Source: Euzebya pacifica (GTDB lineage Bacteria > Actinomycetota > Nitriliruptoria > Euzebyales > Euzebyaceae). Taken from it: a stretch of DNA of 64,000 nt. Position 1 is the stretch's first letter. Every line of letters begins with the position of its first letter. Below are positions 1-64,000 of this stretch, piece after piece. The position numbers and the translations under genes were made by a program. A model generated the notes under the pieces. That model saw only the letters and a program-made list of their open reading frames with translations. It was not told the origin of the DNA and made no database searches. The stretch is from contig NZ_CP031165.1 in NCBI RefSeq assembly GCF_003344865.1, positions 3,601,910 through 3,665,909 on the forward strand, given 5' to 3'.

Positions 1-2525
1 TGGTCGCCGGCAACGGGATGGTCGGCGAGCGGTTCCTCGCCGAGCTCGCCCGCACCCGCCTGCTCGACCGGATCCACCTCGTCGTCATCGGCGAGGAGCC
101 CGTTCCCGCCTACGACCGCGTCCACCTGTCGGCCCGTGTCGAGGGGGCGACCGTCGAGGACCTCTCGATGGCCGACCCGGCGATCCGACAGCACCCCAAC
201 GTCACCGAACACCTGGGACGCCGCGTCGACGCCATCGACCGCTCCAACCGCACAGTCGTCCTCGACGACGGCGCCACGGTCGCCTACGACGACCTGGTGC
301 TCGCCACGGGGTCGCGGCCGTTCGTGCCCCCGATCCCCGGCCACGACCTGCCCGGCTGCCACGTCTATCGCACGATCGGCGACCTCGACGGGATCGTGAC
401 GGACGCCTCGGACGCCAGCCGAGGGGTGGTCATCGGCGGCGGGCTGCTGGGGCTGGAGGCCGCCAACGCCCTCCGCCTGCTCGGGCTGGACGTCCAGGTC
501 ATCGAGTTCGCGCCCCGCCTGATGCCCCGGCAGCTGGACCAGCTGGCCTCCGATGCCCTGCGGTCGCGGGTGGAGGAGCTGGGGCTGACCGTCCGTACCG
601 ACACCGCAACCGCCGCGTTGTGCCCCGGCGACGACGGGCGCGTGGCGCGGCTGGAGTTCACCGACGGCAGCGTCGTGGACGCCGACATCGTCGTCTTCTC
701 CGCCGGCATCCGTGCCCGGGACGAGCTGGCCCGCGACGCCGGTCTCGACGTCGGCGAACGCGGTGGCGTGGCCGTCGGGCCGTCCCTCACCTCCTCCGAC
801 CCGCACGTGCACGCCATCGGCGAGTGCGCGTCGGTCGACGGGATGGTCTACGGCCTCGTCGGCCCGGGCTACACGATGGCCCGGGTGCTGGCCGAGCGGC
901 TGGCCGGTGGCGAGGTGACCTTCGACGGCGCCGACCTGTCGACCCAGCTGAAGCTGCTGGGCGTCGATGTGGCCAGCTTCGGCGACGCCATGGGGACCAC
1001 CGACGGCGCCCGGGCCGTCGTCTACGACGACCCGATCACCCAGATCTACCGCAAGCTGGTGATCTCGCGCGACGGCACCACGTTGCTCGGCGGGATCCTC
1101 GTCGGCGACGCCTCGGGCCACGACCGGCTGCTCCGGCTGGTGCTGTCCGGTCGCCCGGTGGACGCACCGTTCGCCGCGCTCGCCGCCCCGACCGTCGAGG
1201 ACGCCGGCGCCGTGGCCGGTGAGCTGCACGACGACGACCTGGTCTGCACCTGCAACAACGTCACGAAGGGCCAGGTCTGCGCTGCGGTGACCGAGCAGGG
1301 CTGTCGGACCCTCCCGGCCCTGACGGCCGCCACCAACGCCGGAACGGGGTGTGGCAGCTGTACCGCCCTGTGCAAGCGCATCCTCGACACCGAGATGGCC
1401 GCCGCGGGCCTGGAGGTCGACACCTCGCTGTGTCCCCATTTCCCGCAGACCCGCCAGGAGCTGTACGAGATCGTCCGGGTGAAGGGCCATCGCACGTTCG
1501 ACGAGCTCCTCGCCGACGTCGGCCGGGGCAGCGGGTGTGCGACCTGCAAGCCGACCATCGCCTCGATCCTGGCCACGATCACCAACGAGTACGTCCTCGA
1601 GCCGCAGCACGCCCCGCTGCAGGACACCAACGACCGCTTCCTCGCCAACATCCAGAAGGACGGCACGTACTCCGTCGTCCCCCGGGTGCCCGGCGGCGAG
1701 ATCACCCCCGACAAGCTGATGGTCATCGCCGAGGTCGCCAAGGAGTTCGACCTGTACACCAAGATCACCGGCGGTCAGCGGATCGATCTGCTCGGGGCCC
1801 GCTTGGAGCAGCTTCCGGCCATCTGGCGACGGCTCGTCGATGCCGGCTTCGAGTCCGGCCACGCCTACGGGAAGGCCCTGCGGACGGTGAAGTCCTGCGT
1901 CGGCCGGACCTGGTGCCGCTACGGCGTGCAGGACTCCACGACGCTGGCCATCGACCTCGAGGAGCGCTACCGCGGCCTGCGGAGCCCCCACAAGATCAAG
2001 ATGGCCGTGTCCGGGTGCTCCAGGGAGTGCGCCGAGGCCCAGGGCAAGGACGTCGGGGTCATCGCCACGGAGAACGGCTGGAACCTGTACGTGGCCGGCA
2101 ACGGCGGCATGAAACCCCAGCACGCCGTGCTGCTGGCCACCGACCTGTCCACCGAGGACCTTGCCCGCGCCATCGACCGGTTCCTCGCCTACTACGTCCG
2201 GACCGCCGACCGGCTGGAGCGAACCGCCACCTGGCTCAACCGCATCGAGGGCGGGATCGAGCACGTGCGGGCAGTCGTGATCGACGACTCGCTCGGCCTG
2301 GCCGACGAGCTGGAGGCCCAGATGGCCCACCACGTCGCCACCCATGCCTGTGAGTGGAAGGCCACGCTCTCCGACCCCGAACGACTCGCGATGTTCACCA
2401 GCTACGTCGACGACGACCGTCCCGACGCCTCGCTGGTCCACGTGCGGGAGCGCGGCCAGAAGCGGCCGGCGACCGACGAGGAACGTCGAACCCTGCCCCT
2501 CCTCGACCTCGGAGCGATGCGATGA
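1..2525 (+). CDS. nirB: Assimilatory nitrite reductase [NAD(P)H] large subunit, N-terminus cut by window edge
   Basis: Reduces nitrite to ammonium with NAD(P)H, using FAD, an Fe-S cluster and siroheme in the cytoplasm. The reading frame is open from base 1 and reads VAGNG before the Met at 18, as expected just inside a NirB N-terminus, so the start lies upstream of the window. Counting from that Met, an FAD/NAD-binding region covers about 1-390. A BFD-like [2Fe-2S] domain has C409, C411, C445 and C448, and a second BFD-like segment follows. The siroheme/4Fe-4S half has C627-x5-C633 and C667-x3-C671. It overlaps nirD by ATGA. Domain order and length match NirB closely. Confidence 0.96.
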   Translation, partial: VAGNGMVGERFLAELARTRLLDRIHLVVIGEEPVPAYDRVHLSARVEGATVEDLSMADPAIRQHPNVTEHLGRRVDAIDRSNRTVVLDDGATVAYDDLVLATGSRPFVPPIPGHDLPGCHVYRTIGDLDGIVTDASDASRGVVIGGGLLGLEAANALRLLGLDVQVIEFAPRLMPRQLDQLASDALRSRVEELGLTVRTDTATAALCPGDDGRVARLEFTDGSVVDADIVVFSAGIRARDELARDAGLDVGERGGVAVGPSLTSSDPHVHAIGECASVDGMVYGLVGPGYTMARVLAERLAGGEVTFDGADLSTQLKLLGVDVASFGDAMGTTDGARAVVYDDPITQIYRKLVISRDGTTLLGGILVGDASGHDRLLRLVLSGRPVDAPFAALAAPTVEDAGAVAGELHDDDLVCTCNNVTKGQVCAAVTEQGCRTLPALTAATNAGTGCGSCTALCKRILDTEMAAAGLEVDTSLCPHFPQTRQELYEIVRVKGHRTFDELLADVGRGSGCATCKPTIASILATITNEYVLEPQHAPLQDTNDRFLANIQKDGTYSVVPRVPGGEITPDKLMVIAEVAKEFDLYTKITGGQRIDLLGARLEQLPAIWRRLVDAGFESGHAYGKALRTVKSCVGRTWCRYGVQDSTTLAIDLEERYRGLRSPHKIKMAVSGCSRECAEAQGKDVGVIATENGWNLYVAGNGGMKPQHAVLLATDLSTEDLARAIDRFLAYYVRTADRLERTATWLNRIEGGIEHVRAVVIDDSLGLADELEAQMAHHVATHACEWKATLSDPERLAMFTSYVDDDRPDASLVHVRERGQKRPATDEERRTLPLLDLGAMR

Positions 2526-2872
2526 GCACCCTCGACCGGGCCGTGGGCGTCGAGGTCCCCCTGGACCGGATCATCCCCGACACCGGGGTGGCGGTTCGGC
2601 TCGACGGCCACCCCGTCGCGGTCTTCCGGCTGCGCAACCGGGCCGGCGTCGACCGTGTCCTGGCCATCGACCACGTCGACCCGTTCACCGACGTCCCCGT
2701 GCTGGCCCGGGGCATCGTCGGCGACGTCGACGGCGAACCCGTCGTGGCCTCTCCCCTGCACAAGCAGCGCTTCTCCCTCCTCGACGGCCGCTGCCTGGAC
2801 GACCCCGACATCCGCCTGTCCACCTTCGTGACCCGGGTCGAGGGGGGAGTCGTGCTGGTCGCCCGTCCCTGA
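2522..2872 (+). CDS. nirD: Nitrite reductase small subunit, Rieske-fold without cluster ligands
   Basis: This 116-residue protein is the small partner of NirB. The fold is Rieske-like, but the positions that bind the cluster in true Rieske proteins are not Cys/His pairs; the region reads SPLHKQRFSLLDG. That is normal for NirD, which carries no cluster. The ATG overlaps the nirB stop (ATGA), so the two are probably translationally coupled at a fixed ratio. Identity rests on size, fold motif and position. Confidence 0.9.
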   Translation: MSTLDRAVGVEVPLDRIIPDTGVAVRLDGHPVAVFRLRNRAGVDRVLAIDHVDPFTDVPVLARGIVGDVDGEPVVASPLHKQRFSLLDGRCLDDPDIRLSTFVTRVEGGVVLVARP

Positions 2873-2928
2873 GCCGGTCCCCGCCCCTCCCCTCCCGTCC
2901 CCCCGACCCTCGCAAGGAGTAGCTCGCC

Positions 2929-4446
2929 ATGTCCGAACACCCCCCTTCCACGATGCCGACCCGTGCCCGCATCACGGCCCTGCTGCAGTTCAGCGGCCGC
3001 TACCGCGTGCTGCACCTCACCTGGTTCGCGTTCTTCCTGTCCTTCGTCGTCTGGTTCAACTTCGCGCCGTTCTCCGCAACCATCGGTGAGGAGCTCGGCC
3101 TGTCACGCGAGCAGCTGATCACCATCGGGTTGTGCAACGTCGCGCTGACGGTTCCGGCCCGCGTGCTGATCGGCATGGCGCTGGACCGCTGGGGGCCTCG
3201 TCGCGTGTACGCCTCGATCCTCGTGTACGCCGCGTTCCCCTGCACGATGTTCGCGCTGTCCACGTCGTTCCCCATGCTCGTCGTCAGCCGGCTGGCCCTG
3301 TCCATCGTCGGTGCCGGCTTCGTCGTCGGGATCCGCATGGTCAGCGAGTGGTTCCCTCCCCGTGAGATGGGGACCGCCGAGGGGGTGTACGGCGGCTGGG
3401 GCAACTTCGGCTCGGCTGCCGCAGCGTTCGCGCTGCCGACCCTGGCCGTGGCAGCGGCCGGCCTCGGCGGGTGGCGGCTGGCCATCGGCACGACCGGCGT
3501 ACTGGCGGCCCTCTACGGGCTGTACTACCTGACCGCGGTGACCGACACACCCGACGGGGTGGCGTTCGCACGGCCACGGCGGCAGGGTGCGCTGGAGGTC
3601 ACGACCCGTGGGGCCGTGTTCGGCCTGCTCGCCCTAAACATCCCCTTGGTCGGCATCCTCGGCTTGGTTGCCTGGCGGCTGATGCGCGTCGGATTCCTGT
3701 CCGCGACTGCCTTCACCGCCGTGCTCGTGGTGCTGGGGCTGGCCCTGGCTGTCCAGTCGCGCAGCATCCTCGGGGTCAACGCGCCGGCCCTCGCCGAGGA
3801 GTACGAGGCGTCGGACACCTACCCCTTCCGCTCCGTCGCGGTCCTGTCGCTGGCCTACGCGGTCACGTTCGGGTCCGAGCTCGCCGTCGTGTCGATGCTG
3901 CCGACGTTCTTCGCCGACACCTTCGGCCTGTCAGCGGTGGCGGCCGGGGCGACCGCGTCGGCGTTCGCGTTCATGAACCTGGCGGCCCGCCCCATCGGCG
4001 GCCTGATGAGCGACGTCATGGGCAGCCGCAAGCGGACGCTTCGCGTGATCCTGCTGGGCCTGGCGGTCGGCTACTCACTGATGGCGCTCGTCGGCTCGTC
4101 GTGGCCGGTGGCTGCAGCCGTTGCGGCAGCGATGTTCTGCAGCTTCTTCGTCCAGGCCGGCGAGGGCGCCACCTACGCGATCGTGCCGTTGGTGAAGAAG
4201 CGGGTGTCCGGCCAGATCTCCGGCATCGTCGGGGCCTACGGCAACGTCGGGGCGCTGCTGTTCCTCACCCTCCTGCTGTTCGCGGGACCGACGGCCTTCT
4301 TCCTCACCATCGGCGCGTCGGCCGTCGTCGCCTCGGTGGCAGGACACTTCCTGGTCGAGCCCGAGGACAGCTTCGCGGAGGGGCATGCCGACGACGCGGT
4401 CGGCCGGGTCGCCCTCCCGGATGCGGCCGTGGTCCCGGTCGCCTGA
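2929..4446 (+). CDS. narK: Nitrate/nitrite transporter, MFS NNP family
   Basis: A 505-residue protein with about 12 hydrophobic segments. MFS loop motifs are visible, including ALDRWGPRRVY after the second segment, and a Gly-rich helix reads GVYGGWGNFGSAAAAF, as in NNP nitrate/nitrite porters. An AAGGAG ribosome site lies 9 nt before the ATG. It follows nirD by 56 nt, so import and reduction of nitrite are probably co-transcribed. Whether it prefers nitrate or nitrite, or imports or exports, cannot be read from the sequence; the link to assimilatory nirBD favours uptake. Confidence 0.9.
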   Translation: MSEHPPSTMPTRARITALLQFSGRYRVLHLTWFAFFLSFVVWFNFAPFSATIGEELGLSREQLITIGLCNVALTVPARVLIGMALDRWGPRRVYASILVYAAFPCTMFALSTSFPMLVVSRLALSIVGAGFVVGIRMVSEWFPPREMGTAEGVYGGWGNFGSAAAAFALPTLAVAAAGLGGWRLAIGTTGVLAALYGLYYLTAVTDTPDGVAFARPRRQGALEVTTRGAVFGLLALNIPLVGILGLVAWRLMRVGFLSATAFTAVLVVLGLALAVQSRSILGVNAPALAEEYEASDTYPFRSVAVLSLAYAVTFGSELAVVSMLPTFFADTFGLSAVAAGATASAFAFMNLAARPIGGLMSDVMGSRKRTLRVILLGLAVGYSLMALVGSSWPVAAAVAAAMFCSFFVQAGEGATYAIVPLVKKRVSGQISGIVGAYGNVGALLFLTLLLFAGPTAFFLTIGASAVVASVAGHFLVEPEDSFAEGHADDAVGRVALPDAAVVPVA

Positions 4447-4498
4447 CGGGACCGGGCCTGCTGCGCCGATGCCGGACGCGAACCGCGGATGGCGGCCG

Positions 4499-5773
4499 TC
4501 AGCCCGTCCGGGCCATCCGGCGTCGACGAGGACCTTCGCTGAGGCCACGCGCGATCTCACCCGCCACGTAGCGGCCGGCGGCCACCACGTGGTTGAGCGA
4601 CGGGTCGACGTCCTTGCCGTCCCCCATCAGGCCGATCTGCGCCTCGTACCATTCCGACTCGCCTGCGGCGGTGATCAGCGGAGGTGGGGTGTAGTCGGGC
4701 AGGTCGACCCCGTCGGAGGTGCCGTCCAGCAGCGCCGTCGGCAGGTCCGGGTCGAACGCCAGCGGGCGTGCAAGTCCCACCGCGTCGACCGCACCGGACT
4801 CGACGAGGGCCTCCATCGCCTCGCGGGTGCGCAGGCCACCGGTGAGCAGCAGCGGCATGTCGCCGGCGACGGTGCGGGCGCGGCGGGCGAAGCCGGCGAA
4901 GTAGGCCTCCTTGAACGCACTGCTCCCCTCCTCCACCTGCTCGACCCGGGACTCCTGCACACCCGACATGTCGGCCAACCCGAACATCTCCGGCGACTCG
5001 TAGGTCCCACCGGAGATCTCCAGGAGGTCGACGTCCTCTGCGGCGAGCATGCCGACGACCTCGGCAGCGTCGTCCTCGCTGAACCCACCGTGCCTGAAGT
5101 CGGAGCTGTTGAGCTTCACGCCGACGGAGAACCCGTCACCGGTCGCCTCGTGGCAGGCCCGGACGATCTCGATCAGCAGCTTGGCCCGACCAGCGAGGTC
5201 GCCACCCCACTCGTCGGTGCGGCGGTTGGTGTGCGGCGACAGGAACTGCGCCAGCAGGTACCCGTGGGCGGCGTGGACCTGCACGCCGTCCATGCCGGCG
5301 TCACGACACCGGACGGCCGCCGCCGCGAACGCCGTCACGACATCGCTCACCTCGGCGGCGGTCAGCGCCCGCGGTCTGGCGAAGGACCCCAGCAACGCGA
5401 CGGCCTCGACCTCGCTCGGGGCGACGGGCTCGCTGGTGATGTAGCGGGTGCACTGGCGCCCGGGGTGGCCGAGCTGCGCCACGATCGGGACCTCGCCGGT
5501 GGCCTCGACCACCCGCCGCAGGGCCGGCACGTCGAGGTGGGCGTCGGCCACGATGTTTCGGCTGCGCTCGAGGTAGCGACGGTCGACCATGAGGTTGCCG
5601 GTGATCAGCATCCCGGCCCCGCCCTCGGCCCAGCGGCGGTACACCCGCTCGTGGCGCACGGTCGGCTGGTTCCGCGAATCGGCCAGGTTCTCCGTCATCG
5701 GCGCCTTGACGATGCGATTGGGCAGGGTCAGGCCGCTGGGCAGCACGAGGGGCTTGGCGAGGATGGAGGACAC
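4499..5773 (-). CDS. NADH:flavin oxidoreductase, Old Yellow Enzyme family
   Basis: A 424-residue TIM-barrel FMN oxidoreductase. Family features include LPNRIVKAPMTENLAD near the N-terminus, the segment HAAHGYLLAQFLSPHTNRRTD with its His pair, and GGLRTREAMEALVESGAVDAVGLARPL in the phosphate-binding region. It lacks the C-terminal Fe-S and second flavin domain of 2,4-dienoyl-CoA reductase. The GTG at 5773 is chosen because GGAAGG lies 7 nt upstream; an ATG at 5821 would add 16 unlikely residues. It is transcribed away from the sensor-kinase block. The substrate is unknown. Confidence 0.85.
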   Translation of the reverse strand: MSSILAKPLVLPSGLTLPNRIVKAPMTENLADSRNQPTVRHERVYRRWAEGGAGMLITGNLMVDRRYLERSRNIVADAHLDVPALRRVVEATGEVPIVAQLGHPGRQCTRYITSEPVAPSEVEAVALLGSFARPRALTAAEVSDVVTAFAAAAVRCRDAGMDGVQVHAAHGYLLAQFLSPHTNRRTDEWGGDLAGRAKLLIEIVRACHEATGDGFSVGVKLNSSDFRHGGFSEDDAAEVVGMLAAEDVDLLEISGGTYESPEMFGLADMSGVQESRVEQVEEGSSAFKEAYFAGFARRARTVAGDMPLLLTGGLRTREAMEALVESGAVDAVGLARPLAFDPDLPTALLDGTSDGVDLPDYTPPPLITAAGESEWYEAQIGLMGDGKDVDPSLNHVVAAGRYVAGEIARGLSEGPRRRRMARTG

Positions 5774-5891
5774 GGACTGACCTTCCGATGGACGACGACA
5801 CGGCAACTTAACAGTGTTCATCTCGAATGTCGACCAGTCGGGTTCGACAGGGACGTCAGGGATTCACGCAGTCCGACGCCTGCCCACGAGG

Positions 5892-5897
5892 TAGACC
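5892..5897 (+). promoter_or_regulatory. Candidate -10 box for leaderless start of the hybrid kinase
   Basis: TAGACC sits 7 nt before the GTG at 5905 and no Shine-Dalgarno precedes that codon. The geometry matches other genes in the window. The last base is C rather than T, so support is moderate. Confidence 0.4.
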
Positions 5898-5904
5898 ATC
5901 GTCA

Positions 5905-7791
5905 GTGGAACTCAACGCTCGTGACCTCGTCGGCGCCGCTCCGGTGCCGTGGTGCCTCGTCGACGGCGAGGGCAGGGTCGTGCGCGTCAACGACCGGATG
6001 GCTGAGCTGTGCGAGTCCTCCCCCGCAAAGCTCGAGGGCCGAGAGTTCCTCGACCTCGTCGACCCGACCGACCGGGCCAGGATCCTCGTCCCCCGACCGG
6101 AGTCGACGGTCTGGATGGCGTCGACACGGTTGATGACCGGACGGCCCGACCTGCACGTCACCGTCACCGGTGCGCCGGTCCCCACCTCGGACGGCAGCCG
6201 GATGTCCATCCTCGTCCTGAGTGACATCAGCGAACTGGTTCGGGCAACTGCAGAGGTCGATGAACTGCGCCGAGCAGCCCTCGACCTGGCGGACCAGCGG
6301 ATCGCCATGGTTGCCACCGTCGCCCACGAGCTCCGTTCCCCCCTCCATGCCATCAACGGGTGGACGGAGATGCTGGCTGCCTCGGCGCTCGACCCCGAGC
6401 AACGTGACCTGATCGTCAGCCTCGAGACGGCGGTGGGTCGCCTGCGACGAACCGTCGACGAGTTCCTCGAGATCTCGCGTCTGGATGCCGGCGAGGTGGT
6501 CCTGCGCCCCACCGACGTTGACGTGCGAAGCCTCGTCGGGCGGGTGATGGAGCAGCATCGACAGCGTGCCGAGGACACCGGGACCGACCTGCAGGTCGTC
6601 ATTGCCCCGGCCGTCCCGGCGATTCTCCACATCGATGGGTACCGGTTGGACCAGATCCTCACCAACCTCGTGGCCAACGCCGTCACCCATGGGGCTGGCG
6701 AGTCGGTTCGGGTCGACGTGGACACCATCGACGGCACCCTTCGACTCGCCGTCCAGGACCGAGGACCCGGCGTGCCGGAGGCCTACCGGGAGCGGATCTT
6801 CGATGCGTTCGTCCGTGCCCCCGGGTCCGAAGCAGGCGGCACTGGGCTCGGGTTGCCGCTCGTTCGGTCGCTCACGAGGCGTCTCGGGGGCGATGTGCGG
6901 TTGGAGGCACCGAGCGACGGGGGCACGCGCTTCGCGGTGACCCTCCCCCTCCTCGGGGCAGGCGACCCTCCCCGGACCCTGAGTCCCGTCGAAGGGGATG
7001 CGGTCGCGACGACGGCGGCCTCGGCCCGCGTGCTCGTGGTCGAGGACAACGAGATGATCCAGCTCCTCTCCGCCCAGCAGCTTCGCAGCCTCGGGCACGC
7101 CCCCACCGTGGTCGGCACGGGTGCCGAGGCACTGGAGTTCCTGCTCGACGCGACGCGCGTGGTCGACCTGGTGCTGATGGACTGGCAGCTACCGGACCTT
7201 CGGGGCACCGAGGTCTGCCGGCGCTTCAGGGAGGTCGAACGGCGGCAGAAGCGGGGACGGACGCCGGTCATCGCCCTCACGGCGAACGCCATGCCCGATA
7301 CACGCGCTGCATGCCTGGCTGCGGGCATGGACGACTTCCTGCCCAAACCGGTGTCCGCTGCGGCGTTGGGGACCATGGTCGTCCGCTGGACCGCCGGCAA
7401 CACCGATGGGGCGGGCGGCCCTCCCGTCATCGACGCGGCACGCCTGTTGGCGCTGGGCGCAGGAGGAACGACCGTCACGCCGATCGCGCAGGCCGTCCGA
7501 CATCACCTCACGCACCTGGAGGACGACCTGGATCGTCTGGCGGAGGACGACCCACCGCCGGTGAGGCGCCTGTTGCACGGTCATCGGGTGTCCTGCGAAG
7601 TCATGGGCCTGGCCCAGCTGGCGGGCACACTGCGCGAGATGATGCATGGCGGTGGGCACCAGGATGACCTGCGCAGTCGCGCGCGGGAGGACATCCAACG
7701 GATCAGGCGTCGAATCAACACGATCACCGAACACGGTCCTCCGGCCACGGCGGACCTGACGGCAGTCGATCGGGAAGCTGCGGAGCGATGA
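5905..7791 (+). CDS. Hybrid sensor histidine kinase: PAS-HisKA-HATPase-receiver-HPt-like
   Basis: A 628-residue cytoplasmic signalling protein with no membrane segment. An N-terminal PAS-like domain (about 1-115) begins APVPWCLVDGEGRVVRVND. The H-box is AHELRSPLH with H141. The ATPase core has LTNLVANAVTHG, DRGPGVP and GTGLGLPLV. The receiver has acidic VEDNE, phospho-acceptor D426 (LMDWQLPD), LTANA and the Lys of LPKPV. The tail, LLHGHRVSCEVMGLAQLA, resembles an HPt site with H558, though degenerate. GTG 5905 is preferred over ATG 5827 because of the -10/start geometry and because the extra 26 residues look non-conserved. It lies 61 nt before the H-NOX gene. Confidence 0.85.
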   Translation: MELNARDLVGAAPVPWCLVDGEGRVVRVNDRMAELCESSPAKLEGREFLDLVDPTDRARILVPRPESTVWMASTRLMTGRPDLHVTVTGAPVPTSDGSRMSILVLSDISELVRATAEVDELRRAALDLADQRIAMVATVAHELRSPLHAINGWTEMLAASALDPEQRDLIVSLETAVGRLRRTVDEFLEISRLDAGEVVLRPTDVDVRSLVGRVMEQHRQRAEDTGTDLQVVIAPAVPAILHIDGYRLDQILTNLVANAVTHGAGESVRVDVDTIDGTLRLAVQDRGPGVPEAYRERIFDAFVRAPGSEAGGTGLGLPLVRSLTRRLGGDVRLEAPSDGGTRFAVTLPLLGAGDPPRTLSPVEGDAVATTAASARVLVVEDNEMIQLLSAQQLRSLGHAPTVVGTGAEALEFLLDATRVVDLVLMDWQLPDLRGTEVCRRFREVERRQKRGRTPVIALTANAMPDTRAACLAAGMDDFLPKPVSAAALGTMVVRWTAGNTDGAGGPPVIDAARLLALGAGGTTVTPIAQAVRHHLTHLEDDLDRLAEDDPPPVRRLLHGHRVSCEVMGLAQLAGTLREMMHGGGHQDDLRSRAREDIQRIRRRINTITEHGPPATADLTAVDREAAER

Positions 7792-7852
7792 CGCTGATCA
7801 CCACCAACGCGCGACGGGTCCCGCGAAGCCGTTCGAGGAACGAGGATCTCGG

Positions 7853-8404
7853 GTGAAGGGCATCATCTTCAACGTCGCAGAACGAGTCGTCTCCGATCGG
7901 TGGGATCCCGAGACGTGGGATGCGGTGCTGGACCGCGCCGGCCTCGTGGGCGCCTACTCGGCGCTCGGGACCTACCCCGACCAGGACATGGTCGCCATCC
8001 TGCGCGCCGCTGCGGACACGCTGGGAGTGCCCGTCGCCCACGTCCTCAGGGTGGTGGGACGTGACGGGTACCAGCACCTGGCCAACCGTTATCCCGACCT
8101 GTCGTCGCGCTACGCATCGGCCCGTGACGTGCTGCTGCACCTCGATCAGGTCATCCACCCCCAGGTCAAGGCGCTCAACCCCGAGGCGATCGTCCCCGAG
8201 TTCGACGCGTCGACGGCCGGCAACACCGTCATTCTCCGGTACCGATCGGAACGCGCCATGTGCCACCTTGCCGAGGGGCTGGTGGAGGGTGCGGCCGACG
8301 CCCACGGTGACATCGTCCGGGTGACCCAGCCGACATGCCGCCTCAACGGTGACGAGGAGTGTGTCCTGCACGTCACGTTCGAGGTGCCCGGACTGACCTC
8401 GTGA
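7853..8404 (+). CDS. hnoX: H-NOX heme nitric-oxide sensor protein
   Basis: A 183-residue stand-alone heme-NO-binding domain starting MKGIIFN, the family hallmark. H102 aligns with the proximal heme ligand of characterised H-NOX proteins (VIHPQVKALNP). The heme-propionate motif Y-x-S-x-R is Y130-R-S132-E-R134. The position of the distal Tyr that stabilises O2 in the Thermoanaerobacter protein (its Y140) is Leu139 here, which predicts binding of NO but not stable O2. GAGGAT lies 5 nt before the GTG start. The next kinase gene overlaps its stop by GTGA, the usual pairing of H-NOX with a kinase it regulates. Confidence 0.93.
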   Translation: MKGIIFNVAERVVSDRWDPETWDAVLDRAGLVGAYSALGTYPDQDMVAILRAAADTLGVPVAHVLRVVGRDGYQHLANRYPDLSSRYASARDVLLHLDQVIHPQVKALNPEAIVPEFDASTAGNTVILRYRSERAMCHLAEGLVEGAADAHGDIVRVTQPTCRLNGDEECVLHVTFEVPGLTS

Positions 8405-9600
8405 CCGATGCAGCAGCCTACAGGCGGCGGTGGGAACGCGAACGCTTGGCCCGCGAGGAAGCCGAGACGATCGCCGAGCGAGCGCTTGCTGACCTCTACG
8501 CAGCCAATCAGGCCCTCGATGCGCGCGTGCAGGAACAGACCATCCACCTGACCGAGGCGCTGGCACGGGCACACAGGGCCGCCGCCGCCCGCGACGGCTT
8601 CCTCCACCAGCTGGCACACCGGGCCAGCAGCCCACTTCACATCGTGCAGGGCTTCGTGGAGCTCGTGGCACAAGAGGTCGGTCCGGGGCGTCTCGCACGA
8701 ACCGCCGCGACCGCCGTGCAGGCGACCCGTCGTCTGGGTCGCAGCTTCGAGGGCCTGCTCGAGCTGTCCCAGATCGTCGCCGGGGGGTTCGATCCCCAGC
8801 CGTCCGGCACCTGCCTCGCCGACTGGACCGACGGCCTCCTGCGGCGCTGGCTACCCGATGTCGCTGCAGCCGGACGGACGATCATCGTCGACCCCGGGAA
8901 CGCGCTGACGACCCCCTTCGAGGTGGACGTCCACCGCCTCGACCAGATCATCGACCCTCTGCTGGACAACGCCATCCTCCACGGGCAGGGACAGATCACA
9001 GTCGAGGCTGACCTCGACGGAGAGACCCTGCGCTGCAGCGTCGCCGACGATGGCGACGCGCCCGCCCCCGAGACCATCGAGCAGATGCTGACGCCTTTCT
9101 GGTCGACCACGGATGACGGGTTCGGTGTCGGCCTCTCGCTGTCGCTGATCATCACCGAGGGCTTGGGTGGTCATCTCCACATCGATCCCGTCTCGACGCA
9201 CACCTGCCTGCGGTTCGTCCTTCCCGTGTCGCCGTCCCTCCGGCGCGCCACCGACCTGGCGACCGTCGACGACGCCGTCCTGCGCGCGCTGGTCGCCGAG
9301 CTGCCCGTCCCGGGCCTGCCGAGACGGCTTGTCGATGCGTGGACGGGCAGCCTCGACGCCCACCGCCTCGCCCTGCTGTCCGGCGACAGCGACGCCATCA
9401 CCGGAGCGGCTCATGCATTGATCTCCGGAGCGAGGCAGCTGGGGCTCCACGAGCTCGGCGCTGCGGCTGCCGAGGTCGAGAGGGGGGACACGCGAGAGCT
9501 GCGGCTCCTGGTGGAGGCCCTCGACCTGGCGCCTGCGGCGCTCCACGAGGCGCTCGAACGGCTGGAAGCTGACGCCGACGATGGTCCTGACCAGAACTGA
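8401..9600 (+). CDS. hnoK: H-NOX-associated histidine kinase with C-terminal HPt domain
   Basis: A 399-residue soluble kinase with no membrane or sensory domain of its own; an N-terminal coiled coil (about 1-60) precedes the catalytic part. The H-box AHRASSPLH carries H73, with Ser-Ser where HELRTPL is usual. The ATPase has LDNAILHG, VADDGDAP and GFGVGLSLSLI. A C-terminal HPt domain has AAHALISGARQLG with H338. It is probably inhibited or activated by NO-loaded H-NOX, as in characterised H-NOX/HnoK pairs. The HPt could pass phosphate to the receiver of the upstream hybrid kinase or to a distant regulator. The start is the GTG overlapping the H-NOX stop. Confidence 0.87.
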   Translation: MTDAAAYRRRWERERLAREEAETIAERALADLYAANQALDARVQEQTIHLTEALARAHRAAAARDGFLHQLAHRASSPLHIVQGFVELVAQEVGPGRLARTAATAVQATRRLGRSFEGLLELSQIVAGGFDPQPSGTCLADWTDGLLRRWLPDVAAAGRTIIVDPGNALTTPFEVDVHRLDQIIDPLLDNAILHGQGQITVEADLDGETLRCSVADDGDAPAPETIEQMLTPFWSTTDDGFGVGLSLSLIITEGLGGHLHIDPVSTHTCLRFVLPVSPSLRRATDLATVDDAVLRALVAELPVPGLPRRLVDAWTGSLDAHRLALLSGDSDAITGAAHALISGARQLGLHELGAAAAEVERGDTRELRLLVEALDLAPAALHEALERLEADADDGPDQN

Positions 9601-9678
9601 CCGATCTGCTGGACCGACGGGTGCCGTCTGTGGCCGGGGTCCCGCGACGTTCCTGGTGACGACCCGACCGGTCAGGGT

Positions 9679-9684
9679 TAGCAT
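9679..9684 (+). promoter_or_regulatory. -10 box for leaderless GNAT gene
   Basis: TAGCAT lies 6 nt upstream of the GTG at 9691 with no Shine-Dalgarno between them. Confidence 0.5.
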
Positions 9685-9690
9685 GCGCCG

Positions 9691-10650
9691 GTGATCACAC
9701 GTCCCCTGCGTCCGGCGGACCTCGCAGCCGCCCTGGTCGTCCGCAACGCCGTCGAGGAGGCCGACGCGCTCCCCATCCGGACCCCGATCGACGAGCTCGA
9801 GGAGGAGCTGACCGACGAGGGCGTCAGCTGGGCAGACGACACGCGCGGCGTGTTCGACGACGAGGCGTGCGTGGCCTACGCCTGGACCCGCCTGCCACCG
9901 GGGGCCACCGAGGACGGGTGGAACGTGCACGTGCACGTGGCCGTGCATCCCGACCGGACGACGCAGGGGCACGGGCGTGCGCTGCTGGAGTGGGCCGAGG
10001 CCCGCGGGATCGCGCGGCTGGCGGCGCTGGGCACCGACCAGCCGTGCCGGTTGACGACCTTCCTCAACGACACCCAGTCGAGGGCCGGCCGGATGCTCAC
10101 CCGGGCGGGCTTCGCGATCGAGCGCTACTACGACGAGCTGACGGTCACGCTCGAGGACCGTCCGCCCGTCGATGCGGCCGAGGGCGTCGTCCTGACCGCA
10201 TGGGACGCCGACGTGTCCGAGGCCGCCCGCCGGGTCAAGAACAGCGCGTTCGAGGATCACTGGGGCTCGGTGGCCACCCCCGCCACGAGCTGGAAGCGGA
10301 TGGTGGGGTCGCCCCGGTTCCAGCCGGAGATGTCCACGCTGGCATGGGACGGCGACGACCTCGTCGGTGTGGTCATCACCAACCTCTATCCCGAGGACTG
10401 GCCGGTCGTCGGCCGCGAGGAATCGTTCATCCACATCGTCGCCGTGCTGGCCAGCCACCGCGGTCGCGGCATCGCGAAGGCGATGATCGACCGGGCCCTC
10501 ACCGCGTCAGCGGCAGCGGGTCTGACGCACACGACCCTGGGGGTCGACACGGCCAACCCCACCGGCGCCCACGCCCTCTACACCGGTCTCGGATTCGTCC
10601 CGACGGCCCGCAACGCTGGCTGGGCCAAGCCCGTGCACCCCCCTGCGTGA
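9691..10650 (+). CDS. GNAT acetyltransferase with two GNAT domains
   Basis: A 319-residue protein with two tandem GNAT folds. The N-terminal half (about 1-150) has VHVAVHPDRTTQGHGRALLEW, a Q/RxxGxG-type acetyl-CoA loop. The C-terminal half (about 165-319) has VLASHRGRGIAKAMIDRAL and the family ending TGLGFVP. This architecture resembles mycothiol synthase-like and other double-GNAT proteins, but no substrate can be assigned. It begins at a GTG predicted to be the first transcribed codon and ends 12 nt before dodecin. Confidence 0.85.
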   Translation: MITRPLRPADLAAALVVRNAVEEADALPIRTPIDELEEELTDEGVSWADDTRGVFDDEACVAYAWTRLPPGATEDGWNVHVHVAVHPDRTTQGHGRALLEWAEARGIARLAALGTDQPCRLTTFLNDTQSRAGRMLTRAGFAIERYYDELTVTLEDRPPVDAAEGVVLTAWDADVSEAARRVKNSAFEDHWGSVATPATSWKRMVGSPRFQPEMSTLAWDGDDLVGVVITNLYPEDWPVVGREESFIHIVAVLASHRGRGIAKAMIDRALTASAAAGLTHTTLGVDTANPTGAHALYTGLGFVPTARNAGWAKPVHPPA

Positions 10651-10662
10651 TAGGACAGGACC

Positions 10663-10869
10663 ATGACCGACAACACCTACAAGATCACCGAGCTGGTCGG
10701 CACATCCACCGAGAGCGTGTCGACCGCCATCAGCAACGGCGTCACCAAGGCCAAGGAATCGGTCCGCAACCTCGACTGGTTCGAGGTCACGGAGATCCGC
10801 GGCCACATCGACGAGGGCGACGTCGCCCACTACCAGGTGACCATGAAGATCGGCTTCCGGCTCGAGTGA
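10663..10869 (+). CDS. Dodecin, flavin-binding storage protein
   Basis: A 68-residue protein with the full dodecin pattern: KITELVGTS at the N-terminus, a helix, the flavin-stacking Trp in NLDWFEVTE, and a final strand ending in VTMKIGFRLE. Dodecins assemble as dodecamers that store flavin (or CoA) in the cytoplasm. It sits 12 nt after the GNAT gene. TAGGAC 6 nt before the ATG could be a leaderless -10, or AGGA could serve as a ribosome site. Confidence 0.93.
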   Translation: MTDNTYKITELVGTSTESVSTAISNGVTKAKESVRNLDWFEVTEIRGHIDEGDVAHYQVTMKIGFRLE

Positions 10870-10884
10870 GCCGAGGGTCGCAGG

Positions 10885-11313
10885 CTAGACGTTGAACCCC
10901 ATGGCGCGGAGCTCTTCCTTCGCGTCGGGGTCGATCATGTCCGTGGTCCACGGCGGGGAGAACACGAACTCGACCTCGGCGTCGTCGATGCCGGGCAGGC
11001 GGGTCAGGACGAGCGTGGCCTGCTGGTGGATCAGCTCCGTCAGCGGGCACCCCATCGAGGTCAGGGTCATCCGCATGTGGGCGGTGTTGTCGTTGACGAC
11101 GATCTCGTAGACCAGTCCGAGGTCGACGACGTTGAGGCCGATCTCGGGGTCGAGCACGGCCTTCATCGCCTCGCGACACGCCGCGGGGGTGGCGACGCCG
11201 TTCTCGTCGACCTCGGCGTCGGAGAACGGGTTCTCGCTGCCGTCCTGACGCGCCTCGAAGGCCTCGTCGGTGTCCTCGGTGGGCCAGCCGGTGATGGGGT
11301 CAGTCGTTGACAT
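10885..11313 (-). CDS. sufT: SufT, MIP18/DUF59-family Fe-S assembly factor
   Basis: A 142-residue protein. Its core matches the MIP18/DUF59 family: KAVLDPEIGLNVVDLGLVYEI, then TLTSMGCPL with the conserved Cys, then VEFVFSPPWTTDMI. The N-terminal 45 residues are acidic and poorly conserved. In Gram-positive bacteria SufT helps mature Fe-S proteins. It is the last gene of the suf operon, 47 nt after sufU, and faces dodecin tail to tail. Confidence 0.92.
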   Translation of the reverse strand: MSTTDPITGWPTEDTDEAFEARQDGSENPFSDAEVDENGVATPAACREAMKAVLDPEIGLNVVDLGLVYEIVVNDNTAHMRMTLTSMGCPLTELIHQQATLVLTRLPGIDDAEVEFVFSPPWTTDMIDPDAKEELRAMGFNV

Positions 11314-11360
11314 GAATGATCAGTCCTACTGCGCTCTCGCGCGCTACTCGTGCGTCCGCA

Positions 11361-11837
11361 CTACTCGTGTTCGACGCGGTGTTCGCTCTGGCCACGCTGG
11401 TGGGTCTCGATGGCGTCCTTGAGGGCCATCCATCCCAGGAGCGCGCACTTGACGCGGACGGGGAACTTGGCCACGCCCTGGAAGGCGACCCCGTCCAACA
11501 GGTCGTCCTCGCGCTTCATTCCCTCGCCGTGCATCATCAGCCGGAAGACCTCGGCGAGGTCCAGCGCATCCCCGAGCTCGCGGCCGGTCACGGCCTCGGT
11601 CATCGCCGAGGCGCTGGACATCGAGATGGAGCAGCCGTCGCCGTCATAGGCCACGGCCTCGACGGTGTCGGCGCCGTTCTCGCCCGGGCCGACCCGCAGG
11701 CGAAGGTCCATCTCGTCGCCGCACAGCGGGTTGGAGTGGTGGACCAGCACGTCGTGCGGTTCCAGCTCGGGGGCACGGTTCCTCGGCTTCTTGTAGTGCT
11801 CGAGGATGATCTCTTTGTAGAGGTCTTCTAGTGACAT
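11361..11837 (-). CDS. sufU: SufU, zinc-dependent sulfur-transfer protein
   Basis: A 158-residue protein accepting sulfur from the SufS persulfide. The start is ATG 11837 (MSLEDLYKEIILEHYKKP, a typical SufU beginning). The zinc and sulfur ligands are visible: Cys and Asp in NPLCGDEMDL, Cys in DGDGCSIS and Cys in VKCALLGW. The insert between the second and third ligands separates SufU from IscU. It lies 10 nt after sufS. Confidence 0.94.
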   Translation of the reverse strand: MSLEDLYKEIILEHYKKPRNRAPELEPHDVLVHHSNPLCGDEMDLRLRVGPGENGADTVEAVAYDGDGCSISMSSASAMTEAVTGRELGDALDLAEVFRLMMHGEGMKREDDLLDGVAFQGVAKFPVRVKCALLGWMALKDAIETHQRGQSEHRVEHE

Positions 11838-11847
11838 GGGGGCCTGC

Positions 11848-13080
11848 CTAGCTGAAGAAGTCCTGCGCCGCGCGGATGGCGTCGCAGAGGACGGCGATCT
11901 CGTCGGTCGTGTTGTACAGGTAGAACGACGCCCGGGTGGTGGAGTTGGACCCCAGGGCCCGGATGAGGGGCTTGGCGCAGTGGTGCCCGGTCCTGACCGC
12001 CACACCCTCGCGGTCGAGGATGGTGCCGATGTCGTGGGGGTGCAGCCCGTCGACGGTGAAGCTGAGCGCTGCACCGCGGACCTTGGGGTCCGACGGCCCG
12101 TGCACGGTGACCCCCTCGACCTCGGCCAGCGCCGGGAGCGCCTGCTCGAGGATGGCGATCTCGTGGGCACGCACGTTGTCCATGCCCAGCGCCGACAGGT
12201 AGTCCACGCCGGCACCGAGCCCGACAGCCTGCTCGATCATCGGCGTGCCGGCCTCGAAACGGAACGGGATCTCGTTGAACGTCGACTCGTACAGCTTCAC
12301 GTCCAGGATCATGTCGCCACCACCCAGGAAGGGCGGCATGGTCTCCATGATCTCGGGCTTGCCCGCCAGGACGCCGACGCCCGAGGGGCCCAGCATCTTG
12401 TGGCCGGAGAACGCCAGGAAGTCGGCGTTCAGCTCGGCGAGCGAGGTCGGCATGTGCGGCACGGACTGCGCACCGTCGACCACGACAACCACGTCGGGGT
12501 TGGCGCGACGGGCAGCCTCGGCCATGTCGGCCACCGGGTTGATGGTGCCGACGACGTTGGACATCGCCGAGACGGCCAGCAGCTTCACGCGGCCGGTCCG
12601 GATGATCTCGTTGAACGCGTCGAGGTCCAGCTCACCGTCGGGGCGGATCGGCACCGCGGCCAGCTCGCACCCGATGTCGGGCTGCACGAGCTGCCACGGA
12701 ACCATGTTCGCGTGGTGCTCCATCTCGGTGAACAGGACGATGTCGTCCGGCCCGAGGTGGGTGCGGGCCCAGCTGTGGGCGACGAGGTTCAGCGCCTCGG
12801 TGCCGTTCTTGGTGAACACCGTGGCGCGCTCGTCGGCACCGACGAAGCGGGCGACCTTGCGGCGGGCCTCGTCGTAGAGGTCCGATGCCTCGACCGACAG
12901 GGTGTGCACGCCGCGGTGCACGTTGGCGGTGTGGGTGGTGTACATCGCCACCACCGCGTCGATCATCTGCTGCGGCTTCAGCGACGTGGCCGCCGAGTCG
13001 AGGTACACCAGCGGCTTGTCGTGGACGGTGCGGCGCAGCACCGGGAAGTCCTTGCGGATCTCCATGACATCGAACGTCAC
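11848..13080 (-). CDS. sufS: SufS cysteine desulfurase
   Basis: A 410-residue PLP enzyme that removes sulfur from L-cysteine as a persulfide. The PLP Lys is in AFSGHKMLGPSGVGVL and the catalytic Cys is in VRTGHHCAKPL, as in group II desulfurases. VYLDSAATS near the N-terminus is typical. GTG at 13080 is chosen because AAGGAGGAGGT precedes it closely; ATG 13065 is a weaker alternative. It follows sufC by 100 nt, the largest internal gap of the operon. Confidence 0.95.
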   Translation of the reverse strand: MTFDVMEIRKDFPVLRRTVHDKPLVYLDSAATSLKPQQMIDAVVAMYTTHTANVHRGVHTLSVEASDLYDEARRKVARFVGADERATVFTKNGTEALNLVAHSWARTHLGPDDIVLFTEMEHHANMVPWQLVQPDIGCELAAVPIRPDGELDLDAFNEIIRTGRVKLLAVSAMSNVVGTINPVADMAEAARRANPDVVVVVDGAQSVPHMPTSLAELNADFLAFSGHKMLGPSGVGVLAGKPEIMETMPPFLGGGDMILDVKLYESTFNEIPFRFEAGTPMIEQAVGLGAGVDYLSALGMDNVRAHEIAILEQALPALAEVEGVTVHGPSDPKVRGAALSFTVDGLHPHDIGTILDREGVAVRTGHHCAKPLIRALGSNSTTRASFYLYNTTDEIAVLCDAIRAAQDFFS

Positions 13081-13180
13081 TCGTGCACCTCCTCCTTCGC
13101 GGTCAATGGTATGGACCCCGTCCACCGAGTCGACGGTGGAAACGGTCCGTGGGCGGGTCGCGTCGACCCGCCCGGACGGC

Positions 13181-13918
13181 CTAGCTCTCGAACTGCTCGT
13201 ACCCCTCGGCCTCGAGCATCTCCGCGAGGTCCGCGCCACCGGTCTTGACGATGCGACCGCCGGCCATCACGTGCACGTGGTCGGGCGTGATGTAGTTCAG
13301 GATGCGGGTGTAGTGCGTGATCAGCAGGACACCGAGGTCCGGACCGCGCAGCTTGTTGACACCCTCGGAGACGATGCGCAGGGCGTCGACGTCCAGGCCG
13401 GAGTCGGTCTCGTCGAGGACGGCGATGCGCGGCTTGAGCATGGCCATCTGCAGGATCTCGAAGCGCTTCTTCTCGCCACCGGAGAAGCCCTCGTTGACGT
13501 TGCGCTCGAGGAACTTGCCGTCCATCTTCAGGTCCGCCATGTGCTCGCGGAGCTTGGTCATGAACTGGCGGACCGGCATGTCCTCCTCGCTCGTGGCGTT
13601 GACGGCCGTGCGCATGAAGTTGGTCAGGCTGACCCCGGGGATCTCCGTGGGGTACTGCATGGCCAGGAACAGGCCGGCAGCGGCCCGCTCGTTAGGCGCC
13701 ATCTCGGTGACGTCCTCGCCGTCGAAGCGGATGGCTCCGGCGGTGACCTCGTAGGCGGGGTGGCCAGCGATGGCGTAGGCGAGGGTGGACTTGCCCGAGC
13801 CGTTGGGGCCCATGAGGGCGTGGGTCTCGCCCTGGGCGACGGTCAGGTCGAGGCCGGTGAGGATTTCCTTGCCCTCGACCTCGACCTTGAGGCCCTCGAT
13901 TTCGATACGTGCACTCAT
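13181..13918 (-). CDS. sufC: SufC, ATPase of the Fe-S assembly scaffold
   Basis: A 245-residue ABC-type ATPase that binds the SufB-SufD scaffold. Walker A is GPNGSGKST, the signature is FSGGEKKRFE and Walker B is IAVLDETDSGLD, the diagnostic SufC form. The start MSARIEIEG at 13918 has AGGAGA 8 nt upstream. The N-terminal extension that is open in frame is ignored because it runs into the preceding gene. Confidence 0.95.
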   Translation of the reverse strand: MSARIEIEGLKVEVEGKEILTGLDLTVAQGETHALMGPNGSGKSTLAYAIAGHPAYEVTAGAIRFDGEDVTEMAPNERAAAGLFLAMQYPTEIPGVSLTNFMRTAVNATSEEDMPVRQFMTKLREHMADLKMDGKFLERNVNEGFSGGEKKRFEILQMAMLKPRIAVLDETDSGLDVDALRIVSEGVNKLRGPDLGVLLITHYTRILNYITPDHVHVMAGGRIVKTGGADLAEMLEAEGYEQFES

Positions 13919-13937
13919 GTGGGATGTCTCCTGGGAA

Positions 13938-14282
13938 CTAGAAGCTGGAAGGGGTGGCGTCGTTTGTGGGGGCGCTGGCATCGACGAGGACCTCGCCGTT
14001 CTCCACGCGTACCGCGTATGTCGGGACGGGCTTGACGGCCGGCAGCGCGTCGGGCCTGCCCGAGTCGAGGTCGAAGCTGGAGCCGTGGAGGCCGCACTCG
14101 ATGTGGTTGTCGTCGACCCAGCCCTCGTGCAGCTCGTAGAACGCGTGGCTGCAGATGTTGTGGACGGCCTTGACGGTGTCGGTGTCGGTGCGGACGAGGC
14201 AGATCGGTTCGCCGCCGAGCTCGACCTGCATGGCCGAACCGACCTTGAGCTCGTCCAGCTCGATGGCCTTCTCGAACGCCAT
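13938..14282 (-). CDS. Rieske-type [2Fe-2S] ferredoxin of the suf operon
   Basis: A 114-residue protein with both Rieske ligand pairs: CSH in HNICSHAFYELHEG and CGLH in IECGLHGSSFDLDSG. It resembles the non-heme dioxygenase ferredoxin components placed between sufD and sufC in many actinobacteria. It may supply electrons to cluster assembly; this role is inferred from position. The ATG overlaps the sufD stop (ATGA). Confidence 0.9.
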   Translation of the reverse strand: MAFEKAIELDELKVGSAMQVELGGEPICLVRTDTDTVKAVHNICSHAFYELHEGWVDDNHIECGLHGSSFDLDSGRPDALPAVKPVPTYAVRVENGEVLVDASAPTNDATPSSF

Positions 14283-15664
14283 CAGGCCTTCGCCGCCTTC
14301 GCGTCTGCCTGGGTGGCCTCGGCTGCCCAGTGGCGGGCGGCGGCGTCGCGGCGGGGGTCCATCAGCGTGGCGGGGGCCTGGCGGACGGCCAGCTCGATGT
14401 CGGCCAGCACCGTGTCGGCGACGCCCGGGGCGTCGATGCGCTCCAGGACCTCGGCGAAGAAGGCGAAGACCAGCATGCGGGCGGCCTCGTCGCGCGAGAT
14501 GCCGCGCGACTGCAGGTACCACAGCTGCACCTCGTCGACCTGGCCGACGGAGGAGTGGTGACCACAGGCGGCGACGTCGGCGGTCTCGATCTCGAGGAAC
14601 GGCAGCGTGTCGGCCTTGGCACCGGGCGACAGGATCAGGTTGCGGTTGGTCTCGTCGCTGACGGTCTGCTTGGCGTCCGGGGCGATGCGGATGTTGCCGT
14701 ACCAGGTGGCGTGGCCGTCATCCGACAGCGCACCCTTGTGCACGTAGTCAGACGTCGAGTGGTCCGCGTCGTGGAAGATCAGCGAGCGGTGCTCGAACTT
14801 CTCGGAGCCGGTCGGGAAGTAGACGCCGAGCAACTCGGCGTTGGAGCCCTTGCCGTCCAGCCACACGTCGGGTCGCACGTAGACGGTGTTGCCGCCCAGG
14901 GTGATCTCCGACTGCTGGTAGGTGGCGTCACGGCCGACGCGTCCGCGGTGGGTGGTCACGTGGCTGACGTTGTCGCCCCAGTCCTGGGCGGTGACCACGT
15001 TGAGGGTGGCACCGTCCCCGATGACGGACTCGACGACGTTGATCACGGTCGCCTGGGCGTCGCCGGACTGGTCGAGCAGGACCGTGGCCTTGCTGTGGCG
15101 CTCGGCGACGAGCAGGACCCACTGGACGTGGGTGCCGTCGGCGGCCGCCTGCACGGTGATGGCCAGCGGCGCCTCGACCTCGACCTCGGCGGGCACGTAG
15201 ACGAACGCACCGGTGGTCCAGGCGCTGGCGGCGAACGCCGCGTACACCTCGTCGTTGGCGACGGCGGTGCCGAGGTGGCGCTGGACCAGCTCGGGATGCT
15301 CGGCGGCGGCGGTGGCCAGGTCGGCCACGATGACGCCTTCGGGCAGCGCGGTCGCCTCGACGCCGGCGAAGCCGCCGTCGACGATGCGGACCCGCGCAGC
15401 GGTGTCGTCGGAGGACACGGTGATGCCGGCGTCGCGCGGTGCGACACCTGCGGTGGCCTCGGTCAGGACGGGACGGTCCAGCGGGATGCGGCGCGGGTTG
15501 GTGAAGCGCCAGTCCTCGTCACGAACCTGCGGCCACTGGAGGTCGCTGAACGCCTTGAACGCCGCCTGGCGGTGGTCACGAAGCCAGGTGGGGTCGTCGG
15601 CGCCGGCGCTTATGGCCAGGACGTCGGTTTCGGTGAGGGCCTTGGGGGTGGGGGCTGTGGACAC
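14282..15664 (-). CDS. sufD: SufD, Fe-S scaffold subunit
   Basis: A 460-residue beta-helix scaffold protein that pairs with SufB. The C-terminal half carries the family region GSNAELLGVYFPTG, then HRSLIFHDADHSTSDYVHKG, and GHHSSVGQVDEVQLWYLQSRGI containing the conserved His. The start is GTG 15664, 54 nt after sufB. No strong Shine-Dalgarno is seen. Confidence 0.94.
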   Translation of the reverse strand: MSTAPTPKALTETDVLAISAGADDPTWLRDHRQAAFKAFSDLQWPQVRDEDWRFTNPRRIPLDRPVLTEATAGVAPRDAGITVSSDDTAARVRIVDGGFAGVEATALPEGVIVADLATAAAEHPELVQRHLGTAVANDEVYAAFAASAWTTGAFVYVPAEVEVEAPLAITVQAAADGTHVQWVLLVAERHSKATVLLDQSGDAQATVINVVESVIGDGATLNVVTAQDWGDNVSHVTTHRGRVGRDATYQQSEITLGGNTVYVRPDVWLDGKGSNAELLGVYFPTGSEKFEHRSLIFHDADHSTSDYVHKGALSDDGHATWYGNIRIAPDAKQTVSDETNRNLILSPGAKADTLPFLEIETADVAACGHHSSVGQVDEVQLWYLQSRGISRDEAARMLVFAFFAEVLERIDAPGVADTVLADIELAVRQAPATLMDPRRDAAARHWAAEATQADAKAAKA

Positions 15665-15718
15665 GGTGAGGTAGACCTACTTGCTCGTGGGGAACGTGGG
15701 GAGGGCGGGTGGTCGGCG

Positions 15719-17152
15719 CTAGCCGACCGACCCCTCCATGTTCAGCTGGATCAGGCGGTTCAGCTCGACGGAGTACTCCATCGGCAGCTCCTTGGAGATG
15801 GGCTCGATGAAGCCACGGACGATCATCGCCATGGCCTCGCTCTCCTCGATCCCGCGGGACTGCAGGTAGAACAGCTGGTCCTCACCGATCTTGGAGACGC
15901 TGGCCTCGTGGCCGATCTGGGCGTCGTCCTCGGCGATGTTCATGTACGGGTAGGTGTCGGAGCGGGCATGCTCGTCGAGCAGCAGGGCGTCGCAGACGAC
16001 GCTGGACTTCACGCGCTCGGCACCCTCGTGGATCTCGACGAGACCACGGTAGGAGGTGCGCCCCTCCCCCTGTGCCACCGACTTGGAGACGATGGAGGAG
16101 GACGTGTCGGGTGCGTGGTGGACCATCTTGGCGCCAGCGTCCTGGTGCTGGCCGTCGCCGGCCCATGCCACGGAGAGGACCTCACCACGGGCGCCGCGGC
16201 CCATGAGCCACACCGCCGGGTACTTCATGGTGACCTTGGAACCGATGTTGCCGTCGATCCACTCCATGGTGGCGTCCTCGTAGGCCGCCGCCCGCTTGGT
16301 CACCAGGTTGTAGACGTTGTTGGACCAGTTCTGGATGGTCGTGTAGCGGACGCGGGCGCCCGGCTTCACGATGATCTCCACGACCGCGGAGTGCAGGGAG
16401 TCCGAGGAGTAGATCGGCGCGGTGCAGCCCTCGACGTAGTGCACGTAGGAACCGGGCTCGGCGATGATCAGGGTCCGCTCGAACTGACCCATGTTCTGCT
16501 GGTTGATGCGGAAGTAGGCCTGCAGCGGGATGTCGACCTTGACGCCCTCGGGGATCCAGATGAAGGACCCACCGGACCACACCGCGGTGTTGAGCGCGGA
16601 GAACTTGTTGTCGTTGATCGGGATCACCTTGGTGAAGTGCTCCCGGACGAGGTCCTCGTGCTCGCGCAGCGCCGAGTCGGTGTCGAGGAACAGCACACCC
16701 TGCTCCTCGAGGTCCTCACGGACCTTGTGGTAGACGACCTCGGACTCGTACTGGGCAGCCACACCGGCGATCAGCCGCTGCTTCTCGGCCTCGGGGATGC
16801 CCAGGCGGTCGTAGGTGTTCTTGATGTCGTCGGGGAGGTCCTCCCACGAGTTGGCCTGCTTCTCCGTGGAGCGCACGAAGTAGTAGATGTCCTCGAAGTC
16901 GATGCCCGACAGGTCCGAACCCCAGTTGGGCATCGGACGGCGGCGGAAGTGCTCGAGGCCCTTGAGGCGCATGTCGAGCATCCACTGCGGCTCGTCCTTG
17001 AGCGCGGAGATCTCGCGGACGACCTCTTCGGAGAGGCCCTTCTTGATCGTGTTGACGGGCTTGGACTCGTCGGACCAGCCGTACTTGTAGCTCTTCGAGC
17101 CGTCCTCTTCGACGAGGTCCTCGGCGCGGACGTCCTGGGTGGGTGCTGCCAT
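15719..17152 (-). CDS. sufB: SufB, Fe-S scaffold subunit
   Basis: A 477-residue core scaffold for [4Fe-4S] assembly. It is highly conserved: [10 protein letters not shown] near the start, [59 protein letters not shown] with its Cys, and [19 protein letters not shown]. The ATG at 17152 lies 4 nt after the sufR stop, so regulator and scaffold are co-transcribed. This is the first structural gene of the operon. Confidence 0.97.
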
Positions 17153-17156
17153 GTGC

Positions 17157-17879
17157 TCAGGCACTCCTGTCGGCATTGTCGGGGTCTGGGTGGTCTGTTC
17201 GGGTCTGTCCTGCGGGCGGGCTGCCGTCGAGGTCGATGCGGCAGACGCAGGCGTGGGCGCCCTTGGCGATGGTCTCCCTGCGGGACACCTTCGTCCCGAG
17301 GACCCGCGTGAAGAGCGCAGCCTCGTGGGCGCAGATCTCGGGGTGCTCGGTGGCGATGCCCTCGATGGCGCAGTGGGACTGCAGCAGGACGAGGGTGCGC
17401 CCATTGTCGCTGTCCTCGACGCGGGCCGCGAATCCGTCGTCGGACAACGCCTCGGCGAGCAGCTTGGCCCGCTCGGCCGGGTCGTCGACGTCGGCGAGCG
17501 CTTCGGCGTACCGGTCGGCCTGCGCGGCGTTGCGGGTCTTGAGGAACTCCGCGACCGCACCGCGGCCGTAGGTGGCGGCGACGTGGTCGAGCAGCTGGTC
17601 GGCGAACTCCGCGGAGCGGTCGGCGAAGAGGCGCTTGCCCTTGGGGCTCAACCGCCAGCAGTCGGCCGGCCGGCCCATACCGCCGTCGTGGACGGGGGCG
17701 GAGTCGACGAGGTCGTCGGCCTCCATCGCGGTCAGGTGACGTCGGACCGCAGCAGGCGAGATGGCCAGCCGCTCGGCCAGCTCGGGGGCCGTGGCCCCAC
17801 CTCGCTGCACGATCTCGAGAATGCGCGCCCGAGTGTCGCCGAGCAGGTCGGCGAGGGACTGTGCGGGCCGCGTCGTCAT
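17157..17879 (-). CDS. sufR: SufR, Fe-S-sensing repressor of the suf operon
   Basis: A 240-residue winged-helix regulator. The DNA-binding part is near the N-terminus ([28 protein letters not shown]). The cluster ligands are probably the Cys residues in [20 protein letters not shown] and HACVCRID, the SufR pattern. It heads the operon and probably represses it when its cluster is intact. ATG 17879 is used; GTG 17885 is two codons upstream. TAGACT ends 9 nt before the ATG, so the transcript is leaderless or nearly so. Confidence 0.93.
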
Positions 17880-17886
17880 GGACACT

Positions 17887-17916
17887 TAAGTCTATGAGAA
17901 GTTGCGAAAGTCGCAA
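17887..17916 (-). promoter_or_regulatory. suf promoter with palindromic operator
   Basis: Read on the minus strand, the perfect palindrome TTGCGACTTTCGCAA (17902-17916, arms of 6 with 3 between) starts with TTGCGA, a plausible -35. Sixteen bases later comes TAGACT, a plausible -10. The palindrome therefore covers the -35 site of the only promoter region upstream of the suf genes, which fits a SufR operator. Binding is inferred. Confidence 0.6.
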
Positions 17917-18009
17917 TCGGCGACGGGGGGACGGGTGGCCGGGCCCCGGCAGGTTCCCGAGCGGCTCGGGGTGTGCGCGTCCACCGCGTCTGGGTAGGCT
18001 CACCCGACC

Positions 18010-19095
18010 GTGATCACCTTCGAGCAGGTCGTCAAGCGCTATCCCGATGGGACAGTGGCTGTTGACGACCTCTCCTTCGAGGTCCCGGAGGGCGAGATCC
18101 TCGTCCTGGTGGGCCCCTCTGGGTGCGGCAAGACCACGTCCATGCGGATGATCAACCGCATGATCGAGCCCACCTCGGGGCTGATCCGCGTCGACGGCCG
18201 TGACGTGATGGCGACCGACCCCGCCGAGCTGCGCCGTGGCATCGGCTACGTCATCCAGCAGATCGGGCTGTTCCCCCACCGCAGCGTCGCCGACAACATC
18301 GGCACGGTCCCCCGGCTGCTCGGCTGGCAGCAGGACCGGACCGACGAACGCGTGGAGGAGCTGGTCGAGGTCGTGGGCCTGCGTGCCGAGCTGGCCGAGC
18401 GCTATCCCCACCAGCTGTCCGGCGGGCAACGCCAGCGGGTGGGTGTGGCCCGAGCGCTCGCGGCGGACCCCCCGGTCCTGCTGATGGACGAACCCTTCGG
18501 CGCCGTCGACCCGATCGTGCGCGGCCACCTGCAGGAGGAGTTCCTCCGGCTGCAGGCCGAGGTCCGGAAGACGATCGTCTTCGTCACCCACGACATCGAC
18601 GAGGCCATCGTCATGGGCGACCGCATCGCCATCCTCGCCGAGGGCGGCGTCCTCCAGCAGCTCGACACCCCGGTGAAGATCCTGGCCCGGCCCGCCAACG
18701 CCTTCGTGGAGGAGTTCCTCGGCGCCGAGCGCGAGCTGCGGCGCCTGGCCCTGATCCCCGTCTCGGAGGTCACCGCCGACCGCGGGCCCGTGGTCAGGCC
18801 CGGGACCGACACCGACGAGGCGACCCGCATCGCCGCCGCCGCCGGCACCGACTGGATCGCCATCGTCGACGGCGACAACACCGTCGCGGGATGGAGCTAC
18901 GTCACCGACCTCAACGGGGTCGTCGGCGCGTCCGACGCACGTCCCTTCGCGGCGACCGTCCTGGCCGGTGACTCGCTGCGCACAGCCCTCGACGTCCTGG
19001 TCGCATCGCCCAACGGGGTGGCCGTCAGGGTCGGCCCCTCCGGCAGCTACGAGGGCCTGGTCACCCGCGAGCTGGTCACCGAAGCGCTGCGCTAG
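18010..19095 (+). CDS. opuCA: Osmoprotectant (betaine/choline type) ABC importer, ATP-binding subunit
   Basis: A 361-residue ATPase of the OpuC/ProV family. Walker A is GPSGCGKTT, the signature LSGGQRQRVGVARA and Walker B VLLMDEPFGAVDP. A C-terminal region (about 245-361) resembles a CBS pair, as in the ionic-strength-sensing subunits, though motifs are weak. GTG 18010 is the start; TAGGCT lies 9 nt upstream, in the same 130-nt gap as the suf promoter. It heads a four-gene operon. Confidence 0.92.
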   Translation: MITFEQVVKRYPDGTVAVDDLSFEVPEGEILVLVGPSGCGKTTSMRMINRMIEPTSGLIRVDGRDVMATDPAELRRGIGYVIQQIGLFPHRSVADNIGTVPRLLGWQQDRTDERVEELVEVVGLRAELAERYPHQLSGGQRQRVGVARALAADPPVLLMDEPFGAVDPIVRGHLQEEFLRLQAEVRKTIVFVTHDIDEAIVMGDRIAILAEGGVLQQLDTPVKILARPANAFVEEFLGAERELRRLALIPVSEVTADRGPVVRPGTDTDEATRIAAAAGTDWIAIVDGDNTVAGWSYVTDLNGVVGASDARPFAATVLAGDSLRTALDVLVASPNGVAVRVGPSGSYEGLVTRELVTEALR

Positions 19096-19106
19096 ATTCC
19101 CACGCG

Positions 19107-19778
19107 ATGTCCCCCCTCCTCCTCGCCCAGAGCAGGCCGTTCCCCGACTGGGAGTGGATCCGCCGCAACGGCGACACCATCCTCGAGCAGGGCATCGAAC
19201 ACGTGCAGCTGACGCTGATGGCCGTCGCGCTCGGGTTCGTCATCGCGTTTCCGCTGGCGGTGCTGGCCTCGCGCCGGCGCCGGCTGCAGACCCCGGTCCT
19301 GCAGGTGACGGGGATCCTGTTCACCATCCCGTCCCTCGCGCTGTTCGTCGGCCTGGTCCCCCTGACCGGCCTGTCCACGACCACCGCGCTGATCCCCCTG
19401 ACGCTGTACACGCTGCTGATCCTGGTGCGCAACACCATCGCCGGGCTCGACAGCGTGCCGACGGAGGTGGTCGAGGCCGCCCGGGCCATGGGATACCGGG
19501 AGTGGACGCTGCTGCGCGCCGTCGAGCTGCCGCTGGCCCTGCCGGTCATCATCGCGGGCATCCGCATCGCCACGGTGACCACCATCGGGCTGGTCGTCGT
19601 CACAGCGGTCATCGGCCAGGGCGGCTGGGGGCAGATGATGTACAGCGACGGGTTCCAGCGGCAGAACCTGACCCCGACCCTGCTGGGCTTCCTGCTGAGC
19701 GTGGCGCTGGCCATCGTGCTGGACCTGGCGCTGGTCGCCCTCGAACGTCGCCTCTCCCCCTGGGCGAAGGCCCGATGA
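19107..19778 (+). CDS. opuCB: Osmoprotectant ABC importer, permease subunit 1
   Basis: A 223-residue inner-membrane permease with about 5-6 hydrophobic segments. It carries the ABC permease EAA-type loop (EVVEAARAMGYREWTLLRAVELPLALPVIIAGIR). It follows the ATPase gene by 11 nt and overlaps the second permease gene by ATGA. Confidence 0.92.
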   Translation: MSPLLLAQSRPFPDWEWIRRNGDTILEQGIEHVQLTLMAVALGFVIAFPLAVLASRRRRLQTPVLQVTGILFTIPSLALFVGLVPLTGLSTTTALIPLTLYTLLILVRNTIAGLDSVPTEVVEAARAMGYREWTLLRAVELPLALPVIIAGIRIATVTTIGLVVVTAVIGQGGWGQMMYSDGFQRQNLTPTLLGFLLSVALAIVLDLALVALERRLSPWAKAR

Positions 19779-20557
19779 GGACGCCGACGGTGCTGGCCCA
19801 GGCGGCCGAGCAGACCCTGACCGAGGAGATCCTCGCGTGGCTGCGCGGCGAGGACTTCCGTTCCGTCGACGGGATCCCGCAGCTGATCGGCGACCACCTG
19901 GCCCTCAGCGCCGCCGCGCTGGGCCTGGCCTGCGCCGTCGCGATCCCGCTGGCGCTGTTCCTGGCCCATGGCCATCGCGCACCGGTCCTGTCCATCAACA
20001 TGGCCAACGCCTTCCGGGCCATCCCGGCGTTCGGGCTGCTGCTCGTCGCCTTCCAGCTGGGCGGGTTCTCCCTTCCGCTGCTGGTCCTGGTCTTCGCGCT
20101 GGTCGGCGTCGCCCCGATCTTCGCCAACGCCTACATCGGGGTGCGCCAGGTCGATCCCGAGATCGTCGACGCCGCCGTCGGCATGGGGTTGACCGGCCGC
20201 CAGGTCCTGATGGAGGTCGAGCTGCCGCTCGCCTCTCCGGTCCTCATGGCCGGCGTGCGGACCGCCGCGGTCAACATCGTGGCCACCGTGACGCTGGCGG
20301 CCGTCGTCGGCTTCGGGGGCCTCGGCTTCCCGATCATCGCGGGGCTGAACCGTGGGCTGCAGTTCTCCTCCTCGGCCAGGACGCTCGCCATCGGCGGCGC
20401 GCTGCTGGTCGCCCTCCTCTCCATCGGTACCGAAGCGGTGCTGGGCCTGGTCCAGGCCCGGATCGTGCCCGAGGGCCTGCGGCTGCGCGATGCCGCACGA
20501 GAGGCCCGAGCCGAGGCCGTCACCGAACCGACGCTGCGTACCGAACCCTCCCCCTGA
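19775..20557 (+). CDS. opuCD: Osmoprotectant ABC importer, permease subunit 2
   Basis: A 260-residue permease with the EAA loop EIVDAAVGMGLTGRQVLMEVELPLASPVLMAGVR. Two permeases, one ATPase and one lipoprotein are the standard OpuC/OsmU layout. The ATG overlaps the previous stop. The last 30 residues are charged and cytoplasmic. Confidence 0.92.
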   Translation: MRTPTVLAQAAEQTLTEEILAWLRGEDFRSVDGIPQLIGDHLALSAAALGLACAVAIPLALFLAHGHRAPVLSINMANAFRAIPAFGLLLVAFQLGGFSLPLLVLVFALVGVAPIFANAYIGVRQVDPEIVDAAVGMGLTGRQVLMEVELPLASPVLMAGVRTAAVNIVATVTLAAVVGFGGLGFPIIAGLNRGLQFSSSARTLAIGGALLVALLSIGTEAVLGLVQARIVPEGLRLRDAAREARAEAVTEPTLRTEPSP

Positions 20558-20583
20558 CCGTTCTCACACGAAGGAAGACCCTG

Positions 20584-21567
20584 ATGACCACGTCCACCCG
20601 CAGCCGCATGGCTGCGTTCCTGCTGATGTTGGTGCTGGCCCTCGTGGCCAGCGCCTGCGCCTCCGACGACGACGGCTCCGATGATGCCGCTGGCGACGCC
20701 AGCGAATCCGCCGACGGCACGACCGACGAGGGTGCCGAGACCGCCGAGGAGCTCGGCGACATCACCGTCGGCTCCACCAACTTCGACGAGCAGGAGCTCG
20801 TCGCGGAGATGTACGCCCTGGCCCTGGAGGACGCCGGCTACACCGTCGAGCGTCGCTACCAGCTCGGCTCCCGCGAGGTCGTGCTGCCGGCGCTGACCTC
20901 GGGCGAGATCGACGTCTACCCCGAGTACGTCGGCACGGCGCTGGAGTTCCTCAACGAGGGCGCCGGCGAGGCCACCGGTGACACCGAGGCCAGCACCGAG
21001 CTGCTGCGCGAGCGCTTCGCCGAGCAGGGCGTCGACGTCCTCGAGCCCTCCGATGCCCAGGACAAGAACGGCCTGGTCGTCCGCCAGGAGACCGCCGACA
21101 CCTACGGCCTGTCCACCGTCAGCGACCTGGCCGACGTGGCCGGCGACCTGACCCTCGGCGGGCCCCCCGAGTGCCCCGAGCGTCCGCTGTGCATCCCCGG
21201 CTACGAGTCCGCCTACGGCGTGACCTTCGGTGACTTCCGCTCCCTCGACGCCGGTAGCCCGGTGACCATCGAGGCCCTGTCGGCCGGCGAGATCGACGTC
21301 GCGCTGCTGTTCACCACCGACGGCGTCATCGCCGCCAACGACTGGGTCCTGCTCGACGACGACCAGGACCTGCAGCCGGCCGAGAACATCGTCCCGGTGA
21401 TCCGCAGCGAGGCCAACACCGACGCCGCCACCGAGGCGCTCGACGCCGTGTCGGCGGTCCTGACCACCGAGAACGTCACGGAGATGATCCGCCAGCTGCG
21501 CGTCGACCTGGCCGATCCGGCCGAGGTCGCCGAGACCTTCCTCACCGACCAGGGTGTGCTCGGCTAG
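20584..21567 (+). CDS. opuCC: Osmoprotectant-binding lipoprotein
   Basis: A 327-residue precursor. The signal peptide ends in a lipobox, LVASAC, so the Cys is lipid-anchored outside the membrane. An acidic linker of about 40 residues follows, then the OpuAC-type domain beginning ITVGSTNFDEQELVAEMYALALEDAGY and including EIDVYPEYVGTAL. AAGGA precedes the ATG by 9 nt. It binds a quaternary-amine osmolyte; the exact ligand is not determinable. It ends shortly before a strong terminator. Confidence 0.92.
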   Translation: MTTSTRSRMAAFLLMLVLALVASACASDDDGSDDAAGDASESADGTTDEGAETAEELGDITVGSTNFDEQELVAEMYALALEDAGYTVERRYQLGSREVVLPALTSGEIDVYPEYVGTALEFLNEGAGEATGDTEASTELLRERFAEQGVDVLEPSDAQDKNGLVVRQETADTYGLSTVSDLADVAGDLTLGGPPECPERPLCIPGYESAYGVTFGDFRSLDAGSPVTIEALSAGEIDVALLFTTDGVIAANDWVLLDDDQDLQPAENIVPVIRSEANTDAATEALDAVSAVLTTENVTEMIRQLRVDLADPAEVAETFLTDQGVLG

Positions 21568-21588
21568 CGCCCTCGGCACACACGAAAC

Positions 21589-21616
21589 GAACCCCGCCTG
21601 TCCTCAGGCGGGGTTC
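21589..21616. terminator. Bidirectional terminator hairpin
   Basis: The arms GAACCCCGCCTG and CAGGCGGGGTTC (12 bp, perfect) flank the loop TCCT. The hairpin lies between the convergent lipoprotein gene and receiver gene, and its right arm contains the last codons and stop of the receiver gene. Confidence 0.85.
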
Positions 21617-22089
21617 GACGCTTCCGGCGGCTCGGCGCCGAAGCCGTGTTCGAGCTGCAGCAGCAGCTCTGCGCGTTCGAGCTCCTTCACGCGCATCGCC
21701 CGGCGTTCGCTGACCTCGCGGCCGGTCAGGTCGGCGACCAGGTAGGCGAGCTCGTCGACGTCGAAGGGCTTGGTGACGTAGCCGTCGGCCCCCGCCCTGA
21801 AGGCGTTGACGATGTCGACCTCGCGGCCCCGAGCGGTCAGCATGACCACCGGCGGGTCATCGCCGTGCTGGCGCAGGGCGTGCAGCACCGCGAACCCGTC
21901 GAGGCCCGGCATCATGATGTCGAGCAGGACGAGGTCATAGGTGTCGTGCTGCGTTGCCTGCAGCGCCTCGACACCGTTCGCGGCCTCGACGACCGCCATC
22001 GGCTGTCCGCTGGGTGGCGATCCCTCGAGCGCCACACGGACGGTGAACCGCACGTTCGGGTCGTCATCGACGACCAGCACCCTGACCAC
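21604..22089 (-). CDS. Receiver-domain response regulator without recognised output
   Basis: A 161-residue protein. The receiver domain has acidic VVDDD, phospho-acceptor Asp in VLLDIMMPGLDGF, LTARG and the Lys of VTKPFD. The last 35 residues (REVSERRAMRVKELERAELLLQLEHG split into a basic then leucine-rich part) look helical, not like a DNA-binding domain. GTG 22089 lies 26 nt after the S1-domain gene, so they may be one operon. The partner kinase is unknown; the HPt kinases near 5.9-9.6 kb are possible but unproven. Confidence 0.85.
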   Translation of the reverse strand: MVRVLVVDDDPNVRFTVRVALEGSPPSGQPMAVVEAANGVEALQATQHDTYDLVLLDIMMPGLDGFAVLHALRQHGDDPPVVMLTARGREVDIVNAFRAGADGYVTKPFDVDELAYLVADLTGREVSERRAMRVKELERAELLLQLEHGFGAEPPEASNPA

Positions 22090-22115
22090 GGTTCAGTCCC
22101 CTCGTCGCGGAAGGA

Positions 22116-22484
22116 TCAGGTCGAGCGCTTCCGCTTGCGCACCTCGCCCTGGATCATGTCGGACTGGTGCATGAACTTGCGCAGGCGCTGGTTGAACTCC
22201 TTGTCAACCTTCGCCGTCGGACGGGGCTTCGGTTCGTCGCTCCAGTCGGGTTCTGCACGCTTGATCGACAAGTCGATGCGGCCGTCCTCCTTGATGCCGA
22301 CGACCTTCACCTCGACCTCCTGGCCCTCCGTGAGGTAGGCGTGGATGTTGTCGACGAAGTCACGGTGGACCTCGGAGATGTGGACCAAGCCAGTCGTTTC
22401 GGCGTCGATCTCGACGAACGCTCCGAAGTCCTGAAGCTTCACTACCTTGCCGGTGACGACGTCACCTACCTGTGCTGACACCAT
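22116..22484 (-). CDS. S1-domain RNA-binding protein (GSP13-like)
   Basis: A 122-residue protein with one S1/OB-fold domain: VGDVVTGKVVKLQDFGAFVEI, then GLVHISEVH and VKVVGIKEDGRIDLSIKRAE. The tail is basic (KVDKEFNQRLRKFMHQ), as in small ribosome-associated S1 proteins of the general stress protein 13 group. AAGGAG lies only 1 nt before ATG 22484, so the GTG at 22481 may be the true start. A palindrome sits in the leader. Confidence 0.86.
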   Translation of the reverse strand: MVSAQVGDVVTGKVVKLQDFGAFVEIDAETTGLVHISEVHRDFVDNIHAYLTEGQEVEVKVVGIKEDGRIDLSIKRAEPDWSDEPKPRPTAKVDKEFNQRLRKFMHQSDMIQGEVRKRKRST

Positions 22485-22500
22485 GCTCCTTCCGCTGACC

Positions 22501-22518
22501 TGCCCCCGATCGGGGGCA
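22501..22518. promoter_or_regulatory. Perfect 18-nt palindrome in the leader of the S1-domain gene
   Basis: TGCCCCCGATCGGGGGCA reads the same on both strands. As RNA it forms a 7-bp stem with a GATC loop 16 nt before the start, close to the ribosome site. It could be an operator or a translational control hairpin. Confidence 0.5.
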
Positions 22519-22553
22519 CGCTGCAGCTCGTTCGAGTACGTAGAGTTGGGCCG

Positions 22554-22560
22554 TATCCTA
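22554..22560. promoter_or_regulatory. Back-to-back -10 elements for divergent S1 and quinone reductase genes
   Basis: The bases TATCCTA read TATCCT on plus and TAGGAT on minus, so one site can act as -10 in both directions. The plus gene then has a leader of about 50 nt with a GGAGGT ribosome site. No clear -35 is seen on either side. Confidence 0.4.
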
Positions 22561-22612
22561 GCAGCCGCTTGCCGGGCCGAGTCATGGCCCATCCGGAGGT
22601 CCGACACCACAC

Positions 22613-23593
22613 ATGCGCGCCGTCATCGCCCCGTCACCCGGAGGCGTCGAAGCCCTGGAGCTCGTCGAGCTCCCCGATCCCGAACCCGGCCCCGAGGACC
22701 TGCTCGTCGAGGTCGCGGCCACCGCCGTCAACCGGGCCGACATCCTGCAGCGCCGCGGCATGTACCCGCCGCCGCCCGGCGCCCCCGACACCCTGGGGCT
22801 GGAGCTGTCCGGACGCGTGGTCGGCATGGGCGCGGACGTGACGGGCTGGCAGGAGGGCGACGAGGTGTGCGCCGTCGTCGGGGGCGGCGGCTACGCCTCC
22901 ATGGCTGTGGTGCCGGCCAGGACTGCCATGCCCCTGCCCCCGGGGCTCGACGTGGTCTCGGCGGCTGCCGTGCCGGAGGTGTACGCCACCGCCTACGACA
23001 ACGTCTTCCTTCGCGCTGGCCTGACGGCTGGCGAGACGGTGCTGCTGCACGGCGGCTCCAGCGGGGTGGGCACGGCGGGGATCCTGCTGGCCACCCGCGC
23101 CGGGGCTGACGTGGTCGTGACCGTGGGCACCGAGGAGAAGGCCGCCGCCTGCCGCGAGCTGGGCGCGGACCTGGCGATCGACTACAAGGCGGTCGACTCC
23201 TTCGCCGACGCGATCCGCGAGGCCCGCGACGGGAGGGGTGTCGACGTCGTGCTCGACATCATCGGCGGCCCGTACCTGAAGCAGAACCTGTCGGTCCTCG
23301 AACCCGACGGCCGCATGGTCACCATCGGGCTGATGGGCGGTGCGAAGGCCGAGATCAACCTGGGACTGGTGCTGTCCAAGCGCCTGAGCGTGATGGGCTC
23401 GACCCTTCGGGCCCGGTCGGTGGACGCCAAGGCGGCCCTGGCCGAGCGGCTCGTCGCCGACGTCTGGCCCGGTTTCGCCGACGGGACCCTCCGCCCGATC
23501 ATCCACTCCCGCCACGCGCTCGCCGACGTCGCCGCCGCTCACGAGGAGCTGGAGTCCAGCACCCACATCGGCAAGATCCTGCTGGTGGTCTGA
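22613..23593 (+). CDS. NAD(P)H:quinone oxidoreductase, PIG3 family
   Basis: A 326-residue zinc-free medium-chain reductase. The family segment NRADILQRRGMYPPPPG is near-canonical for TP53I3/PIG3 homologues. The nucleotide site is LLHGGSSGVGTAGILLA and the C-terminus ends THIGKILLVV. It probably reduces quinones or enones with NADPH. GGAGGT precedes the ATG by 9 nt. Confidence 0.9.
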   Translation: MRAVIAPSPGGVEALELVELPDPEPGPEDLLVEVAATAVNRADILQRRGMYPPPPGAPDTLGLELSGRVVGMGADVTGWQEGDEVCAVVGGGGYASMAVVPARTAMPLPPGLDVVSAAAVPEVYATAYDNVFLRAGLTAGETVLLHGGSSGVGTAGILLATRAGADVVVTVGTEEKAAACRELGADLAIDYKAVDSFADAIREARDGRGVDVVLDIIGGPYLKQNLSVLEPDGRMVTIGLMGGAKAEINLGLVLSKRLSVMGSTLRARSVDAKAALAERLVADVWPGFADGTLRPIIHSRHALADVAAAHEELESSTHIGKILLVV

Positions 23594-23686
23594 GCGCCCT
23601 CTTGGCGACGCCACCTGATCAGCCGGAACGTGGCCGCGCGACCACGGTGACGGCAAGACCACAGTAATCGGTAAAGGAACGACGGA

Positions 23687-25744
23687 ATGCTGCCGTTGTC
23701 GGAGCGAACAGCGTTCAACGATCGAGAGACCCGGATGACTTTCCTGCGGCGCCCACTTGCCGTCCTTGCCCTGCTCGCGTCCCTTGCCCTCGTGCCAGCC
23801 CCTGTGCTGGGGCAGGACCCCACCCCCACGTCGGACTCCACGCCTCCGGAGCAGCTGCTGCCGGTCCCGGCGGCCAATCCGTTGCTGCCGCCGCTGGCCA
23901 CCGACGACGTCTCCCGCGTCGCGGACTCCAGCGACGCCGTTGAGGTCGGTGTGACGCTGTCGAAGGCCGCCTTCGCCGACGCGACCCCGTGGGTCGCGCA
24001 CGATCCCCGCTACACGGGCGCCACCGGCGTGGTGCTGGCCCGGGACGACGTCTTCCCCGACTCGCTCGCTGCTGCGGCGGTTGCCGGGACCGACCGTCCG
24101 ATCCTCTACACCACCGGCGGTCCCGACGCGTTCCTGGACTCGGCGGTGGCTGATGAGCTGTGGAGGGTCCTCGGGCCCGGGCGCGGATGCGCCGACGGGG
24201 GTCACGAGGTCATCGTCGTCGGCGGGGCCCAGGCGGTGTCGCCGGCCGTCGTCGAGCAGGTCGAGGCGATGGGCTACTGCACTGCGCGGCTGGCCGGACC
24301 GTCCCGCGTCGACACATCCGTGGTCCTGGCAACGGCCGCAATCGCGCGGACCGGTGCCACCACGCTCCTGCTCGCACGGGCCGACAACTGGGCCGACGCC
24401 GCCACGGGTGGTGCCGTTGCCGCGCGCTACGGCCTGCCGCTGGCCATCACCGGCGCCGATGCGCTGCACCCGGCCGTGGCCGACCTGATCGGGTCCGGCG
24501 GCATCACCGACGTGGTGCTGCTCGGCGGGGAGGCTGCCCTGTCCGCCACCGTCGCGACGCAGGTCGAGGCGCTCGGCGTGTCGGTCCAGCGCGTGGCCGG
24601 TCCCGGACGAGAGGAGACCGCCGCCGCGATCGCCGAGGAACTGTGGGAGGACGACGACGTCGAGGGTGCGGTGCTGCTCAACGGTCGCGCGGAGGACGGG
24701 TGGGTCTACGCCCTGGCCGCCGCGCCGTTCTCGGCCCGGTCCGGTCGTCCCCAGCTGTACGGCCACACCGACGGGGTACCGACCCCCTCGGCCGACGTGG
24801 TGGCTGGCGTCCCCGCTGTCACCGTCGTCGGCCCCGTGGCCTCGGTGGACGACAGCGTCATCACCGCACTGCGCACGATGCTCGCTGCGCCGGACGACCG
24901 CGTCGGTGCCGACCTTGCGGGTCTGCGCAGCGGCGACTCGCTCGATGCGCTGAACTACTGGCGGCGCGTGTCGGGCATGCCCGAGGTCGACGCCTGGGAC
25001 CCCGACCTCAGCCGCGGTGCCTTCGAGCACGCGCGCTACACCGTCAAGGAGGACGACCCCGGCCACGCGCAGGACCCAACCTCCCCGTGGTCGACCCCCG
25101 CGGGCCGTGGGGAGGAGCCGGAGGCCGCCGGCGGAGAGGTCTACAACGGCCACGACGGTCCAGACACGGCCCACCATGCTGTCACCGGCTGGGTGCGGAC
25201 GCCGTTCCACGGCGCCGGCATGCTCGACCCCTCGGCATCGCACTACGGCATCGGCAGCTACGCCGAGGACCTCGGCCAGGGAACCACGGCCGCGACAGCA
25301 GTGCGGTTGCGCTACGACTGGCAGAACGGCGGACTGCCGGACAGCGACGGGGACGGGGTGATCACCCACTTCCCGGTGGACGGCAGCGTGCTGGCCCTGT
25401 CGGCCTACTGGGGTGGGGAGTACCCGGAGCCGCTGGACATCTGTGGCTACGACAACCCCGTCGGGCAGCCGCTGTGGCTGCACCTGGCCGAGCCCCTTCC
25501 GGTCGGCGACGTCGACGTCGTCCTCGAGGTCGACGGCCAGCCCGTGGAACACTGCGCCTTCCTCCACTACGACGACGCAACGGAGTCCCGTCGGATGTAC
25601 GTCATGGCCCGACGTCCGCTGCGCGCCGGCGGCGAGTACACGGTGACGGCGGCGATCCCCGGTGGCCGGACGTTCACCTGGTCCTTCGAGGTGCTGCGGA
25701 GCCCCATCGACGGCGGCCTGGCCGGAACCGCACCCAACATCTGA
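23687..25744 (+). CDS. Secreted protein with cell-wall-binding repeats (CWB2) and a CAP/SCP domain
   Basis: A 685-residue export candidate. The hydrophobic signal TFLRRPLAVLALLASLALV ends near VLG-QD. ATG 23735 would start just before it, while ATG 23687 has AAAGGA 8 nt upstream and adds 16 residues. Three CWB2-type units span about 95-400 (for example IVVGGAQAVSPAVVEQVEAMG and DVVLLGGEAALSATVATQVEALG). A CAP domain covers about 410-560 (DALNYWRRVSGMPEV, TPFHGAGMLDPSASHYGIG). A beta-rich tail follows. It is probably non-covalently held on wall polymers; its activity is unknown. Confidence 0.85.
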   Translation: MLPLSERTAFNDRETRMTFLRRPLAVLALLASLALVPAPVLGQDPTPTSDSTPPEQLLPVPAANPLLPPLATDDVSRVADSSDAVEVGVTLSKAAFADATPWVAHDPRYTGATGVVLARDDVFPDSLAAAAVAGTDRPILYTTGGPDAFLDSAVADELWRVLGPGRGCADGGHEVIVVGGAQAVSPAVVEQVEAMGYCTARLAGPSRVDTSVVLATAAIARTGATTLLLARADNWADAATGGAVAARYGLPLAITGADALHPAVADLIGSGGITDVVLLGGEAALSATVATQVEALGVSVQRVAGPGREETAAAIAEELWEDDDVEGAVLLNGRAEDGWVYALAAAPFSARSGRPQLYGHTDGVPTPSADVVAGVPAVTVVGPVASVDDSVITALRTMLAAPDDRVGADLAGLRSGDSLDALNYWRRVSGMPEVDAWDPDLSRGAFEHARYTVKEDDPGHAQDPTSPWSTPAGRGEEPEAAGGEVYNGHDGPDTAHHAVTGWVRTPFHGAGMLDPSASHYGIGSYAEDLGQGTTAATAVRLRYDWQNGGLPDSDGDGVITHFPVDGSVLALSAYWGGEYPEPLDICGYDNPVGQPLWLHLAEPLPVGDVDVVLEVDGQPVEHCAFLHYDDATESRRMYVMARRPLRAGGEYTVTAAIPGGRTFTWSFEVLRSPIDGGLAGTAPNI

Positions 25745-25770
25745 CCGGCAGCGCCGCCACACAACCAGAA

Positions 25771-25796
25771 CGGCTCCCCGAGTGATCGGGGAGCCG
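25771..25796. terminator. Bidirectional terminator between the CWB2 gene and infA
   Basis: The arms CGGCTCCCCG and CGGGGAGCCG (10 bp) flank the loop AGTGAT. The hairpin lies between two convergent genes. Confidence 0.85.
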
Positions 25797-25833
25797 TGCG
25801 TCGTTCTGGGCCGCGCGATGGGCCCGGAGGGGT

Positions 25834-26142
25834 CTACTTGTACCGGTAGGTGATCCGGCCGCGAGTCAGGTCGTAGGGGGAGACCTCGACGGTGACCCGG
25901 TCGCCCGGGAGGATCCGGATGTAGTGCTTGCGCATCTTTCCGGAGATGTGACCGAGGATCGAATGCCCGTTGTCCAGCTTCACGCGGAACATGGTGTTGG
26001 GAAGGGCTTCCTCGATGACGCCCTCCATCTCGAGCGCGTCTTCCTTCGTGTTGCCCGAGCGAGCCTCGCGCTTTGCGCGGGTCTCCTCGTCGATGTACCG
26101 CCTCGACTGTGAGGGGCGGCGGCCGCTGCGTCGCCTTGCCAT
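25834..26142 (-). CDS. infA: Translation initiation factor IF-1 with N-terminal extension
   Basis: A 102-residue protein. The last 70 residues are a near-standard IF-1 ([55 protein letters not shown]). It starts about 30 residues earlier than usual with a basic stretch, [16 protein letters not shown]. No in-frame start codon exists at the normal IF-1 position, so the extension appears genuine. The gene stands alone with its own promoter instead of in a ribosomal-protein operon. It could be the only IF-1 or a second copy. AAGGAG lies 13 nt before the ATG, an unusually long spacing. Confidence 0.88.
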
Positions 26143-26175
26143 GTGGTGAGTCGTGCTCCTTCTGATTTCGAGAAC

Positions 26176-26195
26176 GCCGACCGGAATCGGTCGGC
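26176..26195 (-). promoter_or_regulatory. Stem-loop in the infA 5' leader
   Basis: GCCGACC and GGTCGGC form a 7-bp stem around a 6-nt loop. It lies between the predicted transcription start and the ribosome site and could modulate infA translation. Confidence 0.45.
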
Positions 26196-26208
26196 AGCGT
26201 TGCACCAC

Positions 26209-26214
26209 AGCCTA
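26209..26214 (-). promoter_or_regulatory. infA -10 box
   Basis: TAGGCT on the minus strand, about 67 nt before the start codon, with the leader hairpin in between. No clear -35 is seen. Confidence 0.45.
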
Positions 26215-26263
26215 GCAGCGGCCGGCCACCCGCCCCTCCCCCGAGCGCACGAACGGGTCTGGA

Positions 26264-26995
26264 TCAGTCGATCCGGACCGCGACGACGACCAGCGCCGCC
26301 ACCTCTGCGAACAGGCCGATCGCATGCCAGCCGCGCGGGTCCAGGGGGCCGAAACGGGCCAGGGTCCAGGCCCGGGTGATCCCCCCGACGACGAAGGCAC
26401 CGACCAGCGCGGCAACACCCAGGGTCAGGTAGCCCACGGCGTCCAGCGGACCGTTGAGCCGCTCCGGACGAACCAGCGACTGCAACGGGATCGGCAGGGC
26501 CAGCAGGCCGAGCAGGACGATCCCGATGCCGAGCTTGGCCCGAGGACTGGGCGGGGTGACCCCCACCATGTCGTCGCCGGCACGCAGCAGCAGCGACTGC
26601 ACTCCCCGGGCCACCATCGGCACGATCACGATCATCTCCGGGGCGAGGTTCACCCGCTGGAGGAGGTTCGCCTCGACCACGACGACGATCGCGACCGCCA
26701 GCGCACCGACCCCGACCATCGGCGGCGCCCCGGGCCCGGCGGGGACGCCACCCATCGCGTCGGCGAGGCCGACGAGACCGCGGAACCCCCTGCTGCCCGT
26801 CAGCGCCGCGCTGATCGCCACGACGAACGCCCCGGCGACGACCGGGCCGACCAGCCCCACGGTCAGCTGGTGGAACACGAACCACACCAGGCCGATGAGC
26901 ATCCCCACCACGGGGGCGAGCAGCCACGACCGGTCGAGGTCGTCACCGTCCCACTCGACGGGCAGGGCGGTGAACAGGGCGAGGGCGGCGCGCAT
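26264..26995 (-). CDS. CobS-like membrane protein with degraded active-site motif
   Basis: A 243-residue protein with 6-7 hydrophobic segments. It parallels CobS: an opening ALALFTALPVEW, then GLVGLADAMGG where CobS has its acidic D-G-L-A-D-T-A-D motif, then GPGAPPMVGVGAL where CobS has K-D-S-x-x-G-x-Y/F-G. Most acidic metal-binding residues and the Lys-Asp-Ser are missing, so it is probably not an active ribazoletransferase. It sits head to head with intact cobS, only 8 nt apart. It may be a diverged paralogue that partners CobS, or it may be decaying. I assign no function. Confidence 0.6.
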   Translation of the reverse strand: MRAALALFTALPVEWDGDDLDRSWLLAPVVGMLIGLVWFVFHQLTVGLVGPVVAGAFVVAISAALTGSRGFRGLVGLADAMGGVPAGPGAPPMVGVGALAVAIVVVVEANLLQRVNLAPEMIVIVPMVARGVQSLLLRAGDDMVGVTPPSPRAKLGIGIVLLGLLALPIPLQSLVRPERLNGPLDAVGYLTLGVAALVGAFVVGGITRAWTLARFGPLDPRGWHAIGLFAEVAALVVVAVRID

Positions 26996-27003
26996 CGTCC
27001 TGC

Positions 27004-27792
27004 ATGATCGCCCACCGACCGGCGATGATGGCCACACCCGTGCACCCACGCCTGTTCCTCGTCGCCCTCCAGCTGCTCACCCGGCTGCCCGTCGGCGACC
27101 CCATGGAGTCGGATCGGGACGTCGCCGACAGCGTGGCCTGGTACGCCGTGGTGGGCGCACTCGTCGGCGGCCTGTCGGGCTTCGTCTGGTGGATGGCAGC
27201 GCTAGCGCTGCCGACCCGGGCCGCCGCGGTCCTCGCGGTCGGGGCCACCGTGATGTTGACCGGCGCCCTGCACGAGGACGGCCTTGCCGACACCGCCGAC
27301 GGGCTGTTCGGTGGTCGCACGCCCACTGACCGGTTGCGGATCATGAAGGACTCCGCGACCGGCGCCTACGGCGTCCTGGCGCTGGTCCTGATCGTCCTCC
27401 TGCGCGTCAACCTGCTGGCGGCGCTCAGTCCCGTGGCGGGGGCGGCGGCCCTGGTGGTGGCGGGAAGCCTGAGCCGTGGCGTCACCGCCATCGCCATGCT
27501 CAACGCCGTGCCCGCACGACGCGACGGCTCCGGTGCGGTCCTGCTGGACCACCTTCGTCCCGGCCCGGCGATCGCCGCCGGGGTGACCGCGGTGGTCGCG
27601 ACGAGCCTGTTCGCCGGACTCGAAGCGATCCCGGTGGTGCTCGCGGCAGGGGCGGCGGCGTTCGCGGTCAGGGTCAGCGCGGTTCGACGACTCGGTGGCC
27701 TGACCGGCGACACCATCGGCGCGATGATCCTGCTGTCGGATGCGGCCGTGCTGTCCCTGCTGGTCGCCCTCGAGGTGGGCGCAGGCCTCTGA
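27004..27792 (+). CDS. cobS: Adenosylcobinamide-GDP ribazoletransferase
   Basis: A 262-residue membrane enzyme joining adenosyl-GDP-cobinamide to alpha-ribazole, a late step of B12 assembly. The motifs are intact: LQLLTRLPVG near the start, HEDGLADTADGLFGG with its acidic cluster, and IMKDSATGAYGVLAL. No other cobalamin gene is in the window and no B12 riboswitch precedes it. ATG 27004 is used; ATG 27025 or GTG 27040 are possible. The divergent gene starts 8 nt away, so promoters must overlap coding sequence. Confidence 0.9.
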   Translation: MIAHRPAMMATPVHPRLFLVALQLLTRLPVGDPMESDRDVADSVAWYAVVGALVGGLSGFVWWMAALALPTRAAAVLAVGATVMLTGALHEDGLADTADGLFGGRTPTDRLRIMKDSATGAYGVLALVLIVLLRVNLLAALSPVAGAAALVVAGSLSRGVTAIAMLNAVPARRDGSGAVLLDHLRPGPAIAAGVTAVVATSLFAGLEAIPVVLAAGAAAFAVRVSAVRRLGGLTGDTIGAMILLSDAAVLSLLVALEVGAGL

Positions 27793-27794
27793 CC

Positions 27795-27910
27795 CGCGTG
27801 TCGGGTCATTGCGACGGGCGGCCCGGAATCCGACACGCGCAACCCGGTGGGGGCCGACCCCTTGCCCGCGTGTCGGGTGTTCACGACTGGCGGCCCGGAA
27901 TCCGACACGC
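27795..27910. repeat. Two tandem palindromic elements filling a convergent gap
   Basis: Copy 1 is 27795-27839 and copy 2 is 27867-27910. Each has arms of CGCGTGTCGG type facing CCGACACGCG, around a shared centre ending GGCGGCCCGGAAT. They start 3 nt after the cobS stop and end at the base before the stop of the SDR gene. They are related to the cluster at 53417-53586. They may act as a bidirectional terminator. Confidence 0.75.
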
Positions 27911-28795
27911 TCAGGCCTGCGGCAGCCACTCCTCCGGGATCTCGCGTGCCAGGTGGAACCCCTCGTAGGTCGGCATGTTGCGGTGTGCCTCCACGGGAAC
28001 CATGGGAGCCTTGAGCAGCGATCCACCGCCGTCCACGCGGAGGGTCTCGCCGGTGATGAACGCCGCAGCGCGCGAGAGCAGGAAGACCACCGCCGCCGAG
28101 GCCTCCGACTCCGTTCCCACACGGCCCGCCGGGATGCGGGAGGACTGCTGCGCCGCCGTGCGCTGGAACTCCTCGTCGTAGGTGGACATGCCGCTGGAGT
28201 AGATGGTGCCGGGGGCGACCGCGTTGACCCGGACCCCCCTCGACCCCCACTCCACCGCCAGGCTCATCGTCATGTTCGCCACCGCTGCACGCGCGGCGCC
28301 GGTGTGGGACATGTAGGGGAACCCGTTCCACATGTCGGCCACGACGGAGACGATCGAGCCGCCGTGCTCCCCCATCCAGGCGTTGAACGCCGCTCGGGTG
28401 ACGAGGAACGTGCCGTTGAGGTTGAGGTCGACGACCGTGCGCCAGCCGTTGGGCGAGATGTGCTCCGCGGGTGAGGGGAACTGCCCCCCGGCGTTGTTGA
28501 CCAGCAGGTCGAGCCGACCGTGTCGCTCGACGACGGCGGACACCATGGCCTCGACGTCGTCGGCCTCGCGGATGTTGACGATCACGTGATCGGCCGAGCC
28601 GCCGGCCTCGGTGATCTCGGCCACCGTCTCGAGCAGCGGCTCCTCGCGGCGCGCGGCGACGACGACGGTGGCGCCGAGGGCCGCCAGCTCGTGGGCGATC
28701 GCCCTCCCGATGCCGGTGCCACCACCGGTGACGAGCGCCACCTGATCGGCGAACAACTTCTTGCGGAACACGGAGTCGTACTCGGGAATGGTCAC
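27911..28795 (-). CDS. Short-chain reductase of the PECR / 2,4-dienoyl-CoA reductase type
   Basis: A 294-residue SDR. The cofactor site is VTGGGTGIGRAIA with NNAGGQFPSPAEHIS, which matches peroxisomal trans-2-enoyl-CoA reductase homologues better than classical SDRs. The usual YxxxK is absent; the region reads SHTGAARAAV, as in that subgroup. It ends ITGETLRVDGGGSL plus a 45-residue tail. GTG 28795 is used, with AAGGAT 7 nt upstream serving as either ribosome site or -10. A role in unsaturated fatty-acid metabolism is likely. Confidence 0.85.
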   Translation of the reverse strand: MTIPEYDSVFRKKLFADQVALVTGGGTGIGRAIAHELAALGATVVVAARREEPLLETVAEITEAGGSADHVIVNIREADDVEAMVSAVVERHGRLDLLVNNAGGQFPSPAEHISPNGWRTVVDLNLNGTFLVTRAAFNAWMGEHGGSIVSVVADMWNGFPYMSHTGAARAAVANMTMSLAVEWGSRGVRVNAVAPGTIYSSGMSTYDEEFQRTAAQQSSRIPAGRVGTESEASAAVVFLLSRAAAFITGETLRVDGGGSLLKAPMVPVEAHRNMPTYEGFHLAREIPEEWLPQA

Positions 28796-28880
28796 GGGTT
28801 CGATCCTTGCACGGCGTCCCCGCACTGCCCCCATCCGCCCGCACGTCCCAGCGATCCAGCACACATCAGCCTCAAGATTC

Positions 28881-28907
28881 CTTTGTGCACTGTCGAAGCA
28901 CACAAAG
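28881..28907. promoter_or_regulatory. Inverted repeat in divergent promoter region
   Basis: CTTTGTG (28881-28887) and CACAAAG (28901-28907) lie in an unusually AT-rich patch between the SDR and the sugar transferase genes. It is a candidate operator for either gene. Confidence 0.45.
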
Positions 28908-28949
28908 TAGTGGCACACTGAGTGAGAACCCAAGGACTCCTGCGTACCC

Positions 28950-29792
28950 ATGCTCGTCCACCCCGACAACAGCCCGAGCGGTTCGTCCGCTGACGTCATC
29001 GATGGCCACGCCGTCGATGTCGACGTGCAGCCTGCCTCCGCCGCCGGCCACGCCGACCCCGACGTGGTTGCGGTCGTGGCTGCGCCCCGCGTGGTGTCGG
29101 AGGAGGAGAAGGCCACGATTGCGCGGCTGCAGGCGCAGGTCGACGGCACCGACCGGCCCGATGGCACGTACGTGAAGGTCATCAAGCCGGCGCTCGACCG
29201 GTTCGCCGGCGGCGTCCTCCTCCTGCTGACCCTCCCCCTCCTCCTGGCCGGGATGCTGGCCGTCCGGGTGACGATGGGCAAGGGCGTGATCTTCCGCCAG
29301 GAACGCATCGGGCTGGACGGCCGACGTTTCACCGTCCTGAAGCTGCGGACCATGGGCCACGATCGCCGGTCGACCAGCCAGAAGGACCTCGAGGCTCTGG
29401 CCGAGGGTCGCTGGGACGGCATCGAACGTCGCCAGACCCACAAGACCGACGCCGACCCCCGACACACCGGGGTCGGGCGCACCCTCCGCAAGCTGTCCAT
29501 CGACGAGCTGCCGCAGCTGATCAACGTCGTCCGCGGCGACATGAGCCTGGTCGGACCCCGCCCGGAGCTGCCGGTCGTGATCAACCGCCACTACGAACCG
29601 TGGATGCACCGCCGCCACGCCGTCAAGCCGGGCGTGACCGGCCTGTGGCAGATCTCCATGCGTGGTGAGGGCGACATGCACGAGCACGTCGACGTCGACC
29701 TCGACTACGTCGACCGCGTGAGCCTCCGCGAGGACCTCCGCATCCTGTTCGCGACGCCGTTCGCCGCCCTGGGCGCGCACAAGGGCGTCTGA
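28950..29792 (+). CDS. Undecaprenyl-phosphate sugar-phosphotransferase family protein
   Basis: A 280-residue protein. An 85-residue polar N-terminus leads to one membrane helix (GGVLLLLTLPLLLAGMLAV) and the catalytic bacterial sugar-transferase domain: RQERIGLDGRRFTVLKLRTM, IDELPQLINVVRGDMSLVGPRPE and KPGVTGLWQ. It lacks the multi-helix N-terminal domain of WcaJ/WbaP and so resembles the minimal PglC-type core. It would place a sugar phosphate on undecaprenyl phosphate as a first glycan step. No glycosyltransferases are nearby, so the glycan is unknown. Confidence 0.88.
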   Translation: MLVHPDNSPSGSSADVIDGHAVDVDVQPASAAGHADPDVVAVVAAPRVVSEEEKATIARLQAQVDGTDRPDGTYVKVIKPALDRFAGGVLLLLTLPLLLAGMLAVRVTMGKGVIFRQERIGLDGRRFTVLKLRTMGHDRRSTSQKDLEALAEGRWDGIERRQTHKTDADPRHTGVGRTLRKLSIDELPQLINVVRGDMSLVGPRPELPVVINRHYEPWMHRRHAVKPGVTGLWQISMRGEGDMHEHVDVDLDYVDRVSLREDLRILFATPFAALGAHKGV

Positions 29793-29886
29793 GGACCCGA
29801 CGCAGGAGGCCCGGAAGACGCCCTACGGGGGTCTGGGGGGCACCCCCAGGCAAGCAGGGCGTCTGAGGACCCGACGCAGGAGGCCC
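29782..29886 (+). repeat. 31-bp direct repeat over the end of the sugar transferase gene, with hairpin
   Basis: A perfect 31-bp duplication occupies 29782-29812 and 29856-29886 (period 74). The first copy contains the gene's last codons and TGA. Between them CTGGGGG and CCCCCAG (29833-29849) form a 7-bp hairpin with a 3-nt loop, a likely terminator. Confidence 0.85.
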
Positions 29887-29920
29887 TGGGGCCGCCAGCC
29901 GGACCCCAGGCCGGCGAGTT

Positions 29921-30005
29921 GTGCAGTTCGGCCGGCGGGTCGGCCGAGGTGCACCGATCCCGGGAGGGCTCGTGCAGCTGTGCCGGCATGTCGGCCGACC
30001 TGCAC
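29921..30005. repeat. Pair of 34-nt palindromic elements
   Basis: 29921-29954 and 29972-30005 are similar, each opening GTGCAG and closing with TGCAC, with an inner TCGGCCGA-type core. Together with the 31-bp duplication and the operator at 30036-30066 they account for most of the 326-nt gap between the sugar transferase and acyl-CoA dehydrogenase genes. I see no small gene in this gap. Confidence 0.65.
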
Positions 30006-30035
30006 GAGACGGGTGGCGACGAACTTGGCGAGCTT

Positions 30036-30066
30036 GTTACTACGCGGTAACATACCGGTCGGTAAC
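30036..30066. promoter_or_regulatory. Candidate TetR-type operator before acyl-CoA dehydrogenase
   Basis: GTTACTACGCGGTAAC is an inverted repeat (arms of 5). It is followed at once by ATACCGGTCGGTAAC, with an ACCGGT core and another GGTAAC. Overlapping GTTAC/GTAAC half-sites of this kind suit TetR-family regulators of fatty-acid genes. The regulator is not in the window. Confidence 0.5.
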
Positions 30067-30118
30067 TGACTTCGGTCAGGTCAGCCTCCTCCGCCCTCCG
30101 GAACCAAGGAGTCCGTCG

Positions 30119-31942
30119 ATGACGCACTACAAGAGCAACCTCCGCGACATGTTCTTCAACCTGTTCGAGGTCAACCGGGTCCAGGACCACCTGGGTACCG
30201 GCCCCTACGAGCAGATGGACGCCGACTCGGCCAAGGACGTGCTGCGCGAGGTCGACCGCCTGGCCCGCGAGGACTTCGCGGCCAGCTTCGTCGCGGGCGA
30301 CCGCACGCCGCTGCAGCTCGACGCGGAGAACGGCGAGGTGACCCTCCCCAAGGAGATCAACGAGACCCTCGACGCCTTCTTCGACAACGACTGGCACCTG
30401 CTCTACGTGCCGCCCCACCTCGGTGGCTACGGCGCATCGCCGTCGATCACCTGGTCGGCCAGCGAGCTCCTGCTCGGCGCCAACGCCTCGGCGATGCTGT
30501 ACACCGCCGGGCCGTTCTTCGCGACGATCCTCGACTCGGTCTGCAACGACGAGCAGCGCACCCGCTTCGTCGAGCCGATGATCGAGCACAAGTGGGGCGC
30601 CACGATGGTGCTCACCGAGCCCGAGGCGGGCTCCGACGTCGGTGCCGGTCGTGCCAAGGCCGTCGACAACGGCGACGGCACGTGGACCATCACGGGCAAC
30701 AAGCGCTTCATCACCTCCGGTGACTTCGACTGGCCCGACAACGTCATCCACCTGGTCCTGGCGCGGCCCGAGGGTGCTGGCCCCGGCACCAAGGGCCTCA
30801 GCCTCTACGTCGTCCCCAAGTACTGGGTCAACGAGGACGGCTCCCTCGGCGAGCGCAACGGCGTCTGGGTCCGTGCCATCGAGGACAAGATGGGCATCAA
30901 GGCCTCGGCGACGGCGGAGCTGTACTTCTCCGACACCGACGTCCCGGCCCGCGGCATCCTCGTCGGCGAGGTGCACGACGGTATCGCCCAGATGTTCCGC
31001 GTCATCGAGTACGCCCGCATGCTGGTCGGCACCAAGGCCATCTCCACCCTCTCCACGGGTTACCTCAACGCCCTGGAGTACGCCAAGGAGCGCGTCCAGG
31101 GTCCGGACCTCAAGAAGGCCATGGACAAGACTGCCCCGCGCGTGGAGATCATGCGCCACCCCGATGTGCGCCGGAACCTGATGATGCAGAAGGCCCACGT
31201 CGAGGGCATGCGCGCCCTCGTCATGTACACCGGCTGGGTCCAGGACCAGATCGCCATGGCTCGCCACAACGGCGACGACGAGGCCGCGGAGGGCTGGGAG
31301 CAGATGAACGACCTGCTGCTGCCCATGGTCAAGGGCTACGGCTCGGAGAAGTCCTACGAGCTGCTGGCCGTCGCGCTGCAGGTCTTCGGTGGCTCCGGCT
31401 TCACCCGGGACGTGCCGCTGGAGCAGTACATCCGCGACGCCAAGATCGACACCCTCTACGAGGGCACGACCGGCATCCAGGGCATGGACCTGTTCTTCCG
31501 CAAGATCGGCAAGGACCAGGGCGCGACCCTGACCCGCCTGCTGACGGAGGTCCAGAACTTCGCCAAGGACGGCAAGCCCGACGACGGCCTGCAGGCCGAG
31601 CGCCAGCGCCTGGCGACGGCGCTCGAGGACGTGCAGGGCATGCTCGGCAGCCTCGTGCAGTTCCTCGGCGAGGACCTGTACAAGGTCGGCCTGTCCACCA
31701 CGCCGTTCCTGATGAGCCTCTCGGAGGTCGTCGTCGGCTGGCTGTCGCTGCGCGGCGCCGATGTCGCGCTGACCCAGCTGAACAGCGAGGACGTCAGCGA
31801 CGCCGATCGTGACTTCTACACCGGCAAGGTTGCTGCTGCCCGGTGGTTCGCCCACAACGTGCTGCCGCAGCTGAGCTCCCGTCGCGAGATCATGGCTGCC
31901 ACGTCCATGGAGGTCATGGAGGTTGCTGACGCTGCCTTCTGA
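30119..31942 (+). CDS. Long acyl-CoA dehydrogenase (about 600-residue class)
   Basis: A 607-residue flavoenzyme, longer than classical 380-residue dehydrogenases by a C-terminal helical domain of about 150 residues. The FAD region MVLTEPEAGSDVG and the catalytic-base region DAKIDTLYEGTTGIQGMDL are clear. It resembles FadE5-type broad-specificity enzymes. CCAAGGAGTCCG precedes ATG 30119. A candidate operator lies about 55 nt upstream, so expression is probably substrate-controlled. Confidence 0.9.
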   Translation: MTHYKSNLRDMFFNLFEVNRVQDHLGTGPYEQMDADSAKDVLREVDRLAREDFAASFVAGDRTPLQLDAENGEVTLPKEINETLDAFFDNDWHLLYVPPHLGGYGASPSITWSASELLLGANASAMLYTAGPFFATILDSVCNDEQRTRFVEPMIEHKWGATMVLTEPEAGSDVGAGRAKAVDNGDGTWTITGNKRFITSGDFDWPDNVIHLVLARPEGAGPGTKGLSLYVVPKYWVNEDGSLGERNGVWVRAIEDKMGIKASATAELYFSDTDVPARGILVGEVHDGIAQMFRVIEYARMLVGTKAISTLSTGYLNALEYAKERVQGPDLKKAMDKTAPRVEIMRHPDVRRNLMMQKAHVEGMRALVMYTGWVQDQIAMARHNGDDEAAEGWEQMNDLLLPMVKGYGSEKSYELLAVALQVFGGSGFTRDVPLEQYIRDAKIDTLYEGTTGIQGMDLFFRKIGKDQGATLTRLLTEVQNFAKDGKPDDGLQAERQRLATALEDVQGMLGSLVQFLGEDLYKVGLSTTPFLMSLSEVVVGWLSLRGADVALTQLNSEDVSDADRDFYTGKVAAARWFAHNVLPQLSSRREIMAATSMEVMEVADAAF

Positions 31943-31980
31943 CGCGGCGACGGTTTCTGCGTAGACTCCGTCCTGGTCGG

Positions 31981-32011
31981 CGCTCCCCGTTCTCCCCCGT
32001 TCCGGGGAGCG
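31981..32011 (+). terminator. Terminator hairpin after acyl-CoA dehydrogenase
   Basis: CGCTCCCCG and CGGGGAGCG (9 bp) enclose a 13-nt loop, 39 nt after the stop codon. Confidence 0.65.
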
Positions 32012-32063
32012 TCGGCCTCTTGATGTTGGAAGAAGAGCGGGGACAGAGGTGCGTGATCGGTAG

Positions 32064-32687
32064 GTGACCCACGTGGCGAACTGGCGGAGGACCCGCCCAG
32101 CCCCCTCCCGTCTGGAGGAAGGCCGCGAGGTCTACACGCTCGCGCTGGACGTGGCGAAGGCCCTGGATCGCGCTGGCCTCGACCTGTGGGCCGCCGGCAT
32201 CCGCGCGTGCCTGGACGCCCCGAGCTCGCTGGCACGCCAGCAGCACCTCACCGTCGAACTCGTTCGCCTGCGTGACACCGGTGACCTGCGCCGGGCGGGC
32301 TGTGCGGAGGACATCGAGAGCGCCCTGTCCCGCCTCGAGCTCGGCCTCGGGTCCATCGACGTGCCGCAGCAGCCGCTGTACACGGCCACCCGGAACCTCG
32401 CCGACCACCTCGAGCTGAACGGCGGCCGTCGCTGGCTGGCCCGGCTGCGCACGGTCATCACCGACCCGGATCGCGGCGCCGCTGCCCGGGTGGAACGCCT
32501 CGACGCGCTGACCGAACGCATGGTGCCCGGCGCGGACGGCCTGCCCGAGGGCAGCGCATCGCTCGTCCGGGCCGTCCGTGGTCGGCTGAACCGCCACCTG
32601 GACATGGACGCCGTGGCGCTCCACCTGGCGTTCGCGTTGACCCCGCCCGCGCCGTCCCGGATCCGGGACGACCAGCAGCCGCGGTGA
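32064..32687 (+). CDS. Hypothetical protein upstream of tsaC
   Basis: A 207-residue soluble, Arg/Leu/Ala-rich and mostly helical protein. I recognise no domain. It starts at GTG 32064; GTG 32073, 6 nt after a TAGGTG, is an alternative. Its stop overlaps the tsaC start (GTGA), so the two are co-translated and a link to tRNA modification or translation is possible. Codon use looks like its neighbours. Confidence 0.65.
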   Translation: MTHVANWRRTRPAPSRLEEGREVYTLALDVAKALDRAGLDLWAAGIRACLDAPSSLARQQHLTVELVRLRDTGDLRRAGCAEDIESALSRLELGLGSIDVPQQPLYTATRNLADHLELNGGRRWLARLRTVITDPDRGAAARVERLDALTERMVPGADGLPEGSASLVRAVRGRLNRHLDMDAVALHLAFALTPPAPSRIRDDQQPR

Positions 32688-33730
32688 CCGCAAGCCTTCT
32701 CGCCATCCCCGACGACCTGCCCGACGGTGACCTCCGGGCACTGCTGGCCTCGCCGGCGGCGGCCCTTCGCGACGGCGGGCTCGTGGCGTTCCCCACCGAA
32801 ACCGTCTACGGGCTGGGGGCCGACGCGCTGTCGACCCGGGCGGTCGAGCGCATCTTCCACGCCAAGGGGCGACCGTCGGACAACCCGCTGATCGTCCACC
32901 TCGCCGACGCATCGTGGATGGACCGGGTTGCCGTGGTCACCCCGCTGGCCCGAGCGCTGGCCGAACGGTTCTGGCCCGGCCCGCTGACGCTGGTGCTGGC
33001 CCGCCGCGACCGCGTGCCCGAGGCGACCGCCGCCGGGCTCGACAGCGTCGCGGTTCGTGTGCCCGCATCGAGGGTCGCACGGCTGCTGATCGACACCGCC
33101 GGCACGCCGGTCGCCGCACCGAGCGCCAACCGGTCCGGCCGCCCCTCCCCCACAACCGCCGCCCACGTCGCCACCGACCTCGGTGAGGACCTGGACTGGA
33201 TCATCGACGGCGGCCCGTGCGAGATCGGGATCGAGTCGACGGTGGTCGATGCTCGCGGTGACGCCCCGGTCGTGCTGCGAGAGGGGTCGGTGACCCGCGA
33301 GATGCTGGGCGACCGCGGCGCCATCGGTGACCCGTCCCGCTCCCCCGGCACCCGCCACGCCCACTACCAGCCACGGGCGGCCGTGCGGATCGCGCCGGTG
33401 GGTCGCGGTCAGGAGGTCGCTGCGGACGTGGCCTCCACTGGTGCACGCGTGGGCCTGGTGACCGGCGACGCGATCGGCGTGCCGTCCGCCGTGACGTTGC
33501 TCGCGGCGCCCGTCGACGACGACGCGATGGCCCGTGAGCTGTACGCCGCCCTGCGGCGCGCCGACGACCTCGGCCTCGACGTCGTCGTCGTCGAGGCCGT
33601 GACCGACACCGGCGTCGGCCGAGCCGTCATGGACAGGCTGCGCCGGGCCGGAACGCCGAACGACCCCGCCGCAGCGGGGTCGTCTCGTGGGGCCAGCCGG
33701 CCCCAAGCGGGGGGAACGCCCGAGCGCTAG
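32684..33730 (+). CDS. tsaC: L-threonylcarbamoyladenylate synthase, TsaC/Sua5 type
   Basis: A 348-residue enzyme making the intermediate for the t6A37 tRNA modification. The YrdC/Sua5 core has LVAFPTETVYGLGADA, KGRPSDNPLIVH, WPGPLTLVL, SVAVRVPAS and APSANRSGRPSPTT. A Sua5 C-terminal domain follows SPGTRHAHYQPRAAV. The last 25 residues are low-complexity and are encoded by strong hairpins, so the frame seems to run through an old terminator. The stop overlaps the convergent mscL stop (CTAG). Confidence 0.93.
   Translation: MTASLLAIPDDLPDGDLRALLASPAAALRDGGLVAFPTETVYGLGADALSTRAVERIFHAKGRPSDNPLIVHLADASWMDRVAVVTPLARALAERFWPGPLTLVLARRDRVPEATAAGLDSVAVRVPASRVARLLIDTAGTPVAAPSANRSGRPSPTTAAHVATDLGEDLDWIIDGGPCEIGIESTVVDARGDAPVVLREGSVTREMLGDRGAIGDPSRSPGTRHAHYQPRAAVRIAPVGRGQEVAADVASTGARVGLVTGDAIGVPSAVTLLAAPVDDDAMARELYAALRRADDLGLDVVVVEAVTDTGVGRAVMDRLRRAGTPNDPAAAGSSRGASRPQAGGTPER
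33661..33682 (+). terminator. Strong hairpin inside the tsaC 3' end
   Basis: CGACCCCGC and GCGGGGTCG (9 bp) enclose CGCA. A second GC hairpin follows directly. It looks like a terminator that is now within the reading frame. Confidence 0.5.
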
Positions 33731-34110
33731 GCCCGGGTGGACAGCGAATCGCGGATCTCGCGAAGCAACAGGATCTCCTCGGGGTCGGCCACCACCTCGA
33801 CCTCCTCGGGCTCCTTCTTGCGGGCGTCCATCGCCTTGTTCGCGGCCTTGACGAGCAGGAACAGCACCAGGCCGACCAGCACGAAGTTGATGATCGCGCC
33901 GATGACCTGACCGGTGAGCAGCTCAGCGCTGCCGATGCTCGTGGTCACCTCGGTGATGTCCGGTTGGCCCACGATGGCGGCGATAATCGGGTTGATGATC
34001 CCCTCCACCAGGGCGCTGATGATCGCCGCGAACGCCGCGCCGATGACGACGGCGACCGCAAGGTCGATGACGTTCCCCTTCATGAGGAACTCCTTGAACT
34101 CCTTCACCAC
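33727..34110 (-). CDS. mscL: Large-conductance mechanosensitive channel
   Basis: A 127-residue pentameric channel subunit that opens on osmotic downshock. It has the classic N-terminus KEFKEFLMKGNVIDLAVAVVIGAAF, two membrane helices and a charged C-terminal helix (EEILLLREIRDSL). The start is a GTG doublet with AAAGGGA upstream. Its stop shares CTAG with the tsaC stop. Confidence 0.96.
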   Translation of the reverse strand: MVKEFKEFLMKGNVIDLAVAVVIGAAFAAIISALVEGIINPIIAAIVGQPDITEVTTSIGSAELLTGQVIGAIINFVLVGLVLFLLVKAANKAMDARKKEPEEVEVVADPEEILLLREIRDSLSTRA

Positions 34111-34214
34111 TGCAATCCCTTTCAGTTACGTGCACGCACGGTGAGTAAACCCCGTACAGGTGCCGTTGTCCACGAGGACGACCTCAGGTCCACCGTCCGA
34201 GCTGCCGATATGCG

Positions 34215-34220
34215 TACTGT
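34215..34220 (+). promoter_or_regulatory. -10 box for leaderless Cys-rich gene
   Basis: TACTGT ends exactly 7 nt before the GTG at 34228, with no ribosome site. Confidence 0.5.
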
Positions 34221-34227
34221 GGAACAC

Positions 34228-34653
34228 GTGACCACCACCACCGCCGAGTGGCTGCTGGAGATCAGCGGCCTCACCATCGGCTGCAACGACAGCACAGACG
34301 TCGTCTCCCGCGGACATCATCTCGCCGCCCAGGTTCGTTCCGCCGCCGCCGCGTTCTGCGCGGCGACCTCCTGCGGGCCGGACGGATGCGTCGCCGGGTG
34401 CCCGCTCGCCACCTACGACGGCGGGTTCACCGCCTGCCACCTGGCCAGCGAACTCGCACCCGACACCCCGCGCAACACCACCATCGACGCCCACCGGGCG
34501 GCCATGCTGTACGTCCAGGCGCTCCGTGCCGCCTCCACGGCGGTCTTCCACTGCCGGCGTCAGGCCCACCCGGCCGGTGAGTGCTGGTTCTCCACCGACG
34601 GCACGGCCCGCTGCGGCGACGTCCTCGCGGTCACCCACCGCCTGGGCGGCTGA
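34228..34653 (+). CDS. Cysteine-rich small protein, unknown function
   Basis: A 141-residue soluble protein with nine Cys. They include a C-x4-C-x4-C-x3-C cluster (FCAATSCGPDGCVAGC) and later single Cys in TACHL, FHCRR, GECWF and ARCGD. This may bind a metal or a cluster, or form disulfides; no signal peptide is seen, so metal binding is more likely. The start is GTG 34228 (leaderless geometry) or ATG 34210. I do not recognise a family. Confidence 0.65.
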   Translation: MTTTTAEWLLEISGLTIGCNDSTDVVSRGHHLAAQVRSAAAAFCAATSCGPDGCVAGCPLATYDGGFTACHLASELAPDTPRNTTIDAHRAAMLYVQALRAASTAVFHCRRQAHPAGECWFSTDGTARCGDVLAVTHRLGG

Positions 34654-34677
34654 CGCACCCTCGTAAGGAAGGGACGG

Positions 34678-34878
34678 TCAGGCCGTCCCGACGCGTTCGA
34701 GGGTCAGCCACATCGCGCGTGCCCCCTCGGGACCCTCCACGTGGGACACGGCGCTGAAGGCGATGTCCCAGCCGAACTGGGTGAGCAGGATGGTGACGGC
34801 CTCCTCGACGCCGACGGTGGCGATCAGGGCGCGGGCAACGCCGGTGATGCTGCGCAGCTTCGGGGTGACGTGGTCCAT
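34678..34878 (-). CDS. Small hypothetical protein
   Basis: A 66-residue protein. GAGGAG lies 8 nt before ATG 34878. The sequence ITGVARALIATVGVEEAVTI suggests a helical N-terminal half and a beta-containing C-terminal half. It lies downstream of the dienelactone hydrolase gene on the same strand. No family is recognised. Confidence 0.55.
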   Translation of the reverse strand: MDHVTPKLRSITGVARALIATVGVEEAVTILLTQFGWDIAFSAVSHVEGPEGARAMWLTLERVGTA

Positions 34879-34943
34879 CGTGGATGCTCCTCGTGGGGGG
34901 GACATCCATCACAACGAGCGGGCGGCCGTCGCGTGACGGCCGC

Positions 34944-34990
34944 CGGTCAGTCCTGGTGACCCAGGCGTCGGTCAGTCCTGGTGACCCAGG
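34944..34990. repeat. 22-bp direct repeat over the dienelactone hydrolase stop
   Basis: Perfect 22-bp copies lie at 34944-34965 and 34969-34990 (period 25). The copy nearer the gene includes its final codons and stop. Confidence 0.85.
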
Positions 34991-35676
34991 TGGGTGCTGA
35001 GGAACGACAGGGTTCGTGCCCAGGCGACCGCTGCAGCGTCGGGCTCGTGGGTACCGAGGCGGTTCTCGTCGTTGAAGAACGCGTGGTTGGTGCCGCCGTA
35101 GACGTTGATCGCAGCTGACCCGCCCGCATCACGGATCGCCTGCCCCATCTCCAGCGCCTTCGTGGGCGGCGCGAAGTCGTCGGTCTCGGCGTAGTGGCCG
35201 AGGACCGGGGCGGTGATGGCGGAGAAGTCCGGCTCGGACTGCAGGACGCCGTAGAACGGGACGGCAGCGCCGATCCGATCGCCCTGCTGCGCTGCCAGCT
35301 GGATGACGAACCCGCCGCCCATGCAGAAACCGACGACCCCGACCCGCTCGGAGGTGACCGCGTCCAGCGACAGCAGGTGGTCGACGGCACCGGCCAGGTC
35401 GGTGGCCGCCCTGTCCTCGGGAAGGTCCTGCATCATCTGGCCGGCCTCGTCGGCGTCGTGGGTGATGGAACCGCCGTACAGGTCGGGTGCCAGCGCCACG
35501 TAGCCCTGCCGGGCGAACCGGTCGCACACGTCGGCGATGTGGTCGGTCAGGCCCCACCACTCCTGGATCACGATCAGGCCGGGACCGCTGCCGTTGTCGG
35601 GTGTGGTCAGGTACCCGTGGGCCTCGTGGCCGTTGGAGGGAAAGGTGACGTTCTGGTGCGGGGTGCGGTCTGCCAT
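34972..35676 (-). CDS. Dienelactone hydrolase family protein
   Basis: A 234-residue alpha/beta hydrolase. The nucleophile motif is GFCMGG with Cys. The acid is probably the Asp in AETDDFAP and the His is in GTNHAFFND. These are the DLH triad positions. It may hydrolyse dienelactones or other small esters. A TAGGTT -10 lies at 35715-35720 on the minus strand, giving a short leader with GGAGCC before the ATG. Confidence 0.9.
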   Translation of the reverse strand: MADRTPHQNVTFPSNGHEAHGYLTTPDNGSGPGLIVIQEWWGLTDHIADVCDRFARQGYVALAPDLYGGSITHDADEAGQMMQDLPEDRAATDLAGAVDHLLSLDAVTSERVGVVGFCMGGGFVIQLAAQQGDRIGAAVPFYGVLQSEPDFSAITAPVLGHYAETDDFAPPTKALEMGQAIRDAGGSAAINVYGGTNHAFFNDENRLGTHEPDAAAVAWARTLSFLSTHLGHQD

Positions 35677-35767
35677 CGGGGGCTCCTGGGGTCGCGATCG
35701 GACGCTCGGCCGACAACCTAGTACAGCGACACGAGGTCAGCCGGCGACCCGTCACGGAGGACGCGAT

Positions 35768-36238
35768 TCAGCGGCGGCCGCTGCTCCAGACCGGGCCGCC
35801 GATGTAGCCGGTGCCGTCGGGGAAGGACGCCAGCACCCGGTCGAGGAGGGCCGCGCCGTCCGCGGCCGCGGCGAGGACGTCGGTGGAGACGTCACCGGCA
35901 ACCCAGCCCGGGAGGACGTCGAGGAAGGACTCGCGATGCAGCGGGAACGCGGTGTCCAGCACCCACGGCTCGCCGCTGTGGTCGGTGACGGCCAGCCACA
36001 CGTGGTCGACCTCCACCCCGCCCACCAGCAGGGACCCGCGGATCGTGACGACGGCCAGCCCGACGGACCGGACGAGCTCGGCAGCACGGACGATGCCCTC
36101 ACGCGGCTGGTGCGGGACGAAGGGGTCGCTGGCGTGGGCGTCCTCCAGCAGCGGGACGAGGCTGACCTGCAGCTCGGGCGGAAGCGGCGTCGATCCGAAT
36201 CGACGCGTACCCGTCACCGGCCAGCTGCTCATGGTCAT
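35768..36238 (-). CDS. Hypothetical protein co-translated with recD2
   Basis: A 156-residue protein. The ATG overlaps the recD2 stop (ATGA). A beta-rich segment (LAVVTIRGSLLVGGVEVDHVWLAV) carries HVWLAVTDHSG and PWVLDTAFPLH, somewhat like a transglutaminase-related or papain-like fold. I cannot assign a catalytic triad. The second ATG at 36232 is an alternative start. Confidence 0.6.
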   Translation of the reverse strand: MTMSSWPVTGTRRFGSTPLPPELQVSLVPLLEDAHASDPFVPHQPREGIVRAAELVRSVGLAVVTIRGSLLVGGVEVDHVWLAVTDHSGEPWVLDTAFPLHRESFLDVLPGWVAGDVSTDVLAAAADGAALLDRVLASFPDGTGYIGGPVWSSGRR

Positions 36239-38457
36239 GCCTCCTGTCCTTCTTCATCGACTGTATCCCCATCGCCTTGAGCACCCGTGGCACCAGCGTC
36301 ATTCGCCGCGAGCCGTGCCGACAACGTGGTGTGGCGTGCGGCCATGCCACCGCCCACCCGTCGGGCCGCGGGGACCAGCAGCCCGGCGTCACCGACCAGC
36401 AGCAGGCCCCGCCGGGCACGCGTGATCGCGGTGTAGACCAGCTCGCGGGTCAACATCGACATCTGGCTGCGGTCGAGGACGAGGACGACGACCGGCCACT
36501 CCCCTCCCTGCGACTTGTGCACCGTCAGGCACCATGCCGGCGCGAGGTGGTTCAGGCGATCGCCGCTCAGCTCCACGATCCCCTGCGGGAAGGACACGCT
36601 GACGACGCCGTCCTTGGCGTCGGTGCCCGCCACCTCGCCGATGTCGCCGTTGGCGATGTCGACCTCCGGGTCGTTGCGCGTGGCCACGACCCGGTCGCCC
36701 TCGTGCCAGCCCGACACCGCACGCCGAGTGCCCGCGGGGTTCAGCCGTTCCTTGAGCGCGGTGTTGAGGGCGTCGACACCGGCGGCACCGCGGTACATGG
36801 GTGCCAGCACCTGCACGTCGGCGGGGGTGCAGTCGAAGTACGCCGGTGCCCGCTCGGCGACGATCTCGGCGATCCGGGCCGGGATCGCCGGCGTGCGTTC
36901 GGGCACGGCGAACACGTCGCCGTCGCGACCGACCACGATGGGTTCGCCGCCGGCGTTGAGCTCGTGGGCGAGGGTGACGATGCGGCTCTGCGCGGCCTGC
37001 CGGTGCACCTTGGTGAGGCGCGTCACGGGAACGTTGCGGGCGGCCAGCAGGTCCCGCAGCGTGGCGCCGGGCCCGACGGGGGGCAGCTGGTCGGGGTCGC
37101 CGACCAGCAGGAGGTGGCTCGGCGGGGCGAGGGCGTCCAGCAGGGCCGCGGCAAGGTGCACGTCGGCCATCGACCACTCGTCGGCGACGACGAGGTCGTG
37201 TGGCAGCGGGTTGTCGGCGGTGCGGCCGAACACGAACCCCTCGCCGGGTTCGGGACGCGCCTCCAGCAGCCGGTGCACGGTCGTGGCGGCGTGACCGGTG
37301 ACCTCCTCCAGCCGCTTGGCCGCACGTCCGGTCGGGGCGCACAGCGCGACGTTGGCCCCGGCCGCCGTCGCCCGCCGCACGAGCTCGGTGACGGCGAAGG
37401 TCTTTCCGGTACCCGGGCCGCCGGTGAGGATCGTCACCGCATGGTCGGAGACCGCCTCGACCGCATGCGCCTGCTCGTCGGTCAGCTTGTCGTCGTTGCC
37501 CTCGGCGTTGCGCAGCGGGTTGCCCGACCCGTCGGCGTCGGTCAGCACACGGATCCGATCCGCCACGGCCAGCTCCGCGTCGTGCAGCGGCGGTGGGGAC
37601 ACCCGCGGCACCGGCAGGTCACCGAGCGGCTGGTCCTCACGACGGATCTCGCCGTTGTCGACGGCCTCGTCGATGGCCAGTCGGGCACGGTCGATCCCGC
37701 CGCCGAGGGCGCTCGGCAGGCGTGCCAGCAGCTCCTCCTCCGCCATCACGGTGTGGCCACCCCGCCAGCAGGCCCCGCGCAGGAACCCTGCGGCACCTGC
37801 GGCCAGGCGTCGCGGATCGTCGTCGTCGATCCCGGCTGCCCGTCCGAGGGCGTCGGCGTGCTTCCAGCGGACGCCCGGCAGGCTGAGGTAGGCGTAGGGG
37901 TCGGTGGTGAGCATCTCGGCGGCCTCGTCCCCGAACCGCTTGACGGCCGCACGGGCCACCGCCGGGCCGAGGTCGACGGCGGCGAGCAGCTGCACCACCT
38001 GTGGCAGGAGGCCCGCCGACACCCAGGATCCGTGGATGCGGCCGGCAAGGGCCGTGGAGACGCCGGTGACCCCGGCCAGGCGTTCGGGCTGGTTGGCGAT
38101 GACCTCGGCCAGGCCGGTCCCGAAGGTCTTGACCAGCCGTTCGGCGATGGCGTCGCCCACCCCGGGGAAGCGGTCGCTGGCCAGGAAGGTCTTCAGGCCC
38201 TTCTTCGTCCGTGGGGTCGCCAGCTCGTAGAAGTCCGCCTCGAAGGTACGGCCGTGCTTGGGGTGCTCGGTCCAGCGGCCGACGAGGGTGACCGCCTGCC
38301 CCGGCGTCAGGCTGGCCAGCGGACCGGACGCCTTGATCGCACCGTCGCGGTCCTCGTCCATGGACACCACGCCGAAGCCGGAGGCGTCGTCGGCGTACAC
38401 GACATAGACGACCTCTCCGGCCACACGTTCGGGGGCGGGCAGCAGCGTGTTCTCCAC
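36235..38457 (-). CDS. recD2: RecD-like DNA helicase (RecD2)
   Basis: A 740-residue SF1B 5'-3' helicase not tied to RecBC. An N-terminal OB-type region (VVYVVYADDASGFGVV) leads to helix-hairpin-helix segments (FPGVGDAIAERLV). Walker A is LTGGPGTGKTF. Motif II is VVADEWSMADV and motif III VGDPDQLPPVGPG. A UvrD_C-like end has LTVHKSQGGEWPVVVLV and YTAITRARRGLLLVG. GTG 38457 is chosen because homology begins there; upstream residues are unrelated. It probably acts in DNA repair. Confidence 0.92.
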   Translation of the reverse strand: MENTLLPAPERVAGEVVYVVYADDASGFGVVSMDEDRDGAIKASGPLASLTPGQAVTLVGRWTEHPKHGRTFEADFYELATPRTKKGLKTFLASDRFPGVGDAIAERLVKTFGTGLAEVIANQPERLAGVTGVSTALAGRIHGSWVSAGLLPQVVQLLAAVDLGPAVARAAVKRFGDEAAEMLTTDPYAYLSLPGVRWKHADALGRAAGIDDDDPRRLAAGAAGFLRGACWRGGHTVMAEEELLARLPSALGGGIDRARLAIDEAVDNGEIRREDQPLGDLPVPRVSPPPLHDAELAVADRIRVLTDADGSGNPLRNAEGNDDKLTDEQAHAVEAVSDHAVTILTGGPGTGKTFAVTELVRRATAAGANVALCAPTGRAAKRLEEVTGHAATTVHRLLEARPEPGEGFVFGRTADNPLPHDLVVADEWSMADVHLAAALLDALAPPSHLLLVGDPDQLPPVGPGATLRDLLAARNVPVTRLTKVHRQAAQSRIVTLAHELNAGGEPIVVGRDGDVFAVPERTPAIPARIAEIVAERAPAYFDCTPADVQVLAPMYRGAAGVDALNTALKERLNPAGTRRAVSGWHEGDRVVATRNDPEVDIANGDIGEVAGTDAKDGVVSVSFPQGIVELSGDRLNHLAPAWCLTVHKSQGGEWPVVVLVLDRSQMSMLTRELVYTAITRARRGLLLVGDAGLLVPAARRVGGGMAARHTTLSARLAANDAGATGAQGDGDTVDEEGQEA

Positions 38458-38523
38458 GATCCCCGAAAGGCTAGCCGCCGTGCCCACGACCTCCGGGACG
38501 TCGCTCGGCCCCCTGTGGATGGC

Positions 38524-38529
38524 TACCGT
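38524..38529 (+). promoter_or_regulatory. -10 box for leaderless CPBP gene
   Basis: TACCGT ends 7 nt before GTG 38537. On the opposite strand TAGCCT (38468-38473) may serve recD2, 10 nt before its GTG. Confidence 0.45.
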
Positions 38530-38536
38530 GGCGTGC

Positions 38537-39334
38537 GTGGAAACGGTTCGGCTGCTCGTGATCGCCGGTGTGGTGGCCCTGCTGGCCGTCCGCGCCCGCA
38601 CCGCGTGGCAGCGCCGTGACCTGGCCGTCGCCGTCTGGCGTTCCATCCGCCCCCGCCACGTGGTCGGGGCGCTGGGGTTGATGGTGCTGGTGCTGACCGT
38701 CGCCCTGTCGCTGTGGACCTTCGTGCCGGTGACCCGGTTGGGCGTCGGGTCGCTGCTCGGGCTGGACGGCAACGTGATCTTCGCGCCGATCGAGTCCGCG
38801 CTGGAGGCCCCCATCGAGCAGGCTGAACAGGCGTCGGACGGCAGCGCCTCTCCCGCTCCCGGGGTGCCGTGGGTCGACGTCCTGGGCGTCACCGCGTTCC
38901 TGGGCGTGCTCGTCGCGATGTTCCCCCTGCTGGCGCACGCCGAGGAGCTGGCCTTCCGGCTCGGCTGGGAGGACCTGTCGCTGGGCCGTCAGGTGCTGTC
39001 GGCGCTGCGGTTCGGCCTCGTGCACCTGATCATGCTGATCCCCCTCGGCGCCGCGCTGGCCGTGGGTGTCGCGGGCTTCGTGTACGGGCGCATCTACCTG
39101 GCCACCTATCGGCGCGAGGCCACGCCGACCGTCGTCTACCCGGCGGGACGCCTGCCGCTGGCCGTCGACGAGCACGGGTTCAGCAGGCTGGTGCTGGGCC
39201 CGAGGTCGCCGATCGTGGCCGTCGACCGGGGACGTGCGCGCCGGGAAGCGGTCATGGCGGCCACCGTGTGGCACGCGACCTTCAACACCCTCGTCGCCGT
39301 CATCGTGCTCGTGGGGTACCTGAGCGCGGTCTGA
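38537..39334 (+). CDS. CPBP-family membrane protein (putative intramembrane protease)
   Basis: A 265-residue membrane protein with about five hydrophobic segments. It shows the three CPBP/Rce1-type elements: EExxxR in AEELAFRLG, FxxxH in RFGLVHLIM, and HxxxN in VWHATFNTL. The substrate is unknown; relatives act in prenyl-protein processing, bacteriocin immunity or regulation. It starts at GTG 38537 and is divergent from recD2. Confidence 0.7.
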   Translation: METVRLLVIAGVVALLAVRARTAWQRRDLAVAVWRSIRPRHVVGALGLMVLVLTVALSLWTFVPVTRLGVGSLLGLDGNVIFAPIESALEAPIEQAEQASDGSASPAPGVPWVDVLGVTAFLGVLVAMFPLLAHAEELAFRLGWEDLSLGRQVLSALRFGLVHLIMLIPLGAALAVGVAGFVYGRIYLATYRREATPTVVYPAGRLPLAVDEHGFSRLVLGPRSPIVAVDRGRARREAVMAATVWHATFNTLVAVIVLVGYLSAV

Positions 39335-39357
39335 CTCCCGCCGGACGGACCAGCCGA

Positions 39358-39393
39358 CCGGACCCGTTCAGCCGACCCGACCCGCTCAGCCAA
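39358..39393. repeat. Imperfect 18-nt tandem repeat over the S4 gene stop
   Basis: 39358-39375 and 39376-39393 match at 15 of 18 bases, and a partial third unit lies just before. The second copy holds the TGA of the minus-strand S4 gene. Confidence 0.6.
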
Positions 39394-39592
39394 CCCGGAA
39401 CGCCATGTCGTCGACCTCGACGGTGTCGCCCTTCACGAGCTGGCGCCCCCGGCGCACGTCGACCTCGCCGTTGACGAGGACCCGTTCCTCCGCGAGCAGC
39501 ATCTTGGCGTCCGCCCCCTGATCGATCAGGTTGGCGAGCTTGAGGAACTGGCCCAGCTTGATGCGGTCGCCGGTGATGGGGATGTAGTCCAT
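39386..39592 (-). CDS. S4-domain RNA-binding protein (YaaA/RlbA-like)
   Basis: A 68-residue protein that is essentially one S4 domain: IKLGQFLKLANLIDQGADAK, then VLVNGEVDVRRGRQLVKGDTV. It resembles small RNA-binding proteins of ribosome assembly or stress response. ATG 39592 is used; an upstream ATG adds an Arg-rich stretch that is unlikely. Confidence 0.88.
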   Translation of the reverse strand: MDYIPITGDRIKLGQFLKLANLIDQGADAKMLLAEERVLVNGEVDVRRGRQLVKGDTVEVDDMAFRVG

Positions 39593-39644
39593 GCCGACCG
39601 ATACTGCCCGTGCCCGCACGCGGCGGCAGGTGGCCGCACGGCGC

Positions 39645-39672
39645 AGGTCAGCCGAACCAGGTCAGCCGAACC
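39645..39672. repeat. Perfect 14-nt tandem duplication over the DUF2254 gene stop
   Basis: AGGTCAGCCGAACC occurs twice back to back, at 39645-39658 and 39659-39672. The second copy contains the TGA of the minus-strand gene. Confidence 0.85.
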
Positions 39673-40942
39673 GTCGGCGGTGGGCCTCGCGGATCCGGTC
39701 CTGGTCCTGGTCCGACGCGTCGGTGCGGTCAGCATCGTCGCGGATCCGATCGGCCTGAGCGGTCAACGCCCCCACCACGTCGGGGTCCTCGACCGCGTCC
39801 CGCAGCAACCGCAGCACCTCCAGCAGGTACACCTGCACGCTGGGGAGGTCCTGGGCGGCCAGGCGGATCTCGTCGAACGCCAGCTCCACGACGTCGGCGT
39901 GGGTCACCCCCTCGTGGAGGTACACCACACGACCGTCGTCGCCGTCGCGTCGACGGTCCGGCGGGCGGCGGCGGAGCAGCTCGCCGACCACTGCACCCAT
40001 GTGGAAGATCGCATCCTGTGCGGTGGTCGGGTCGTTGATGCCCGGTGACAGCGCCTTGAGCGCGACGTCGGCGAGCTGGCGGACGCCGTAGGTGACGTCG
40101 TCCTGCATCGTGCGGGTGGGGCCGATGGTCACCGCGGCGGTGATCGCCGCGGCCACGCCGTCGGGATCGGAAGGTGCGGGGACGACCCGGCAGATCGGGG
40201 TGCCGGTGATCGCGTACCGACCGGCGACGGTCTCCACGTGCACGATGGCGTTGGGTTCGGCCGCGTCGAGCAGCCCGTCCACATCGATCTGCTGGACCCA
40301 TCCGTGGGTGTGGAACCGGACGGTGAACGCCGCGTCGCCGGCGACGTCGAGGACACCCTGTTCGGGGCCGCTGCTGCCCTCGGGCCACTGCGTGCGCACC
40401 TCCGTCAGGGTTTCCTCCGTCACGCGTTCGAGGATCCTGGAGACGTCCATGGAGTGGGCGCTGTGGCTGATGAACGCCACGATCGAGAGGATCGCCACGA
40501 CGCCGAGCACCACGGCGAGCGCGATGGACAGGCTGGGCACGACGGGCGCGGACCCGCTGTCCTCCAGGGGTCCGCGGACCGCCCGCAGCACCATCAGGCA
40601 GTAGGTGAACGTCCCGACGACCACGCCCATGATCCGCTTGTTGAACGGATCACGGAACAACCCGTGCACGACGCGAGGCGAGTACTGGCTGGACGCCAGG
40701 GAGATCAGCAGGAGGCTGACGGAGAACGCCACCCCGGCGAAGCTGAGGGTCGCGCCGGCCACGACCTGCAGGACCGCTCGGGCGCTGTCGACCGTCGCGG
40801 TCAGCCCCGCGGGAATCCCGTCGATGCTCGAGTCGACCTCGAGGGCGACCTGGCCCAGCACCGCCCCACCGACGACGAACAGCATGGGCACCCAGAACAG
40901 GCTGCTGCGGATGCGGTCGCGCAGGGCGCTGAGCCTGAGCAC
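39662..40942 (-). CDS. DUF2254 membrane protein
   Basis: A 426-residue protein. Four membrane segments lie in the first 165 residues (FWVPMLFVVGGAVLG; FAGVAFSVSLLLISLASSQYSPRVV, split; MGVVVGTFTYCLMVL; ALAVVLGVVAILSIVAFI). A large soluble domain includes RYAITGTPI and ALSPGINDPTTAQDAI, the family core. Function is unknown. GTG 40942 lies 4 nt after the VWA gene stop, so the three genes form one operon. Confidence 0.85.
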   Translation of the reverse strand: MLRLSALRDRIRSSLFWVPMLFVVGGAVLGQVALEVDSSIDGIPAGLTATVDSARAVLQVVAGATLSFAGVAFSVSLLLISLASSQYSPRVVHGLFRDPFNKRIMGVVVGTFTYCLMVLRAVRGPLEDSGSAPVVPSLSIALAVVLGVVAILSIVAFISHSAHSMDVSRILERVTEETLTEVRTQWPEGSSGPEQGVLDVAGDAAFTVRFHTHGWVQQIDVDGLLDAAEPNAIVHVETVAGRYAITGTPICRVVPAPSDPDGVAAAITAAVTIGPTRTMQDDVTYGVRQLADVALKALSPGINDPTTAQDAIFHMGAVVGELLRRRPPDRRRDGDDGRVVYLHEGVTHADVVELAFDEIRLAAQDLPSVQVYLLEVLRLLRDAVEDPDVVGALTAQADRIRDDADRTDASDQDQDRIREAHRRRFG

Positions 40943-40946
40943 GGGG

Positions 40947-42911
40947 TCATGCCGATCGTTGTTTGAGGAAGTCGCGGACCACCACCGATCCGAGGTCGGT
41001 CAGGTCGGGGTAGAACACCCGCCCGCCGGCGCGACGGACCATACCCTCGACGAAGTCTCCCGACTCGGGGTCGTGGTCGAGCATGAAGACGTTCAGGTCG
41101 CAGCCGGTGCGGGTCAGCCGCACCGCCTCGGCCATGGTCTTGCGAAACGTCATCGGATGCGGCGGCCACGAGAAGAAGGCCTGGCCGTCGTCGGTCAGGT
41201 GGGCGGTCGGTTCGCCGTCGGTGACCATGATCACCTGGCGTTCGGCACCGGGTTCGGCTGCCAGCAGCCGGCGGGCGATCCGGAAGGCGTGCTCCATGTT
41301 GGTGCCCCACACCCGTTCCCAGCCCGAGACGAGCAGGTCGGCGGGCTGCAGTCGCCGGGCGTAGTCGCTGAAGCCGACGATGTGGAAGCGGTCCTGGGGG
41401 AACCGGCTGGCGATCAGCGACTGGAGGGCCAGGGCCAACCGCTTGGCATGGTCCCAGTTGCCCCGCAGCGGCATGGAGTAGGACATGTCCAGCAGCAGCA
41501 CGGTGACGGCCTTGACGCGTCGTTCGGCCTCGGCCAGCTCGAAGTCCTCCGCGGACAGGCGCACGCGGCCGCCGGCCGAGGGCCCCTCGCGCAGGACGGC
41601 GTTGCGGATGCTCCTGGGGATGTCGATGGAGAAGGGGTCCCCGAACCGCAGCTCCCGTGTCGACCCGGTCAGCTCGGCGTCGCCGCCGGTGGTGTTGGTC
41701 CGGTGGCCACCGGCGGTTCCCTCGAAGGCCCGTCGGAAGATCCGTGCGAGGGACTGCTCACCGAGACGACGCACGCCCTTGGGGGTCAGCTCCAGCTTCC
41801 CGCCCGAACGCTGCACCGCGCCGGACTGCTCCAGCAGCCGTTCGATGTCCCGCAGGCCACGCAGGTTCTGGGCAGCCTCGTCGCCGAGCGCCGAACGCAG
41901 GGCGTCGGCGTCGATGTCCTCCAGCCGCGCCCCGGGATACCGCTGTCCCAGCGCCTGCCCGAGGTCGTCGAGCTGCTGCAGCCGCTGCATCCAGTCCACG
42001 GTGTCGCTGAGGGACCCCATCCCCTCCCCCGTCGGCTGCGCTCCCGGCATCGCCTGTCCCCACCCCATGTCGGGGAACATGCCCTGCAGGCTCGAGGCGA
42101 GCTGGTCGGCCTGCATCTGCAGGTCGGCTGCGTCGCCGAGCATCTGTGCCGCGAGCTCGGCCAGCTGCTGTCGCTGCTCGGGGGTCATGCCGGCGAGCAG
42201 GCGGTTCATGGCCGCCATGCGACGGGCCATCTCCTCCAGCAGCTCCTCCAGCGTCTCGGGGTCGCCGGGGATCATGTCGTCGTAGCGGTCCTTGAACGCC
42301 TCGAACGCTTCCTGGACGTCCTCTCCCGACTCCTGCCGGGCGATCAGGCCGTTCAGCTCGGCCATCATGTCCCGCATGCGGGCGAGGTCCTCGGGGTCGG
42401 TGGCGTCGATGGCGTCGGCGAGCCGCCCGAAGGTGGCCTGGGCGACGTCGTTGCGCAGCTCGGCCAGCAGGTCGTCGAAGGCCTGCTGCGCGCCGGCGTC
42501 GTGGAAGTCGTAGTCCTGCAGCGCCGACACCATCCCGGGGGGATCCGACGGCATGGCGTCGAGCTGCGCCCGGCGCTCGTCGGCCGACAGCTGGTCATCG
42601 GCGAACTGCAGCGCGGTCCGTTCCAGCTCGACGATCTCCTCCAGCTGCTGGGCCACCCGCTGGAGGGGCCCGGTCAGTCCCATGCGGGACAGCTCCTCCT
42701 CCCGGGCCCGGCGCAGGCGTTCCTGGAGCGCCTGCAGGCCCTCGAGGCGACCGTCGATCCCCCGCTGGAGCAGGTCCTCGATGGCCTCGGAGGGGTCGAC
42801 GCCGTCCAGCAGGTCATCAGCGATCTCGGCCAGGACCTCGTCGGGCGACAGGTCCGACCCCCACGGGTCCTGGGTACCGCTCCACCGGCCGTACCGGATC
42901 GGGCCGGTCAT
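40947..42911 (-). CDS. VWA-domain partner of the MoxR-type ATPase
   Basis: A 654-residue soluble protein. A long Met/Gln/Leu-rich coiled region (about 60-340) precedes a C-terminal VWA domain. The MIDAS site is partly visible as DMSYSMP (D-x-S-x-S) and TDGEP. As I recall, it resembles M. tuberculosis Rv0959, next to the chelatase-like Rv0958. It probably acts as a metal-dependent adaptor for the ATPase. The ATG overlaps the ATPase stop by ATGA. Confidence 0.82.
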   Translation of the reverse strand: MTGPIRYGRWSGTQDPWGSDLSPDEVLAEIADDLLDGVDPSEAIEDLLQRGIDGRLEGLQALQERLRRAREEELSRMGLTGPLQRVAQQLEEIVELERTALQFADDQLSADERRAQLDAMPSDPPGMVSALQDYDFHDAGAQQAFDDLLAELRNDVAQATFGRLADAIDATDPEDLARMRDMMAELNGLIARQESGEDVQEAFEAFKDRYDDMIPGDPETLEELLEEMARRMAAMNRLLAGMTPEQRQQLAELAAQMLGDAADLQMQADQLASSLQGMFPDMGWGQAMPGAQPTGEGMGSLSDTVDWMQRLQQLDDLGQALGQRYPGARLEDIDADALRSALGDEAAQNLRGLRDIERLLEQSGAVQRSGGKLELTPKGVRRLGEQSLARIFRRAFEGTAGGHRTNTTGGDAELTGSTRELRFGDPFSIDIPRSIRNAVLREGPSAGGRVRLSAEDFELAEAERRVKAVTVLLLDMSYSMPLRGNWDHAKRLALALQSLIASRFPQDRFHIVGFSDYARRLQPADLLVSGWERVWGTNMEHAFRIARRLLAAEPGAERQVIMVTDGEPTAHLTDDGQAFFSWPPHPMTFRKTMAEAVRLTRTGCDLNVFMLDHDPESGDFVEGMVRRAGGRVFYPDLTDLGSVVVRDFLKQRSA

Positions 42912-44323
42912 GGCTGCACGTAGGTGTAACCGGCGTCGGACTCGTAGCGGTCCAGCCGGCGGGAGAGGTGCAGCCCCTCCAGGCAGAGCTCGACGGCGGC
43001 AGCAGCCATCGCGGGGGTCTCCTCGACGTCGAGGCTGCCGAGGACCGCGGCGAGGCCCGGGATGCGGTCGAGCTGCGCCATCAGGTCACGACCGCTCATC
43101 AGGTCGCCCGTGGTGACCTCCAGGCCCGTCTCGAAGGCGTCGAGCAGGCCCGCGACGTCCGGGCCGCGCACGCGTCGGCGGAACACCTCGAGGATGGAGC
43201 GGCGCAGCAGGCGGGTCATGATCTCGGCCTCGCGTCCCTCCTCGAAGGACTCGAACTCGATCTTGCCCATCGCGGCAGCGATGACGGCCGGCAGGTCGGA
43301 GGGGCGGGCCACGGCGGTGTCCTCGCCGCAACGGACCGCGCGGCGTGCGGCGCTGGCCGCCAGCGTCTCGTAGTTGCCGGTGGAGAAGCGCACGCTGACC
43401 CCGGAGCGCTGGTTGACCTCGCCGGCGGTCCGCAGCGAGCGGGTGAACGCGGCCAGCACCTCGGCCATGAACGTGGGCACGACCACGGCGGGAAGGCCGT
43501 CGTGGGCGGGCAGGCGCCCCTCGGCCTGCATCACGGTGACCTCCTGGTCGACCGTCTGCGGGTAGTGGGTGCGGATCTCCGACCCGAACCGATCCTTCAG
43601 CGGGGTGATGATCCGGCCGCGGTTGGTGTAGTCCTCCGGGTTGGCGGTGGCGACGACCAGCAGGTCGAGCGGCAACCGGAGGGAGTAGCCGCGGACCTGG
43701 ATGTCCCGCTCCTCCATCACGTTGAGCAGCGCCACCTGGATGCGTTCCGCCAGGTCCGGCAGCTCGTTGATGGCGATGATGCCCCGGTTGTGCCGCGGGA
43801 TCAGGCCGAAGTGGATCGTCTCGTCGTCACCCAGGTAGCGGCCCTCGGCAACCTTGATGGGATCGACGTCACCGACGAGGTCGGCCACGGCGATGTCGGG
43901 GGTGGCGAGCTTCTCGGCGTACCGCTGCTCGCGGCCGATCCACTCGATCGGGGTGTCCTCGCCGTGCTCGTCGACCAGCCGGCGAGCCGCGGGGGTGAAC
44001 GGGTGGTAGGGGTGGTCGTTGACCTCGCTGCCGGCGATCACCGGGACGGCGTCGTCCAGCAACGAGGTGAGGGACCGGACGATGCGGCTCTTCGCCTGAC
44101 CGCGCTCGCCCAGCAGGATCAGGTCGTGGCCGGCCAGCAGCGCGGTCTCCAGCGCCGGCACCACGGTGTCCTCGAAGCCGACGAGCCCGTCGACCAGCGG
44201 GACCCCCGCCCGCAGCCGTGCGGCGGCGTTGATCGCCACCTCCTCCTTGACGGTCCGATCCGGATAGCCGGCGGCGCGGAGGCCACCCAGCGTCGTGGGT
44301 CGGGCGACGGAACTCGAGTCCAT
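42908..44323 (-). CDS. MoxR / magnesium-chelatase-like AAA+ ATPase
   Basis: A 471-residue AAA+ protein. Walker A is LLGERGQAKSR. Walker B reads IIAINELPDL, with Asn before Glu in place of Asp. The pre-sensor region is NVMEERDIQVRGY and sensor 1 is VVATANPEDYTNRGRI. This is the ChlI-like group; no other chelatase or chlorophyll gene is near, so true Mg chelation is unlikely. It probably remodels a target delivered by the VWA partner. GAGGAG precedes ATG 44323, and TACTGT (plus 44353-44358) may be the -10. Confidence 0.85.
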   Translation of the reverse strand: MDSSSVARPTTLGGLRAAGYPDRTVKEEVAINAAARLRAGVPLVDGLVGFEDTVVPALETALLAGHDLILLGERGQAKSRIVRSLTSLLDDAVPVIAGSEVNDHPYHPFTPAARRLVDEHGEDTPIEWIGREQRYAEKLATPDIAVADLVGDVDPIKVAEGRYLGDDETIHFGLIPRHNRGIIAINELPDLAERIQVALLNVMEERDIQVRGYSLRLPLDLLVVATANPEDYTNRGRIITPLKDRFGSEIRTHYPQTVDQEVTVMQAEGRLPAHDGLPAVVVPTFMAEVLAAFTRSLRTAGEVNQRSGVSVRFSTGNYETLAASAARRAVRCGEDTAVARPSDLPAVIAAAMGKIEFESFEEGREAEIMTRLLRRSILEVFRRRVRGPDVAGLLDAFETGLEVTTGDLMSGRDLMAQLDRIPGLAAVLGSLDVEETPAMAAAAVELCLEGLHLSRRLDRYESDAGYTYVQP

Positions 44324-44497
44324 ACCTGCTCCTCGTGGGGATCCGGGGGCGAACAGTAGTCGTGACCCCCGGCAGACGCAGGACGTGCCGCGCCCGAGGT
44401 GACCGTGCCCCTCAGCCGGCACCGCCCCGGCCGCATCGATGCCGGTCGGTGGAGCCTGCATGGATCGGGCGGCTCGATCGTCCATGCTGGTCAACCC

Positions 44498-44899
44498 ATG
44501 GCCCGCGCCACGTCTCCGCCCTCCCCCGGCCAGCTGCTGCGACTGCCCGTCAGCGCCGCACCGCTGTTGCTGCGCATCCCCGTGACCTCGCCCACATGGG
44601 CGGAGTCACTGCCGCCGATGCCCACCGGCGCCGGGATCACCGTTGCGTTCTCCGACCCCGATGTCGAGGCCGAGCACGGCGACGCCGTCGCGCTCCTGGG
44701 CTACCCCAGCGTCGGGGTGCTGCCCCCGTCGACCGAGCTGCCGCCGTCGATCGACCTGCTGATCCCCCGCACGGCTGCTGACCGCTGGCCGCTGTGGCGT
44801 GACGCGGTCCTGTCGGCCGGCGGACGTGTGTGGGACCTGGCCTTCGGACCGGTCGCGATGAAGCTCGCCTCGGCCGTCGCCGTCCACGAACGGGACTGA
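44498..44899 (+). CDS. Hypothetical protein upstream of EEP phosphatase
   Basis: A 133-residue Pro- and Ala-rich soluble protein. It is beta-rich in the middle (ITVAFSDPDVEAEHGDAVALLGYPSVGVLPP) with a helical end (WPLWRDAVLSAGGRVWDLAFGPVAMKL). It has no recognised family. ATG 44498 is preferred; 8 nt separate its stop from the next gene. Confidence 0.55.
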   Translation: MARATSPPSPGQLLRLPVSAAPLLLRIPVTSPTWAESLPPMPTGAGITVAFSDPDVEAEHGDAVALLGYPSVGVLPPSTELPPSIDLLIPRTAADRWPLWRDAVLSAGGRVWDLAFGPVAMKLASAVAVHERD

Positions 44900-44907
44900 C
44901 CCACCGG

Positions 44908-45729
44908 ATGCGCATCGCGTCCTGCAACATCCTCCACGGCATCGACATCCGTCGGCTGTCCGGGCCGGGTGCGCCGCTGCCACCGAACGCCATCGACCTC
45001 GAGGCGGTGGCCACGTGGATCGACTCGTTGGGTGCCGACGTCGTGGCGCTGCAGGAGGTCGACCACCTGCTGATGCGGTCCGGGGAACGCGACCAGGTGG
45101 CCTGGCTGGCCGACCGCCTCGGCATGGAGGGTGTGTTCGCGCCGGCGCTGGCCGGCAGTCCCGACGACGCCTGGGACGAGGCCGCACCGGGCGTGGTCGA
45201 ACCGGCCTACGGGGTGGGGCTGCTGTCGCGGGTCGGCCTGGACGACGTGGTCCGCCACCGGCTGCCCTTCGGTGGCGCGGGAACGCGGGAGGCCGGGGCG
45301 TCACCGGTCAATCCCGGCAGGGACCGCGAGCCGCGGGTCACCCTGTCGGCCACCGTCGGCGAGGACCTGCGGGTGACGACGACCCACCTCTCCTACATGT
45401 TCTGGTGGGCCGTGCCGCAGCTCGGCCGGGCCCTGCGCGCGGCGACCGCCGGACACGACGGCCCCGGGATCCTCGTCGGGGACGTCAACCTGCCCATGTG
45501 GGGCGGCTGGCTGGCGCTGCATGCCCGGGGGCTGAACCCGTGGCGGTGGCCGGAGGCGGCCACGAGGGCCGCCGGTTGGCGATACCTGCCGGGTGAGGCG
45601 ACCTATCCGTCCTGGAAGCCGCGTGTCCAGCTCGACCAGGTCTTCGTCCGCCACATGCCCGACGGGGTGCGGGTCTCCGTCGGTCCGGCTGGTCCGAGCG
45701 ACCACCTGCCCCTGCTCGTGGACTGCTGA
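44908..45729 (+). CDS. Endonuclease/exonuclease/phosphatase-fold protein
   Basis: A 273-residue metal-dependent phosphoesterase. The motifs are ASCNILHG (Asn), ALQEVDH (metal Glu), VTTTHLSY (His), VGDVNLPMWGGW (Asp/Asn) and the final GPSDHLPLLVD (Asp-His). It lacks a signal peptide. The substrate could be nucleic acid, phosphoinositide or another phosphodiester; it cannot be told here. Confidence 0.85.
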   Translation: MRIASCNILHGIDIRRLSGPGAPLPPNAIDLEAVATWIDSLGADVVALQEVDHLLMRSGERDQVAWLADRLGMEGVFAPALAGSPDDAWDEAAPGVVEPAYGVGLLSRVGLDDVVRHRLPFGGAGTREAGASPVNPGRDREPRVTLSATVGEDLRVTTTHLSYMFWWAVPQLGRALRAATAGHDGPGILVGDVNLPMWGGWLALHARGLNPWRWPEAATRAAGWRYLPGEATYPSWKPRVQLDQVFVRHMPDGVRVSVGPAGPSDHLPLLVDC

Positions 45730-45747
45730 ACGCGCGAGACTGCCCCC

Positions 45748-46881
45748 ATGGCTGCTGCTCCTCCCCGGGACGTCGATGATCTCGATGCCAACGCCTTCCT
45801 GTCCGACACCGCCGACCTGGTGGCGATCGAGTCGCCCACCGCGGACCTCGCCGGGTGCGCTGCGGCGCTGGACCGGTTCGTGGCCCTGGCCGCGGAGCGA
45901 ACCGGTCGCCGCGCCGAGCTGGTCACGGTCGGCGGGTGCCGCCATGCGCTGATCAGGCCCGAGGGGCCGACGAAGGTCCTGCTGCTGGGGCACGTCGACA
46001 CGGTGTGGCCCCTGGGCACCCTGGCGCGCTGGCCCTTCACCGTCGACGGCGACCACGTGACCGGACCCGGCGTGTTCGACATGAAGGCGGGGCTCGCGAT
46101 GGGGTTGCACGCCACCGCCGCGATCGGCTGTCCGGACGGCGTCGGCATGCTGGTCACGACCGACGAGGAGACGGGCTCGAGCACCTCGCAGGCGTTGATC
46201 GAGGAGGTCGCCCGGGCCTGCGATGTGGTGCTGGTGCTGGAACCCTCTGCGCCGGGTGGGGCGGTCAAGCACGTTCGCAAGGGGGTGTCGTTGTACCGGG
46301 CCGACATCACGGGCCGGGCCGCCCATGCGGGGCTCGAGCCGGAGAAGGGCGTCAACGCCCTGATGGAGCTGGCCGCCCAGGTCCCGGCGGTGGCTGCCCT
46401 GGCCGACCCGGCGGTCGGGACCACCGTCACCCCGACGGTGGCGACGGCGGGGACGACGATGAACACCGTCCCCGCGTCGGCGATGTTCCGCATCGACGTG
46501 CGTGCAGCCCGGACCGACGAGCTGGACCGCCTCCGAGGTGCGCTCGCCGGACTGCAGCCGACGCACCCCGGCGCGACGGTCGCCGTCGAGCACCTGGGCA
46601 CCCGTCCGCCGCTGGAGGGGGTGCGGTCTGCGGCGTTGCTGGCCCGCCACGACGTCGTGCGCGAGCGACTCGGGATCGTGTTGCCCCCACCGGCGACCTC
46701 CGGGGGCGGGTCGGACGGCAACTTCACCGCGGGGGTGGGCACCGACACCCTCGACGGGCTCGGCGCGGTCGGCGACGGTGCCCATGCCGAGGGCGAGCAC
46801 ATCACGTTGCAGGCAACGCTCGACGGCACCCGGCTGCTCGCAGGGCTGCTGGCCGACCTGCTGGGCGCAGGCTCGTCGTGA
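45748..46881 (+). CDS. M20-family metallopeptidase (carboxypeptidase G2-like)
   Basis: A 377-residue di-zinc peptidase. The metal and catalytic residues are in LGHVDTVWP, GPGVFDMKAG, TDEETGS, EPSAPGG and the late GDGAHAEGEH. A dimerisation domain is inserted at about 180-290. It probably removes a C-terminal amino acid or hydrolyses an N-acyl amino acid. It follows the EEP gene by 18 nt and overlaps the next gene by GTGA. Confidence 0.88.
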   Translation: MAAAPPRDVDDLDANAFLSDTADLVAIESPTADLAGCAAALDRFVALAAERTGRRAELVTVGGCRHALIRPEGPTKVLLLGHVDTVWPLGTLARWPFTVDGDHVTGPGVFDMKAGLAMGLHATAAIGCPDGVGMLVTTDEETGSSTSQALIEEVARACDVVLVLEPSAPGGAVKHVRKGVSLYRADITGRAAHAGLEPEKGVNALMELAAQVPAVAALADPAVGTTVTPTVATAGTTMNTVPASAMFRIDVRAARTDELDRLRGALAGLQPTHPGATVAVEHLGTRPPLEGVRSAALLARHDVVRERLGIVLPPPATSGGGSDGNFTAGVGTDTLDGLGAVGDGAHAEGEHITLQATLDGTRLLAGLLADLLGAGSS

Positions 46882-48350
46882 CCGACACCCTCGACCCCAC
46901 GGATCCAGTGCCGGAGTCCGTCATGCCGGTGTCCGCCGCAGCGGCCCTCCGTGCGGCCTACGCGGTGCCGCCCCGGGCCTACCACTCCCTGGACCATGCC
47001 GCGCGCGTGGCCCGGATCGCCACGGACCTCGGTGCCGACCGCGCCTGCCTGCTGGCGGCGTGGGCCCACGACGTCGTGTACCGGCCGGGCGAACCCGACA
47101 ACGAGGACGCGTCGGCCGCGTGGCTGGTCGACCGCCTGCCGGACGACCCCGATGTCGCCGAGGCGGCCCGGTTGATCCGGCTGACCGCCACCCACGACGT
47201 CGACCCGGGGGACACGATGGCAGCCGTGCTGTGCGACGCCGACCTGTCGATCCTCGGCGGCGACCCCGCCGGCTACGAGGCCTACCGCAGGGCCGTTCGC
47301 GAGGAGTACGCCGCGGTGCCCGACGAGGCGTGGCGGACCGGACGTGCCGCGGTCCTGCGTCGCCTCCTCGACCGACCGCGGCTGTTCCTCACCGACACCG
47401 CCCACGATCGCTGGGAGCAGCGGGCGCGGACCAACCTGGCTGACGAGCTCGCCGACCTCCTCGGGTCGGCGCCCGAGCAGCGAGCCGGTGTCACACCGAC
47501 GGGCGATGGTGGCCTCGTGACCGACAACCCCCATGCCGCGGTCTTCGACCGTGCCGCCGCCACCTACGACCGGGTCGGCGTCGACTTCTTCTCCACCTTC
47601 GGTCGGCTGCTGGTCGACCATGCCGGCGTCGCGTTGGGTGAACGGGTGCTGGACATCGGCACGGGCCGCGGTGCCGTGCTGTTCCCCGCCGCAGCAGCCG
47701 TCGGGCCGGAGGGGCACGTCCTCGGGCTCGACCTGGCACCCGGCATGGTCGAGCGCACATCGGCGGAGGTCGCCGAGCGTGGGCTCGATCACGTCCGGGT
47801 GGTGCTCGGCGACGCGGCCGACCCGCCGCTGGCGGACGAGGGGTTCGACGCCGTCCTGTCCAGCCTCGTGCTGTTCTTCCTCCACGACCCGGCTGCGGGG
47901 GTCCGGCGCTGGGCCCGGCTCGTGTCGCCCGGTGGCCGGCTCGGCCTGTGCACCTTCCTGCCCGACGGCGACGACGAGCGCTTCCGCGAGCTCGTCGAGG
48001 CGTTCGTGGAGGTGCCCGACCACATCGAGCCCCAGCCGCAGCCCGACGGGCCCACGTCCTTCGAGCTGGTCAAGGACGTGGCGTGGCTGGACGACGCGAT
48101 CGCGGCCGCGGGACTGGTCGACATCGACGCCGTCGAGGTCCGGCACGCGACCGGCTTCGAGGACGTCGAGCAGTGGTGGCGGTGGGCGTGGTCGCAGGGC
48201 ATGCGGTCTGCCCTCGAGCTGATCCCCGAGGCCCGCCACGCCGCGTTCAAGGAGGCGGTCGCCGCCGACCTCGCCGCCAACGCGTTGCCGGACGGACGCC
48301 TGGGCTTCCACGTCACCGTCCGCCTGACCACCGCCCGACGCCCGGACTGA
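46878..48350 (+). CDS. Fusion: HD-superfamily phosphohydrolase plus SAM methyltransferase
   Basis: A 490-residue protein from GTG 46878. Residues about 15-205 match predicted HD phosphohydrolases (COG4339 type): YHSLDHAARV, WAHDVVYRPGEPDNE and LCDADLSILGG, then REEYAAVPDEAWRTGRAAVLRRLL. Residues about 215-490 are a class I methyltransferase: YDRVGVDFFSTFG, LDIGTGRGAVLF, GLDLAPGMVERTSAE and SLVLFFLHDP. No stop separates the halves. An in-frame GTG at 47517, right before the methyltransferase, could also give that half alone. The linked substrate is unknown. Confidence 0.82.
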   Translation: MTDTLDPTDPVPESVMPVSAAAALRAAYAVPPRAYHSLDHAARVARIATDLGADRACLLAAWAHDVVYRPGEPDNEDASAAWLVDRLPDDPDVAEAARLIRLTATHDVDPGDTMAAVLCDADLSILGGDPAGYEAYRRAVREEYAAVPDEAWRTGRAAVLRRLLDRPRLFLTDTAHDRWEQRARTNLADELADLLGSAPEQRAGVTPTGDGGLVTDNPHAAVFDRAAATYDRVGVDFFSTFGRLLVDHAGVALGERVLDIGTGRGAVLFPAAAAVGPEGHVLGLDLAPGMVERTSAEVAERGLDHVRVVLGDAADPPLADEGFDAVLSSLVLFFLHDPAAGVRRWARLVSPGGRLGLCTFLPDGDDERFRELVEAFVEVPDHIEPQPQPDGPTSFELVKDVAWLDDAIAAAGLVDIDAVEVRHATGFEDVEQWWRWAWSQGMRSALELIPEARHAAFKEAVAADLAANALPDGRLGFHVTVRLTTARRPD

Positions 48351-48366
48351 CCGGCCGGCCGGCGAC

Positions 48367-48630
48367 TCAGCGAGCACCCGGTCGCGGGCGGCGCAGGCCG
48401 GATGCCCGCAGTCGGCGGACCAGCTCGCGACCGTCGACCGCCGTGGCGCCGAGCGCGATCGCCTCATCCCGCAGGCGCGTGGGGATGTCGTAGTGATCCC
48501 CCTGGAAGGTGTGGCGCGGCATGCCGAGCCGGTCGGCGAAGTCGTGCAGCTCCTCCAACGACGTGTCGCTGATCAGGTGGGCCCACAGCCGGCCGCGCCA
48601 CGGCCACACGGCGTCGTCGACGAGGATCAC
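48367..48630 (-). CDS. DUF4031 protein
   Basis: An 87-residue protein matching the whole DUF4031 family: [43 protein letters not shown] and DGRELVRRLRASGLR. Function is unknown. GTG 48630 overlaps the stop of the preceding acetyltransferase gene (GTGA). Confidence 0.85.
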   Translation of the reverse strand: MILVDDAVWPWRGRLWAHLISDTSLEELHDFADRLGMPRHTFQGDHYDIPTRLRDEAIALGATAVDGRELVRRLRASGLRRPRPGAR

Positions 48631-49625
48631 GGCTGCAGGACCGCACCCAGCTCGTGGCGCAGCGCCACCAGCACCCGGCGTCGCTGGGGGTCGTAGCCGT
48701 CCCACTTGGCCGCGGGCAGGACCTCGTGGGCGACCTCCACGAACCCGAGGGCCCGGAAGAACCCAGCGGCATCGGCGGAGGTGGTGCAGGCGAACACCCC
48801 GGTCAGGCCCTCTCGCGCGGCGTCGACGAGCATGCGTCGCACGATCATGCCGCCCACCCCTCCCCCGGCGAACCGGCTGATGGTGGTCAGGCACGACACC
48901 TCCGCCACCGCGTCGTCGGGGTAGCGCCGCAGGGCCGCGAAGCCCGCCAGGTGGTCGTCACCGAACCGGGCGCCGTACCCGTCGATCAGCAGCCGCGCGG
49001 TCGCCCCGGACGACCGGGGCAGCAGGAACCCCTCGGCGACACCCTGCTCGATCAGCCGGTGGGCGCCTTCGTAGTCGTCCAGCCGGAGCGGTTCGACGTC
49101 GCAGTACTGCTCGCTCGTGTAGAGCACGCCGGCGCCGTGGTAGGTCAGCAGCTCCTCGGCGATGTCGGCCGGTCGACACACGTTGACCGAGCCCACGCCC
49201 GCCTCCAGCGCCTGTCTGGCCAGCTCGATCGATGGCCCTTCCCCCTCCCCCCGGGGCAGCACCACGAACGGCGGGGGCCGGTCCCCGTGGACGGGCGTGG
49301 CCGGATCCAGCAGGACCAGCTTGAACGGCCGCAGCCGCCCCGCGAGCTCGGTGGCGACCTCAAGCACGTCCTCCGCCGGCGGGACCGGCACCGCCACCTG
49401 TCCGTGACGGCGCAGGGCCGCCCAGCACTCGCCGACGAAGTCGTCGTCGGTCCGTCGGCTGGTGACGTTGGCGGTGTGGACGTGCACCACCCGGGCACCC
49501 CCCTCGACAAGGGCCTGCAGGGCCGACGGCACCGACGGGTCGTCGCCGCCACCGGCCACGACCAGGCTTCGCTGCCGGAAGTGCTCGAGGTAGAAGCGCC
49601 GTTCCGCGCGTTCGCTGGTGTCCAC
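48627..49625 (-). CDS. N-acetylglutamate-synthase-like protein, degenerate kinase fold plus GNAT
   Basis: A 332-residue protein. The N-terminal part parallels the amino-acid-kinase domain of Arg[21 protein letters not shown], then [18 protein letters not shown], but shortened and lacking clear substrate-site Gly/Lys residues. The C-terminal GNAT (about 195-332) has [37 protein letters not shown] and [11 protein letters not shown], very like the NAGS acetyltransferase end. It may make N-acetylglutamate for arginine synthesis or acylate a related substrate. No arg genes are near. It starts at GTG 49625 with leaderless geometry. Confidence 0.72.
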
Positions 49626-49632
49626 CCGCGGC

Positions 49633-49638
49633 AGGCTA
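49633..49638 (-). promoter_or_regulatory. -10 box for leaderless NAGS-like gene
   Basis: TAGCCT on minus, ending exactly 7 nt before GTG 49625. Confidence 0.55.
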
Positions 49639-49717
49639 TCGGCCGGCCGGTCACCCGGGTGTCACCGGGGTGCGCTACAACCCTCATCACCGTCCGCCAC
49701 CGACCGCCGGGAGCACC

Positions 49718-51349
49718 ATGCCCGCCATCACCGACACCACCGAATGGGCCGCGGTGGCCCGTCTGCACGCCACGCTCGCCGACACCCACCTGCGCCAGCT
49801 GTTCGCTGACGACCCCGACCGCGGGGGCCGCCTGCACGGCACCGTCGGCGACCTGTACGTCGACGTCGCCAAGCACCGCCTGACCGATGAGGTGCTCGAC
49901 GCGCTCGTGGCGCTGGCCGCGGCGGCCGGCGTGCCCGAGAAGGTCGCGGCGATGTTCGCCGGCGAGCCCATCAACACCACCGAGGACCGGGCCGTCCTGC
50001 ACACCGCCCTGCGCGCCCCGCGCGACACCTCGATCGTGGTCGACGGCCACGACGTGATCCCCGACGTGCACGCGGTACTGGACCGCATGGCCGCGTTCGC
50101 CGAACGGGTCCGCGGCGGTGAGTGGCGCGGCCACGACGGCCGTCCGATCGAGACGGTGGTCAACATCGGCATCGGCGGGTCCGACCTGGGCCCGGCGATG
50201 GCCTACCGGGCGCTGGCCGCACACGCGACGATGGACTGCCGGTTCGTGTCCAACGTCGACGCGGCCGACCTGTCGCGGAACCTGGCCGGACTCGACCCCG
50301 CAACGACCCTGTTCGTCATCGCGTCCAAGACGTTCACGACGATCGAGACGATCACCAACGCCTCCTCGGCCCGGGACTGGTTGCTGGAGGGGCTCGGCGG
50401 TGACCGCGGCGCCATCCCGAAGCACTTCGTGGCCCTGTCGACCAACGCCGAGGGCGTGGCGGACTTCGGCATCGACACCGACAACATGTTCGAGTTCTGG
50501 GACTGGGTGGGCGGCCGGTACTCCGTCGGCTCGGCGATCGGCCTGTCGGTCATGCTGGCCATCGGCCCCGACGGGTTCCGGGACTTCCTCGGGGGCATGC
50601 GAACCGTCGACGAGCACCTGCGCGACACGCCGCTGCGCGAGAACGTGCCGGTGCTGCTGGCGATGATCGGCATCTGGTACCGCAACTTCTTCGGCTTCCC
50701 GACCCATGCGGTGCTGCCCTACAGCCACGACCTGGCCCGCTTCCCCGCCTACCTGCAGCAGCTGGACATGGAGTCCAACGGCAAGCGGGTAGGGCTGGAC
50801 GGCCAGCCCGTGACCACCGACACCGGCCCGATCGTGTGGGGCGAACCCGGCACCAACGGCCAGCACGCCTTCTACCAGCTGATCCACCAGGGCACGACGA
50901 CGGTGCCGTGTGACCTGATCGGCATCGTCACCCCCGACGTCGACCTGCCCGCCGACACCGCCCGGAGCCACGCCGACCAGCTGATCGCCAACCTGCTGGC
51001 GCAGGGCGAGGCGCTGGCGTTCGGGAAGACCGCGGAGGAGGTCAGGGCCGAGGGCGTCGACGAGGCGCTGGTCGCCCACAAGACCTTCCCCGGCAACATC
51101 CCGACCACCACCATCCTCGCTGACCGGCTGACCCCGTCCGTGCTCGGGCAGCTGATCGCCCTCTACGAGCACCGTGTGCTGGTGCAGGGGGCCGTCTGGG
51201 GGATCAACTCCTTCGACCAGTGGGGTGTGGAGCTCGGCAAGGTCCTGGCCAAGCGGATCGTCGCCGAGATCGACGGTGCCGACGGCGACCACGACTCCTC
51301 CACCGCCATGCTCCTGCAGCGGTACCGGGACGCTAGGTTGCAGCCATGA
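49718..51349 (+). CDS. pgi: Glucose-6-phosphate isomerase
   Basis: A 543-residue enzyme interconverting glucose-6-P and fructose-6-P. Signature 1 region: [19 protein letters not shown] and [13 protein letters not shown]. The catalytic Glu is in MESNGKRV, His is in [15 protein letters not shown], and Lys is near the end in [18 protein letters not shown] lies 6 nt before ATG 49718. It stands apart from other glycolytic genes and overlaps the following hydratase by ATGA. Confidence 0.97.
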
Positions 51350-52137
51350 GCCACGAGTACACGAGCCTTCGATACGAGAAGTCCGACGGCATCGCCCACG
51401 TCACGTTCAGCCGTCCGGACAAGCACAACGCGCTGGACCTCGCCCAGGTCCAGGACCTCGAGGCGGTCACCGCCTCGATCGCGGCCGATCCCGAGGTCCG
51501 CTGCATCCTCGTCGACGCCGAGGGCAAGGCCTTCCACGTCGGCGGTGACCTGTCGTACTTCGCCGGTGTCGACGACACCGCGGCGGCGCTTCGAACCCTG
51601 ACCGCCTTCGCGCATTCGGCGGCCGAGCGGCTGAGCCGCGGGCCGGCACCCGTCATCATCGCCGTGCAGGGCATGGCCGCGGGTGGCGGGATGAGCTTCG
51701 TCCTCGGCGGTGACATCGTCCTGGCCGGCGAGTCAGCGGCGTTCACGATGGCCTACACCGCCGCTGGCCTCACCCCCGACCTCTCCTCCTCCTGGTACCT
51801 GCCCCGCCTGGTGGGCCTGCGACGCGCACAGGAGCTGATGCTGACCAACCGTCGGCTGAGCGCCGCCGAGGCGTTGGAGTGGGGACTCGTGACCGACGTG
51901 GTGGCCGACGAGGATCTGGCCGGCCGTGCGATGGAGCTGGCCCAGCAGCTGGCGGCCGGACCGACGAAGGCCTACGAGGGGGTCAAGAAGCTGCTGCGCA
52001 GCTCGATGCAGCAGTCGTTGGAGGCCCAGATGGCCGACGAGTCGGAGTGGATCTCGCGCATGGGCGCCACCCGCGACGCGCTGCACGGCATCGACTCGTT
52101 CCTGAACAAGGCCAAGCCGACGTTCGAGGGCCGCTAG
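51346..52137 (+). CDS. Enoyl-CoA hydratase/isomerase family protein
   Basis: A 263-residue crotonase-fold enzyme. The oxyanion-hole regions are [17 protein letters not shown] and [18 protein letters not shown]. Position two of the catalytic pair is Asp-like ([15 protein letters not shown]), where hydratases have Glu, so isomerase or another crotonase activity is possible. The ATG overlaps the pgi stop. Confidence 0.88.
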
Positions 52138-52143
52138 CGGTCT

Positions 52144-52184
52144 CCGGCCGGGTCAGCCAGCGGGGCCAGCCGGTCGGGTCAGCC
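52144..52184. repeat. 15-nt repeat over the OCD gene stop
   Basis: 52144-52158 and 52170-52184 match at 14 of 15 bases. The copy nearer the minus-strand gene contains its stop codon. Confidence 0.6.
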
Positions 52185-53114
52185 GGCTGCCGCCGCGGCG
52201 GCGAAGGCGTCCTCGGCCGACACCCCGACGGACTTGAAGACCGTCACCTCGCCCTCCCGACGGGGTGGCGGGCCGCCGGCGACCAGCTCGGTCAGGTCGG
52301 CGCTGACGTGGTCGGCGTCGATCGTCCCGTCGTGGATGGCCATCAGGATGTCCCCGGCCTCGTCCATGGCCGCCTCGCGGTCGTCGACGACCACCCTGGC
52401 CCCGGCGATCAGGTGGGCCCCCAGCTCACGGGTGGTCGGCGTGAAGGCCCCGACGGCGTTGACGTGGGTGCCGTCGTCGATGTGATCGGCGTGCACCAGC
52501 GCCTCGTGGCTGTTGGTGCACACGCAGACGAGGTCGGCCCCACGGGTGGCGTCGGCGATGTCGTCCACCACGGTGACGTCGTGCCCGAGCCCCCTCGCCC
52601 AGTCCGCCAGCGCCTCGGCCCGCGGTCGGGTGCGGTTCCACACCCGGACCCGACGGAGGGTGCGGACGGCGGCCATGGCCTCGAGGTGGGCACGCCCCTG
52701 CACGCCGGCGCCGACGATGGCCAGGTCACCCGCGTCGGGGGCAGCGAGCAGGTCGGTGGCCAGCCCGCTGACGGCGGCGGTACGGATCGCTGTGATGGCA
52801 CCGCCGTCCAGCACGGCGGTCGGCACGCCGGTGACCCCGTCGAAGAGCGTGACGATGCCGTTGATCGAGGGCAGCCCCCGGTCGACGTTCTCGGGGACGA
52901 GGGTGACCAGCTTCACGGTGTAGACGGGGGTGTCCCCACCGACGCCGCACGGCATCAACCCGGCGAGCAACCGAGGCTGCTCCAGCTGGATCCACCGCCG
53001 GGCGGGCTGCTCGACGATCCCGGCCGCCAGCGCCTCGAACGTCGCCCGGGCCACCTCCACCGCCCTGGGCATGGGTAGGGCCGCACGGACGGCATCGGCG
53101 TCGAGGAACCGCAT
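52179..53114 (-). CDS. Ornithine cyclodeaminase / mu-crystallin family protein
   Basis: A 311-residue NAD(P)-binding protein. The Rossmann motif is LAIVGAGVQGRAHLEAM; the family segment DGGAITAIRTAAVSGLATDLLA and a late HVNAVGAFTPTTRELGAHLI are clear. Members deaminate ornithine or reduce ketimines, so the substrate is open. The ATG lies 1 nt after the Dabb gene stop. Confidence 0.88.
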   Translation of the reverse strand: MRFLDADAVRAALPMPRAVEVARATFEALAAGIVEQPARRWIQLEQPRLLAGLMPCGVGGDTPVYTVKLVTLVPENVDRGLPSINGIVTLFDGVTGVPTAVLDGGAITAIRTAAVSGLATDLLAAPDAGDLAIVGAGVQGRAHLEAMAAVRTLRRVRVWNRTRPRAEALADWARGLGHDVTVVDDIADATRGADLVCVCTNSHEALVHADHIDDGTHVNAVGAFTPTTRELGAHLIAGARVVVDDREAAMDEAGDILMAIHDGTIDADHVSADLTELVAGGPPPRREGEVTVFKSVGVSAEDAFAAAAAAG

Positions 53115-53115
53115 C

Positions 53116-53397
53116 TCAGCTGATGAAGTCGACGGCGGCGGAACGGGTCACGACGGCGCGGATGAACTCCAGCACGGCCACGTGCTCGGGGTGGGTGGCG
53201 TAGGTGTCGAGGGCGTCGCGGTCGGCAAGCTTGACGATCAGGCCGATCTGCCACGACCGGTCCGACCCGATGACGTCGCGCCCCACCTCCAACGACTCGA
53301 CGACGTCGATCTTCGGGGCCATCTCGGTGAGGCGCCGGACGACCTCCTCGGCGTTGTCGGGGGTGTCGACGTCGAACAGGACGATGTGGGTCAGCAT
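53116..53397 (-). CDS. Dabb (stress-responsive A/B barrel) domain protein
   Basis: A 93-residue dimeric ferredoxin-like barrel. MLTHIVLFDV and the block RDALDTYATHPEHVAVLEFIRAVV are typical, with conserved His residues. Family members act as small enzymes or in stress responses. It forms an operon with the OCD-family gene. Confidence 0.87.
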   Translation of the reverse strand: MLTHIVLFDVDTPDNAEEVVRRLTEMAPKIDVVESLEVGRDVIGSDRSWQIGLIVKLADRDALDTYATHPEHVAVLEFIRAVVTRSAAVDFIS

Positions 53398-53416
53398 GCG
53401 CCGAGTCTCTCGTGCC

Positions 53417-53586
53417 CCCACGCCTGTCGGCCAACCACGACCCACGCGTGTCGGCCAACCACGACCCACGCGTGTCGGGCAATGACGCCATGTGGCCGTT
53501 TCGACGACACGCGTCCGGGGAGGGCCGCCCCCGACGACCCACGCGTGTCGGCCAACCACGACATGTGGCCGCTTCGACGACACACC
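53417..53586. repeat. Cluster of four related palindromic elements
   Basis: Units start at 53417, 53441, 53465 and 53538, each opening CCCACGC(G/C)TGTCGG. The first two are 24-nt half-units in tandem. The third is a full element (53468-53514) with arms ACGCGTGTCG and CGACACGCGT and an inner ATGTGGCCG. The fourth is a full element with a decayed right arm. They fill the 212-nt gap between the divergent Dabb and hydrolase genes and match the elements at 27795-27910. Confidence 0.8.
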
Positions 53587-53609
53587 TGAGGGGTAGGGTG
53601 CCGCCCGCC

Positions 53610-54563
53610 ATGGCCTCCCCGACCGACGCGTCCGACCAGTCCGACCGGCTGCGTGCCGTCCTCGACGCCGAGATCGCGGCGGCGCTGGACGACCTGCCCC
53701 CCGCGCTGGATGCTCGGCGAGGGGTCGAGGCGTTCGTGCCCGAGGAGCGGCCGCTGCCTCCGGCTGACGACGACACCCTCGACATCGTCGACCGGCACCT
53801 GCCCGGGCTGGACGCCAACCCGCCCGTGCCGGCTCGCACCTACCGTCTCCGCGGCCGCACCGATCAGGCGGGGCGAGGGGTGCTCGTGCTGCACGGCGGG
53901 GGGTTCGTCTCCGGCGGGGTCGGCCTGGCGGACCCCACCCTCAGGGACCTGGCCACGGAGCTCGACGCGGTCGTGGTCGCCCCGACCTATCGCCTCGCCC
54001 CCGCCCACCCGTTCCCGGCCGCGTTCGACGACTGCCGGGCGGCGCTCGGCTGGCTGGCCGACCAACCCGACGTCGACCGCGTGGTCGTGTTCGGCGTGTC
54101 CTCCGGCGGCGCGCTTGCCGCCGGCCTTGCCCTCCACGCCCGCGACCACGGCGGACCGGACATCGACGCCGTCGTCATGGGCTTCCCCGTCACCGACGAC
54201 CGGCTGGTCACCCCGTCCAGCCACGAGGTGACCGACCGCCGCATCTGGAACCGCGGCATGGCCGAGCTGTCGTGGCAGGCCTACCTCGGCGACGCCCACG
54301 GCACCGACGACGTCTCGCCCTACGCCGCCCCCATGCGGGCCGTCGACCCGGCGGGCCTGCCGCCGACCACGATCACCGTCGACCAGCACGACCCGCTGCG
54401 GGACGAGGGGATCGCCTGGGCGCAGCGGCTGATGCACGCCGGGGTGCCCACCGAGCTGCATGCCTTCCCGGGCACCTTCCACGGCTCGATGGGCTTCGCA
54501 CCCGACGCGGCGGTCAGCCGCCGCGAGCTGCGGGCCCTCGTCGACGCGATCGCGAGGGCCTGA
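53610..54563 (+). CDS. Alpha/beta hydrolase, HSL-type (HGGG)
   Basis: A 317-residue esterase-like protein. Oxyanion-hole motif HGGGFVSGG, nucleophile GVSSGG (Ser), acid in TVDQHDPLRDEG and His in GTFHGSMGF follow hormone-sensitive-lipase family order. It probably cleaves short-chain esters. ATG 53610 is used; TAGGGT lies 10 nt upstream and no ribosome site is seen. Confidence 0.9.
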   Translation: MASPTDASDQSDRLRAVLDAEIAAALDDLPPALDARRGVEAFVPEERPLPPADDDTLDIVDRHLPGLDANPPVPARTYRLRGRTDQAGRGVLVLHGGGFVSGGVGLADPTLRDLATELDAVVVAPTYRLAPAHPFPAAFDDCRAALGWLADQPDVDRVVVFGVSSGGALAAGLALHARDHGGPDIDAVVMGFPVTDDRLVTPSSHEVTDRRIWNRGMAELSWQAYLGDAHGTDDVSPYAAPMRAVDPAGLPPTTITVDQHDPLRDEGIAWAQRLMHAGVPTELHAFPGTFHGSMGFAPDAAVSRRELRALVDAIARA

Positions 54564-54575
54564 CCTGCCGCGCGC

Positions 54576-55301
54576 CTACTCCCCGGAATAGGGCGGCTTG
54601 GTCGCGTCGAACTCGGTGAACTGGCGCAGCGCCGCAGTGCCGGGCTCGATGTTGACGTCCATCCGGGACGGGGCGTCCGCCGACCCGTAGGTCCAGATCG
54701 CCTCCTGGCAGAGGGGGTACTGCTCGGCCACGATCTCCACGGTGTGCTCGGTGTCGGCCGCGCCGAAGATGCCCATGTCCTCCATCTGGTCGGCCAGGTT
54801 GGTGATGGCGACCTGCGCGACCCAGTAGTCGTCGGAGGCCGGGTAGGTGACGACGTCCTCGGTGTTGCCGATCCCGGCCATGTCCATGACCCGCTTGCCG
54901 TCGATGATCACGTCGATGGACAGCCCCATGCCGCACAGGTTCTGCACGGGGCTGGCGTAGTACAGGCTGAGGGCGATGTTCTCGATGTAGCCGGTGATGG
55001 TGCCCTCGGCGGTGAAGGACTGCGACTCGTAGTAGTCCTCGGCGAGGATGCTCAGCAGGCCGGCGTGGGCGGTGGCCACGGTGCGACCGGTCGGGCCGGC
55101 CGGGGCGTCGGCGCGCCAGCCGATCCGCTCGCCGAGCACCTCGGTGTCGACGTTGCTGACCCCGGTCGTGGTGGAGGTGAAGTACGCGGTCGACTCGACG
55201 AACTCCAGCTCGCGTTCGGTGTCGTAGTAGGCGCTGGCCGGACCGGCGAGCACGGACAGCGCCAGGACGGCGGCCAGCAGGATGCGAATGGGACGATGCA
55301 C
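54576..55301 (-). CDS. Secreted protein of unknown function
   Basis: A 241-residue precursor from GTG 55301, with GAGGAA 7 nt upstream. The signal peptide IRILLAAVLALSVLAGPASA ends at a canonical AxA site. The mature part is acidic, beta-rich and has only two Cys (NLCGMG and PLCQEA), which may form a disulfide after export. No family is recognised. It is convergent with the hydrolase gene, 12 nt apart. Confidence 0.75.
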   Translation of the reverse strand: MHRPIRILLAAVLALSVLAGPASAYYDTERELEFVESTAYFTSTTTGVSNVDTEVLGERIGWRADAPAGPTGRTVATAHAGLLSILAEDYYESQSFTAEGTITGYIENIALSLYYASPVQNLCGMGLSIDVIIDGKRVMDMAGIGNTEDVVTYPASDDYWVAQVAITNLADQMEDMGIFGAADTEHTVEIVAEQYPLCQEAIWTYGSADAPSRMDVNIEPGTAALRQFTEFDATKPPYSGE

Positions 55302-55383
55302 GTCGGGTTCCTCGGGGTGCGACAACGGTCGGTCGGGCGGAGGGTTCGACACCGCCCCGTCGCACTCCTGCCCCGCCCGTGGT

Positions 55384-55389
55384 TACGCT
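55384..55389 (+). promoter_or_regulatory. -10 box for leaderless DUF1697 gene
   Basis: TACGCT ends exactly 7 nt before GTG 55397, with no ribosome site. Confidence 0.55.
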
Positions 55390-55396
55390 TCCGCGC

Positions 55397-55939
55397 GTGC
55401 ATCGCCACCTTGCCTTCCTCCGTGCCATCAACGTGGCCGGCCGGCGCGTCACCAACGCCGACCTGTGCGCGGCGCTCGAGGGCGCCGGATTTGCCGCCGT
55501 GACCGCCTACCAGGCGGCCGGCAACCTCGTCGTCGACGCCGACACCGAGGACCCGACGGTGGTCGCGGGACGCGTCGAGCAGGCGCTGCGCGACACGTTC
55601 GGCTGGGACGTCCCCACGTTCGTCCGCAGCCGGGAGGAGACCCACGCCATCGCCGCCGCCACGCCGTTCGAGGACGACGCCATCGCGTCGGCGACCAGCA
55701 AACCGCAGGTGATCCTCCTCCTCGACGCGCTGGACGAGGCGGCCAACTCGGCCGTCGCGAGCCTGTCGACCGAGGTCGACCAGCTGGTCGTTGATGGTCG
55801 GGAGGTGCACTGGCTGCCCGTCGACGGGGTGGGCCGGGCTGCCCTGGACCTGGACGGGCTGGCCCGCATCACCGGACCGACCACGGTCCGGACCGCGGGG
55901 ACGATCCAGCGGATGGCCGCGAAGTTCCTGGCGGCCTGA
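55397..55939 (+). CDS. DUF1697 protein
   Basis: A 180-residue protein with the full DUF1697 pattern: HLAFLRAINVAGRRVTNADL, then TAYQAAGNLVVDA and a C-terminal RTAGTIQRMAAK. Two ferredoxin-like halves are expected. Function is unknown across the family. Confidence 0.88.
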   Translation: MHRHLAFLRAINVAGRRVTNADLCAALEGAGFAAVTAYQAAGNLVVDADTEDPTVVAGRVEQALRDTFGWDVPTFVRSREETHAIAAATPFEDDAIASATSKPQVILLLDALDEAANSAVASLSTEVDQLVVDGREVHWLPVDGVGRAALDLDGLARITGPTTVRTAGTIQRMAAKFLAA

Positions 55940-55976
55940 GCCGCACCCAGGCCCCATACCTGGAAACGAACCGGAC

Positions 55977-57125
55977 CTACAGCCCGAGGTCCTTGGCGAT
56001 GATCGTCTTCTGGATCTCCGTCGTGCCGCCGTAGATCGTGGTGATCCGGGCGTCGGCGTAGGCCCGGGCGATGGGGTACTCGCGCATGTAGCCGTAGCCG
56101 CCGAACAGCTGCAGGCAGCGGTCCAGCACCCGCTTCTGCAGCTCGGTGCACCACCACTTGGCCCGGCTGGCATCGGCCGGCGTCAACGTGCCCTCGTTGA
56201 GGGCCAGCACGCACTGGTCGGTGAACGACTCCGCCAGGGCCACCTCGGTGTCGCACTCGGCAAGGACGAACTTGGTGTTCTGGAAGTCGGCGATGCGCTT
56301 GCCGAACGCGCCGCGCTCCTTGACGTAGTCCACCGTCCAGCCGATCGCCGCGCGTGCGGCGGCGACACCGGAGATGGCGATCGACAGCCGCTCCTGCGCC
56401 AGGTTGTGGGTCAGGACGGCGAATCCCTGCCCCTCCTCCCCCAGCAGGTTGGCGACCGGCACCCGCACGTCGTCGAAGGACAGCTCGGCGGTGTCCTGGG
56501 CATGCAGGCCGATCTTGTCGAGGTTCCGACCGCGTTCGAACCCGTCCATACCCCGCTCGATGACCAGCAGGGAGACGCCGGCGTGGCGGGCGGACGGGTC
56601 GGTCTTGACGGCGGTCACGACCAGGTCGGCGTTGATGCCGTTGGAGATGAACGTCTTGGCCCCGTTGACGACGTAGTGGTCGCCGTCGCGGATGGCGGTG
56701 GTCGTCATGCCGGCCAGGTCCGAGCCGATCCCCGGTTCGGTCATGGCGACCGCGGTGATCGTCTCGCCGGTGCAGATGCCGGGCAGCCACCGGGCCCGCT
56801 GCTCGTCGTTGGTCTGCTCGGCGAAGTACGGGAGGATGATGTCGTTGTGGAGGGTCAGGGCAAGGCCCGCCGAGGCGACACCGGCGTAGTAGAACTCCTC
56901 GTTGAGCACCTGGTTGAACCGGAAGTCGGCCATGCCGGCACCCCCGAACTCCTCGGGCGCGCTGAAGGCGAGCATGCCGAGCTCACCCGCTTCGGTGAAC
57001 AACGACCGCGGCACGATGCCGTCGTCGTCCCAGGCGTCGTGGAAGGGCACGACGCGGTCGGCCACGAAGCCACGGACGCTGTCCCGGAACAGCTCGTGGT
57101 CGTCGGTGAAGAGTGTGCGCTGCAT
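55977..57125 (-). CDS. Acyl-CoA dehydrogenase
   Basis: A 382-residue flavoenzyme of classical length. FAD region VAMTEPGIGSDLAGM, then VNGAKTFISNGINADLVVT, and the C-terminal CLQLFGGYGYMREYPIARAYADARITTIYGGTTEIQ split around the catalytic region; the base position reads YGGT (Gly where many have Glu), so the catalytic Glu may be elsewhere, as in isovaleryl/long-chain types. ATG 57125 has leaderless geometry and is divergent from the FAD oxidase gene. Confidence 0.88.
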   Translation of the reverse strand: MQRTLFTDDHELFRDSVRGFVADRVVPFHDAWDDDGIVPRSLFTEAGELGMLAFSAPEEFGGAGMADFRFNQVLNEEFYYAGVASAGLALTLHNDIILPYFAEQTNDEQRARWLPGICTGETITAVAMTEPGIGSDLAGMTTTAIRDGDHYVVNGAKTFISNGINADLVVTAVKTDPSARHAGVSLLVIERGMDGFERGRNLDKIGLHAQDTAELSFDDVRVPVANLLGEEGQGFAVLTHNLAQERLSIAISGVAAARAAIGWTVDYVKERGAFGKRIADFQNTKFVLAECDTEVALAESFTDQCVLALNEGTLTPADASRAKWWCTELQKRVLDRCLQLFGGYGYMREYPIARAYADARITTIYGGTTEIQKTIIAKDLGL

Positions 57126-57132
57126 GCGTGCA

Positions 57133-57138
57133 ACGATA
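57133..57138 (-). promoter_or_regulatory. -10 box for leaderless acyl-CoA dehydrogenase
   Basis: TATCGT on minus, ending exactly 7 nt before ATG 57125. The divergent gene starts only 18 nt away on plus. Confidence 0.5.
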
Positions 57139-57143
57139 CGGCC

Positions 57144-58259
57144 ATGACCCACGTAGCGATCATCGGCGCCGGCATCATCGGCGCCTCCTGCGCCTACCAC
57201 CTGGCCTCCCGCGGAGCCGAGGTCACCGTCATCGAACGGGAGGAGGGCGTGGCGATGGGCTCCACCGGCCGCAGCGCCGCAGGGTTCCGCGTGCAGTTCT
57301 CCACCCCACCCAACGTGCAGCTCTCGCTGAAGTCGCTGGAGTGGTATCGATCCCACGACTCGGGCTACCAGCCGCAGGGGTACCTGTTCCTCGTCCCGGA
57401 GGAACGGTGGGCGGACCGACTCGAGCAGGTGGAGATGCAGCGAGCCGAAGGCGCCCGTGTCGACATCCTGACCGTCGAGCAGGCGCGGGAGATCGTCGAC
57501 TTCGTCCCCGACGGCATCCACGGCGCCACCTTCGGGCCCGACGACGGCTTCGTCGACCCCGACCGGTCCGCCCAGCTGCTGATGTCCCAGGCACGCGAGC
57601 AGGGCACGGTCTTCCATCGCCTCGAGACCGTCACCGACATCGCGGTCGACGGCGACGGTTGGCAGCTGACCACCAACAAGGGCGAGCTGCACGCCGACGT
57701 GGTCGTCAACGCCGCCGGGGCATGGGGCGGCGAGGTCGCGGCGATGGCCGGGCTGACGGTGCCCGTCGAACCCTTCCGCAACGACGTCTTCGTCACCGCG
57801 CCCCGCGAACGCGACCGTGTGCTGCCGCTGACCATCGACCTGCCGTCGGGCGTGTACTTCCGCTCCGAGGGCAACCGGCTGCTGATCGGCCACCACGACC
57901 ACCACGGGCCGAAGGGATTCCTGACCGGGGTCGACTGGGACCACCTGGACCAGATCATGGAGGCGGCGTTCGAGCGCTACCCCTGGTTCGAGTCCGAGGA
58001 GCTGGACCAGAAGGCCTCGTGGTGGGGCTACTACGAGGTGACGCCCGACTACTCCCCCGTCCTCGGCCGCGACCCCGCCGCCACCGGCTGGGTCAACGCC
58101 TGCGGGTTCTCCGGCCACGGGGTCATGCACGCACCGGCAGCCGGGTTGGTCATCGCCGAGGAGGTGCTGGACGGCGAGGCACACTCCGTCGACCTGTCCC
58201 CCTTCCGCCTCGAGCGGTTCGACGGCCAGGACCTGACGATCGAGACCGCCGTCATCTGA
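57144..58259 (+). CDS. FAD-dependent amino-acid oxidase/dehydrogenase (DadA/sarcosine-oxidase-like)
   Basis: A 371-residue DAO-family flavoprotein. FAD motif VAIIGAGIIGASCAYHLASRG with acidic end VIERE, then GSTGRSAAGFR. A C-terminal PDYSPVLGRDP and CGFSGHGVMHAPAAG complete the family pattern. It oxidises a secondary or D-amino acid; the substrate is unknown. Confidence 0.86.
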   Translation: MTHVAIIGAGIIGASCAYHLASRGAEVTVIEREEGVAMGSTGRSAAGFRVQFSTPPNVQLSLKSLEWYRSHDSGYQPQGYLFLVPEERWADRLEQVEMQRAEGARVDILTVEQAREIVDFVPDGIHGATFGPDDGFVDPDRSAQLLMSQAREQGTVFHRLETVTDIAVDGDGWQLTTNKGELHADVVVNAAGAWGGEVAAMAGLTVPVEPFRNDVFVTAPRERDRVLPLTIDLPSGVYFRSEGNRLLIGHHDHHGPKGFLTGVDWDHLDQIMEAAFERYPWFESEELDQKASWWGYYEVTPDYSPVLGRDPAATGWVNACGFSGHGVMHAPAAGLVIAEEVLDGEAHSVDLSPFRLERFDGQDLTIETAVI

Positions 58260-58317
58260 GGGGCCGGCCACCTGACGGGCCGGGCATCCGACGGGCAGGG
58301 CATCAGACGGGCAGGGA
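58254..58317 (+). repeat. Four 16-nt tandem repeats starting at a stop codon
   Basis: Units at 58254, 58270, 58286 and 58302 follow the pattern AYCNGACGGGCMGGGC. The first contains the TGA of the FAD oxidase gene. Confidence 0.8.
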
Positions 58318-58368
58318 CTCGCAGTGGCATGCGGAAAGGTCCGGTCCGGTTGGGCAGACTCCGGCACC

Positions 58369-59346
58369 GTGTCACGCCAAGGGTCGAGCGCCTTCACCAC
58401 CCGCGACGCGCTGCTGCTGTTGCTGCTGGCGCTGTTCTGGGGCAACTCCTTCCTGTTCGTGAAGCTTGCCGTCGACGTCATCCCCCCGACGTGGATCGTC
58501 GCGGGCCGGCTGACGATCGGCGGCATCCTCGTGTCGCTGATCGTCGTCGCGAGGGCACGCCTGCGCGGCGACAACGACCTCCGGCTGCCCAGGGGTTGGC
58601 GGGCGCTCGGCGCGCTCCTGCTGATCGGCAGCTTCGGCTCCGGGTTGCCGTGGGCCCTGCAGGCCTGGGGCCAGCAGTACCTGGACTCCGGCCTGATGGC
58701 CGTCCTCAACTCCACCACCCCGGCGGCAACCCTTGCGCTGGCCGTCGCGGCCGGGCAGGAGCGGCTGTACCGCAGCCGCGTGCTGGGCCTGCTGATCGCC
58801 ATCCTCGGCAGCGTGATCATCGTCGGTGGTGAGGTGCAGGCCGGTGGTCCGATCCTGGCGCTGCTCGCCGCCGTGGGGTCCACCGTCGGTTACGGGTTCG
58901 GCACGGTGATGACCCGGGCGGCCGTGTCGGGCAGGTTCCGCCCGCTGCCGGCCACCGCCGTGCAGCTGGTGCTGGGCGCGGGCGTCCTCACCATGCTGGC
59001 GCTCGGCACCTCCGGGCCGCCGCCGCCCGCCTGGGACCTGCCGCTGGTGCCCGTGCTGGCCCTGTCCGCCCTCGGGCTGCTCGGCACCGGGCTTGCGTTC
59101 CTCATCTACTTCACCCTCATCGAGCGGGTCGGCGCCACCAACGCCTCGATGGTCACCTACATCGTCCCGGTCGTCGGGTTGATCTCCGGCGCGCTGGTCC
59201 GCGGTGAGCGGTTCGGCGCGAACGTCCTCATCGGCGCGGTCGTGCTGATCGGTGGGGTGTGGCTGGCCCAGCGGACCGATCCGATGCTCGTCCCCGAGCA
59301 GGGCGCCGGAGCTGTCCCAGAAGCGTCACTCTCGGGCCAACGCTGA
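58369..59346 (+). CDS. EamA-family (DMT) transporter
   Basis: A 325-residue membrane protein with ten hydrophobic segments in two EamA halves. Family features are LLLLLLALFWGNSFLFVKLAV at the start, SGLMAVLNSTTPAATLALA and ATNASMVTYIVPVVGLISGALVRGE. It probably exports a metabolite or amino acid. GTG 58369 is used; CAGACT lies 8 nt upstream. An ATG at 58324 would add 15 polar residues. Confidence 0.87.
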   Translation: MSRQGSSAFTTRDALLLLLLALFWGNSFLFVKLAVDVIPPTWIVAGRLTIGGILVSLIVVARARLRGDNDLRLPRGWRALGALLLIGSFGSGLPWALQAWGQQYLDSGLMAVLNSTTPAATLALAVAAGQERLYRSRVLGLLIAILGSVIIVGGEVQAGGPILALLAAVGSTVGYGFGTVMTRAAVSGRFRPLPATAVQLVLGAGVLTMLALGTSGPPPPAWDLPLVPVLALSALGLLGTGLAFLIYFTLIERVGATNASMVTYIVPVVGLISGALVRGERFGANVLIGAVVLIGGVWLAQRTDPMLVPEQGAGAVPEASLSGQR

Positions 59347-59351
59347 TCCGT

Positions 59352-59357
59352 TAGCGT
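59352..59357 (+). promoter_or_regulatory. -10 box for leaderless Tim44-like gene
   Basis: TAGCGT ends 7 nt before ATG 59365, with no ribosome site. Confidence 0.55.
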
Positions 59358-59364
59358 GAGGCCC

Positions 59365-61335
59365 ATGTGGGACCTCTTGGGACACGCCGCGATCGTCATC
59401 GCCCAGGCCGGCGGTGGCGGCAACTTCGGCGGCGGCAGCAGCGGCGGTGGCTTCAGCGGCGGAGGGGGGTCCAGCTTCGGGGGCGGCTCCAGCTTCGGCG
59501 GTGGGAGCGGCGGCGGGGGCGACCTGTCCCCGACGACCATCATCGTCTTCCTCGTGATCTGGGGAATCTTCGCCCTCGTCGGCAACGCGACGAAGAAGCA
59601 GCAGTCCCGGAAGGTGACGCGCACGATCCGGCAGGGCCGCAAGGTGCAGGAACAGATGCTGCGACAGCAGGCGCTGGCCGCCATCGTCCAGCGTGACCCC
59701 GGATTCGACGAGCACCGATTCCTCAACGACGTGGCGCGGGGCTTCATCACCACCCAGTACGCCTGGTCCGAGCAGGACCTGACCCCAAGCCGACCGTTCG
59801 TCTCCGACGGGGTCCACGAGCGGTTCGGGCTGTACATCGACATGCAGAAGGTCGAGGGCATCCGCAACCGGATGAAGGACGTGACCGTCACCAACGCCGA
59901 GACGGTGGCGATCACCTCCGACACCCACTACGACACCATCCACGTGCGGTTCACCGCCCGGGCCATCAGCTACAACGAGAGCCTGACCACGGGCCGGCGC
60001 GTGTCGGGCAACTCCGACTCGGCACCAATCACGTTCACCGAGATCTGGTCGTTCTCCCGCCGTCCCGGGGTCCTCACCCGTCAGGGCGCCGGGCTCCTGC
60101 AGGGGTCGTGCCCCAACTGCGGCGAGATCCTGCACATCGCCGACCGTGCGCAGTGCACGGCCTGCCAGGCCATCGTCAACTCCGGTGAGTACGACTGGGT
60201 GCTGTCGGAGATCACCCAGGACGAGGAGTGGATCGTCCCGCCCGCCCGTCACGACGTGCCCGGTTGGGCCGAGCTCGCCAGCCGCGACCCCGGCCTGAAC
60301 GTGCAGCACCTGGAGGACCGGGCGTCGGTCATCTACTGGCGGTCGATGATGGCGATCTACCACGACGACCTCGACCTGGCGCGACCGATCCTGCAGCCCG
60401 ATGCCAGCGACGTGCCGCAGCTGTGGCGCGCGTCCACCGGCTCGTTCTGGTCCAACCCGGCGGTGGGATCGGTGGAGGTCAAGGGCGCGCTGCCCGCCGG
60501 GGACGGCGAGCCGTTCGACCGGATCCAGGTCCAGGTCCGCTGGTCGGGCGTCCAGGCCACCGGCGACCGGGCCAAGCCGCGGGAGCTGACGCCGCAGCGC
60601 ATCTACAGCCACGTGCTGGTGCTCAAGCGCAAGGTCGGGGTGACCAGCAACCTCGCCCACACCTTCACGTCCTTCTCGTGCACCAACTGCGCCGGCCCGC
60701 TCGACGTCGGCAAGGCCAGCGAATGCCGGTTCTGCGGCACGCCGATCAACGACGGCTCCACCGACTGGGTGCTGGAGGACGTCCAGCCCTTCTCCGCGAT
60801 GCGGGCCTACCTGCAGGAGCAGGCGCAGGACCAACGGATCGTCGCGGCCGGCGGCCACGAGCGCATGGAGACCGACCGGTTCCTCAACGAACCCGACCTG
60901 CTCGTCGCCGTGGCACGGATGGCGATGTCCGACGGCGTCCTGCACGACCGCGAACGACAGATGTTGATCCACCTCGCCCAGAGCCGTGGGGTCGGACCGA
61001 ACCGGCTCGAGCAGATCGTCAACACCTCGATGGACCCCTCCCAGCCCGTCAACCTGCCCCGGGGCGAGGAGCAGGCACAGGCGTTCATGGTCCAGCTGAT
61101 CCGCGCCGCCCTCATCGACGGGATGATCAGCCGGGAGGAACGAAAGCTCCTCGTCGGTGTCGGGTCACAGGTGGGCTGGACGGCACGGGAGATCAGCCGG
61201 TCGATCAAGGCGACCCGCAAGGACCTCTACGGCGAGGCCAAGGACGTCCTCGACCGCGCCGAGCACATGCCACCGCCGCCGTCGCCCGGCCAGCGCCCCT
61301 CGGGCCCCGGTCAGCCCCCGCCACCGCCCGCCTGA
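59365..61335 (+). CDS. Gly-rich membrane protein with Tim44-like, zinc-ribbon and TerB-like domains
   Basis: A 656-residue multidomain protein. A Gly/Ser tract (about 15-52) leads to one membrane helix (TTIIVFLVIWGIFALVG, about 58-75). A Tim44-like domain follows (QRDPGFDEHRFLNDVARGF), then a zinc ribbon with C-x2-C at 249-252 and a second C-x2-C. A further alpha/beta domain resembling Tim44 again precedes a second ribbon at 439-442 and CRFC. The end (about 505-625) is TerB-like: VAVARMAMSDGVLHDRERQML and ALIDGMISREERKLLVGV. The tail is Pro-rich. It may be a membrane-tethered sensor or scaffold; no function is assigned. Confidence 0.75.
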   Translation: MWDLLGHAAIVIAQAGGGGNFGGGSSGGGFSGGGGSSFGGGSSFGGGSGGGGDLSPTTIIVFLVIWGIFALVGNATKKQQSRKVTRTIRQGRKVQEQMLRQQALAAIVQRDPGFDEHRFLNDVARGFITTQYAWSEQDLTPSRPFVSDGVHERFGLYIDMQKVEGIRNRMKDVTVTNAETVAITSDTHYDTIHVRFTARAISYNESLTTGRRVSGNSDSAPITFTEIWSFSRRPGVLTRQGAGLLQGSCPNCGEILHIADRAQCTACQAIVNSGEYDWVLSEITQDEEWIVPPARHDVPGWAELASRDPGLNVQHLEDRASVIYWRSMMAIYHDDLDLARPILQPDASDVPQLWRASTGSFWSNPAVGSVEVKGALPAGDGEPFDRIQVQVRWSGVQATGDRAKPRELTPQRIYSHVLVLKRKVGVTSNLAHTFTSFSCTNCAGPLDVGKASECRFCGTPINDGSTDWVLEDVQPFSAMRAYLQEQAQDQRIVAAGGHERMETDRFLNEPDLLVAVARMAMSDGVLHDRERQMLIHLAQSRGVGPNRLEQIVNTSMDPSQPVNLPRGEEQAQAFMVQLIRAALIDGMISREERKLLVGVGSQVGWTAREISRSIKATRKDLYGEAKDVLDRAEHMPPPPSPGQRPSGPGQPPPPPA

Positions 61336-63083
61336 GCACTGGCCTGGGCAACCGTGGGCTGTGCCCGGGAGTCGACCCAACGGTCCACCATCGGCTGGAG
61401 GGCTGCAAGCGGGACCGCGCCCTCCCCAAGGATCGTGTCGTGGAAGCCGGACAGGTCGAAGCGCCCGCCGAGCTGCCTGGTGGCCTCGGCCCGCAACCGC
61501 TGGATCTCCAGTCGCCCCAGCATGTAGCTGCACGCCTGGCCGGGGTACACGATGTAGCGGTCGACCTCGCTGACGATCAGCTCCGCGGACAGCGGTGCGT
61601 GGGCGGTGAACCATTCGATCGCCTGCTGGCGTGACCACCCGTGGTGGTGCAGGCCCGTGTCCAGCACCAGCCGGCAGGCCCGCATCATGTCCGTGGCCAG
61701 CATGCCCAGCCGGTCAAGGTCGCCGGAGTACCAGCCCAGCTCGTCGGCCAGGCGTTCGGTGTAGAGGCCCCAGCCCTCGCCGTAGCCCGACAGGAACGTG
61801 CCGATGCGTCGGAACGCGGGCAGGTCGAGCTCGGCCTGCAGCCCGAGCTGGGTGTGGTGGCCCGGCGCGGCCTCGTGGAAGGCGGTCGCCTCGGCTTCGT
61901 AGCGGTGCAGTCGCGGATCGACGATGTTGACCCAGTAGATGCCGTGCGGCCGGGCGGGGGTCGGCGGGTCGTAGAAGGCCGCTCCTGCCCCCGTCTCGTC
62001 CTCGGGCACCGGCTTGACGATGCAGGGTGTGGTGGGCAGCCGACCGATGACGGCCCCGGCCGCCTCGGCCGCCCGGTCACAGATGGCCTGCGCGTGCGGC
62101 ACGATCTCGGAGGGGTCGGCGTAGTCCAGCGACGGATCGTTGAGCAGCCGTTCGGTGATGGCGGCCGGGTCCGACAGGCCCAGGAGCCGTTGCCCGGCCT
62201 CGGCGATCTCCTCCTGCAGCGCAGCCACGATGGCCAGGCCCTGCTGGTGGATGCCGGCAGGATCCGGCCGATCGAGGGTGGTGAAGTGCGACAGCATCGC
62301 GCCGTACACCTCCGCGCCGTCGTCGGTCCAGCACAGGCCTGCCCGGTCGTCGGGCCGTGCGGACGGGGCGACGTCGCGCTGCAGGCCATCCGCGTAGCGG
62401 TGCAGGGCCGGGACCACGACCTCTCGGTAGGCGTTGGCGGCCTGCTCCCTGACCAGCGGACCACGGTCCGACAGCGGCGCGAGGAGCGGGCTGGTCCCGG
62501 CGGGCGTGACTGCCACCCGGCGAACGCGCTCGACCGCCTCGGCAACACCCCGTGCGGTCGGGGTCATACGATCGGCAACGGCCCGGCGGTGTTCCTCCAG
62601 CGCGCCGTCGAGGAAGGCGCCGACCGCGGCCAGCCGGCGGACGTGCGCGTGGCCGTGCCCGTCGTCGAGCACCTGGGTGCGCCCGAGGTGGTACAGCAGC
62701 TCCGCGGACGGCGCGAAGGCGAAGTCGTCGACCGACCGGGCCGACCAGCGGCCGTCGAGGGCGGCCAGGTCGTCGCCCATCAGCCGCAGCAGCATCACCC
62801 GAGAGGTCTCCTCCGTCGGTGACAGGCCGGAGGGGTCGATCCTGCCGACCCGGTGGCGCAGGGCGGCGGTGTCGTCGCGGACCCGGCCGCGGCCGGCTTC
62901 GGTCAGGTCCGGCAACCGGTCGCGGTGGACGTCGAGCCCGTAGTAGGTGGCCAGCAGCGGGTCGGCCGACATCTGCAGCCGGTGGTAGTCCTCGGCCAGC
63001 TCGGCGAGGGCGGTCGCGTTGTCCCTGACCCGATCATGTGGACCGGACGGTGGCGGAGGCGGCGGGACGGCAGACGGCGGCAT
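61311..63083 (-). CDS. DUF885 hydrolase (metallopeptidase-like)
   Basis: A 590-residue DUF885 protein. The core has TAFHEAAPGHHTQL, an HExxxGHH-type metal site, with TFLSGYGEGWGLYTE and PGQACSYMLGRLEI. No signal peptide is seen. The start is uncertain: ATG 63083, or a GTG a few codons upstream. Its last 25 bases overlap the Tim44-like gene on the other strand; the overlap encodes poly-Pro one way and poly-Gly the other. Confidence 0.85.
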   Translation of the reverse strand: MPPSAVPPPPPPSGPHDRVRDNATALAELAEDYHRLQMSADPLLATYYGLDVHRDRLPDLTEAGRGRVRDDTAALRHRVGRIDPSGLSPTEETSRVMLLRLMGDDLAALDGRWSARSVDDFAFAPSAELLYHLGRTQVLDDGHGHAHVRRLAAVGAFLDGALEEHRRAVADRMTPTARGVAEAVERVRRVAVTPAGTSPLLAPLSDRGPLVREQAANAYREVVVPALHRYADGLQRDVAPSARPDDRAGLCWTDDGAEVYGAMLSHFTTLDRPDPAGIHQQGLAIVAALQEEIAEAGQRLLGLSDPAAITERLLNDPSLDYADPSEIVPHAQAICDRAAEAAGAVIGRLPTTPCIVKPVPEDETGAGAAFYDPPTPARPHGIYWVNIVDPRLHRYEAEATAFHEAAPGHHTQLGLQAELDLPAFRRIGTFLSGYGEGWGLYTERLADELGWYSGDLDRLGMLATDMMRACRLVLDTGLHHHGWSRQQAIEWFTAHAPLSAELIVSEVDRYIVYPGQACSYMLGRLEIQRLRAEATRQLGGRFDLSGFHDTILGEGAVPLAALQPMVDRWVDSRAQPTVAQASAQAGGGGG

Positions 63084-63108
63084 GACCTCGGAGTCTGCCA
63101 CCACACCT

Positions 63109-63157
63109 CGTTCCCACCGTTCCCACTCCCCCGCCGGCGCGTTGCCACCGTTCCCAC
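63109..63157. repeat. 18-nt direct repeat in divergent promoter region
   Basis: CGTT(C/G)CCACCGTTCCCAC occurs at 63109-63126 and 63140-63157 (period 31), upstream of both the DUF885 gene and the sulfurtransferase. It could be a paired operator. Confidence 0.5.
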
Positions 63158-63182
63158 GGGCGACCGGCCCGGCGGGCAGCAC

Positions 63183-63188
63183 TAGGCT
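63183..63188 (+). promoter_or_regulatory. -10 box for the sulfurtransferase gene
   Basis: TAGGCT gives a leader of about 60 nt with GAAGGA 8 nt before ATG 63258. Confidence 0.45.
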
Positions 63189-63257
63189 CCGCGCCGTTGC
63201 CGGACGGGCCCGCTGCCCGCTCCGGGCCCGCCGACCATCCAGACCGAAGGACCCGCC

Positions 63258-64000
63258 ATGCCAACCAATCCGGACGCGCTCGTCACCACCGACTGGGTGG
63301 CCGACCATTCCGACGACACCAGCGTCGTCGTCATCGACGTCGACGAGGACATCGAGGCGTACAGCCGCAGCCACATCCCCGGCTCGATCGGCTTCGACTG
63401 GAAGGACGACTTCCAGGACCCCGTGCGCCGGACGTTCCTCGGTCCCGAGGGCTTCGCCGCCCTCATGGACGCCAACGGCATCACCAACGACACCCACGTC
63501 GTGGTGTACGGCGGCAACAACAACTGGTTCGCCGCCTACGCCTACTGGTACTTCAAGATCTACGGCCACGAGAAGGTGGCGCTGATGGACGGTGGCCGCA
63601 AGAAGTGGGAGCTCGAGGGTCGCAAGCTGACCGACGAGACCACCACGGTCACCCCGACATCGGGCTACGTCACGCAGGAACCCGACGCCGACATCCGTGC
63701 ACGGCGCGAGCAGGTCCTGGCCGAGTACGTCGGCGCCCCCGACGGCGTCGCCCTGGTCGACGTCCGGTCGCCAGCGGAGTTCTCCGGCGAGACGACCGCC
63801 CCGCCGCACCTGCCCCTGGAGGCGGCGATGGTCCCCGGTCACATCCCCGGTGCCACCAACGTCCCGTGGGCGACGGCCGTCAACCCCGACACCGGCGAGT
63901 TCAAGTCCATCGAGCAGCTGAAGGAGGTCTACGAGGGCAAGGGCCTGGACGGCAACGACGAGATCGTCGCCTACTGCCGCATCGGCGAGCGTTCGGCACA
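63258..64000 (+). CDS. Thiosulfate sulfurtransferase (CysA/SseA-like), cut by window end
   Basis: The first 247 residues of a two-domain rhodanese. The N-terminal domain has VVYGGNNNWFAAYAYWYFKIYGHEKV and LMDGGRKKWELEGR, nearly identical to mycobacterial CysA2-type proteins as I recall them. The second domain has VRSPAEFSGET, VPGHIPGATNVPW and the active-site loop YCRIGERS with its Cys, right at the window edge. It moves sulfane sulfur to cyanide, thiols or cofactor pathways. About 30 C-terminal residues are missing. Confidence 0.94.
   Translation, partial: MPTNPDALVTTDWVADHSDDTSVVVIDVDEDIEAYSRSHIPGSIGFDWKDDFQDPVRRTFLGPEGFAALMDANGITNDTHVVVYGGNNNWFAAYAYWYFKIYGHEKVALMDGGRKKWELEGRKLTDETTTVTPTSGYVTQEPDADIRARREQVLAEYVGAPDGVALVDVRSPAEFSGETTAPPHLPLEAAMVPGHIPGATNVPWATAVNPDTGEFKSIEQLKEVYEGKGLDGNDEIVAYCRIGERSA

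Follow-up and report, generated by a model that had tools for sequence, protein, structure and literature searches.

A recurrent three-gene module of H-NOX and histidine kinases in Actinobacteria and its candidate polysaccharide output

The genes of a hybrid histidine kinase, an H-NOX (heme-NO/O2-binding) protein and a coil-bearing partner, which lie side by side on the forward strand in the window (the whole 64-kb stretch of DNA analysed), are, judging by gene order and phylogeny, a conserved actinobacterial module and no local accident. On balance this triad would be an H-NOX-gated phosphorelay module, whose ancestral output presumably was an OmpR-type regulator together with a polysaccharide cluster, and this reading is held with somewhat better than even confidence. 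The three-gene order, hybrid (HK-REC-HPt), H-NOX and coil-HK, for which a search of actinobacterial genomes had been suggested by the initial annotation, indeed recurs beyond the window in a sister species, an uncultured Ilumatobacter and 16 genomes of the order to which the genome G089 belongs; together with a reordered triad in one further contig these make up the 20 loci compared here. The hybrids of all 20 loci, the window's with 19 others, form one clade (support 100/98), as do the third genes (94/83). The triad H-NOX proteins are not strictly one clade in the H-NOX tree (three changes; the 20 triads lie inside a 25-row set), and monophyly is therefore claimed for the two kinases only. 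Among four congeners, all three genes are present together or absent together.

The hybrid is a PAS-HisKA-HATPase-REC-HPt histidine kinase (5905..7791, + strand) with a 63% identical ortholog in the sister species; its open reading frame spans 5827-7791, and the alternative start GTG 5905 is likelier than the opening of the frame at 5827. The PAS, HisKA (1.4e-16), HATPase_c (2.8e-25) and Response_reg (1.3e-20) domains were recognized by Pfam. The phospho-accepting His of the DHp domain (H167 counted from 5827; 6325..6327, +; motif HELRSP) keeps its H-E motif in all 20 triad hybrids, and equally intact is the receiver Asp, D452 from 5827 (7180..7182, +), which is the D426 of the initial annotation when counted from 5905. 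For the C-terminal tail (7420..7750, +), no Hpt match is given by Pfam in the window copy alone; the tail is alignable with the canonical HPt domains of relatives, with the phospho-His H584 (codon 7576-7578) invariant in all 20, and HPt proteins are the best match of its AlphaFold model (HptB, Z 12.5, 2.6 A over 107 residues), so that a four-helix bundle with the conserved His is found. The His-Asp-His relay residues are thus kept in every triad hybrid, and the earlier description of a hybrid kinase with a receiver and HPt-like tail upstream of the H-NOX is borne out by these results.

The H-NOX gene (7853..8404, +) encodes a protein of 183 aa, the only HNOB copy in the 6.37-Mb genome, with a profile match (PF07700) of 108.8 bits against a curated cut-off of 25.5 (E 3.5e-31) and with the Shewanella H-NOX as the closest PDB relatives (6.5e-22). 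The proximal heme His, H102 (codon 8156-8158), and the Y-x-S-x-R residues Y130, S132 and R134 were all found as they had been given for a complete H-NOX, and they are invariant in 20/20 triads. A point missed by the initial annotation is the zinc site within the same gene (+ strand), with the ligands C137, Q159, C162 and C170 by alignment to those of Shewanella, which corresponds to the 3Cys + His/Gln motif defined for the zinc-site H-NOX of groups 2/3 (PMC12329717). This motif, with His or Gln, is kept in the window, the sister species and four other triads, and all three cysteines are gone in the remaining 14 of the 20. Since the zinc cysteines are kept in just six loci and the heme residues in all, the comparison favours a heme ligand as the signal, most likely NO, the binding of which would be expected from the family. 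It is unlikely that the H-NOX signals instead by oxidation of C137, C162 and C170 (with Q159), as in Caulobacter, whose H-NOX bound NO, yet left HnoK uninhibited until its cysteines were oxidised (PMC12329717), and with which the actinobacterial H-NOX share sequence group 3 (PMC8738867). The motif in the six triads accords with such a redox switch, but the cysteine loss in the 14 triads with the same partners, beside the invariant heme residues, makes the module as a whole independent of the thiol site and rules out the thiol switch as the input of the whole triad family; it stays a rival for the window species, where the thiol site could still operate.

The third gene (8401..9600, +; start GTG 8401, in a 4-nt overlap with the H-NOX stop) encodes the H-NOX-partner protein with an N-terminal coil, a degenerate HisKA, HATPase_c and a C-terminal HPt, as follows from Pfam (HATPase_c 5e-15; HisKA 1.7e-5; Hpt 1.1e-3 with H338), AlphaFold and the triad-clade tree; the overlapping HK with its own HPt had been described correctly. 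The HPt-like domain (9385..9590, +; H338 codon 9412-9414; AlphaFold helix 330-346), which is matched at 8.2e-5 in the sister species, occurs on the third protein only in the window's genus. The conserved coil (RRRWERERLAREEAETIAERALADLY..., 8419..8500, +) is common to the effectors encoded directly after H-NOX and, by comparison across the H-NOX loci, opens the next gene in most of them, fused to GGDEF-EAL, HK or HK-REC. The HisKA domain departs from the active motif H-[E/D]-x-x-[T/N], with H73-R-A-S-S in its place: at H73-R74 (8617..8622, +), the phospho-His is kept and the kinase acid (E/D; for its role, see PMC3510030 and PMC3904827) is exchanged for Arg. This too had escaped the initial annotation. 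The acid is gone both in the window (HRASSP) and in the sister species (HRTGSP), and the kinase signature is lost in 8/20 triads, the window among them. In view of this loss, the third protein seems to be less the main kinase than a modulator that acts on the hybrid while bound to H-NOX. The initial annotation had proposed that both kinases could form a branched relay. Cast as a classic H-NOX/HnoK circuit, this would mean that NO-bound H-NOX inhibits the autophosphorylation of the 8401-9600 kinase, as it inhibits the adjacent kinase in the Vibrio and Shewanella systems (PMC8738867), and that this kinase, active like the hybrid, hands its phosphate both to the HPt that it carries and to the hybrid's D452. 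Such a circuit is possible but doubtful: H73 and most ATP-site motifs are retained in the window's third protein and the HE motif is canonical in 12/20 orthologs, but four HisKA proteins depended on the acid for their autokinase activity (PMC3510030), and the phospho-His is wholly absent from the third gene in 4/20 triads, whereas the hybrid is never degenerate. Two equal kinases are thus less likely than a modulator with a hybrid kinase. Trans-phosphorylation of the third protein would be possible because of the retained H73.

According to the preferred reading, heme ligation, most likely by NO, would alter the H-NOX, which in turn may bind the coil at the N-terminus of the next gene's product, as the near-universal presence of the coil beside H-NOX suggests. 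The degenerate third protein would mainly modulate the adjacent hybrid kinase and would perhaps also serve as a phospho-acceptor through H338. The phosphate would presumably pass along the hybrid from H167 to D452 and H584 and on to a separate response regulator, and the gene neighbourhood points to an OmpR-type regulator and a cluster for polysaccharide synthesis and export as the ancestral output.

The polysaccharide cluster adjoins 17 triad loci, and its genes were found beside none of the 93 other H-NOX loci, save for one weak GT2 match. A PMT-like gene of the cluster is present in 16/16 triad genomes of G089's order vs 3/232 others (raw counts that ignore kinship). Synteny places a 9.7-kb polysaccharide cluster and the OmpR-type response regulator of the sister species exactly between the HK and GNAT genes, a junction that is empty in the window (9600..9691); no adjacent cluster was found within the 64-kb window, where the cluster genes other than the PMT-like one were scored, and no PMT-like gene was found genome-wide in the window species. 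The adjacent cluster is a frequent, not defining, feature of the triad, and since it is a secondary feature of the relatives, its absence here is treated as loss: the window species has probably lost the cluster. Alternatively, the sister may have gained it by insertion. Since cluster and regulator are gone with the three genes intact, the present output in the window species must be a response regulator encoded elsewhere as the presumed target, or else the module is vestigial. That the three genes are functionless leftovers is decidedly improbable. The missing cluster, the longer H-NOX branch (0.52 in the window vs 0.15 in the sister, H-NOX tree) and a triad dN/dS above that of the neighbouring genes are in line with decay, but the three frames are open, the key residues are kept and dN/dS, at 0.28-0.38, is well below 1, which indicates purifying selection. 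The triad dS of 0.78-0.95 between window and sister is about twice that of the neighbours (0.44-0.49), and the two triads may therefore not be simple orthologs. No ortholog of the sister's regulator is claimed for the window species, whose own best match to the A6 regulator alignment scores 230 bits, against the sister's 278 and the 312 of a congener that lacks H-NOX; because this last score is the higher, the sister's regulator is a candidate rather than a proven cognate. Other genes also lie between this regulator and the triad in the sister species. The lone receiver at 21604-22089 was rejected as the module output, being an intact REC only that nothing ties to the triad.

The nirB (18-2525), nirD (2522-2872) and narK (2929-4446) genes do lie just upstream, as the initial annotation had pointed out, but the functional link that it suggested finds no support, since they flank the module in the window's genus only; outside this genus, none of the three was found next to any triad or other H-NOX locus that was examined, which rules out nirBD-narK as a conserved partner. 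It is highly improbable that the module controls or monitors these genes as a local nitrite/NO regulator: they stand about 1.5 kb upstream in both module-bearing species, but NirB occurs also in a congener without the module, an OYE-family gene on the opposite strand (4499-5821) stands between narK and the module, the product of NirBD is ammonium, and a copper NirK-like gene is situated about 1.5 Mb away in the window genome. The gene neighbourhoods suggest that the triad probably evolved to control a polysaccharide coat in response to NO, not nitrite metabolism.

Among the known systems, the closest in layout is that of Vibrio fischeri, where HnoX-HahK acts through SypF (HPt) and SypG on the syp polysaccharide (PMC12369376; PMC8738867). 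This system, too, pairs an H-NOX with a neighbouring kinase, includes an HPt-bearing hybrid kinase and a DNA-binding regulator, and has a polysaccharide locus for its output. There, however, the partner HahK belongs itself to the hybrid kinases, with both H222 and D506 active, and the components lie scattered, whereas the triad unites the partner, the hybrid and, in relatives, the polysaccharide cluster in one locus, with a partner devoid of the kinase acid. The H-NOX/HnoK pairs of Shewanella oneidensis, Vibrio cholerae and Caulobacter share the adjoining H-NOX and HK genes and the 3Cys + His/Gln zinc site (PMC12329717), but rely on one active kinase with c-di-GMP or unknown outputs, without a conserved adjacent hybrid with HPt. 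In the DivL-CckA-ChpT-CtrA pathway of Caulobacter, as described in PMC5361649 and PMC9430884, a degenerate HK gates a hybrid kinase ending in an HPt step, though without H-NOX. DivL is the top Foldseek match of the third protein and the third by phmmer; since this fold is common to all histidine kinases, the similarity is analogy, not membership, and only by analogy may the third protein be called DivL-like in physically regulating its partner hybrid. The double H-NOX loci of freshwater actinobacteria (L032, L033, L040, L071) likewise contain an OmpR-type regulator of the A6 alignment, H-NOX, a hybrid kinase, a coil partner with REC and a separate HPt, but their hybrid bears HNOBA, in three of the four there is another, distantly related H-NOX, and the polysaccharide cluster is missing.

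H-NOX signalling has been worked out so far in Gram-negative bacteria. The statement of the initial annotation that no actinobacterial example is characterised agrees with the open-licence literature searched, where none was found, and with a 2022 review, according to which Gram-positives have yielded no report of an NO-sensing H-NOX (PMC8738867). Actinobacterial H-NOX had already been listed earlier from sequence data. Tentatively, and at somewhat less than even confidence, the triad may represent an undescribed actinobacterial class of NO signalling, in which H-NOX acts on a pseudokinase-like adaptor that gates a hybrid phosphorelay over a dedicated polysaccharide cluster, the kinase function having been lost independently in several lineages, and the cluster deleted with the sensor retained in the window species. 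As a well-delimited module that recurs in Actinobacteria, the triad comes with a concrete candidate for its output in the polysaccharide cluster, and the presence of this cluster in one congener and its absence from another offer a natural experiment. The loss of the zinc cysteines in 14/20 loci makes the question of heme versus thiol sensing directly testable, and the repeated loss of the kinase motif does the same for the role of the partner.

The hybrid kinase (open reading frame 5827-7791, likely start GTG 5905) carries PAS, HisKA, HATPase_c and receiver domains by Pfam and is followed by the H-NOX gene (7853-8404; HNOB match 3.5e-31), the only HNOB gene in the 6.37-Mb genome, and by a third gene with HATPase_c, HisKA and a weak Hpt match, whose start at GTG 8401 gives a 4-nt overlap with the H-NOX stop. 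The three-gene layout proposed in the initial annotation is thereby borne out, as are the heme-site residues H102 and Y130/S132/R134 of the H-NOX protein, whose nearest PDB relatives are Shewanella H-NOX structures, and the upstream position of nirB, nirD and narK, an opposite-strand OYE-family gene lying in between. The sole other two-component protein found in the window is a stand-alone receiver of 161 aa (21604-22089, minus strand). The hybrid's tail, previously described as HPt-like, is an HPt domain. Pfam gave no HPt match for the tail of the window copy; when 20 related tails are aligned, the sole residues common to all are R66 and H69, the latter being H584 in the numbering of the whole protein, and the AlphaFold model (pLDDT 79.7) is closest in fold to HPt proteins, with HptB first (Z 12.5, 2.6 A over 107 residues), followed by ZmHP2 and the HPt of BarA. 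Since helical bundles give high fold scores in general, the assignment rests on the invariant histidine and the location after the receiver.

A search of actinobacterial genomes found the three-gene order in the sister species G002, with the layout of the window (nirB, narK, opposite OYE, hybrid, H-NOX, HK), in L083, a named uncultured Ilumatobacter contig, and, as hybrid (HK-REC-HPt), H-NOX and coil-HK, in 16 genomes of another actinobacterial order (G089 and fifteen more); in the Actinomycetota contig L029 the genes are reordered and accompanied by an OmpR-type regulator. Few genomes of the phylum have HNOB (10/396); in G089's order it occurs in 23 of the 248 genomes, 22 of them above the family cut-off. 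No H-NOX was found in two other congeners, nor any ortholog-level match there to the hybrid or the third gene. In a tree of 48 hybrid kinases, the hybrids of these 20 triads form one clade (100/98), outside which fall the two closest hybrid paralogs from the window genome itself; the third genes also form one clade (94/83) and the H-NOX sequences nearly so. The simplest reading of these sequences would be one ancestral actinobacterial module. A second, divergent H-NOX lineage in G089's order (L155, L156, L159, L174) adjoins GGDEF proteins without the conserved coil. In the freshwater Actinobacteria L032, L033, L040 and L071, operon-like loci combine an OmpR-type regulator with a hybrid kinase (with an HNOBA domain in L032 and L040, the two scanned), H-NOX and a coil-GAF-degenerate HK-REC, and HPt is encoded by a gene of its own on the opposite strand; three of these four loci have a second H-NOX of a distant lineage, without the zinc cysteines.

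The coil LERRLxRERxARxEAExIAERxxRxLY opens the gene after H-NOX in most related H-NOX loci of several phyla, fused to GGDEF-EAL, HK, HK-REC or longer kinases, and the 8401-9600 product is therefore read as the putative H-NOX-facing protein, a physical contact being suggested by the coil. Its catalytic motif is unusual, with Arg after H73 in the window and the sister species; an acidic residue after the phospho-His is needed for autokinase activity in CrdS, HK853, HK4262 and HK1190 (PMC3510030) and is the general base in CpxA (PMC3904827). Of the 20 triads, 12 have the canonical H-E motif in the third gene; four have no histidine at this position (L018, L165, L169, L170), three have Arg after it (the window, L011, L168) and one has Gln (L029). 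In the hybrid, H-E, the receiver Asp and the HPt His are kept in all 20. Because the kinase motif of the third protein is often lost while the hybrid's residues are kept, the preferred reading would make the third protein a modulator and place the phosphorelay in the hybrid, in a proposed likeness to DivL acting toward CckA (PMC5361649). Only in the window's genus does the third protein carry an extra HPt, whose H338 could accept phosphate passed on by the hybrid's receiver.

In the window H-NOX the zinc motif typical of sequence groups 2 and 3 takes the 3Cys+Gln form (C137, Q159, C162, C170), and in Caulobacter, whose H-NOX is of group 3, the kinase is reported to be controlled through cysteine oxidation, not NO (PMC12329717). 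Because all three zinc-site cysteines are gone in 14/20 triads while H102, Y130, S132 and R134 are unchanged in 20/20, the heme site is the predicted common input, with NO, judged from the family, the most likely ligand. A candidate NO source is encoded about 1.5 Mb away, at G000:C1:5140276-5141205 (L125): a protein resembling copper nitrite reductase (TIGR02376, 244 bits against a cut-off of 296), in which motifs similar to both copper sites can be seen by eye. Its copper nitrite reductase-like domain is followed by a plastocyanin-like domain; the protein is found in both congeners with the module and, more weakly, in a third.

The supposed link of the module to the nitrite genes was not upheld: nirBD-narK stands beside it in the window's genus only, none of the other triads and H-NOX loci examined has these genes alongside, and NirB is also encoded by a congener lacking the module. 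The recurrent neighbours, a candidate output, are instead a ~1,100-aa PMT_2/PTPS-like membrane protein, an Ig-like protein, a ~205-aa membrane-anchored family, GT4 and GT2 glycosyltransferases and a polysaccharide flippase, with SpoIIE/HATPase/STAS genes in many cases coming next. One or more of these cluster families lie beside 17/20 triads, the exceptions being two short contigs and the window, and, bar one weak GT2 match, beside 0/93 other H-NOX loci; the PMT-like gene occurs in 16/16 triad genomes versus 3/232 others of G089's order (Fisher 1.6e-22, without phylogenetic correction). The family of OmpR-type regulators seen beside triads has its best match (312 bits) in G001, a congener without H-NOX, at G001:C90:17099-17770, where a histidine kinase match adjoins it.

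In G002, the ~9.7-kb cluster, with an OmpR-type response regulator among its genes, sits precisely in the gap between the HK and a GNAT gene, which in the window are 90 bp apart; the DNA of the two aligns on both flanks of the junction (72-85% upstream, 92% downstream), and the PMT-like gene was not found in the whole window genome. Since the module-cluster association is common to a distant order, the simplest explanation is that the window lineage lost the cluster, and insertion in G002 is less likely. The GNAT gene is intact in the window (9691-10650) and a short remnant in the sister (L203 ~13686-13809; G002 about 315685-315808). A more complex history, by recombination or different descent, is hinted at by dS between the two species of 0.78-0.95 for the triad genes, against about half that (0.44-0.49) for nirB, narK and the OYE gene. 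From their dN/dS of 0.28-0.38, the three genes are still under constraint; the module is real and conserved.

Actinobacterial H-NOX had already appeared in a sequence network (PMC8738867), and the open-licence papers searched yielded no account of the triad or of its cluster, and no biochemistry. The nearest functional parallel is the Vibrio fischeri HnoX-HahK system, whose effect on the syp polysaccharide locus runs through the SypF HPt domain and SypG (PMC12369376; PMC8738867); in the actinobacterial locus comparable parts lie together, and the partner kinase is degenerate. The module is a variant within H-NOX signalling; of the results, the most useful are an ancestral output that can be tested and, in the window species, what reads most simply as the natural loss of that output.
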